Part shown: piece by piece, positions 1 through 33,062 of the stretch | Numbering within the stretch: the first letter of the stretch is position 1 | How the letters are laid out: each line of letters begins with the position of its first letter | NCBI GenBank assembly: GCA_903934925.1 | Contig: CAIZPS010000173.1 | Coordinates: 1 to 33,062 of the forward strand | DNA length: 33,062 nt | Direction: 5' to 3' | Source: an uncultured bacterium | GTDB taxonomy: Bacteria; Actinomycetota; Actinomycetes; S36-B12 | Translations under genes and position numbers: made by a program | Notes under the pieces: generated by a model | Database searches by the model: none | The model's input: only the letters and a program-made list of their open reading frames with translations | Told to the model about the DNA's origin: nothing

Positions 1-198
1 GAGGTAGTGGGCTACATCGCCTGCGTCGAGGGCTTCGCTTCGCTGAGCGCTGTCCTCGACGGTGCGAGTTCGGTGTTTCCCATGGTGTTCGGAGAGGACG
101 GGCGGCATGTCCGCTCGAATGTAGGGGTGTCCTGGCTGCCACTGGGCAGTCCGGTGGAGATTCGAGTGACGTTCGCGCGAGGCGACGTCCTGAACTGA
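1..198 (+). CDS. RidA (YjgF/UK114) family protein, C-terminal part only
   Basis: The reading frame is open from the first base, so the gene begins outside the window. About 65 residues remain, ending at TGA 196-198. They match the C-terminal half of RidA-like enamine/imine deaminases: a helix resembling VEGFASLSAV, then FPMVFGEDG, then the signature RSNVGVSWLPLGSPVEI, which corresponds to the family's ARS-x-V-x-V-x-x-LP-x-x-x-x-VEIE stretch and carries its conserved Arg. RidA proteins hydrolyse reactive enamines released by PLP enzymes, but many paralogues have other or unknown roles. The cupin gene starts 9 nt after the stop, so the two are probably co-transcribed. The family is fairly sure; the substrate is unknown. 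Confidence 0.6.
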   Translation, partial: EVVGYIACVEGFASLSAVLDGASSVFPMVFGEDGRHVRSNVGVSWLPLGSPVEIRVTFARGDVLN

Positions 199-207
199 GG
201 GGGAGAA

Positions 208-516
208 GTGACGAACGCGAGTGCGGGAATCTCCGCTGCTGTGCCGACCGTTGAGATCGATGATGGGCGTGTGCGAGTGACGAAGTGGCACTTCGAGCCC
301 GGAGCCTCGACCGGGATGCATACTCATGAGTTCGACTATCTCGTGGTCCCCGTGACGGGCGGTGACTTCTCGGTCGCGCTGCCCGACGGCACGATCACTC
401 CCATGACCCAGAACCCCGGTGCGGCATATGCGCGGCAAGCAGGTGTCACCCATGATGTGATCAACATTGGGGCCAAGGCGGCATCATTCGTGGAGGTCGA
501 ATTCCTGACGTCATGA
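208..516 (+). CDS. small single-domain cupin protein
   Basis: A 102-residue protein starting at GTG 208, preceded by the SD-like run GGGGGAG. It has one cupin fold. Cupin motif 1 is visible as TGMHTHEFDYLVVPVTGG, with His38 and His40 as likely metal ligands. A later PGAAYARQAGVTHDVIN stretch contributes the motif 2 histidine. Stand-alone cupins of this size bind a metal and act as small isomerases, dioxygenases or sensors. Nothing here fixes the substrate. It follows the RidA-like gene by 9 nt, which suggests a shared small-molecule detoxification or catabolic role (inference). Its stop overlaps the 3' end of the convergent TSUP permease gene by 6 nt. Confidence 0.75.
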   Translation: MTNASAGISAAVPTVEIDDGRVRVTKWHFEPGASTGMHTHEFDYLVVPVTGGDFSVALPDGTITPMTQNPGAAYARQAGVTHDVINIGAKAASFVEVEFLTS

Positions 517-1272
517 ACGCTGGGAAGCGATCACGAAGGCGGCAGCCCCCAGGGCGACCAGAAGAATGAGCCATCGGAAGAGTGCGGGTGAGAGTCGCTG
601 AGCGATTCGTCCCCCTGCCAGTCCTCCCAGTGCAGCACCGATGGCGACGGCTATGGCGAGGGGCACGTCGACGGGGGCGACCACGAGGAAGATCAGCGCC
701 GCGAGCACATTGGCGACTCCAGTAGCGACATTCTTGATCGCGTTCGCCTCCTGGAGGTTGGAGAGTCCCGCATAGAGCATCACGCTCAGGGTGATGACGC
801 CTGTGGCCGCACCGAAGTACGACAGGTAGATGCCGGCGAGCATCACGCCGACGAACAGGATGCTTGCACGCTGGTGGACGGGCTCGACCCGCCGTGAGAT
901 GTGCCGCGTGATCCATGGCTGTGCGAGTGTCAGGAGTCCTGCGGCGATGATGAGCCAGGGGATCACGGCGGTGAACGCCTCGGGCGGAAGCACGAGGAGC
1001 AGCGGCACCCCGAGCATGGCGCCCGTCACCATGGCGACGGTGGCTATCAGGATTGGTCGGCGCATATGCGACTGGCGCAGAGCGGATCGGTACGTGAACG
1101 CTCCTGTTACGTTGCCCGGTGACACCCCGACGGCACTCGTCACGTTGGCGGCCAGAGGGGGCAGGCCAAGGGCGATGAGAGCCGGGAAGGTGATCAGGGT
1201 CCCGGCACCCACGGCGGCGTTCATGACCCCTGCGCCCACGCCTGCCAGCAGGGCCAGCAGCAATTCACCCAC
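511..1272 (-). CDS. TSUP family (TauE/SafE) membrane permease
   Basis: A 253-residue polytopic membrane protein with a GTG start at 1272. The N-terminal segment contains the TSUP signature GVGAGVMNAAVGAGTLITFPAL, repeated in degenerate form in the second half (YLSYFGAATGVITLSVM), the internal duplication typical of TauE/SafE. About eight hydrophobic segments are visible. Members export or import sulfur compounds such as sulfite or sulfoacetate, or other organic anions. The substrate cannot be read from the sequence. No clear SD or leaderless -10 box is seen at the start. It converges with the cupin gene at its 3' end and diverges from the repeat-protein gene at 1430. Confidence 0.85.
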   Translation of the reverse strand: MGELLLALLAGVGAGVMNAAVGAGTLITFPALIALGLPPLAANVTSAVGVSPGNVTGAFTYRSALRQSHMRRPILIATVAMVTGAMLGVPLLLVLPPEAFTAVIPWLIIAAGLLTLAQPWITRHISRRVEPVHQRASILFVGVMLAGIYLSYFGAATGVITLSVMLYAGLSNLQEANAIKNVATGVANVLAALIFLVVAPVDVPLAIAVAIGAALGGLAGGRIAQRLSPALFRWLILLVALGAAAFVIASQRS

Positions 1273-1366
1273 GCCGATGCCCCGCGGTGATCGAGGCTGC
1301 CGTGAGCATGGTGGATTGTGTCACGGGAGGTGGGCTGGCGGTGGGGATGACGAACGGTCGCTCCCT

Positions 1367-1426
1367 GGAGGATGTCCTCCGCGAGGGTGGCAGAACCGCT
1401 AGCGTGGCCCGGACCCGGCAGGAGGA
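1367..1426 (+). promoter_or_regulatory. candidate promoter, dyad and SD of the LRV-repeat gene
   Basis: A -10-like TAGCGT lies at 1400-1405. A dyad GGAGGA-TG-TCCTCC lies upstream at 1367-1380 in the region where a -35 element or an operator would sit. A strong SD (AGGAGGA) at 1420-1426 precedes ATG 1430. The -35 element is not clear. The same TAGCGT box precedes lemA. Confidence 0.35.
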
Positions 1427-1429
1427 ACC

Positions 1430-2125
1430 ATGGCTCAGCAGTCCCCACCCAGCGACGAGGACTTGACCCCTCTTGTGGCGGAGGCTGGCGCCGAGGAGAC
1501 TCCGCGCGAGCGTCTCACCGAGTTGTCGCACCATGACGCTCCTGAAGTCCGCGCCGCCGCTGCGGTGAATCCACGCATTCTGACGAACGTGCTGACTCGT
1601 CTGTCGAAGGACGAGGACAAGCGGGTGCGCGCATCCGTTGCCATGAATCCGGTGACCAGTGCCGAGGTGATCGAGGAGCTCTCCTTCGACGAGGACTGGA
1701 CCGTTCGTGCGGCGACGGCGAGCAACCCGTCCACCGCTGCCTACAGCCTCGGCGAACTCATCCGCGACGACGACGTCCGGGTCAGGATCGAAGCCGCCGC
1801 CAGTCTGGGCCTCTCGCGCAAGGATCTTGAGCGCGTGTCCAAGGACGACGACGCCCGCGTGCGGTCCGCTGCTGCCGCAAATCCGGGCGCCTCCGAGGAC
1901 GCTCTCTCCCGCCTCTCCGCGGATTCCGAATGGCAGATTCGTGCGGGGGTGGCGGGAAATCCCGCTGTCGCAATGGTGCTGCTGCGCACGCTGGCAACGG
2001 ACGAGGACTGGCGAGTGCGGCAGGCCGTGGCCAGCAATCGGTCCACGCCGAGCGAGGTGCTGGCAGCCCTCGCTCTTGATGGGGATGAAGGTGTGCGCGC
2101 GGCTGCACAAAGAGTCAGTTCGTGA
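1430..2125 (+). CDS. leucine-rich-repeat-variant (LRV/HEAT-like) protein
   Basis: A 231-residue soluble, acidic protein with ATG at 1430 behind a good SD. It consists almost wholly of about eight tandem helical repeats of some 22-24 residues with the core D-x-D-x-x-VR-x-A-x-A-x-NP-x-T/S. Examples are KRVRASVAMNP, WTVRAATASNP, WQIRAGVAGNP and WRVRQAVASNR. This pattern is typical of LRV repeats (known from Azotobacter near nif genes) and related HEAT-like scaffolds, which bind proteins. There is no signal peptide or catalytic motif, and no Cys cluster as in the Azotobacter LRV protein. It is monocistronic and converges on the DUF2207 gene with an 8-nt gap. The partner is unknown. Confidence 0.75.
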   Translation: MAQQSPPSDEDLTPLVAEAGAEETPRERLTELSHHDAPEVRAAAAVNPRILTNVLTRLSKDEDKRVRASVAMNPVTSAEVIEELSFDEDWTVRAATASNPSTAAYSLGELIRDDDVRVRIEAAASLGLSRKDLERVSKDDDARVRSAAAANPGASEDALSRLSADSEWQIRAGVAGNPAVAMVLLRTLATDEDWRVRQAVASNRSTPSEVLAALALDGDEGVRAAAQRVSS

Positions 2126-2133
2126 ACTGAGGG

Positions 2134-4032
2134 TCAGAACGAACTGCCGCCTCCGCCAACTCCTCCGCCACCGCCCCCGCCTCCACCACCGAGTCCGGAA
2201 CCGCTCGAACGGCTGGTGGAGCCCGCCGACACCGACGACGTCATGGTCGATGTGATCGAGCTGAACGCCAACCAGGTGGTCGCGCGGATGCCGTACTCGC
2301 TGAGCTGGGTGGGATCGAGATCGGGGAAGCTGTGGATCCAGGTGTCCTCGAGTCCGAGGGCGATGGCATACGGCAGGAACGTGGCGAAGACCGCGTAGTC
2401 GGGCATGCCGGAGCGCTCGGCGAAGTCGCGGCGTGCTGCGGCCGAATCGGAGTCCAGGAAGCGTCGGAAGCCCTCGGCCTGTGACAGGAAGGTGGCTGAC
2501 GTCTGTGTCTGGCGCCGTGGGGTGATGATGGCTCCGGCAACCCCACCGATGATGAGGCCGAGGCTGATCGGGAACAGCACTGACAGCAGGCCCAGGGGGA
2601 GTACGCCAGCACCAGTGATGACGGCGACGATGGACGCCACGATGCCCAGGGCACCGGCGAACGCCGTGAAGCGGTACGGCCGATCGGGGCGGTAGCCCTC
2701 AGGGTTGTAACTGCCGGTCATGCGCGCCGCCGTCCCGAGTCGACTCGAGAGGGTCTTGATCGCTGCGGCGAGCATGGGGTCGTACTCCCCGATCACCGCG
2801 GCCGGCTGCCCCTTGAAGACGGCTTCGAGAAGGTCCTCCTCCCAGTCGAGCAGTGGGTCGCGGCCGGTGCCTTTCCAGTTGAGGAGGAGGCGCTCCTTCT
2901 GGAACAGGCGCTTCTCTTCTTCCTCGATGGTGAGATGCCCGCGGGCGGCAAGATCGGCGAGTGTGGCGGCGATTCCGCTCACGGCCACCTCGCCCTCGAT
3001 CCCCGCCTGAAGCATGGCCGGCCGCATCCCCTCGGGCGGTTCGTACCGCACGGGCGCAGCGGCGAGCACGATGCCCTTGCTGCGCCTGCGCAGCAGCAGG
3101 GCCGTGATGATCGGAATGACCAGTGCCGCGAGGCCAAGAGGCACTCCGAATCCAATGTTCCGGGATCCGGCACTCATCTCGGCCGTCATGGGATCCTCGG
3201 CGATGACCGGTGTCGGCACAGCCGTGAAGGCATCGGGGCGCCAGGCGATCGCACCCGTCAGCCATCCCTCGCCACTCCATCCGGTCGAACGCGCCGTCAA
3301 GGTCGTGGCTCCGTCGGGGCCGTTGTTGAGGTCGACCTCGCATCCGAGCATGTAGTAGGTATCCGCAAAGCACAGTGCTGCGACGGCAGGACTCGGGCCG
3401 CGGACACTCACGTCAGCGCTGTAGATCGGGAAGTCCCACTGGTCGCCGACGAAGTCCCAGTACAACTCGATGTCCCCAGGCTGCACCTCTGCGGGTGTCT
3501 CCGAAGTGATGTCGCCTTCGTCGATCACGTCGAGGCCGTTGCTGACGCGGTAGGTGATCTCGAACTCGTAGAGGCCGAGGATGGGAATATCCTCGTCGCC
3601 GATCCGCAGTGAGAGAAGGTCACCGAAGTCGTCGACGGTGTAGGTCACCTCCTCGCCATCGCGCGTGACCTCGATGAGACTGACGTCATACGTGCGCTGG
3701 AGGCCACCGTCGAGCAGATCGGCCGTCGGGATGTCGCGAATGATGCCGCGACGGACCTCCGCCGTGCCGGTGTTGTAGGTGATGCGTTCCGACACGATCA
3801 TGTCGGTGTCGGGAAGCACCTCCACATCGACGGCGTAGTTGACGATCGCCTGCACGTCCGGCGGATACTCGGTCAGGGGGTCGCCGTAGACCTGCTCGAG
3901 GACGTCCGACACGAGGTCGTCAACGTCGGTCAGTGTGTCGTCTTCCGCGTGGGCCGAGCCAAGGATCGCCGCTGGGGTCAGGAAGGCCAGTGCGAGGCCA
4001 GCGACGGCAAGCCCACGGATGAGACGGCGCAT
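2134..4032 (-). CDS. DUF2207 family membrane protein, secreted N-terminal domain
   Basis: A 632-residue protein. I chose ATG 4032 because it begins a normal signal peptide (MRRLIRGLAVAGLALAFL, cleavage probably after SAHA) and lies 7 nt after the lemA stop; a start at 4083 would add 17 non-signal residues inside lemA. An extracytoplasmic DUF2207 domain (residues about 40-300) is followed by a transmembrane segment, a cytoplasmic winged-helix-like region, two more membrane segments around residues 470-510, and a tail ending in a Gly-rich run GLGGGGGGGGGGVGGGG before SSF. DUF2207/LemA pairs are widespread in Gram-positives, with an unsettled role in envelope biology. It is probably co-expressed and translationally coupled with lemA. 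Confidence 0.85.
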   Translation of the reverse strand: MRRLIRGLAVAGLALAFLTPAAILGSAHAEDDTLTDVDDLVSDVLEQVYGDPLTEYPPDVQAIVNYAVDVEVLPDTDMIVSERITYNTGTAEVRRGIIRDIPTADLLDGGLQRTYDVSLIEVTRDGEEVTYTVDDFGDLLSLRIGDEDIPILGLYEFEITYRVSNGLDVIDEGDITSETPAEVQPGDIELYWDFVGDQWDFPIYSADVSVRGPSPAVAALCFADTYYMLGCEVDLNNGPDGATTLTARSTGWSGEGWLTGAIAWRPDAFTAVPTPVIAEDPMTAEMSAGSRNIGFGVPLGLAALVIPIITALLLRRRSKGIVLAAAPVRYEPPEGMRPAMLQAGIEGEVAVSGIAATLADLAARGHLTIEEEEKRLFQKERLLLNWKGTGRDPLLDWEEDLLEAVFKGQPAAVIGEYDPMLAAAIKTLSSRLGTAARMTGSYNPEGYRPDRPYRFTAFAGALGIVASIVAVITGAGVLPLGLLSVLFPISLGLIIGGVAGAIITPRRQTQTSATFLSQAEGFRRFLDSDSAAARRDFAERSGMPDYAVFATFLPYAIALGLEDTWIHSFPDLDPTQLSEYGIRATTWLAFSSITSTMTSSVSAGSTSRSSGSGLGGGGGGGGGGVGGGGSSF

Positions 4033-4039
4033 CTGTGCC

Positions 4040-4603
4040 CTACTCGCTGAAATCCACCCGAGGTGCTTCGCGCCTGGCGGCATCGGCCTCCTCGTAGACG
4101 GGGCGCATGCTCACTCCCGCCAGCCCGGCGAACCACATCGAGGGGATGGTGCGCAGGGCAGTATTGAAGGTCACCACTGTGTCGTTGTAGAACTGCCTGG
4201 CGAACTGCAGCTGCGATTCGACTTCGGCCAGCTGAGCCTGGAGGTCGCGGAAGTTGGCGGTTGCGGTCAACTGCGGATACGCCTCGGCCACGGCGAAGAG
4301 CCGACCCAGGGCCGCCGTCAGGCCGCCGTCGGCCATGGCCTTGTCCTCGAATCCCTTGGCCTCCAGGCTCGCCGTTCGTGCTGCCGTGACGGCCTCCAGG
4401 GTGGACGCCTCGAAGTCCTGGGCCCCCCGGACAGTCTCGACCAGATTGGGGATCAGGTCGGCCCGCTTGGTCAGCAGGGTGTCGATGTCGGCGAAGGAGC
4501 CGATGCAGAGCTGATCGAGGCGACGCAGCTTGTTGAACTGCGTGATCACGAATGCCGCGAGCACGACCAGCAGCACGATGATGAGCAGAACGATCCAGAC
4601 CAC
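4040..4603 (-). CDS. lemA: LemA family protein
   Basis: A 187-residue protein with GTG at 4603 and a near-perfect SD (GGAGGT, 6-nt spacer). An N-terminal membrane anchor (residues 1-20, very hydrophobic) is followed by a long helical cytoplasmic or extracytoplasmic domain. The LemA signature is clear: FNKLRRLDQL, then RADLIPNLVETVRG, then AEAYPQLTATANFRDLQAQL, and YNDTVVTFNTALRTIPS near the end. LemA proteins are widespread with no firmly known activity. The gene is followed after 7 nt by the DUF2207 gene, a recurring pairing. A -10-like TAGCGT (minus strand, 4640-4635) lies upstream. Confidence 0.93.
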   Translation of the reverse strand: MVWIVLLIIVLLVVLAAFVITQFNKLRRLDQLCIGSFADIDTLLTKRADLIPNLVETVRGAQDFEASTLEAVTAARTASLEAKGFEDKAMADGGLTAALGRLFAVAEAYPQLTATANFRDLQAQLAEVESQLQFARQFYNDTVVTFNTALRTIPSMWFAGLAGVSMRPVYEEADAARREAPRVDFSE

Positions 4604-4634
4604 GGCCTACCTCCCTCAGTGGACCCGCATGCGC

Positions 4635-4640
4635 ACGCTA
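4635..4640 (-). promoter_or_regulatory. candidate -10 box of the lemA-DUF2207 operon
   Basis: TAGCGT reads on the minus strand at 4640-4635, about 32 nt before the lemA GTG. It fits the TANNNT actinobacterial -10 consensus. No convincing -35 box is visible. Confidence 0.35.
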
Positions 4641-4677
4641 ACAGCCTCGGTGCCAGACCCCGGCACGGTCGGGGAGA

Positions 4678-5067
4678 TCAGTCCTTGCTCAGGGTGGCCA
4701 GCTGCGACACGAAGAGTCCGAGCAGGGCGACCCAGATGCCGACGGTGATGGTGTCGGAAGCGATCCAGTTCGTCATGTCGCTGATGATCGAGACGACGAC
4801 CGCGAGGGTCACGGCCACGAGGCCGACGATGGCCCAGACCCGCTGCCGGGACTCACTCATGGTGGTGGATCGGGTGTTCCCCTTGCCGGTGACCCCCTGC
4901 CACAGGCCGACGAGCCCAAGCAGAGCCATCGCTGCGCCAAGCAGGAGCCCCCATCCACCCCAGTCGCCGACCGGCTGCTGGATGACGGCGATCACAAGGG
5001 TGATCAGCGCAACAAGGAAGTAGTACCAGCCCAGCACCTTCTGCTGGCGAGTAGTCCACGAGCTCAT
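4678..5067 (-). CDS. small membrane protein of unknown function
   Basis: A 129-residue protein. I placed the start at ATG 5067 because GGGAGG at 5074-5079 gives a good SD and the upstream frame is not hydrophobic or conserved-looking. Four hydrophobic segments can be seen: around residues 12-30 (YYFLVALITLVIAVI), 38-57 (GWGLLLGAAMALLGLVGLW), 75-95 and 105-122. A short basic loop RSTTMSESRQR separates the two pairs. I do not recognise a family. It is transcribed on the same strand as the APC permease upstream, but the two are separated by 179 nt that contain the 40-bp tandem repeats, so it may have its own promoter. Confidence 0.6.
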   Translation of the reverse strand: MSSWTTRQQKVLGWYYFLVALITLVIAVIQQPVGDWGGWGLLLGAAMALLGLVGLWQGVTGKGNTRSTTMSESRQRVWAIVGLVAVTLAVVVSIISDMTNWIASDTITVGIWVALLGLFVSQLATLSKD

Positions 5068-5130
5068 CCATGCCTCCCGGGAAGTCCAAGGGCTCACGCG
5101 GTCGAGTGCAAGTCTGCAGGACGCGACGAG

Positions 5131-5250
5131 TTCGAGCGCTGCGCCACGCACAGGGCATCGTGGGGATTAGCTCGAGCGCTGCGCCACGCACAGGGCATCG
5201 TGGGGATCGGCTCGAGCGCTGCGCCACGCACAGGCCATCGTGGGGATCAG
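5131..5250. repeat. three tandem 40-bp direct repeats
   Basis: Copies lie at 5131-5170, 5171-5210 and 5211-5250 with no gaps. The core CTCGAGCGCTGCGCCACGCA is followed by CAGGGCATCGTGGGGAT. Copies differ at only a few positions (T for C at base 1 of the first copy, one G to C change in the third, and bases 38-39). The third copy includes the permease stop codon (5247-5249). The period is not a multiple of three and the array lies otherwise between genes, about 64 nt upstream of the small membrane-protein gene. There are no unique spacers, so it is not a CRISPR. Confidence 0.9.
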
Positions 5251-7046
5251 ATGGTGGCGGAAGGCACGACGAGTTGCTGGGCCAGGCGCACTGACTGCTC
5301 GGCGTTGGCCTCCTCGAAGAGCCTGAGTGAGCCTCGTACGCCTAGCCCTCGAAGATGTGCTTCCACGACCGTGAAGACCTCATGGCCCTCCTCGGCGAGC
5401 ACCTCTCGAGCCACGACCATCTCCTCGCCGGAAAGGCCGCTGGGATGGACCCCGAACACGAGGGTCACCGGTCGTGATGACGTGACTACGCCCATGCTTG
5501 CATCGATGCGGCTGATCACATCGTGCGGTGATGAATTGCAGTCGATGAGCAGGCCGCCAGGAGCAATGGGAGTGTCTCGCCCGAGAGGGAACGGGCTCTG
5601 CGTGAAATCGGCCCGTTCACGGTCGCGTCGAAAGAACGACGGATGGCGCAGCATGCGAACCAGCAGCACGAGCAGCCCGAGGATGATGATGACCGCAGCG
5701 ATCGTCAGCGGGGGAGCCAGGCCCAGCCATGCCGATCCACTGGCAGAGTCCGCGGGATTCGAGACTGACCTGATCCCGACGACGAGCATCAGTGCCAGCC
5801 CGACGGACCCGATCAGCGGACCCAGCCCCACCATGAGGAAGCCCTTCAGGCTCGCGGTCACGTGCCTGCGGTAGTAGACGATGCAGGCAATGCCGGTGAG
5901 GGAGTAGTAGAACGCGACGAGAATGCCGATGGAGGACAGTGTGTCCACCATCGCGTTCTCGGAGATGCTCGATACGAGCAGGTACCAGCCAGCGGCGATG
6001 ATGCCGAGCAGGGCGAGTGACGCCCAAGGTGACTTGAACTTCGGGTGTGTCAGTCCGAGCTTGGCGGGCAATGCTCCCCTGCGCGCCATGGACAGTACGG
6101 CCCGGGAACCGGGCACCATGGTGGACTGCGTCGAGGCCAGGGCACTCAGAAAGACGGCGAGGAGGACGAGGAAGGCCACGGGGCCGAACACGACTCCTGC
6201 CATGTCCACCAGGACGAGGCCCGACTCGCCGACGGCATTGAAGTTCGTCTTCCCGAGGTAGATGACGACGAATACCGCCACAACCACGTAGGTGGTCAGG
6301 AGCACGATCGTGGAGATGACGCCCGCCTTGCCGGCATCGGACGGCTTGCGGCACTCCTCGGACAGGTTGGTGGCGGCCTCCCACCCCCAGAAGGCGAAGA
6401 CGCCCAGCAGCATCGCGGCCACGAGGGAGTTCAGACCCGAGGAGAACGGATTGAGCCACGCCGAGTCGAACGCGGGGAAGTACGTCTGACTGGCGAGAAA
6501 GGCTGCTGCGATGCCGAAGGCCAGCAGAATGCTGATCTGGACGAAGGTCAGGATGGTCTGAAGTCGAATGCTTGAGTCGGACCCGACGATCGCCAGCCCC
6601 GTCATGAGGAGGATGAGACCGGCTGCACAGCCGATCACGAGGCCACGGTTGTCGGCCAGCGAATCCAGGCCGAAGGTCAGGAAGCCGTAGGTGATCGCCG
6701 TCTCGGCCAGTGAGCCGAGTACGAGGATGCCAGCCGCGGCGACAGCCCAGCCGGCGATGAAGCCAGGCCTGGGACCGATGGCCCGCGATACCCACGAGAA
6801 GGTCGTTCCGCAGTCGGGGTCGCGGCGCCCGAGGTACATGAAGGCGAGCGAGGTCAGTGCCATGGGAATGAAGGACACGATGAGCACGATGGGCGTCGAG
6901 TAGCCGACGAGCAGGGCCATCGGAGCCAGGATCGCCGCCAGGGAATAGGCCGGGCTGGTGGTGTTCACCCCGATCGCGATGGCCTGGAGCAGGGAGTATC
7001 CCTGCCCGCTCTCCTCGGTTACTTGCTCGGTTTCGGTCAGGCTCAT
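5247..7046 (-). CDS. APC superfamily amino-acid permease with C-terminal soluble domain
   Basis: A 599-residue protein with ATG at 7046. Residues about 20-480 form an APC-type transporter of some 12 helices. TM1 shows GVNTTSPAYSLAAILAP, the unwound substrate-binding glycine/serine region, and GTTFSWVSRAIGPRPGFIAGW is the conserved second-loop motif. It is most like broad amino-acid/polyamine permeases. After a basic linker (SFFRRDRERADF), residues about 490-599 form an extra alpha/beta cytoplasmic domain (GGLLIDCNSS, RPVTLVFGVHP, HEVFTVVEAH) which ordinary 450-500 residue family members lack. It loosely resembles a USP-like fold, but this is uncertain. No SD is visible. The gene diverges from the DUF4287 gene across 49 nt, and its stop falls in the third 40-bp repeat. 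Confidence 0.88.
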   Translation of the reverse strand: MSLTETEQVTEESGQGYSLLQAIAIGVNTTSPAYSLAAILAPMALLVGYSTPIVLIVSFIPMALTSLAFMYLGRRDPDCGTTFSWVSRAIGPRPGFIAGWAVAAAGILVLGSLAETAITYGFLTFGLDSLADNRGLVIGCAAGLILLMTGLAIVGSDSSIRLQTILTFVQISILLAFGIAAAFLASQTYFPAFDSAWLNPFSSGLNSLVAAMLLGVFAFWGWEAATNLSEECRKPSDAGKAGVISTIVLLTTYVVVAVFVVIYLGKTNFNAVGESGLVLVDMAGVVFGPVAFLVLLAVFLSALASTQSTMVPGSRAVLSMARRGALPAKLGLTHPKFKSPWASLALLGIIAAGWYLLVSSISENAMVDTLSSIGILVAFYYSLTGIACIVYYRRHVTASLKGFLMVGLGPLIGSVGLALMLVVGIRSVSNPADSASGSAWLGLAPPLTIAAVIIILGLLVLLVRMLRHPSFFRRDRERADFTQSPFPLGRDTPIAPGGLLIDCNSSPHDVISRIDASMGVVTSSRPVTLVFGVHPSGLSGEEMVVAREVLAEEGHEVFTVVEAHLRGLGVRGSLRLFEEANAEQSVRLAQQLVVPSATI

Positions 7047-7083
7047 GAGGTGTATCCAAGCACCGAGTGCGGCGTCCCGTGGG

Positions 7084-7089
7084 TATTCT
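7084..7089 (+). promoter_or_regulatory. -10 box of a leaderless promoter (DUF4287 gene)
   Basis: TATTCT is a full TANNNT match. It is followed by exactly 6 nt (CGCGGG) and then GTG 7096. No SD lies before the start, so transcription probably begins at the start codon. Confidence 0.55.
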
Positions 7090-7095
7090 CGCGGG

Positions 7096-7650
7096 GTGCC
7101 CGAAAGCGCCGACCGTTCGTCCTACTTCCCCGCGATCGAGCAGAAGCACGGCCAGCCGATGTCGTATTGGTTCGAGGTGATGGGCGAGTTGGCGGGTCGA
7201 AAGTATCCGGAGCAGATCGCCTACCTGCGCGAGAACCACGGATTCAGTCAGACTCATGCGAACGCCCTGGTCCTCTACAGCCGCGGTTCGACGACGTCGC
7301 GACGCTACGACTCGCTCGACGGCTACCTCGAGGGGATCGACCCTGTCCGGAGCGCAACTGTTCGAGCCGTCTTCGCCTCGCTCCTTGCGGACTACCCCGA
7401 CCTGAGTCTGGTCATTGCCTGGAACCAGCCCATGCTCAAGCGCAACCAGGACTACGTCATCGGGGTCTCGGTCGCAAAGGAGCATGTGCTGCTGGGCCCG
7501 TGGGGTGACAACGTCATCGAGCGGCTCCGGCCCGTTCTCGAGGGGTACCACCTGAACAAGAAGACGATCCGCGTGCCCGCGGACTGGAATGTCGACAGCG
7601 AGCTGCTGAGGGCGATCGTCGAGCCCCGCCTTGCTGAGATTGGCAACTGA
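7096..7650 (+). CDS. DUF4287 and DUF1801-like two-domain protein
   Basis: A 184-residue cytosolic protein. The GTG 7096 start is chosen over any upstream codon because TATTCT sits 6 nt before it and the conserved region begins right after. The N-terminal part (residues about 9-70) has the DUF4287 pattern SSYFPAIEQKHGQPMSYWFE, then AYLRENHGFSQTHANALVLYSRG. The C-terminal part (about 85-184) looks like DUF1801/YdhG: ADYPDLSLVIAWNQPMLKRN, then VSVAKEHVLLGPWG. The YdhG fold resembles frataxin/CyaY-like domains but lacks a proven activity. It is expressed as a single gene, divergent from the permease. Confidence 0.8.
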   Translation: MPESADRSSYFPAIEQKHGQPMSYWFEVMGELAGRKYPEQIAYLRENHGFSQTHANALVLYSRGSTTSRRYDSLDGYLEGIDPVRSATVRAVFASLLADYPDLSLVIAWNQPMLKRNQDYVIGVSVAKEHVLLGPWGDNVIERLRPVLEGYHLNKKTIRVPADWNVDSELLRAIVEPRLAEIGN

Positions 7651-7665
7651 TCGCCTTCCCGGGCG

Positions 7666-7776
7666 TCAGTGACCGACACCCATGTGCCAGTCCTTCTCAA
7701 GCTCGCGGCGGCGCAGGTAGTGCAGTTCGCACACGTCATCGAGGTACACCTCGTCGTCGCAGTAGCGACAGTTCAT
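7666..7776 (-). CDS. 36-residue Cys-rich (zinc-ribbon-like) microprotein
   Basis: A short ORF from ATG 7776 to TGA 7666-7668. It starts MNCRYCDDEVYLDDVCELHY and continues LRRRELEKDWHMGVGH. The spacing C-x-x-C, about ten residues, then C-x-x-H is that of a treble-clef or half zinc ribbon, followed by a charged helix. The ATG overlaps the stop of an 11-codon ORF made from a duplicate of the same sequence, so its translation is probably coupled. It converges with the DUF4287 gene with 15 nt between the stops. I do not know a named family. Reality is supported by the zinc-binding pattern and the SD at the upstream copy. Confidence 0.6.
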   Translation of the reverse strand: MNCRYCDDEVYLDDVCELHYLRRRELEKDWHMGVGH

Positions 7777-7813
7777 GGCGTCTCGTCGTCGCTGTAGCGA
7801 CAGTTCATGGCGT
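7750..7813. repeat. 32-bp tandem duplication across the microprotein start
   Basis: The copies 7750-7781 and 7782-7813 match at 31 of 32 positions. The only difference is A versus T at the codon giving Cys in the intact gene and Ser in the upstream copy. The duplication covers the start codon and first nine codons. Confidence 0.9.
7773..7808 (-). CDS. 11-codon ORF, mutated duplicate of the microprotein start
   Basis: ATG 7808 begins MNCRYSDDETP followed by TGA. The stop overlaps the microprotein's ATG (ATGA). The first nine codons repeat the microprotein's N-terminus except that the second Cys (TGC) is Ser (AGC). A good SD (GAGAGGGG) precedes ATG 7808, while none directly precedes 7776. It may act as a leader peptide that feeds ribosomes to the true gene, or it may be an accidental by-product of a tandem duplication. 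Confidence 0.4.
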   Translation of the reverse strand: MNCRYSDDETP

Positions 7814-8143
7814 CGCCCCTCTCAGGCCCGACCTCGTGACGAGGCGATCTCATTGTGCACGCATGATGGCTCCCGATCGAGGCAGTTCCCAGCCAATCCC
7901 CGGATATGGCCGACCACATGAGCCGCTCAGGGGGCATCACCCCTGCTACGTCGGTTACATTCCAGGGGTGTATTCGCCGCGCTCGAGCATCGGATCGAAG
8001 AGCTCGATCCCGCGCATCGAGTCCTTCCTCGGTGGGGGCGGCATCATGTCCGGTCCATCGCCCGACGCAGTGGCATCGTGGCGGAGCAGCAGACGGCGAC
8101 GCGACTGATGGGCACACGAGACGGTGACGCAAAGGGGGTCGGG
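7814..8143. promoter_or_regulatory. intergenic region between microprotein and LuxR regulator, with dyads and candidate -10
   Basis: No gene of its own is convincing here. A compact dyad CCTCGT-G-ACGAGG lies at 7832-7844 upstream of the microprotein. A second dyad CAGGGG-GCATCA-CCCCTG lies at 7928-7945, and a further CAGGGG half follows at 7963. TACATT at 7956-7961 fits a -10 box for the plus-strand regulator gene, and the second dyad would then overlap its -35 region, as an operator would. The leader from there to ATG 8144 would be about 175 nt, which is long. I see nothing else between 7970 and 8130. Confidence 0.3.
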
Positions 8144-8992
8144 ATGCGTGAGCCACTGGTTCAGGCTCCGGCACGTCGGCGTGGTGACCTGGTGGATTCA
8201 GCGGCCATGCTGGGGATGGTGCGCTTCCTGATGGCACGGCCCACCTGCGCCCAGATCTGCCAGGAGATGGCCCTCAACCTGCTGAGCGCTCACCAGCCTC
8301 GAAGCGTGATGATCGCGCTCTTCGGGGCCGATGGCTCGCTGCACGTCGTGGGGGAGTTCGGACTCGCCCAGGGCGACCTGGAACAGGTGAGCACCGTGTC
8401 CCTATGGGACGGGCAGCCGATGGCGGATGCCGTCCGCAATGGCGAACCGGTGCTTGTCTCGGACGCGAGTTCCACGCTGCACGACCATGGGCGCATCCTG
8501 GGGCTCGGGCCGGATGCGCAGGCACTGGTTGCCTGGCCCCTGACCCTGCCCAGCCAGCGTGTCGGGGTGCTCCAGGTGTCGTTCGCTACACCGGTGGATT
8601 CGTCGCTGTTGCGTGCCGACCTCACCGGCGTCAGCGCGGTGCTCGCTCTCTACCTGTCCCTGCTGACGAGCATCTCGGCACTGCCGGATCGTGCGGTCGA
8701 GGTTCTGGGGGCTATCGAATCCAGTCAAGCCTTCCCCGCCGGGGAGTTCGCCTCCCTGCACGTCCGCGCGTCTGCCCGCAAGCCTGCGCCGAGCAGGCTG
8801 TCGCCTCGCCAGCAGGAGGTCCTCACTCTCATCGCCCAGGATCTGACCAACGCCCAGATCGCCAAGCGCATCGGCTTCAGTGAATCCACGGTGCGGCAGG
8901 AGACGATGGTCATCTACCGCTACTTCGGGGTTGGCGGCCGGCAGGACGCCGTCGCCCAGGCTCGGGCTCGAGGAATGCTCGCCAGCGCGTAG
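8144..8992 (+). CDS. GAF-domain LuxR-type transcription regulator
   Basis: A 282-residue protein. ATG 8144 is preferred over in-frame starts at 8078 and 8108 because of the SD-like run AAAGGGGGTCGGG just before it. Residues about 20-165 form a GAF-like sensor domain (RSVMIALFGADGSLHVVGEF, then GEPVLVSDAS, then ALVAWPLTLPSQRVGVLQVS). Residues about 219-270 form a LuxR helix-turn-helix: LSPRQQEVLTLIAQDLTNAQ, then IAKRIGFSESTVRQE. There is no receiver domain, so the signal is likely a ligand or redox cue sensed by GAF. The regulated genes are unknown; nearby candidates are the sortase downstream and the gene itself through the upstream dyads. Confidence 0.85.
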   Translation: MREPLVQAPARRRGDLVDSAAMLGMVRFLMARPTCAQICQEMALNLLSAHQPRSVMIALFGADGSLHVVGEFGLAQGDLEQVSTVSLWDGQPMADAVRNGEPVLVSDASSTLHDHGRILGLGPDAQALVAWPLTLPSQRVGVLQVSFATPVDSSLLRADLTGVSAVLALYLSLLTSISALPDRAVEVLGAIESSQAFPAGEFASLHVRASARKPAPSRLSPRQQEVLTLIAQDLTNAQIAKRIGFSESTVRQETMVIYRYFGVGGRQDAVAQARARGMLASA

Positions 8993-9024
8993 TCGCTGGC
9001 CGTGGTTCCCCGGCTCGCACGACG

Positions 9025-9030
9025 TACGCT
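9025..9030 (+). promoter_or_regulatory. -10 box of a leaderless promoter (sortase gene)
   Basis: TACGCT is followed by 6 nt (GATGAG) and then GTG 9037. This is the same geometry as at 7084 and 29016. Confidence 0.5.
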
Positions 9031-9036
9031 GATGAG

Positions 9037-9729
9037 GTGAAGGGTCCGGTCTCGCGCTTGATCGCGGGGATCGCCTGTGCTGTTCTCGTCCTCGCCGGTG
9101 TCGCATGGCTCGGTGTGAGCCAGTGGCAGTCACGCGAGGACCTGGCAGTAGCCGCAGTGGGCACACGGCCCCCAGCGAACGACGCCACGACCCCTCCCGA
9201 CGTCCAGGAGAGTCCCGGCAGCACGTTCTCGACACCTCGGCCGATTGAGCCGTCGAGCGTCCCGGTTGAGTTGTTCCCCGTTCCCCGCTTCGTGCGGATC
9301 CCCGGTATCGATGTCGCTTCACGGATTGTGCCGGTGGGGCTCGAAGCCAATGGAGCCCTTGGCATCCCCGAGGATGTCTCGCTTGTGGGCTGGTACCGCC
9401 TCGGCGTCCCACCGGGTGCTGATCAGGGATCGGCCGTGCTGGTTGCGCATCGTGATGGCCGCGGTCAGGGGCGAGGGGTCTTCTACGAACTCGGTCGGCT
9501 TGACGTCGGTGACCTCGTCTCGGTGCGTACGGATGCTGGCGACACCGTCGACTACAGCGTCGTGGCGCGGGAGTCCATAGCCAAGCAGCGGCTGCCCTAC
9601 GAGGAGCTGTTCTCTGTGGAGGGGCCCCCTCGCCTGACCCTCATCAGCTGCGGCGGCTACTACGACCCTGCTGACGGCGGCTATCAGGACAACATCGTCA
9701 TCTCGGCCGTCCCGGTGGCCGACTCCTGA
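9037..9729 (+). CDS. class F-like sortase, membrane-anchored
   Basis: A 230-residue protein with one N-terminal membrane anchor (residues about 8-27), a Pro/Thr-rich linker (44-80) and a sortase beta-barrel (82-225). The catalytic His is H138 in VLVAHRDG and the catalytic Cys is C205 in TLISCGGYYD. The surrounding pattern (RIPGIDVASRIVPVGL, VGWYRLGVPPG, YQDNIVISA) is that of class F sortases of actinobacteria. No Arg occurs after C205, and Q217 stands in the Y-x-DN motif where I expect the third catalytic residue. No LPxTG-type substrate gene is in the window, so it may serve proteins encoded elsewhere or be altered in function. The GTG start follows a TACGCT -10 box by 6 nt. Confidence 0.82.
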   Translation: MKGPVSRLIAGIACAVLVLAGVAWLGVSQWQSREDLAVAAVGTRPPANDATTPPDVQESPGSTFSTPRPIEPSSVPVELFPVPRFVRIPGIDVASRIVPVGLEANGALGIPEDVSLVGWYRLGVPPGADQGSAVLVAHRDGRGQGRGVFYELGRLDVGDLVSVRTDAGDTVDYSVVARESIAKQRLPYEELFSVEGPPRLTLISCGGYYDPADGGYQDNIVISAVPVADS

Positions 9730-9745
9730 GACGCCTGAGGGCCCT

Positions 9746-9755
9746 GTGACGTCAC
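9746..9755. promoter_or_regulatory. 10-bp perfect palindrome upstream of the helical protein gene
   Basis: GTGACGTCAC is a perfect palindrome lying 17 nt after the sortase stop and 112 nt before the next start. It could be an operator. A single short palindrome is weak evidence. Confidence 0.2.
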
Positions 9756-9867
9756 TGTGGGTGTCTTTGGTCCCGACTTCCCCCGATGGCATGGACGCAC
9801 GGAGGGCGCCGGACCACAATGGAGGAGTTGGACGCTCATCCGTCGCTGTCTGGTGAAGGAGCGCATG

Positions 9868-10365
9868 ATGAAGACCACGGATTCCGGCAAGAACCGGCTC
9901 AGCCGCACTGCTGCCAAGGAAGTGCCCCACCGATCCCATGAACGCTTCTACTCCGCGCGCGCCGACGTGAAGAAGGCGTGCGAGGACCTGCTCCATCTGT
10001 TGCGAACATCCCCGGCTCATGAGGTTGTCGTCCGTGACTTCGTCGCTGCCGTCGATCGCCTCATGCATGATCTCCAGCAGGTTTCGCCCGACGAAGCGAA
10101 GGCCACGTCGGCCGTGCGCGAGATGGGCAAAGAGGCTCAGCACCTGCAGGTGGCCGAGACGTGGGTGGCGGCGGCTGATCGCGTCCTTGACCGGCTGGGT
10201 GCGCGTGCCAACCATCAGATGCGCGGAGACCTGCTCGAAGCGCAGGAGCGCGTCATGTGGTGTGTCCGTGCCCAGCACTGGGATGGTGAGTTGACGTCGA
10301 CCACGACGCAGTTGCAGAAGCTCGTTCAGCAGGCGGAGGCTCACGCGGCGCGCGTTGCGTCGTGA
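9868..10365 (+). CDS. helical cytosolic protein of unknown function
   Basis: A 165-residue protein. ATG 9868 gives a 6-nt spacer to the SD AAGGAG (9856-9861); the adjacent ATG 9865 is possible. The sequence is rich in Ala, Glu, Arg and Gln, with no membrane segment and no Cys cluster. It appears all-helical, with heptad-like stretches (VKKACEDLLHLLRTSPAHEV, FVAAVDRLMHDLQQVSPDEA, ETWVAAADRVLDRLGARANH). I do not recognise a family. It converges with the broken peptidase gene with 12 nt between stops. Codon use looks like its neighbours, so there is no sign of recent transfer. Confidence 0.6.
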   Translation: MKTTDSGKNRLSRTAAKEVPHRSHERFYSARADVKKACEDLLHLLRTSPAHEVVVRDFVAAVDRLMHDLQQVSPDEAKATSAVREMGKEAQHLQVAETWVAAADRVLDRLGARANHQMRGDLLEAQERVMWCVRAQHWDGELTSTTTQLQKLVQQAEAHAARVAS

Positions 10366-10377
10366 GCTTTCTGTGAG

Positions 10378-11118
10378 CTAGCGGAGCAGGCCCACGGGCA
10401 GACGAGTCTCCACGACCTGTCCGCCGGTGAGTTCCACCCGGTAGGCGGCTGCCTCCGGGTAGGCGGAAGCGTCATCGCAGACCACCTCGACCGGATCGGT
10501 GCCCTCGTACAGCAGGCCGGTACGGTCGTCTGTCGCGAAGGACATTGGCAGGTCGCCGGCGGCCACGAGCCGGTGGGTCAGCGGTCGTCGCTGGGCCTCG
10601 GAGTCGTAGTGCACCGCATTGCCGTAGGGGAGCAGGGCCAGGCCGTTGGCGGCAAGCTGCAGTTCGGCTCCGAAGGAGTCGGTGGGCCCACCCACATGCC
10701 AGCAGATCGATCCGGCACTGACCCCGGCCAGCACCGCTCCTCGTTCCCACGCGTCGTGCATGGCCTCATCCACGCCGTGCAGACGCCACAGGGCAAGGAG
10801 GTTCGCGACGCTGCCGCCCCCCACCCAGATGACGTCAGCGGCCGCGAGGGCATCGCGGGGTGGGCGGTTCGGCTGGGGGAACAGGGCGAGGTGGTCCAGA
10901 TCGCAGCCGACCTCAGACATCGCCGCGTACATCATCGACAGGTAAGCCGGATCATCGCCGCTCGCGGTGAGCACGAAGCAGACGCGTGGGCGCGGTCGGC
11001 CGGTCAGTTCGAGGGCACGGCGCATGATGCCGCCGGGCCGCACCACGCCCTACAGGCCCGTGCCGACGAAGCCGCCGCTGGTCGCGAGAATCCGCCGGGT
11101 GGAAGGCACATCCGGCAT
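10378..11118 (-). pseudogene. peptidase E (S51) gene interrupted by in-frame TAG
   Basis: The gene reads from ATG 11118: MPDVPSTRRILATSGGFVGT, GL, then TAG at 11052-11050, then in the same frame GVVRPGGIMRRALELTGRP and on to 10378. The first part is the conserved N-terminal strand of peptidase E (R-x-ILATSGGF). The second part holds the nucleophile motif AGVSAGSICW, with WVGGGSVANLLALW before it. Peptidase E cleaves Asp-X dipeptides with a Ser-His-Glu type triad. A GTG at 11046 could start a 222-residue product without the first strand. The parsimonious view is a recent nonsense mutation (intact length would be about 246 codons). A sequencing error or readthrough are alternatives. Confidence 0.7.
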
Positions 11119-11181
11119 TCTTCCCGCCCGTCGAAGACCCCCGGCCAGCGCCCCCGCAGGCGCCGTCTTCCCCCGAAGGTC

Positions 11182-11201
11182 TAGGATACCCCAGGGGGTA
11201 T
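11182..11201 (+). promoter_or_regulatory. CsoR/CstR-type operator overlapping a -10 box
   Basis: ATACCCC-AG-GGGGTAT at 11186-11201 is a 16-bp palindrome with perfect 7-bp arms. It has the layout of operators bound by DUF156 repressors (CsoR, CstR and relatives). A -10-like TAGGAT (11182-11187) runs into its left arm, so a bound repressor would block the promoter of the exporter gene at 11226. No DUF156 gene lies in the window. Confidence 0.6.
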
Positions 11202-11225
11202 GTGAATGGTCGAGGGAGAGCACTC

Positions 11226-12266
11226 ATGAGATCAGTCCACGAGCATCCGGCCTGGTTCGGAGCCGTCATGGGCACCGCGGCGACCTCCATCGTCTTGTTC
11301 GTGCAGTCAGAGGTCTGGGGCATTCCGTGGCTGGAGTGGGCAGCGGTGGTGCTCCTGCTCCTGGCGAGCATCCTGGCCGTCGCGCTGGCGCCCCGCTACG
11401 CCCGTCGGCTCAGTCGACGATCGGAGCTTGTGGTCGAACTCGGGGATCCCGGCCACGGCGCGATGCTCGCGACCCTTCCCGCGGGCCTGCTCGTCCTGGC
11501 CGTCGCCTGGGCGCGTGTAGGGCCGGTTCTCGTCCCCACGTCTGTCGCGGTCTGGATCGACATCGTCATCGCTTCGATCGGGGTGATCCTGGCTCTGACC
11601 GTGGGCATCGCCTGGGCCAATGCGATCGCCTCGGGCACTCATGACCTCGCCTCCGTGAACGGTGGGTGGCTGATTCCGCCGGTGATGAACCTGCTCGTCC
11701 CGCTGGCCATCGTCCCGGTCATGCTGCGCTATCCGGATCAGGCGCCGTGGCTGATGGTCGTCGCCTTCGCCTTCTACGGGATCGGTGCCGTGCTGTTCCT
11801 GGCCGTGTTCACTCTCGTCATCGCCCGCCTGGCCCTGCGCCCGCGGCAGATGGCACAGATGGCGCCGTCGCTGTGGATTCCCCTTGCGCCAGCCGGCATC
11901 CTGGGGTTCGCCCTGCTGCGCCTGTTGCAGGCCGGCCAGGAACTTGGACTTTCGGGCTTCTCGTCCACGACCGCCGGGGTCATCGTTGCCGCAATGGGCA
12001 TCGGCCTGGGCCTTTGGTGGACCCTCTTCGCGGGTGTCGAGGTCGCTCGCCTGAGGCGGGCTGGAGGCATCCCGTTCCATCCCGGATGGTGGGGCTTCGT
12101 CTTCCCGATCGCGGCCATGACGTTGTCGATCATCGGCGTGGGTTCGGTGATGGAATCCGGTCCGGTTCTCATCGCCGGAGTGCTCGCGACCGTGACTCTG
12201 CTGCTCGTCTGGCTGCTGGTCGCCGCACGCACGCTGGACTTGGTCCGGCGCGCTCGGGCTCGCTAG
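11226..12266 (+). CDS. TDT family (TehA/SLAC1/Ssu1-like) anion transporter
   Basis: A 346-residue membrane protein. ATG 11226 is chosen for its SD (GGAGAG, 5-nt spacer); GTG 11202 would lie next to the operator. About ten hydrophobic segments are visible, in the TDT pattern: HPAWFGAVMGTAATSIVLF at the N-terminus (the family's P-x-WF-x-x-VM-x-T), later NGGWLIPPVMNLLVPLAIVP, and HPGWWGFVFPIAAMTLSI near the C-terminus. Family members move tellurite, dicarboxylates, chloride/nitrate or sulfite. A CsoR/CstR-like operator in its promoter makes sulfite or a related sulfur anion an attractive substrate (inference). It may be co-transcribed with the PLP decarboxylase 76 nt downstream. Confidence 0.85.
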   Translation: MRSVHEHPAWFGAVMGTAATSIVLFVQSEVWGIPWLEWAAVVLLLLASILAVALAPRYARRLSRRSELVVELGDPGHGAMLATLPAGLLVLAVAWARVGPVLVPTSVAVWIDIVIASIGVILALTVGIAWANAIASGTHDLASVNGGWLIPPVMNLLVPLAIVPVMLRYPDQAPWLMVVAFAFYGIGAVLFLAVFTLVIARLALRPRQMAQMAPSLWIPLAPAGILGFALLRLLQAGQELGLSGFSSTTAGVIVAAMGIGLGLWWTLFAGVEVARLRRAGGIPFHPGWWGFVFPIAAMTLSIIGVGSVMESGPVLIAGVLATVTLLLVWLLVAARTLDLVRRARAR

Positions 12267-12342
12267 CATCCGGGGGACGCCTGCTGGCAGAACGGCTGAC
12301 GGCGCGTCCACCGGCTGGTGCCGGCGTGCTGGAGGTCTTCTC

Positions 12343-13725
12343 GTGATCCTCGACGCCTCGGATGCAGCTCGCATGCATCATGCGGACCCAGTGATGGTGG
12401 AGGAGATTCTCGCCTTCGTCTCCCACCGTCTGCTGGAGCCTGAGGAGCCCCTCGATGGGCTGGCAGATCGGGACCGTCTTGCCGCCTCCCTCGACGGGCT
12501 CATCTGCGAGAACGGACGCGACTTTCGCGAGGTCCTCGCGATCTACGAGAACGATCTCGCACCCACCGTGCTGTCGGCAGACAGCCCGCGAATGTTCAGT
12601 TTCGTCCCGTCTGCTCCGACCAAGGCCTCCCTGCTCTTCGACATGGTCGTGTCCGCGGCCTCGCTGCAGGGCATCTCCTGGTTCGAGGCCGCGGGGGCGG
12701 TCATGGCGGAGAACCAGGCCCTTCGGATCCTGTCCGATCTCGCAGGCCTTCCGCCCGAGTCGGGCGGCGTCTTCGTCTCGGGAGGCTCTGCTGCAAATCT
12801 CTCGGCACTCGTCGTGGCACGCGACACCATGCGACGTCGGCGTCGTGAAGCGCAATTGCCGGATCTGCCCCTGCGTGTGGTCGTTAGCGACCAGGCGCAC
12901 TCGTCCATCGCGAACAGCCTCAACATCACGATGATGACCGCACTGGTCGTCGACACGCGGGCCACTGACGGCGTGCTGACCGGTCAGTCCGTCCGACATG
13001 CGCTGGCCTCAGACCCCGATCCCTCGGACATCTGCGCGGTGGTGGCGACAGCGGGGACGACGAACGCAGGCATCGTCGATGACATCGTCTCTATCGGTGA
13101 GGTGGCTCGCGAGCACGGTTGGTGGCTGCACGTCGACGGTGCCTACGGCGGTGCCGGCATCCTCTCCGCACGAGTCCGACCGCGCTTCGCGGGAATTGAT
13201 CGGGCGGACTCCATCGTCATGGACCCGCACAAGTGGTGGTTCTCGCCTTTCGACGCGGCGGCACTCCTCTACAGGGATCCACGTCTCGCAGCTGCGGTGC
13301 ACACGCAGGATGCGTCCTATCTCGATGTCATTCACGACGGCGACATCAATCCCAGCGACCTCGCCCACCACCTCACCCGACGGGCGCGAGGCCTGCCTCT
13401 GTGGTTCTCGCTCGCGGTCAACGGCATCAATGCCTACCGGGACGCTGTTGACCGCGGTATCGACCTGGCCCGCTATGCCGCTCGCAGACTGTCCGAGCGG
13501 TCAGACTGCATGCTCGTCCGCGAGCCCGACCTCTCGATCGTGCTCTTTCGCAGACGGGGATGGGGTGAGGCTGACTATGCGCACTGGTCGCAGGACCTGC
13601 TGCAGCGGCAGCGCGCGTTCGTCACGTCCAGTCGCTGGCGAGGAGAGGTCGTGGGTCGATTGGTCTTCCTGCACCCGGCCACGACCGAGGAGATGATCGA
13701 CGAGGTCATCGACGCTCTGGGCTAG
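12343..13725 (+). CDS. PLP-dependent group II decarboxylase (amino-acid decarboxylase family)
   Basis: A 460-residue enzyme with GTG at 12343 behind GGAGGT (6-nt spacer). The length fits group II decarboxylases. Residues about 85-155 carry the substrate/phosphate-binding SFVPSAPTKASLLFD and FVSGGSAANLSALVVAR. H186 (DQAHSSI) is the ring-stacking His, D265 (HVDGAYGG) binds the pyridine nitrogen, and K297 (MDPHKWWF) is the Schiff-base lysine. It would remove CO2 from an L-amino acid such as an aromatic amino acid, glutamate or 2,4-diaminobutyrate; the exact substrate cannot be told. Upstream is the TDT exporter and downstream a GAP-type membrane protein, which could export a product (inference). 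Confidence 0.88.
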   Translation: MILDASDAARMHHADPVMVEEILAFVSHRLLEPEEPLDGLADRDRLAASLDGLICENGRDFREVLAIYENDLAPTVLSADSPRMFSFVPSAPTKASLLFDMVVSAASLQGISWFEAAGAVMAENQALRILSDLAGLPPESGGVFVSGGSAANLSALVVARDTMRRRRREAQLPDLPLRVVVSDQAHSSIANSLNITMMTALVVDTRATDGVLTGQSVRHALASDPDPSDICAVVATAGTTNAGIVDDIVSIGEVAREHGWWLHVDGAYGGAGILSARVRPRFAGIDRADSIVMDPHKWWFSPFDAAALLYRDPRLAAAVHTQDASYLDVIHDGDINPSDLAHHLTRRARGLPLWFSLAVNGINAYRDAVDRGIDLARYAARRLSERSDCMLVREPDLSIVLFRRRGWGEADYAHWSQDLLQRQRAFVTSSRWRGEVVGRLVFLHPATTEEMIDEVIDALG

Positions 13726-13765
13726 GACGATGCACCCACGGGCGAGCGCCTGATTGGATTGCGCC

Positions 13766-14449
13766 GTGGGGATCCTCGGGCTGGTCGGCCAGACGATCCT
13801 GCTGGGTATTGCGGCCGCCTTCACTCCCTCGCTGCTGGCGCTGCAGATTCTCGTCTGCTCGGGCGACCCATGGCGCCGCCGAGCGGCGGCGGTGGCCGTC
13901 GGCGGGTCGTCTGCCTTCATCCTCGTCGGGGGTCTGCTGTACTTCGGGTTCGCTCAACTGCCCACGTCGGCCGGAGCCCCGACTACCGTCGCCATCGCCC
14001 TCCGACTCGTGGCTGCCGTCGTCCTCCTGGGGGTGGGGATCGTGCTGCTCCTGCCGCACCCGGGGCTGCAGCAGCGGACGGAGCATGACGTTCAGGGGTA
14101 CGTCGCGCGGGCGTCGACCTGGGTGTTCTTCTGGGTTGCTTTCGCGCTGAGCATCAAGGACGTCTCGTCCTTCGTGGTCCTTGCCCCGGCCCTGCATGAC
14201 ATCGCGGTGTCCGATGTGAACGCTGTCGTCCAGATGGCGCTGCTCGTCCTGCTCTTTGCCCTGGCATTGTCTCCGGTGCTCGCTCCACTCGTGGCGCGGC
14301 TGGTTCTGGGGCATCGTGCGGATCGAGCATTCCAGCGCATCTACCGGTTCACCATGGACCACCAGTTCCAGCTCATCGCTGCCATGGCCCTGCTCATCTG
14401 CCTCTATCTGGGAGTGACAGGGATCCAGATGCTCCTGGCGGCCGGGTAG
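13766..14449 (+). CDS. GAP/Sap family polytopic membrane protein
   Basis: About 227 residues with six hydrophobic segments (GILGLVGQTILLGIAAAF, AVGGSSAFILVGGLLYF, TVAIALRLVAAVVLLGVGIV, TWVFFWVAFALSIKDVSSFV, and two near the C-terminus). The order and the KDVSSFVVLAPALHDIA stretch fit the GAP/SfLAP family, known from mycobacterial genes near sulfolipid and glycopeptidolipid loci, with a LysE-like fold. The function in other actinobacteria is unclear. The start is uncertain: GTG 13766 is used here, with TTG 13754 in frame 12 nt upstream; neither has a good SD. It follows the decarboxylase by 40 nt. Confidence 0.7.
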   Translation: MGILGLVGQTILLGIAAAFTPSLLALQILVCSGDPWRRRAAAVAVGGSSAFILVGGLLYFGFAQLPTSAGAPTTVAIALRLVAAVVLLGVGIVLLLPHPGLQQRTEHDVQGYVARASTWVFFWVAFALSIKDVSSFVVLAPALHDIAVSDVNAVVQMALLVLLFALALSPVLAPLVARLVLGHRADRAFQRIYRFTMDHQFQLIAAMALLICLYLGVTGIQMLLAAG

Positions 14450-14487
14450 ACCCGTCGGCACTTGAGCCGACACACGGCGTGGTGTCG

Positions 14488-14518
14488 TTGCATCTCAGGC
14501 CCCTGATGAGGTTATCCT
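14488..14518 (+). promoter_or_regulatory. candidate promoter of the DUF3145 gene
   Basis: TTGCAT (14488-14493) and TATCCT (14513-14518) are separated by 19 nt, slightly longer than ideal. They lie about 70 nt before ATG 14587. Confidence 0.35.
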
Positions 14519-14586
14519 CGTCATACTCACCGTCAGTGGTGCCTGTTCGAGAACGCTGGGGAAGGCGACTCTCGAAGGAGGCGGAC

Positions 14587-15132
14587 ATGACGATCGTGGT
14601 GAACGCGCGAGGTGCGTCCGATGCTGGCCCCAGCATGGGACCAGCGCGGGGTGTCATCTTCATCCACTCATGCCCTCGTGCGGTGAGCCCGCACCTGGAG
14701 TGGGCGCTCGCCCGTGTGTTCGGCTCGCGGGTTGACGTCGATTGGGCTGCTCAGCCCGTGGAACCCGGGTCAGTTCGGGCCGAGTTGATCTGGGGCGGCC
14801 CCCTCGGCACCGGCGCTCGGATCGCCAGTGCGCTGCATGCCTTCCGGCAACTGCGTCACGAGGTCACGGAGGATCCCAGTCCGGGCCGCGAGGGTGAGCG
14901 ATTCTCCTTCACGCCGGCGCTTGGCCTGTTTCGCGCCAGCATCGGGGCGCATGGTGACGTCATGGTTCCGGAGGACCGGCTGCGCACGGCGCTCGCCCAG
15001 GTGGCGATGACGGGGGAGTCGCTGACGGACGAGATCGCCCGCCTGATCGGCACTCCGTGGGACGAGGAGCTAGAGCCCTTCCGCTGCGCCCACGAGGGCT
15101 CCACCGTTCGAATCCTCCACCAGGTCGTCTGA
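14587..15132 (+). CDS. DUF3145 family protein
   Basis: A 181-residue protein with ATG at 14587 and a strong SD (GAAGGAGG). The family pattern is clear: ARGVIFIHSCPRAVSPHLEW, then DVDWAAQPVEPGSVRAELIW, then RHEVTEDPSPGREGERFSFT and MVPEDRLRTAL. DUF3145 is restricted to actinobacteria and is often close to acyl-CoA carboxylase and FAS-II genes, as here, where accD is the convergent neighbour. The biochemical role is unknown, and a link to malonyl-CoA/fatty-acid synthesis is inferred only from location. The 163-nt gap after its stop is filled by hairpin-forming 61-bp repeats. Confidence 0.88.
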   Translation: MTIVVNARGASDAGPSMGPARGVIFIHSCPRAVSPHLEWALARVFGSRVDVDWAAQPVEPGSVRAELIWGGPLGTGARIASALHAFRQLRHEVTEDPSPGREGERFSFTPALGLFRASIGAHGDVMVPEDRLRTALAQVAMTGESLTDEIARLIGTPWDEELEPFRCAHEGSTVRILHQVV

Positions 15133-15139
15133 CCCAGCT

Positions 15140-15292
15140 CCCGTTTCTCCCGCTTAGCGGGACAAACGGGGCTGTGTGGCCCTGAATCGGCCTGTCTGGC
15201 CCGGTTTCTCCCGCTAAGCGGGACAAACGGGGCTGTGTGGCCCTGAATGGGCCTGTCCGGCCCGGTTTCTCCCGCTAAGCGGGACAAACGGG
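15140..15292. repeat. 61-bp tandem repeat (2.5 copies) carrying a hairpin
   Basis: Units lie at 15140-15200, 15201-15261 and, partial, 15262-15292. Each begins with a hairpin; in the first copy CCCGTTT pairs with AAACGGG and TCCCGC with GCGGGA around a TTA loop (15140-15170). Copies two and three have an extra G in the outer arm. The array fills the space between the convergent DUF3145 and accD stops, so it may act as a bidirectional terminator, although no T-run follows. It may also be a dispersed palindromic element. Confidence 0.85.
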
Positions 15293-15295
15293 ACG

Positions 15296-16699
15296 CTACA
15301 GGGGGATGTTGCCGTGCTGGCCCCGCACACCGGGGGTGTCCCAGAGCACGCGCGCCACGGTCGACCGGGTGACCGCCGGATCCACGACCGCGTCGACGAC
15401 ACCCATGTCCACGGCTCTGGCGATCCCACCGGAGATGACCTCGTGCTCAGCGGCAAGTTCGAGTTCGACCTGCGCGCGGGCATCCTCGGGAACCTCGGCG
15501 AGTCGACGACGGTGCAGGATGCGGATCGCGGCCACGGCGCCCATGACGGCCACCTCGGCATCGGGCCAGGCGAAGACCTTGGTCGCCCCCAGCGAGGCGG
15601 AGTTCATGGCGACGTAAGCGCCGCCGTAGGCCTTGCGTGTGACAACGGTGACTCGAGGCACGACGCACTCGGCGAAGGCGTGCAGCAGTTTCGCACCGCG
15701 CCGGACGACGCCCTCCCACTCCTGGCCCACGCCAGGCAGGTAGCCGGGGACGTCAACGAGGACGACGAGTGGCACGGCGAACGCATCGCACATCCGCACG
15801 AAGCGGGCCGCCTTCTCTGCACTGTTGGAGTCCAGGCAGCCGCCGAGGCGCAGCGGATTGTTCGCGACGATGCCGACCGTGCGACCGCCGAGGCGGCCGA
15901 GGCCGACGACCATGTTCGGCGCCCACTTCGCATGCAGCTCGACGAACGTTCCGGCATCGCAGAACTGCTCCACCATGGGATGGACGTCGTACGCGCGTCG
16001 GGACGAGTCCGGGAGGCTGGCTCCCAGGTCGACGTCGTGGATCGATCCCAGGTCGAGGGATCCCTGGTAGCCCAGCAGCGTCGCCAGCGTGCGCGCCTGC
16101 TCCAGTGCCTCCTGCTCGGAGTCGGTCGTGATGTGGACGACTCCGCTGCGGCGGCCATGCGGCTCGGGACCGCCCAGGCGGTCCATGTCGACGTCCTCGC
16201 CGGTGACCGAGCGCACGACTTCGGGTCCGGTGACGAAGATGCGACCGGCAGGTCCGAGGATGACGATGTCGGTCAGCGCCGGGCCGTAGGCGGCTCCACC
16301 GGCGGCGGGTCCGAGCACCACGGAGATCTGGGGCACCTTGCCCGAGATTCGGGTCTGCGCGGCGAAGACCCGGCCGACGCCGTCGAGGCTGGCGACGCCC
16401 TCGCGCAGGCGCGCTCCGCCGGAGTGCCATAGGCCGATGACGGGCGAGGAATCCGCGAAGGCACGGTCGTAGGCCGTGATGATGGCCCGGCACCCCTCGA
16501 AGCCCATCGCGCCGCCCTGCACCGTGGGGTCGGTGCAGAACGCCACCACGTGGGTGCCGTTCGCGCGGCCTACTGCGGCGATGACACCGCGATCGTCAAG
16601 GGGAGTGATGGGCGTGAACTCGCCGTCGTCGAAGAAGTTGCCCAGGCGGACCAGCGGGTGTCGTGGGTCGAGCTCTGTGTCGCTGGTCGCCTGCGTCAT
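15296..16699 (-). CDS. accD: acyl-CoA carboxylase beta (carboxyltransferase) subunit
   Basis: A 467-residue protein. ATG 16699 lies 1 nt after the fabF stop, with AGGAG 8 nt before it; an earlier GTG/ATG in the fabF end would add only non-conserved residues. It carries both crotonase-like halves of biotin-dependent carboxyltransferases: LWHSGGARLREGVASLDGVG and VVLGPAAGGAAYGPALTDIV in the first, and VDVPGYLPGVGQEW, RKAYGGAYVAMNS and WPDAEVAVMGAVAA in the second. It transfers CO2 from biotin to acetyl-CoA or propionyl-CoA to give malonyl-CoA or methylmalonyl-CoA. It is shorter than PccB proteins (about 530) at the N-terminus. The biotinylated alpha subunit is not in the window. It is the last gene of the fab cluster. 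Confidence 0.9.
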   Translation of the reverse strand: MTQATSDTELDPRHPLVRLGNFFDDGEFTPITPLDDRGVIAAVGRANGTHVVAFCTDPTVQGGAMGFEGCRAIITAYDRAFADSSPVIGLWHSGGARLREGVASLDGVGRVFAAQTRISGKVPQISVVLGPAAGGAAYGPALTDIVILGPAGRIFVTGPEVVRSVTGEDVDMDRLGGPEPHGRRSGVVHITTDSEQEALEQARTLATLLGYQGSLDLGSIHDVDLGASLPDSSRRAYDVHPMVEQFCDAGTFVELHAKWAPNMVVGLGRLGGRTVGIVANNPLRLGGCLDSNSAEKAARFVRMCDAFAVPLVVLVDVPGYLPGVGQEWEGVVRRGAKLLHAFAECVVPRVTVVTRKAYGGAYVAMNSASLGATKVFAWPDAEVAVMGAVAAIRILHRRRLAEVPEDARAQVELELAAEHEVISGGIARAVDMGVVDAVVDPAVTRSTVARVLWDTPGVRGQHGNIPL

Positions 16700-16700
16700 G

Positions 16701-17933
<1,233 letters not shown>

Positions 17934-17968
17934 GAGTGCGTGCTCCTTCTTGTCGGTACTGCGGCTCT

Positions 17969-18004
17969 GACCGGTGACCAGGGACCTCTCCCCGGTCACC
18001 GGTC
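17969..18004 (-). other. long intercistronic hairpin between acpP and fabF
   Basis: Perfect 11-nt arms GACCGGTGACC and GGTCACCGGTC (17969-17979, 17994-18004) enclose a 14-nt loop that can add a GGG/CCC pairing after one mismatch. There is no T-run on the transcribed strand, so a processing or mRNA-protecting element is likelier than a full terminator. Confidence 0.6.
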
Positions 18005-18016
18005 GGTGCCGATGGT

Positions 18017-18033
18017 GCGCGGCGTAGCCGCGC
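18017..18033 (-). other. GC hairpin just after acpP
   Basis: GCGCGGC-GTA-GCCGCGC is a 7-bp stem with a 3-nt loop beginning 7 nt after the acpP stop. Together with the hairpin at 17969 it could slow polymerase or protect the 3' end of an acpP message, allowing more acpP than fabF expression. Confidence 0.5.
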
Positions 18034-18039
18034 GAGCGG

Positions 18040-18276
18040 CTACTGGTTGGCCGCGATGTAGGCGACGGCGTCGCCGACGGTCTTGAGGTTCTTGACTTCG
18101 CTGTCGGGGATCTTCACGCCCCACTTGTCTTCGGCTGCCATGACGACCTCGACCATGGACAGGGAGTCGATGTCGAGGTCGTCGACGAAGGACTTGTCCG
18201 ACTGGACGTCCTCGACGGGGACTCCGGCGACCTCGTTGACGATGACGGCGAGGCCGTCGAGAATCTCCTGGCTCAT
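18040..18276 (-). CDS. acpP: acyl carrier protein
   Basis: A 78-residue acidic protein with ATG 18276 and a GAGGA SD. It carries growing acyl chains on a 4'-phosphopantetheine attached to S38 in the DIDSLSMVEV motif. The four-helix ACP pattern is complete (EILDGLAVIVNEVAGVPVED, then VEVVMAAEDKWGVKIPD, ending AVAYIAANQ). It sits between fabH (92 nt upstream) and fabF. The spacer upstream is rich in CCACC runs on the coding strand; the one downstream has two hairpins. Confidence 0.96.
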   Translation of the reverse strand: MSQEILDGLAVIVNEVAGVPVEDVQSDKSFVDDLDIDSLSMVEVVMAAEDKWGVKIPDSEVKNLKTVGDAVAYIAANQ

Positions 18277-18368
18277 CTTGCGTTCCTCTCGGTTGCGGTG
18301 GTGGGGCGGATGGTGCGGTCGGTGGTGGGGTCGGGAAGTGTCCACTCGGGCAGCAGAGTACGGGTCGG

Positions 18369-19373
18369 TCAGGGCAGCGTCACGACCTGAGCGGCGTAGA
18401 CCAGCCCGGCACCGAAGCCGATGAGCAGCGCGGTGCCGCCATGGGGGATCTCCCCGGTGTCGAGCATGCTCTGCATGGCGAGGGGAATGGAAGCCGCGGA
18501 GGTGTTGCCTGTGTAGGCGATGTCACGTGCTACGGGCACGTGGTCGGGGAGCTTGAGAGCTCGAACCATGGCGTCGGTGATGCGCATGTTCGCCTGGTGG
18601 GGGATGAAGGCATCGAGGTCGTCGGCGTCGACGCCCGCCGCCTCGAGCGCCTGCAGTGCGACCTTCGCCACTTCTCCCACGGCCCAGCGAAACACCTGCT
18701 GGCCCTGCATCTGCAAGGCGGGGAAGATCTCGCCCCCGTCGTTCTTGTACTCGATCAGCGACTGGGTCATGGTTATTGCGTCGAGTTGGCCGCCGTCCGA
18801 GCCCCAGGCGACGGGACCGATGGCCGGCTCGTCTGAAGGTCCCAGCACTACGGCGCCGGCTCCGTCGGCGAAGAGGAACGCGGTGCTTCGGTCGTGGGGG
18901 TCAACCCAGTCGGAGAGCTTCTCCACGCCGACCACGACGACGTACTCGGCGCTGCCCGTGCGGATCAGGCTGTTCCCCAGCTCGATTCCGTAGCAGAAGC
19001 CGGCGCACGCTGCGGAGATGTCCATGGCGGCAGCCGACGTCGCACCGATCCGGTGCGCGACGTCCGCAGCGGCCGAGGGGGTCTGGTATGGATGGGTCAC
19101 GGTGGCCATGAGCACCATCCCGACGCGGGTCGGGTCGATCCCTGCACGCTGCAGTGCATCAGCTGCGGCGATCACGGCCATGTCGGCGACGCTCTCGTCG
19201 GGAGCGGCGTAGCGCCGTTCGATGATGCCGGACCGCTCGCGGATCCACTCGTCCGAGGAGTCGATGCGCTCGCACATCTCGGCGTTGGTGACGATCCGCG
19301 CTGGGCGGTAGCCAGCCACGGCCAGTATGCGTCCGTGGGCAGCCCCCATCGAGGGCCGAATGGCGACGGTCAT
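18369..19373 (-). CDS. fabH: 3-oxoacyl-ACP synthase III (KAS III)
   Basis: A 334-residue enzyme that starts fatty-acid synthesis by condensing an acyl-CoA primer with malonyl-ACP. The triad is present: C123 (ISAACAGFCYG), H259 (FIPHQANMRI) and N290 (YTGNTSAASIPLA). The start ATG 19373 overlaps the fabD stop (ATGA), a sign of translational coupling, and MTVAIRPSMGAAHGRILAVA leads straight into the conserved first strand. In actinobacteria FabH often prefers branched primers; this cannot be told from the sequence. The length is normal. Confidence 0.95.
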   Translation of the reverse strand: MTVAIRPSMGAAHGRILAVAGYRPARIVTNAEMCERIDSSDEWIRERSGIIERRYAAPDESVADMAVIAAADALQRAGIDPTRVGMVLMATVTHPYQTPSAAADVAHRIGATSAAAMDISAACAGFCYGIELGNSLIRTGSAEYVVVVGVEKLSDWVDPHDRSTAFLFADGAGAVVLGPSDEPAIGPVAWGSDGGQLDAITMTQSLIEYKNDGGEIFPALQMQGQQVFRWAVGEVAKVALQALEAAGVDADDLDAFIPHQANMRITDAMVRALKLPDHVPVARDIAYTGNTSAASIPLAMQSMLDTGEIPHGGTALLIGFGAGLVYAAQVVTLP

Positions 19374-20563
19374 GCGTGCGCTTCCTGCGCCAGCGGATGA
19401 AGTCGGATGAGCGGCTGGCCCGGGCCGACCGGATCGCCGTCCTCCACGAGCCACTCCACGATCGTGCCGCCATGCGGGGCGGTGACCGGGATGGTCTCGC
19501 GCAGCGTCTGCACCGACCCGATGACTGCGCCCACGGCCAGGTCGCTGCCCACGTCGGCATGGGTCGCGCGGTTGAAGGAGCCCTTGATGGGCGCAACCAC
19601 CATGCGCCACGTGGGATGCACGTCCAATCCCGCAGGCCTGCCGTGATCGTTGATCATGCGCCAGGCGGCAGGAAGGTCGTCAGGGGTCTTGAGGGCGAGG
19701 GTCTCGACTCCGGGGAGGGCGCGCTTGACGAGACCGGTGAGCGTTCCTGCCGGGGGGATCTCGATGACAGCCGTGACGCCGATGTCGCTCATGGTGGCCA
19801 TGCACAGGTCCCAGCGCACCGGGTTGCTCACCTGGGTCACGAGTCGGGCCAGGACCTCGCGCCCGTCATGGACGATGCGGCCGTCGGCGTTGGAGATCAG
19901 CGGGATTCGGGGATCGTGGGTGGTGATGGCCTTGGCATAGCCGGCGAGGGTGCTGACGGCGCAGGCCATGTGCTCGGTGTGGAAGGCACCGGCCACCTCC
20001 AGCGCCCGGACGCGGGCTCCCTCGGGCGGGTCGGCCGCGAATGCCTCGAGTTGGGCCACGGTCCCGGCGACGACGATCTGCCCTGCTCCGTTCATGTTGG
20101 CCGGAGTCAGGCCGTGCTGGGTGGCCTTGGCCACGACGGTGTCGGGGTCGCCACCGAGAACCGCGCTCATGCCGGTCGGCGTCACTGCAGCCGCCGCAGC
20201 CATACCCCGGCCGCGCTCGCGCACGAACACCATCGCCTGCTCGGCCGTCAGCACCCCGGACCCGACCGCGGCGGTGATCTCTCCCACGGAGTGGCCGGCA
20301 CCTGCGCCGATCCGGGAGAAGGCATTGGCAGGGTGGGGGAACAGGCTCAGGAGGGTGACGAGTCCGGCTCCGACGATGAGGGGCTGGGCGATCGCGGTGT
20401 CGCGGATGACGTCAGCATCGGACACGGTGCCGTGCTCGACGAGGTCGAGGCCGCTGACGGCCGAGAGCCATTCCAGCCGGTCGCGCACCCCCGGGACGTC
20501 CAGCCAGGGGGTGAGGAAGCCGGGTGTTTGGGAGCCCTGACCGGGCGCGACGACGACGAGCAC
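19370..20563 (-). CDS. fabD: malonyl-CoA:ACP transacylase fused to a C-terminal biotinyl/lipoyl-like domain
   Basis: A 397-residue protein. GTG 20563 is chosen since GGAAGG lies 8 nt upstream and FabD homologues begin at MLVVVAPGQGSQTPG; GTG 20620 has no SD and touches the inverted repeat. Residues 1-300 are a full acyltransferase that moves malonate from CoA to ACP, with S92 (AGHSVGEITAA) and H195 (AGAFHTEHMA). FabD normally ends near residue 310. Here residues about 321-390 look like a biotinyl/lipoyl-attachment fold: WRMVVAPIKGSF, then VGAVIGSVQTLRETIPVTAP, then GGTIVEWLVEDGDPVGPGQP and LIRLHP. The position of the biotin lysine (AMKM in BCCP) reads TLRE, so it should not be biotinylated. 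It overlaps fabH by 4 nt. Confidence 0.92.
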   Translation of the reverse strand: MLVVVAPGQGSQTPGFLTPWLDVPGVRDRLEWLSAVSGLDLVEHGTVSDADVIRDTAIAQPLIVGAGLVTLLSLFPHPANAFSRIGAGAGHSVGEITAAVGSGVLTAEQAMVFVRERGRGMAAAAAVTPTGMSAVLGGDPDTVVAKATQHGLTPANMNGAGQIVVAGTVAQLEAFAADPPEGARVRALEVAGAFHTEHMACAVSTLAGYAKAITTHDPRIPLISNADGRIVHDGREVLARLVTQVSNPVRWDLCMATMSDIGVTAVIEIPPAGTLTGLVKRALPGVETLALKTPDDLPAAWRMINDHGRPAGLDVHPTWRMVVAPIKGSFNRATHADVGSDLAVGAVIGSVQTLRETIPVTAPHGGTIVEWLVEDGDPVGPGQPLIRLHPLAQEAHA

Positions 20564-20620
20564 GGTCGTAGCCTTCCGTGAAGGTGGGGGTGGAGGCGCT
20601 GTCGGCTCGGCCAATGTCAC

Positions 20621-20657
20621 CCGAGCGTTGTTGTAGGAAACCTACAACAACGCTCGG
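20621..20657. promoter_or_regulatory. perfect 17-bp inverted repeat between fasR and fabD
   Basis: The arm CCGAGCGTTGTTGTAGG (20621-20637) is repeated exactly in inverted form at 20641-20657, with AAA between. It lies 58 nt upstream of the fabD GTG and 13 nt after the fasR stop. On the minus strand the loop region reads TAGGTT, a possible -10. There is no T-run. It is a good candidate for the FasR-binding site or for a promoter operator of the fab operon. Confidence 0.6.
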
Positions 20658-20669
20658 CGGAGTGGTCTC

Positions 20670-21815
20670 TCAGGGCAGGGGCTCGGCCCGCAGCCGGCCC
20701 AGGGTGAGCCCGATCCGCAGCGAGTACGCCCCTCGGGGGCTGGTGGGACTGAACCCCGTTGTCTCCGCGATGCGTCGCAGGCGGTATCGCACGGTGTTGG
20801 GGTGGATGAACAGGGCGCGGGCGGTGGCCTCCAGGGAGGGCGTGCGCTCGAGGTAGGCGCAGGCGGTGTCGTAGAGGGCCGCGTCCGCCAGCAGGGTGTC
20901 GTGGACGGTGTCGATGAGGGCCGCCGTGGCCTCGGGATCGCCGGCCAGGGCCCGCTCTGGGAGCAGGTCGTCGGCCGCGACTGGTCGAGGGGCGTCCGGC
21001 CAGCCCCAGGCCGCGGTCAGTCCGCCCATGGCTGAGCGCGCCGCAGCAGGGACCTGAGTGAGACCGTCGGCGGGAGCGCTCACCACGACCGGCCCGGGAC
21101 CGAAGTGCGGGGTCAGCAGGCGAGCGGAGCGCAGCGGGTCCGGTCCGGCTCCGATGACGGCCAGGAGGGTGGCGCCCTGGATGCCGCTGAGGAGGGACAG
21201 TCCGTGATGCTCCGCCGTCCGGCGGAGCACGTCCAGTGAAGTGCCCGGATCGCCGACCGGCGCGGAGCCCGCGAGCACGAGCAGGGTCGAGGTCGCTGAC
21301 CAGCCCAGTGCGGCGAGACGGCCGAGCACGGAGTCGTCGACCTCGTCGCGCATCAGCGCGTCGACGACGAGCGCCTCCAGGCGGGCATCCCAGGCGCCAC
21401 GCGCCTCGGCCGCTCGGGCGTAGACCTCGGCGGCGGAGAAGGCGATCTCACGGGAGTACTGCAGTACCGCCATCTGCACCGGCAGTCGATCCGGTTCGGC
21501 GACGAGATCGTCGATCGCCGACTCCACGACCCCCACCGTCGTGCGCACGAGGTCGACGGTCTGCTCGAGCGAGATCACGCGGGCGAGCGTGCGAGGTGCG
21601 GCGCCGAAGACGTCCGCGGTCAGCTCCGGCGGAGCCAGCGGTGACTCGTACCAGTCCAGGAAGGCGGTGATCCCGGCCCGCGCCACGAGCGAGACCCACG
21701 ATCGCTCGTCCGGACCCAGAGTGCGAAACCACGGGAGGGACTCCTCCATGCGCTTTGTGGCCAGGGTCGTGAGCTCGCCCGTGGCCCGGGTCAGCGGCGT
21801 GATGTCGGGACGCAT
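20670..21815 (-). CDS. fasR: PucR-type regulator of fatty-acid synthesis (FasR-like)
   Basis: A 381-residue cytosolic protein with ATG at 21815, 7 nt after the stop of the iron-protein gene. The C-terminal residues about 330-375 form the PucR-type helix-turn-helix (CAYLERTPSLEATARALFIH, then PNTVRYRLRRIAETTGF). The middle part resembles a degenerate GGDEF-like/CdaR domain. In Streptomyces coelicolor the regulator FasR, of the same architecture and directly upstream of fabD, activates fabD-fabH-acpP-fabF. The same position here supports the name. It may bind the 17-bp inverted repeat just downstream. Confidence 0.85.
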   Translation of the reverse strand: MRPDITPLTRATGELTTLATKRMEESLPWFRTLGPDERSWVSLVARAGITAFLDWYESPLAPPELTADVFGAAPRTLARVISLEQTVDLVRTTVGVVESAIDDLVAEPDRLPVQMAVLQYSREIAFSAAEVYARAAEARGAWDARLEALVVDALMRDEVDDSVLGRLAALGWSATSTLLVLAGSAPVGDPGTSLDVLRRTAEHHGLSLLSGIQGATLLAVIGAGPDPLRSARLLTPHFGPGPVVVSAPADGLTQVPAAARSAMGGLTAAWGWPDAPRPVAADDLLPERALAGDPEATAALIDTVHDTLLADAALYDTACAYLERTPSLEATARALFIHPNTVRYRLRRIAETTGFSPTSPRGAYSLRIGLTLGRLRAEPLP

Positions 21816-21822
21816 GTCCCGG

Positions 21823-22986
21823 CTAGCCGACCTGGATGCCCACGATGCGGCCGATCACGAAGGTGACCAGCGCCGCTCCCGCCCCCCAGGCCACCTGGCG
21901 CAGGGCGGAGAACACCATGCCGCGGCCGGACATTCGGCCCACGAAGGCGCCGACGATCACCATGGCGATGAGGGCGACCGAGATCGCCAGCACCGTCGGC
22001 ACGATGGTGGAGGCGTCCGTGCCAAGGAAGAACAGGTAGGGAATCACCACAACCGATGCGCCGATCGCGAAGGCGATGAAGCTGGCCAGCGCAGCCTTGA
22101 CGGGGGAGCCGAGCTCATCCGGGTCGAGGCCGAGTTCTTCGCGGGCGAGGGTGTCCAGAGCGGTCTTGGGGTTGCTCATGATCTGCTTGGCCACGGCGGC
22201 CGCGCTCTCACGATCGAGCCCCTTGGCCCGGTAGATCAACTCCAGTTCCTTCTGCTCCTCCAGTGGCTTCTCGCGGAGTTCGGCGGCCTCCATCTCGATC
22301 TCCCGCCGGAACAGATCGCGCTGGCTCGCGACGCTGACGTATTCCCCGGCCGCCATGCTGAAGGCGCCGGCGAGCAGGCCGGCGATACCGGCGAACAGGA
22401 TGGTGGCATTGCTGGGGGCCGCGCCGGCGAAACCCATGACCAGGGCGGTGTTGGACACCAGGCCGTCGCTGACGCCGAAGACGGCCGCACGCATGGACCC
22501 CGACTTGTCGGTGCGATGCCAGTGCTCGGCGCCGATGGGGGATCGGGGAGCGACTGGCGCGAGCGCGGCGGACGTTGCAGGTGCCGCCTGCTCCTCCAGG
22601 CGCATCTTCTGGAACACGGCTCGGTGCTCGCGCTCGTCGTCGGCCATGGACGTCGGCGCATCCGGCTCGTCGTCATACATGCCTGCGCCGGCTCCCTCGG
22701 CCTCCTCCAATTGAGTGAGGACGTCGGCGAACCCGGCGCCGCGGGCGCGCGCAACGAGGGCGGCATCGGTGGGGTCGAGGGTCGTCGGGGCGGGGGGAAT
22801 GGCCACCCCTGCCTCCTGCAGCTTCGCGACCCAGTGCTCGGCGTGCTCCTCCTCGATAGTGGCCAGCTCGAGCATCGCCTCGCGACGGTCGCCCCTGACG
22901 TGCTCGGCAAGGGCGCGGTAGAGCAGTGCAGCGTTGCGCTCCGCCTCGAGGTAGGCGAGGAACCGCCTCGGATCGCGTGTCGCCAT
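21823..22986 (-). CDS. ferritin-like/VIT1 fusion (MbfA-type iron exporter)
   Basis: A 387-residue protein with ATG 22984-22986 overlapping the aceE stop (TGATG). Residues 1-135 are a rubrerythrin/ferritin-like four-helix domain: E16, then the E-x-x-H motif IEEEHAEHW (E45, H48), then DDEREH (E118, H121), all expected diiron ligands. Residues about 150-387 are a VIT1/CCC1 transporter (MRAAVFGVSDGLVSNTALVM, AGAFSMAAGEYVSVASQRDL, and membrane segments near the C-terminus). MbfA of this architecture exports iron and protects from peroxide in Bradyrhizobium and Agrobacterium. Lying between aceE and fasR, it probably shares their transcript. Confidence 0.88.
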   Translation of the reverse strand: MATRDPRRFLAYLEAERNAALLYRALAEHVRGDRREAMLELATIEEEHAEHWVAKLQEAGVAIPPAPTTLDPTDAALVARARGAGFADVLTQLEEAEGAGAGMYDDEPDAPTSMADDEREHRAVFQKMRLEEQAAPATSAALAPVAPRSPIGAEHWHRTDKSGSMRAAVFGVSDGLVSNTALVMGFAGAAPSNATILFAGIAGLLAGAFSMAAGEYVSVASQRDLFRREIEMEAAELREKPLEEQKELELIYRAKGLDRESAAAVAKQIMSNPKTALDTLAREELGLDPDELGSPVKAALASFIAFAIGASVVVIPYLFFLGTDASTIVPTVLAISVALIAMVIVGAFVGRMSGRGMVFSALRQVAWGAGAALVTFVIGRIVGIQVG

Positions 22987-25730
22987 CAGCCACTTCCCTC
23001 CGTGTTGCCGGCCTCGGCTGCGGCCGGGTCCAGCAGGTCGTAGCGGTCGATTGCCTCGACGAGCTTGGCTCGATCGAACTCTCCGGCGCGCGCCAGCCTG
23101 CTGAGTGCCTGCACGGTGATCGACTCGGCGTCGACGAGGAAGTGCCGACGCAGGGCCCCGCGGGTATCGGACATCCCCCAGCCGTCCGTGCCGAGCGAGA
23201 CGAAGTCGCCGGGGACCCAGTCGCGGATCTGATCCTGCACCGCGCGCATGTAGTCCGAGACCGCAATGACAGGACCGGGTCGACCGGTCAGTCGCTGAGT
23301 CACGTACGCCACTCGTGGCGCGGCTTCCGGATGCAGCAGGTTGTGCCGATCGACCTCGAGCCCGTCTCGGCGCAGTTCGTTCCAGGATGTCACCGACCAG
23401 ACATCAGCGTGCACTCCCCAGTCGTCCCGGAGCAGTGATTGGGCCTTCAGTGCCCAGTTCACGCCCACTCCGCTGGCCAGCAGTTGCACGCGCGGACCCG
23501 TCGCATCCGCGGGCGCGGGGGAGACCAGGTGCATGCCGCGGAGGATGCCGTCGACGTCGACGTCCTCTGGCTCCGCCGGCTGGACGTAGGGCTCGTTGTA
23601 CAGCGTGAGGTAGTAGAAGACGTTCTCCGGATCCTCGCCGTACATTCGGCGCAGGCCGTCCTTGAAGATGTGCCCGATCTCGTAGGCGAAGGCGGGGTCG
23701 TAGGACACGACCGCAGGGTTGGTGGCGGCCAGCAGGTGCGAGTGGCCGTCCTCGTGCTGCAGTCCCTCGCCGTTGAGGGTCGTGCGTCCGGCCGTTGCGC
23801 CGATGACGAAGCCGCGTGCCATCTGGTCCATCGCCGCCCAGAATCCGTCGCCCGTGCGCTGGAAGCCGAACATCGAGTAGAAGATGTAGATCGGGATCAT
23901 CGACTCTCCGTGCGTGGAGTACGACGATCCGACGGCCGTGAACGATGCCACCGAGCCGGCCTCGTTGATGCCCTCGTGGAGGATCTGGCCCTGCTTGGAC
24001 TCCTTGTAGCTGAGCATGAGCTCGCGATCGACGGAGAGGTACTGCTGTCCGTGCGGGGAGTAGATCTTCGCCGTCGGGAAGAGGGAGTCCATACCGAAGG
24101 TGCGCGCCTCGTCCGGGATGATCGGCACGAATCGTGGCCCGATCTCAGGATCCTTCATGAGGTCCTTGAGCAGTCGGACGAACGCCATGGTCGTGGCGAT
24201 CTCCTGCTTGCCCGAGCCGCGATTGACGACCTCGTACTCGCTGTCCGCGGGCTGCTTCAGTGCAGCAGCGATGCTGCGTCGTGCGGGGTACGAGCCGCCA
24301 AGGTTGCGTCGCACGTGCTGCATGTACTGCAGGGCGTCATCGTCGGGGCCCGGGTTGTAGTACGGCGGCAGGTACGGGTTCTCCTCGAGCTGGGCATCGG
24401 AGATTGGCAGCTGCAGGGTGTCGCGGAAGGACTTGAGGTCCTCGAGGGTGAGCTTCTTCATCTGGTGCGTGGAGTTGCGCGCCTCGAAGTGCGACCCGAG
24501 AGTCCAGCCCTTGATCGTCTTGGCGAGGATGACGGTGGGCTGGCCCTTGACGCGAGTCGCGGCCTCGTACGCCGCGTACATCTTGCGGTAGTCGTGCCCG
24601 CCTCGCTGGAGGTTCCAGATCTCCTCGTCGGTCCACGCTTCGACGAGCTTGGCCGTGCGCGGATCGCGGCCGAAGAAGTGCTCTCGGACGAAGGCACCGT
24701 CCTCGCTCTTGTAGGTCTGGAAGTCGCCATCAGGGGTGTTGTTCATGATGTTGACGAGCGCCCCATCGCGATCGGCGGCCAGCAGCTGATCCCACTTGCG
24801 GCCCCACACGACCTTGATGACGTTCCACCCTGCTCCGCGGAAGAGGCTCTCCAATTCCTGGATGATCTTGCCGTTGCCGCGGACGGGGCCGTCGAGGCGC
24901 TGGAGGTTGCAGTTCACGACGAAGGTCAGGTTGTCGAGCTCCTCACGCGAGGCGAGGGTGAGAGCACCCACCGCGTCGACCTCGTCTGTCTCGCCGTCGC
25001 CGAGGAAGGCCCACACGCGCTGGCCCGAGGTGTCCTTGATACCGCGATGCTGCAGGTACTTGTTGAACCGCGCCTGGTAGATGGCATTCAGTGGACCCAG
25101 GCCCATCGACACGGTGGGGAACTGCCAGAACCAGGGCATCAGTCGGGGGTGCGGGTAGGACGGCAGGCCGCCGCCTGCATGGGAGACCTCCTGGCGGAAG
25201 CCGTCCATCTGATGCTCGGTGAGCCGACCCTCGAGAAAGGCCCGGGCGTACACACCGGGGGAGGCGTGTCCTTGGAAGAACACTTGGTCGGCGCCGTCGG
25301 GATGGTCCGGGCCCTTGAAGAAGTGGTTGAAACCCACCTCGTACAGGGTCGCGGAGGATGCGTAGCTGGAGATGTGGCCGCCGACCGAGATCCCTGGCCG
25401 CTGCGCGCGGTGGACCATGATCGCGGCGTTCCAGCGGATCATCCGACGAATCTGCTTCTCGATCTTCTCGTCACCGGGGAACGACGGCTCGCGCTCCGGA
25501 GGGATCGTGTTGATGTAGTCGGTGCTGCGGAGGCTGGGCACTCCGACATTGCGCTCGTTGGCTCGGCGCAGGAGCGACAGCATGAGGTAGCGCGCGCGGT
25601 AGTTGCCCGAGTGGTCAACGACGTTGTCGAAGGACTCGATCCACTCCGACGTCTCATCGGGGTCGACGTCCACGTACTGGGTGGGAAGTCCGCTGGCGAG
25701 CAGCGGGTCTCGGTCGCGTCCGGTGGTCAC
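22986..25730 (-). CDS. aceE: pyruvate dehydrogenase E1 component, homodimeric type
   Basis: A 914-residue enzyme, the usual AceE length. GTG 25730 has AAGGA 5 nt upstream; the frame further upstream has no conserved residues. It decarboxylates pyruvate with thiamine diphosphate and passes acetyl to the E2 lipoyl group. The family pattern is complete: [17 protein letters not shown] near residue 125, the ThDP motif GDGETDE near 244 ending at NCN near 272, [26 protein letters not shown], and [14 protein letters not shown] in the pyrimidine domain. No aceF or lpd is in the window. It heads the minus-strand block that turns pyruvate into fatty acids and ends in a TGATG overlap with the iron protein. 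Confidence 0.96.
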
Positions 25731-25756
25731 GGCAATCCTTCGACTCTGAGCCGGAT

Positions 25757-25775
25757 CCGGGATCACCGGTCCCGG
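25757..25775. promoter_or_regulatory. dyad in the aceE leader
   Basis: CCGGGA-TCACCGG-TCCCGG lies 26 nt upstream of the aceE GTG, in the 277-nt divergent gap between aceE and the DUF3052 gene. It may be an operator or a leader hairpin. I see no clear TANNNT promoter for either gene in that gap. Confidence 0.3.
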
Positions 25776-26007
25776 CGACGGGCGTGCGGCTGTGGTCCCA
25801 TCCTTGCGCATGGCCTCAGGCCGGGCTTCCCCGAGTCGGCCCTCGGCGACGGGCAACAAAGTCGTCCCAATGCGGCCGGGAGGCTTGCGCACGGGCTCGC
25901 ACTCCGGTGGACTACCCCCTGAAACGGGGCGAGCCGGCCCCGGAGCGCCAGATCAGCAGGTTCGCATCGGTCGAGCACAGGCCTCGGCCCGGAAGACAGG
26001 GAGTGAC

Positions 26008-26430
26008 GTGACCGCCGCAGCGGACGACGAGGCCCGGGCACGGGCCGGTCGGCTCGGGCTGGAGCCCGGGAGCACCGTCCAGGAAGTCGGGTACGACACC
26101 GACGTCGACGAGGGCCTGAGGCTGGCCGTCGAGGGCATCATCGGCGACGAAATGGTCGACGAGGACTTCGACGATGTGGTCGACGTGGTCCTGCTGTGGT
26201 GGCGTGACGATGACGGTGACCTCGTCGACGCGCTCGTCGACGCGATCGGCCCCCTGGCCGACCACGGTGTGGTCTGGCTACTGACTCCCAAGCCGGGTCG
26301 TGAGGGTCACGTCGAGCCGGAGGACATCGCGGACGCCGCGCCCACGGCGGGGCTGCAGCAGACGAGCACGATCAGCGCGGCCCCCGGGTGGCAGGGGACC
26401 CGCCTCGTGGCGCCGCGAGCCAAGCGCTAG
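26008..26430 (+). CDS. DUF3052 family protein
   Basis: A 140-residue very acidic protein starting at GTG 26008 with GGGAG 4 nt upstream; the in-frame region before it is not conserved. The family pattern is plain: RLGLEPGSTVQEVGYDTDVD, then DEMVDEDFDDVVDVVLLWWR, then WLLTPKPGREGHVEPEDIAD and TAGLQQTSTISAAPGWQGTR with a basic C-terminus. DUF3052 is common in actinobacteria and usually sits, as here, between aceE and an AhpE-type peroxiredoxin. Its activity is not known. It diverges from aceE. Confidence 0.9.
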   Translation: MTAAADDEARARAGRLGLEPGSTVQEVGYDTDVDEGLRLAVEGIIGDEMVDEDFDDVVDVVLLWWRDDDGDLVDALVDAIGPLADHGVVWLLTPKPGREGHVEPEDIADAAPTAGLQQTSTISAAPGWQGTRLVAPRAKR

Positions 26431-26481
26431 TTTCGCGATGCCGGGCGAGGGCCCGGAGATCATGAACGTGGGAGCGCAGAC

Positions 26482-26952
26482 GTGGCCGGAGCAGCACTGA
26501 AGGTGGGCGACATCGCCCCGGACTTCACCTTGAGCAACCAGTACGGCGAGCAGGTGACGCTCTCCGACTTCCGCGGCCGCAAGAACGTGGTGGTGATGTT
26601 CTATCCCTTCGCCTTCACCGGAATCTGCACGGGAGAGCTGTGCACCATCCGCGACCGCCAGCCGGACTTCGACAATGACGACACCGTCACCCTGAGCATC
26701 TCGTGCGACAGCGTCCCGTCACTGAAGGTGTTCGCCACGCAGGAGAACCTCACGCACCACCTCCTCAGCGATTACTGGCCGCATGGGACGGTCTCGACCG
26801 CCTACGGGGTGTTCCTCGACGACAAGGGCTTCGCCACGCGCGGATCCTTCGTCATCGACAAGGAAGGTGTGATCCGCTGGATCGTCATCAACGGTCCAGG
26901 GGAGGCGCGCAGTGCCGACGACTACCTGCAGGCCCTCGCCGCTCTCGACTGA
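26482..26952 (+). CDS. ahpE: AhpE-like 1-Cys peroxiredoxin
   Basis: A 156-residue thioredoxin-fold peroxidase, GTG 26482 with GGGAG about 8 nt upstream. It reduces hydrogen peroxide, organic hydroperoxides or peroxynitrite. The peroxidatic Cys is C49 in [13 protein letters not shown], within the FTGICTGE signature; C54 is nearby and C75 follows in LSISCDSV, so a two-Cys route is not excluded. The conserved strand [19 protein letters not shown] is present. It follows DUF3052 by 51 nt, probably in one operon. Confidence 0.92.
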
Positions 26953-27004
26953 AGCTGGGGGCTCCGGGCCTGCTCTCGACCCGTCGTGAAGGTGCCTCGG
27001 CGTT

Positions 27005-27010
27005 GACACT
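27005..27010 (+). promoter_or_regulatory. possible -10 box of the P-type ATPase gene
   Basis: GACACT, one mismatch from TANNNT at its first base, lies exactly 6 nt before GTG 27017. It suggests a leaderless start like those at 7096, 9037 and 29028, but GGAAG directly before the GTG could be a badly spaced SD. Confidence 0.3.
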
Positions 27011-27016
27011 GGAAGG

Positions 27017-28939
27017 GTGACGGGCAGCGGGCTTCGCGGATTCCTCGCCTCGATGCTGCGCACGAGGTCCGGGGTGCTGGCCGTGGGCACTCTCGCGGCG
27101 ATGGCGATCTGGGGCGTGCTGGCCCTCGCGGGTGTGCCGATCCCGTGGCGGGACGTACCGCTCATCGCCGCCAGCGTCGTCGTTGGAGTCCCGCTGCTCG
27201 CGCGTGTTGCACGCGATGCCTGGCGGCGTACCTTCGGCGCTGACGTGCTCGGCCTGCTCGCCCTCGTCGTGGGCGCAGTCATGGGGGAGTGGTTCGTCGC
27301 CTCCGTCATCGCACTAATGCTCTCCGGTGGAGAGGCACTGGAGCAGACGGCGACGGCGCGCGCGGCCCGCGTGCTCGAGGCTCTCGCGAAACGCAACCCG
27401 ACCCTCGCGCACCTCCGGCTGCCCGAAGGTGGCCTGCGGGACGTTCCCGTGGGCGAGGTTCGGGTCGACGACGTGCTCGTACTCCTTCCTCACGAACTGT
27501 GCCCGGTGGACGGAGTGGTGACCGAGGGTCACGGCAGCATGGACGAGTCGTACCTCACCGGCGAGCCCTACGTGATCGCCAAGGGTCCTGGGTCGAGCGT
27601 GCTGTCGGGCGCCGTCAACGCGACGGAGCTGCTGGTGATCCGAGCGCAGCACGAGGCTCGTGACAGCAGGTACGCGCGCATCGTAGGCATCCTCGAGAAG
27701 GCCGAGGCGGAGCGACCGCCCATGCGCCGGCTGGCCGATCGACTCGGCGGTGTCTACACGGTGATCGCGCTCGCTGTAGCCGGCTTGGGCTGGGCTGTCA
27801 GCGGGGATCCGAACCGGTTCCTGTCCGTCCTCGTCATCGCGACCCCGTGCCCGCTGCTCATCGGCGTCCCGGTGGCAATCGTCGGCGCGATCTCGCTCGC
27901 CGCGCGCAACGGCATCATCGTCAAGGATCCATCGGCCCTCGAGCGGATCCCCACGGTGCGCACGATGATCTTCGACAAGACGGGCACCCTCACGTACGGC
28001 CGCCCCACAGTGACGGACGTGGAGCTGGTGCCCTCCGCACCGGTTGGTCTGGATCGCAGTCGGGTGCTCGCGCTGACGGCAGCGCTCGAGAGGTTCAGTC
28101 GGCATCCGCTTTCTTCGGCCGTCCTTGAGGCTGCTGCCGACCTGCCTGTACTGGCCGTCGCACACATGGCCGAGCATCCGGGACAGGGGCTCCGGGGTGA
28201 GGTGGATGGCCAGCGCGTTGCCGTCGTCGGTCGCAAGCAGGTCAGCACGGCGCTGCCGGAGGCACAGACAGGCCTGGAGTGCGTGGTCGTCATCGACGAT
28301 CAGCCGGCGGCGCTGATCCGGTTCCGCGACATCCCCCGCGCGGGTGCACTCGGCTTCGTGCATCACCTCGGGGGCCGGCATCGGGTGACGCGCACAATCA
28401 TGCTGTCGGGGGATCGCGAGAGCGAGGTGAATTACCTCGGTTCGCTGGTCGGTATGGACGAGATGCATGGCGCCGTCTCTCCTGAGGAGAAACTGCGGCT
28501 GGTGCGCGAGGAGACGGCGATCGCGCCCACGGCCTTCTTCGGTGACGGTGTCAACGATGCTCCGGCGATGACGGCGGCCACGGTGGGCGTTGCCTTCGGC
28601 CAGGGAAGCGACATCACCGCGGAGGCGGCCTCGGCGGTCGTGCTCGACTCGTCTCTCGAGAGACTCGACGAGCTGCTCCACATCGGCCGGCGCATGAGAC
28701 GGATCGCCCTGCAGACCGCGATCGGGGGGATCGTGCTCAGTGTCATCGGCATGGTGCTGGCGGTGGTGGGGCTGCTGCCTCCCGTGGCCGGGGCACTCAG
28801 CCAGGAGATCATCGATGTACTCGCCATCGCAAATGCCCTGCGGGTAGGGCTGCAGCGACGACCCCTGCGCGACCTGCCGGTGTCGGAAGGTGCGTACGTG
28901 GGCCCAGACGGACTCGAACCGCCGACATCCTCCTTGTAA
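27017..28939 (+). CDS. P1B-type metal-transporting ATPase
   Basis: A 640-residue membrane pump without an N-terminal metal-binding (HMA) domain. The P-type parts are in order: actuator loop SYLTGEPYVIAKGPG (TGE 181-183), membrane metal site TPCPLLIGVP (C278, P279), phosphorylation site D320 in FDKTGTLTYG, HP at 363-364, and hinge GDGVNDAPAM (509-514). The site has CPL, not CPC, so a copper role is less likely and the metal is open. The conserved protein ends near LAIANALRVGLQRRP (about residue 616). The last 13 residues (GPDGLEPPTSSL and the codon before) are antisense tRNA sequence, and the TAA stop lies in the anticodon loop of tRNA-Val. Confidence 0.88.
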   Translation: MTGSGLRGFLASMLRTRSGVLAVGTLAAMAIWGVLALAGVPIPWRDVPLIAASVVVGVPLLARVARDAWRRTFGADVLGLLALVVGAVMGEWFVASVIALMLSGGEALEQTATARAARVLEALAKRNPTLAHLRLPEGGLRDVPVGEVRVDDVLVLLPHELCPVDGVVTEGHGSMDESYLTGEPYVIAKGPGSSVLSGAVNATELLVIRAQHEARDSRYARIVGILEKAEAERPPMRRLADRLGGVYTVIALAVAGLGWAVSGDPNRFLSVLVIATPCPLLIGVPVAIVGAISLAARNGIIVKDPSALERIPTVRTMIFDKTGTLTYGRPTVTDVELVPSAPVGLDRSRVLALTAALERFSRHPLSSAVLEAAADLPVLAVAHMAEHPGQGLRGEVDGQRVAVVGRKQVSTALPEAQTGLECVVVIDDQPAALIRFRDIPRAGALGFVHHLGGRHRVTRTIMLSGDRESEVNYLGSLVGMDEMHGAVSPEEKLRLVREETAIAPTAFFGDGVNDAPAMTAATVGVAFGQGSDITAEAASAVVLDSSLERLDELLHIGRRMRRIALQTAIGGIVLSVIGMVLAVVGLLPPVAGALSQEIIDVLAIANALRVGLQRRPLRDLPVSEGAYVGPDGLEPPTSSL

Positions 28940-28972
28940 GGGAGGCGCTCTAGCCAACTGAGCTATGGGCCC
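28899..28972 (-). tRNA. tRNA-Val (anticodon UAC)
   Basis: Read on the minus strand from 28972: acceptor GGGCCCA pairs with TGGGCCC, D arm GCTC...GAGC, anticodon stem CCTCC/GGAGG with loop CTTACAA (anticodon TAC), T arm GGCGG-TTCGAGT-CCGTC, discriminator A. The length is 74 nt. CCA is not encoded (CG follows the A). The anticodon arm is nearly identical to that of E. coli tRNA-Val. The gene overlaps the 3' end of the ATPase gene on the other strand. Confidence 0.96.
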
Positions 28973-28978
28973 GGACGG

Positions 28979-29008
28979 AGGCTACCGATCACGTCCGGGG
29001 TCTGTCGG
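28979..29008 (-). promoter_or_regulatory. candidate promoter of tRNA-Val
   Basis: On the minus strand CCGACA (29008-29003) and TAGCCT (28984-28979) are separated by 18 nt. The -10 lies 6 nt before the tRNA 5' end. It is divergent from the nif3 promoter. Confidence 0.5.
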
Positions 29009-29015
29009 TGCTGGG

Positions 29016-29021
29016 TAGCCT
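29016..29021 (+). promoter_or_regulatory. -10 box of a leaderless promoter (nif3 operon)
   Basis: TAGCCT is followed by exactly 6 nt (GTCGCC) and then ATG 29028, with no SD. Confidence 0.55.
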
Positions 29022-29027
29022 GTCGCC

Positions 29028-29852
29028 ATGCCCGCCACCGTCGCCCAGGTCGTCGACCTCCTCGATCGACGCTATCCGCCGGCGCTGGCAGCGGAGTGGG
29101 ACTCCGTCGGCCTTGTTGCCGGCGATCCACGGGCCACGGTGAACCGGATCCTGTTCGCTGTGGACCCTGTCATGGCCGTCGTCGACGAGGCGCTAATGCT
29201 GCAGGCCGACATGATCGTCACGCATCATCCCCTGCTGTTGCGCGGCGTTCACTCGGTAGCCGCGGTCGACCACAAGGGCTCGGTGCTGCACACCCTCATC
29301 TCGCACGGCATCGCCCTGGCCTGCGCGCACACCAATGCCGACCACGCTCGACCGGGAGTCTCCGACGCTCTTGCCGACCTTCTCGGCATCGTCGACACCG
29401 TGCCTCTGGTGCCTGACGCCGGCGATCCAGCGGTAGGAACCGGGCGCATCGGGCGGCTCGACGAGACCCTCACTCTCGGCGCCCTCATCGACCGTGTCGC
29501 GCAGCGACTGCCGTCGACGGCGCAAGGGATCCGCGCCTCGGGTGATCCGGAGCGCCTTGTTGAGACGGTGGCGGTCTGCGGAGGCTCGGGTGATGCCTTC
29601 TTGGCTGAAGCCTCCGACGTGGCCGACGCCTACATCACCGCGGACCTGCGCCACCACCGCGCCCAGGACCACCTCGTCGATGGTGGTTGCGCGCTCATCG
29701 ACGTGGCCCACTGGGCGAGTGAGTGGCCGTGGCTGCCGGTGGCCGCTGAAGCGCTCGCTGCCGACTGTCGCGCAGGCGGCACTACGGTGGAGGTCCACGT
29801 CTCCGCGGTCGTCACTGATCCGTGGACCATGCACCGAGGGAGCCAGTCCTGA
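29028..29852 (+). CDS. Nif3-like dinuclear metal-centre protein
   Basis: A 274-residue protein with ATG at 29028. The family pattern is clear: VVDLLDRRYPPALAAEWDSV, then GLVAGDP, IVTHHPLLLRGV with the metal-binding HH, LACAHTNADHARPGVSDALA with further ligands, and CGGSGDAFLAEASDVADAYI TADLRHHRAQD near the end, then LIDVAHWASEW with the last His/Glu ligands. Nif3/YqfO proteins are hexameric dinuclear-metal proteins, some annotated as GTP cyclohydrolase I type 2, but the cellular role is unclear. In actinobacteria the gene is followed, as here, by the zinc-ribbon and RNase H/phosphatase genes (Rv2230c-Rv2228c order). Confidence 0.92.
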   Translation: MPATVAQVVDLLDRRYPPALAAEWDSVGLVAGDPRATVNRILFAVDPVMAVVDEALMLQADMIVTHHPLLLRGVHSVAAVDHKGSVLHTLISHGIALACAHTNADHARPGVSDALADLLGIVDTVPLVPDAGDPAVGTGRIGRLDETLTLGALIDRVAQRLPSTAQGIRASGDPERLVETVAVCGGSGDAFLAEASDVADAYITADLRHHRAQDHLVDGGCALIDVAHWASEWPWLPVAAEALAADCRAGGTTVEVHVSAVVTDPWTMHRGSQS

Positions 29853-30592
29853 ACGCCGACCCCGCCGCCCAGCTCCGCCTGCTCGATGTTCAGGAGCAGG
29901 ACACTCGGCTGACCCAGCTCGACCATCGGGCCGGGCACCTGCCCGATTCAGCCGTGCTGGCCGATCTGGAGGGCCGGCTCGCGCGGGTGCGTGATCAGGT
30001 CGTCGCCGCAGAGACCATCCTCAGCGATCTCGAGGTCGAGCAGGAGCAGGCCGATCGTGATGTCGAGCAGGTACGCGAGCGTCGCCGCAGAGACCAGGAG
30101 CTCCTCGACTCCGGGTCGGTAGGCGACCCCAAGCAGCTGCAGGCGATCTCGTCGGAGCTGGAGAACCTCGTCCGCAGGCAGTCCGATCTCGAGGACGTCG
30201 AGCTGGAGATCATGGAGCGGGTCGAAGGTGCACGCGCGGCCGTCGGGCAGCTTGCGGCGGAGCGTGATGCCATGAAGGTCGAGCGTGATGACATCGCCGC
30301 CCGTGTCGCCGGACAGCTTGCCGAGATCTCAGACGAGCGAGCCGAGGTCGTTGCGCTGCGTGCACGCATCGCGACGGAGATTCCTGCCGATCTGCTGAGC
30401 CTGTACGACAAGGTTCGCGCCGATCACGGGGGAGTGGGCGCTGCTCCGTTGCACCGCGGCTCCTGCCAAGGCTGCCGGCTCGCCCTGCCGCCCACGGAGA
30501 TCGAGGCCCTGCGTGCTGCGCCCTCGGACTCTGTGATCCGGTGCGAGGAGTGCCGACGCATCCTCGTGCGCACCGCCGAATCCGGGCTCTAG
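29849..30592 (+). CDS. coiled-coil C4-type zinc-ribbon protein
   Basis: About 247 residues. Homologues begin at the ADPAAQLRLLDVQEQDTRL stretch, and GAGGGAGC lies 6-8 nt before CTG 29849, so a CTG start overlapping the nif3 stop (CTGA) fits best; GTG 29822 is the only canonical alternative and has no SD. Residues about 20-190 form a long charged coiled coil. The C-terminal zinc ribbon has C-x-x-C (GSCQGCRLALPP) and C-x-x-C (IRCEECRRIL). Related proteins include Rv2229c and the CT398 family; the role is unknown, possibly nucleic-acid or secretion linked. It is in an operon with nif3 and the RNase H gene (6-nt gap). Confidence 0.87.
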   Translation: MNADPAAQLRLLDVQEQDTRLTQLDHRAGHLPDSAVLADLEGRLARVRDQVVAAETILSDLEVEQEQADRDVEQVRERRRRDQELLDSGSVGDPKQLQAISSELENLVRRQSDLEDVELEIMERVEGARAAVGQLAAERDAMKVERDDIAARVAGQLAEISDERAEVVALRARIATEIPADLLSLYDKVRADHGGVGAAPLHRGSCQGCRLALPPTEIEALRAAPSDSVIRCEECRRILVRTAESGL

Positions 30593-30598
30593 TCCGCA

Positions 30599-31810
30599 AT
30601 GGCGCGATCGCTCATCGTCGAGGCCGACGGCGGCTCCCGCGGAAACCCGGGGCCTGCCGCCTACGGTGCGGTCGTGCGCGACGCCGTAAGTGGAGCGATT
30701 CTCGCGGAGCTCGCCGAGTACCTCGGCGAGGTGAGCAATAACGTCGCCGAGTACCGAGGGGCCATCGCCGGGCTCGAGCATGCGCACACCATCGACGCGG
30801 AAGCCACCGTCGAGATGCGCCTCGACTCCAAGCTCATCGTCGAGCAGATGAGCGGCCGCTGGCAGATCAAGCATCCGGACATGCGCACTCTTGCGCGACG
30901 CGCTCGCGATGCCTTCCCTCCCGGTCGCGTCACCTACACCTGGGTGCCGCGCGAGCAGAACACCCGGGCCGATGCCCTCGTCAATCAGATGATCGACGCC
31001 GCGCTCGCGGGTGACACCCGGCCGATCCGTCGCCTGGACGGCCTGCCCCTCGAGGATGTCCTTGCCGAGGACGTCGTCGGCGGCATCGAGGTTGAGCAGA
31101 GTCGTGCGATCGTCGAGGATGCCGCGGCGAAGGCGCCGCGCGTCATGATCGGCTGGGCCGATCTCGGGCCGCCCACGTACACGGTCATGGCCCGTCACGG
31201 TGCCACCGAGCTCAGCCTGGAGAAGAGGTTCAGCGGACTTGGCGGTTTCGACGCCCCCCTGGCGCCGCTGGGCATTGCGCAGGCGCAGGCCCTCGCTGCC
31301 GAGCTGGTCGTCCGGGCGGACATCCAACGCATCGTGAGCTCCCCACTCCTGCGCACGCGCCAGACGGCCGGGATCGCGGCCGACTCTCTGGGGCTCGACG
31401 TGGACGTCATCGACGGTTTCGCCGAGTGTGGGTTCGGGGAGTGGGACGGCCATACCTTCGCCGAGGTGCGCGAGCGGTGGCCGCGCGAACTGGAGGATTG
31501 GCTGGCCTCAACCTCCGTGGCACCACCGGGTGGGGAGACATTCGAGGCGTGCCAGGCGAGGGTTCTGGAGGCGCGGCAGGAGGTTGTGGCCCGCTTCCCG
31601 GGAGAGCGAGTGCTCGTCGTCGCGCACGTCACACCAATCAAGATCATGGTGGCGCACGCAGTGGGGGCGCCGCTGGCGAGTCTGTATCGCATGGAGCTGC
31701 CGCCCTGCTCCCTCAGTTCCCTCGCGTGGTTCCCCGACGGCAACTCATCGATGTTCAGCTTCGCCGAGGCGGCACACCTGCGCGAGGTCGGCACGCCGCA
31801 CGGCGTATGA
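30599..31810 (+). CDS. bifunctional RNase HI / histidine (acid) phosphatase
   Basis: A 403-residue fusion with ATG at 30599, 6 nt after the previous stop. Residues 1-135 are RNase HI with the four acidic catalytic residues D10 (EADGGSRGNPGPA), E51 (NNVAEYRGAI), D76 (MRLDSKLIVEQM) and D125 (NTRADALVN); it cuts RNA in RNA-DNA hybrids. A linker of about 55 residues leads to a histidine phosphatase (190-395): R199-H200 in VMARHGATEL, the acid loop FAECGFGEWDG, and H343 in VVAHVTPIK. The mycobacterial homologue Rv2228c has RNase H and CobC-like alpha-ribazole phosphatase activity. It converges with yaaA, with 6 nt between stops. Confidence 0.93.
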   Translation: MARSLIVEADGGSRGNPGPAAYGAVVRDAVSGAILAELAEYLGEVSNNVAEYRGAIAGLEHAHTIDAEATVEMRLDSKLIVEQMSGRWQIKHPDMRTLARRARDAFPPGRVTYTWVPREQNTRADALVNQMIDAALAGDTRPIRRLDGLPLEDVLAEDVVGGIEVEQSRAIVEDAAAKAPRVMIGWADLGPPTYTVMARHGATELSLEKRFSGLGGFDAPLAPLGIAQAQALAAELVVRADIQRIVSSPLLRTRQTAGIAADSLGLDVDVIDGFAECGFGEWDGHTFAEVRERWPRELEDWLASTSVAPPGGETFEACQARVLEARQEVVARFPGERVLVVAHVTPIKIMVAHAVGAPLASLYRMELPPCSLSSLAWFPDGNSSMFSFAEAAHLREVGTPHGV

Positions 31811-31816
31811 CGCCGG

Positions 31817-32587
31817 TCAGCGCAGGATGACGTCGAGAATTGGCGGTTCCTGGCGTCGGCCGGGGTTCAACTCGACCTCGTAGCCCTCGCCCTCGAGCGC
31901 GTCGAGAAGTCCGGTGACGTCCTTGGGTCGCCTGGTCATGGTGACGAGCGACCGCACGAGACGCCCTTTGGTCGCCTTGTTGTTGTGGCTGACGACCGTT
32001 CGCTTGCCCTGGCGCTCGTTGAGCACCCGCACAGTCACGGCCCGGCCGAGTGCCTCGTCCGGCACGGGTCCGAGGTTGGTGTAGACCCCCGAGCGCATGT
32101 CGACGATGAGGCCGGGCGTGTTCTCGAGAATCGACGAGATCGGCCCGCGCCAGACCGTGTGAAGGGGACCGATTCCCGGCAGGTTCACGTCACCACTCAG
32201 TCGGTACGCGGGGATGAGGTCGTCCGGGCGCACGAGTCCCCACAGCCCGGAGGCGATGGCCACCGACTCCCGGAGTCGACGGCGCCCGGCAGGTGGCAGC
32301 GTCGTCGCATCAAGAGCCTCGTAGAGAACCCCGGTGTAGATCTCAATCGCAGGCGCGCACGGCTCCGAGCGCAGCCGGGCGTCGACCCCGACCTCGCCTT
32401 GCTGTGTGGGCCCGAGTCCGAGCACGGCTGCGGCCGTGTCGACGTCGCCGCGGCACAGCGTGATCAGCGCTTCGAGCACCGTCCTGCGCGTTGAGGCGAG
32501 CGCCGGAAAGGACAGCGCGGCGGAACGCAGCCGGGGCCCGGACTCGGGGGCGGACTTCCCTTCGCTCGGAGGCAGCAGGATCAGCAT
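31817..32587 (-). CDS. yaaA: YaaA (UPF0246/DUF328) peroxide-stress protein
   Basis: A 256-residue protein. ATG 32587 begins with the family's MLILLPPSEGKSAPESGP, and a TAGCCT -10 box ends 7 nt upstream without an SD, so the mRNA is probably leaderless. A longer frame into rnpB is spurious. Conserved stretches include AIEIYTGVLYEAL, SGLWGLVRPDDLIPAYRLSG, VDMRSGVYTNLGP and VSHNNKATKGRLVRSL. In E. coli YaaA lowers free iron and binds DNA during peroxide stress. With the peroxiredoxin and ferritin/VIT1 genes this gives three peroxide- or iron-linked genes in the window, which need not be functionally tied. Confidence 0.92.
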   Translation of the reverse strand: MLILLPPSEGKSAPESGPRLRSAALSFPALASTRRTVLEALITLCRGDVDTAAAVLGLGPTQQGEVGVDARLRSEPCAPAIEIYTGVLYEALDATTLPPAGRRRLRESVAIASGLWGLVRPDDLIPAYRLSGDVNLPGIGPLHTVWRGPISSILENTPGLIVDMRSGVYTNLGPVPDEALGRAVTVRVLNERQGKRTVVSHNNKATKGRLVRSLVTMTRRPKDVTGLLDALEGEGYEVELNPGRRQEPPILDVILR

Positions 32588-32594
32588 GGCCGTC

Positions 32595-32600
32595 AGGCTA
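32595..32600 (-). promoter_or_regulatory. -10 box of a leaderless promoter (yaaA)
   Basis: TAGCCT reads on the minus strand at 32600-32595, 7 nt before ATG 32587. It lies in the -35 region of the divergent rnpB promoter. Confidence 0.5.
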
Positions 32601-32623
32601 GCGACGAAGGGGCCGCGACGGGG

Positions 32624-32629
32624 TACCCT
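32624..32629 (+). promoter_or_regulatory. -10 box of rnpB
   Basis: TACCCT lies 7 nt before the inferred 5' end of RNase P RNA (32637). No good -35 match is seen at the expected place (about 32601-32606). Confidence 0.5.
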
Positions 32630-32636
32630 GACGGCG

Positions 32637-33019
32637 GACGAGCCAGCCGGGTGATCGCGGCTCGGATCGCTTCGGTGATCCGGGTCGAGGAAAGTCCGGA
32701 CTCCACAGGGCAGGGTGGTGGGTAACGCCCACCCGGGGTGACCCGCGGGAAAGTGCCACAGAGAACAGACCGCCGTGAGCAATCACGGTAAGGGTGAAAC
32801 GGTGGTGTAAGAGACCACCAGCGCTGCAGGTGACTGCGGCGGCTCGGTAAACCCCACCCGGAGCAAGGTCAGAAGGGCTGGGCAACCAGCCTGCGCAGGT
32901 GAGCGGCCCGCTCGATGCCTGCGGGTAGACCGCACCAGGCTGCCGGCAACGGCAGTCGCAGATGGATGATCACCGGCCAGTTCGCTGGTCACAGAATCCG
33001 GCTTACAGGCTGGCTCGTC
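32637..33019 (+). ncRNA. rnpB: RNase P RNA (class A)
   Basis: A complete gene of about 383 nt. The P1 helix is formed by GACGAGCCAGCC (32637-32648) and its exact complement GGCTGGCTCGTC (33008-33019). The universally conserved GAGGAAAGTCC (32687-32697) follows, then ACAGAGAACAGACCGCC, a GGTGAAA/GTAAGAGACCACC region, and near the 3' end ACAGAATCCGGCTTAC (32991-33006), which matches the conserved ACAGAA-x-CCGGCUUAC. This RNA is the catalytic part of the enzyme that trims tRNA 5' ends. The short tail after 33019 (43 nt) holds nothing that I recognise. Confidence 0.97.
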
Positions 33020-33062
33020 CCCCCAGTCTCCTGCTCGTCGAGTGGTGAGTTGTGTGGGCGAC

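Follow-up and report, generated by a model that had tools for sequence, protein, structure and literature searches.

The question raised by positions 11182-11201 of the window (the whole stretch of 33,062 nucleotides that was analysed) is whether a palindrome lying on the promoter of a TDT-family gene serves as an operator and, if so, which repressor reads it and what the transporter contributes. The window comes from contig C173 of a 2.73-Mb assembly (302 contigs, 98% complete, 4.4% contaminated), and the host is probably a freshwater actinobacterium of a Nanopelagicales-like kind because the TDT gene has its closest named relatives in metagenome assemblies classified as Candidatus Nanopelagicales, Actinomycetales or Actinomycetota. 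The strand reads TAGGATACCCCAGGGGGTAT and includes the 16-bp palindrome ATACCCC-AG-GGGGTAT, with flawless arms around the centre AG; it has the bases AT in common with the hexamer TAGGAT and ends 24 bases upstream of ATG 11226, so that the layout described in an earlier note on this DNA, perfect arms overlapping TAGGAT directly ahead of the TDT gene, reads as stated. The mechanical open reading frame of the TDT gene begins at GTG 11202, but ATG 11226 is the likelier start given the GAGGGAGAG upstream of it (Table 1).

Table 1. Features of the window and operator-like sites in the same assembly (C numbers other than the window are contigs of this assembly).
Feature	Position	Strand	Basis or remark
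TSUP/TauE permease	511..1272	-	PF01925, E 2.7e-35; no site
Probable -10 element TAGGAT, overlaps operator	11182..11187	+	TAnnAT conservation in TDT promoters
16-bp palindromic operator, predicted CstR-like DUF156 site	11186..11201		Recurrence; kept before TDT orthologs
Probable ribosome-binding site GAGGGAGAG	11212..11220	+	Sequence reading; 5 bases upstream of ATG 11226
TDT/SLAC1-family anion channel or exporter gene	11226..12266	+	PF03595, E 9e-50
PLP-dependent decarboxylase, next downstream of TDT	12343..13725	+	PF00282
Site ahead of TDT	window, 11186		PF03595
Site ahead of MBL + rhodanese protein	C128:4497
Site ahead of thioredoxin (TrxA)	C119:429
Site ahead of rhodanese lipoprotein	C251:2630
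Site ahead of thioredoxin reductase (TrxB), then second thioredoxin	C187:793
Site ahead of 40-residue protein with six cysteines	C149:5635	read on minus strand	No Pfam match
Site ahead of DUF156-copZ-copA	C142:4075

The simplest account, that the palindrome arose by chance, would fit the window taken alone: with up to three mismatches, it contains 1 match compared with 0.57 expected, a weak and uninformative test. The genome-wide search for the site that the earlier note called for gives a different picture, with the reversed pattern serving as the control for all site counts. The exact pattern occurs in 3 places in the assembly (control, 0), with up to one mismatch there are 6 sites (control, 0), and with up to two mismatches 7, all ahead of genes (control, 2); allowing up to three weakens the contrast (30 against 18), and because the excess over the control fades there, true sites mostly carry 0-2 changes. 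Across 85 genomes of the family, 359 sites with up to one mismatch contrast with 2 in the control, and 78 of these genomes contain at least one. These genome and family controls, far exceeded by the counts, together with the retention of the site before TDT orthologs but not paralogs, leave a chance origin with a negligible probability, and it was rejected; the statistic for the window alone would not have been enough.

In 25 TDT loci from named genomes, the exact site is found within 265 bp upstream of the gene in 12, a site with up to one mismatch in 16 and with up to two in 17, whereas the reversed control yields 0 of 25. The remainder of these loci, 199,190 positions in all, contains 6 sites with up to two mismatches, which precede a small Cys-rich gene (3), a thioredoxin gene (1) or an SQR-like gene (2). 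One further locus (L029) has a variant site with a three-base centre, and the other seven (L033, L036, L039, L040, L041, L042 and L046) have no site. Within the genus, all 10 orthologous TDT loci with a visible start (57-100% identity, 9 genomes; the fragments L238 and L239, in which the start is missing, are left out) carry the exact site, compared with none of the 8 paralogous loci (26-45% identity) at up to three mismatches, the second TDT gene of this genome, on C194, among them. In one locus (L236), the site lies 245 bp upstream of TDT, and in a similarly arranged one (L037), a small Cys-rich gene is located between the site and TDT. At the promoter itself, a TAnnAT motif covers the first bases of the site in 13 of the 18 TDT promoters but only in 5 of the 97 other sites, which supports both the reading of TAGGAT as a -10 box, put forward in the earlier note, and repression by occlusion. 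No -35 element was recognisable in the TDT promoter, so that the -10 element stands without a clear -35 partner, and a promoter scan returned zero sigma-70 matches.

In this genome, the seven sites are spread over separate contigs and each directly precedes a gene (Table 1). Family-wide, 157 sites were reduced to 98 distinct ones selected by the pattern alone, after taking out repeated contexts and the loci fetched through TDT or DUF156, and 93 of these were assigned to a class of downstream genes; some of the labels rest on reading of the downstream ORFs, aided by Pfam matches for 1-3 members of each class, and the reference set was small. The classes are the small Cys-rich protein (24), MBL-rhodanese (16), thioredoxin (14), rhodanese lipoprotein (8), other rhodaneses (6), SQR-like flavoproteins (6), DUF156 (5), TDT (3), TrxB (3), a membrane protein with the motif GCPVC (3), methyltransferases (2) and, once each, a DCC1-like protein, a DsbD-type membrane protein and a flavoprotein-rhodanese fusion of the CoA-disulfide-reductase kind. 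Apart from the 2 methyltransferases and the 3 membrane proteins, all the assigned genes belong to a recurring class or are of a thiol or sulfur kind; the 5 unassigned sites comprise 1 exact match and 4 with two mismatches. Thus, the ATACC...GGTAT palindromes stand before persulfide-detoxification genes, and their control by one repressor is predicted from this position.

The protein encoded most commonly behind the site family-wide, the small Cys-rich one, is represented in this genome by the gene L022:5477-5599 (minus strand, C149), whose product (MCSPALCRQCNKVTYTGCGEH...) has 40 residues with six cysteines; it is possibly a persulfide or metal carrier. The SQR-like flavoprotein gene of this genome (L255, C112:2469-3707, minus strand) is without the operator, and two relatives (G046 and G050) have a two-mismatch site ahead of theirs.

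CstB/ETHE1 persulfide dioxygenases bind iron through His, His and Asp. The site-linked MBL-rhodanese of this genome (L006:4554-6044) and 14 others have the signature HxHxDY...H...TGG, not TGD, so that the Asp ligand is replaced by Gly in 15 of the 15 proteins; the aligned chain of 3r2u, used for the CstB/ETHE1 comparison, has SGD. A three-His centre or a different chemistry is conceivable, and production of sulfite by the site-linked MBL-rhodanese is doubtful because of this replacement. A rhodanese-MBL paralog on C194, a contig with none of the seven sites, retains the Asp and looks canonical.

The earlier note had proposed a distant CstR-like repressor, an idea that absence of DUF156 genes from the genome would have undermined; exactly one is present, on another contig (C142). 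Its product matches DUF156 (PF02583) with E 3.6e-22 (79 bits, cut-off 22.8) and contains two cysteines 29 residues apart, with Gly in place of the CsoR histidine (C-G-C), as opposed to the Cys-His-Cys set of Cu(I) ligands. Because both sensor cysteines are kept and the copper-ligand histidine is absent, the repressor is best classified as CstR-like. Its nearest solved relatives are 7mq1-7mq3, which we take to be pneumococcal CstR although the depositors label them csoR, and 7mq1 has Asn at the His position. The 75 aligned DUF156 sequences, the genome's own included and overlapping retrievals among them, split into two classes, 32 with Cys-His-Cys and 43 without the His: the position is His in all 32 of the former and in none of the 43 latter, which have G, A, E or S (one of these, L221, terminates early and has Phe in place of the second Cys). 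The site (up to two mismatches) lies upstream of 18 of the 20 fetched His-less DUF156 genes, in contrast to 0 of the 24 His-bearing (true CsoR) loci of the family. With the repressor's own promoter bearing the site and the remaining sites preceding persulfide and thiol genes, the CstR-like control that the earlier note had suggested is supported as a prediction.

A His-less DUF156 gene was found in 13 of the 16 genomes with a TDT site compared with 2 of the 8 without (Fisher p 0.02, over the 24 genomes from which the named TDT loci come, with the L029 genome counted as lacking a site and kinship ignored); among the genomes with only the His-bearing class, G098, G103 and G104 lack the TDT site and G106 has it. 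The 85 family genomes include 59 with a His-less DUF156 gene, 8 with His-bearing ones only and 18 with neither, an approximate split because the class was read from the sequence for the 75 aligned rows and otherwise from the score; the genome sets overlap (for example, G085 and G049 have identical DUF156 places and scores) and are therefore not independent. Eleven of the 26 genomes without a detected His-less gene retain 4-7 sites, which could imply that the site serves some other, unrecognised regulator. Most gene-lacking genomes are incomplete assemblies, but gaps may not explain all the absences because five of these 11 (G018, G028, G072, G052 and G075) are 90-96% complete, with G018 and G028 at 95-96%. 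A tblastn search of 12 gene-lacking genomes with the repressor as the query (E <= 10) revealed no convincing gene, its single weak match having E 0.063 and 30% identity. The genomes with 4-7 sites but no detectable DUF156 gene include G018, G019, G028, G052 and G075; either assembly gaps hide the gene or the site can be used by another regulator. As a general account of the site, another regulator is nevertheless very improbable: the number of sites per genome is higher where the His-less gene was found (mean 4.83 in the 59 genomes; one-sided Mann-Whitney p 0.0014, with related genomes treated as independent), the DUF156 gene has the site in its own promoter, and a related protein, ScCsoR, binds this motif according to the accessible text of its description (PMC7533328).

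ScCsoR (SCO0620) of Streptomyces coelicolor is the closest parallel. As far as the accessible text goes, it binds ATACCn6GGTAT before pdo-tauE, csoR and rhodanese genes, binds DNA less after exposure to polysulfide, and controls a TauE to which the authors assign sulfite secretion (PMC7533328). The two circuits share a DUF156 repressor with two cysteines 29 residues apart, the ATACCn6GGTAT site, self-control, rhodanese/persulfide-dioxygenase targets and an anion exporter among the targets; the Streptomyces genes are described as a cluster with TauE, a TSUP protein, as the exporter, whereas here, the genes are on separate contigs and the exporter is a TDT protein (PMC7533328). The present regulon also goes beyond that circuit in that thioredoxin, TrxB and the small Cys-rich protein join it and the repressor is encoded in a copZ-copA operon. 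Staphylococcus aureus CstR is likewise a two-Cys DUF156 repressor over persulfide genes. So is YrkD of Bacillus licheniformis, in whose cluster a TauE and a thioredoxin homologue are described as well (PMC9918477); both CstR and YrkD govern a gene cluster with TauE, the place taken by TDT here. TTHA1953 of Thermus thermophilus resembles the present case as a CsoR-family regulator of a scattered sulfur regulon with a thioredoxin (SoxW) but differs in the site, TACNNTACNNNNGTANNGTA, and in the Sox pathway, with no TDT mentioned in the accessible part of the report (PMC10318464).

Taken together, these comparisons make it likely, on sequence grounds, that the palindrome is the operator of a single distant CstR-like DUF156 repressor that persulfide releases, whereupon TDT and the sulfur genes rise. 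At rest, the repressor on its operator would cover the -10 element and keep the TDT gene off; as persulfides or polysulfides accumulate, both of its cysteines would be modified, and the modified protein would leave the DNA. TDT would then be made alongside the rhodaneses, thioredoxin, thioredoxin reductase, the small Cys-rich protein and the repressor itself. The rhodaneses would transfer sulfur and thioredoxin would reduce sulfane sulfur, an activity that the available text describes for thioredoxin in S. coelicolor, under the regulator AdpA (PMC9952706). TDT may release an oxidised sulfur anion, most likely sulfite, in the role given to TauE in Streptomyces.

A copper reading has to be weighed because the repressor heads copZ-copA: in this genome it is the first gene ahead of copZ and copA (L005:4108-6842, C142) and thus, like CsoR, adjoins copper-efflux genes, and copA (mostly with copZ) follows the His-less repressor in 12 of the 21 fetched loci, this genome included, as it follows true CsoR in 17 of the 24 His-bearing loci. 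With the CsoR and CstR boxes being similar, as far as the accessible description goes (PMC7533328), the DUF156 protein could be a Cu(I) sensor despite the absent His, the site a CsoR box and TDT a responder to copper. CsoR copper repressors share with the present protein the DUF156 family, a similar box and copZ-copA downstream, and differ from it in having C-H-C copper ligands. This reading was downgraded, to an improbable one, because the His is absent, without exception among the 43 His-less sequences, and because genes for thioredoxin, rhodaneses and SQR-like proteins lie behind the site; in the sister genera, moreover, none of the 24 true CsoR loci carries it.

The operon itself seems to have changed hands. 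Whereas sister genera (L048-L064) have a true C-H-C CsoR at the head of copZ-copA, this genus has a His-less DUF156 gene there, and 12 of the 14 genomes of the genus have one DUF156 gene each, with no match scoring like the His-bearing class. In a CopA tree of 27 stretches (a CopA match was present in 29 loci, and those were used in which it starts before residue 60 and extends beyond residue 380), the 12 rows linked to His-less and the 15 linked to His-bearing repressors form nearly separate groups, with 2 label changes; several forks are open and three branches are long, so that the direction and number of swaps are not fixed. It looks like a persulfide-type sensor, or a sensor answering both signals, took over the copper operon from a copper sensor. 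Tentatively, CsoR might have been replaced ahead of copZ-copA in this genus by a single His-less DUF156 repressor, which would also rule the scattered persulfide, thioredoxin and TDT regulon. If so, either reactive sulfur and copper would be sensed by one two-cysteine protein, or export of copper would have joined the persulfide response.

The identity of the exporter is clearer than its cargo. The TDT protein has the PF03595 domain, in common with TehA, SLAC1 and Ssu1, and matches TIGR00816 with E 1.2e-36 (126.7 bits, below the cut-off of 237 bits). Its structural model (pLDDT 89.5, from an alignment of 17 of the 21 rows first tried) is predicted to match TehA (Z 34.5, rmsd 2.5 over 300 residues, 19% identity) and also plant SLAC1, placing the protein in the TDT/SLAC1 family by both domain and predicted fold; a sequence search of the PDB gave nothing at E <= 0.001, and it was the fold comparison that found these relatives. 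The shared TehA/SLAC1 fold does not fix the substrate. Release of an oxidised sulfur anion, with sulfite favoured, is a guess by analogy, made because ScCsoR controls pdo-tauE in S. coelicolor and TauE is assigned sulfite secretion there; this description of TauE, within the accessible text (PMC7533328), also counts against other substrates. The sulfite pump of yeast, Ssu1, points the same way and belongs to the TDT family. Nevertheless, SLAC1/TDT proteins carry varied anions, the site-linked MBL-rhodanese is without the usual Fe ligand, and the neighbouring PLP decarboxylase is retained in many relatives, so it could well be, if at somewhat less than an even chance, that TDT belongs to the regulon and moves thiosulfate, sulfide, polysulfide or a carboxylate or amine linked to the decarboxylase. 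A homologue of the decarboxylase is present in 13 of the 32 scanned relative loci (with some regions represented by two loci). In six of these, it follows TDT at about 110-180 bp, and in L032 and L044, the distance exceeds 1 kb; cotranscription with TDT is possible.

Other neighbours are an S51 peptidase gene (10378-11046, minus strand) that precedes TDT and a P-type ATPase gene (27017-28939, PF00122), without the operator, in the same window. The TSUP permease, which the earlier note had singled out as lacking the site, is confirmed as such by its domain, the TDT site being the sole match in the window.

Very probably, the exporter is one arm of a reactive-sulfur response under a single repressor akin to persulfide sensors. 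Within the literature searched, consisting largely of papers available without subscription, neither a TDT protein tied to a CsoR-family regulator nor a report on Nanopelagicales and persulfide was found, and the novelty lies in a scattered regulon of the CstR type in which TDT is the predicted exit and which is linked to copZ-copA. These observations predict that freshwater actinobacteria known here only as metagenome assemblies possess a complete regulon for reactive-sulfur stress. A bacterial TDT/SLAC1 protein thereby gains a concrete, if predicted, physiological role, and the apparent swap of regulators links copper export with persulfide sensing.
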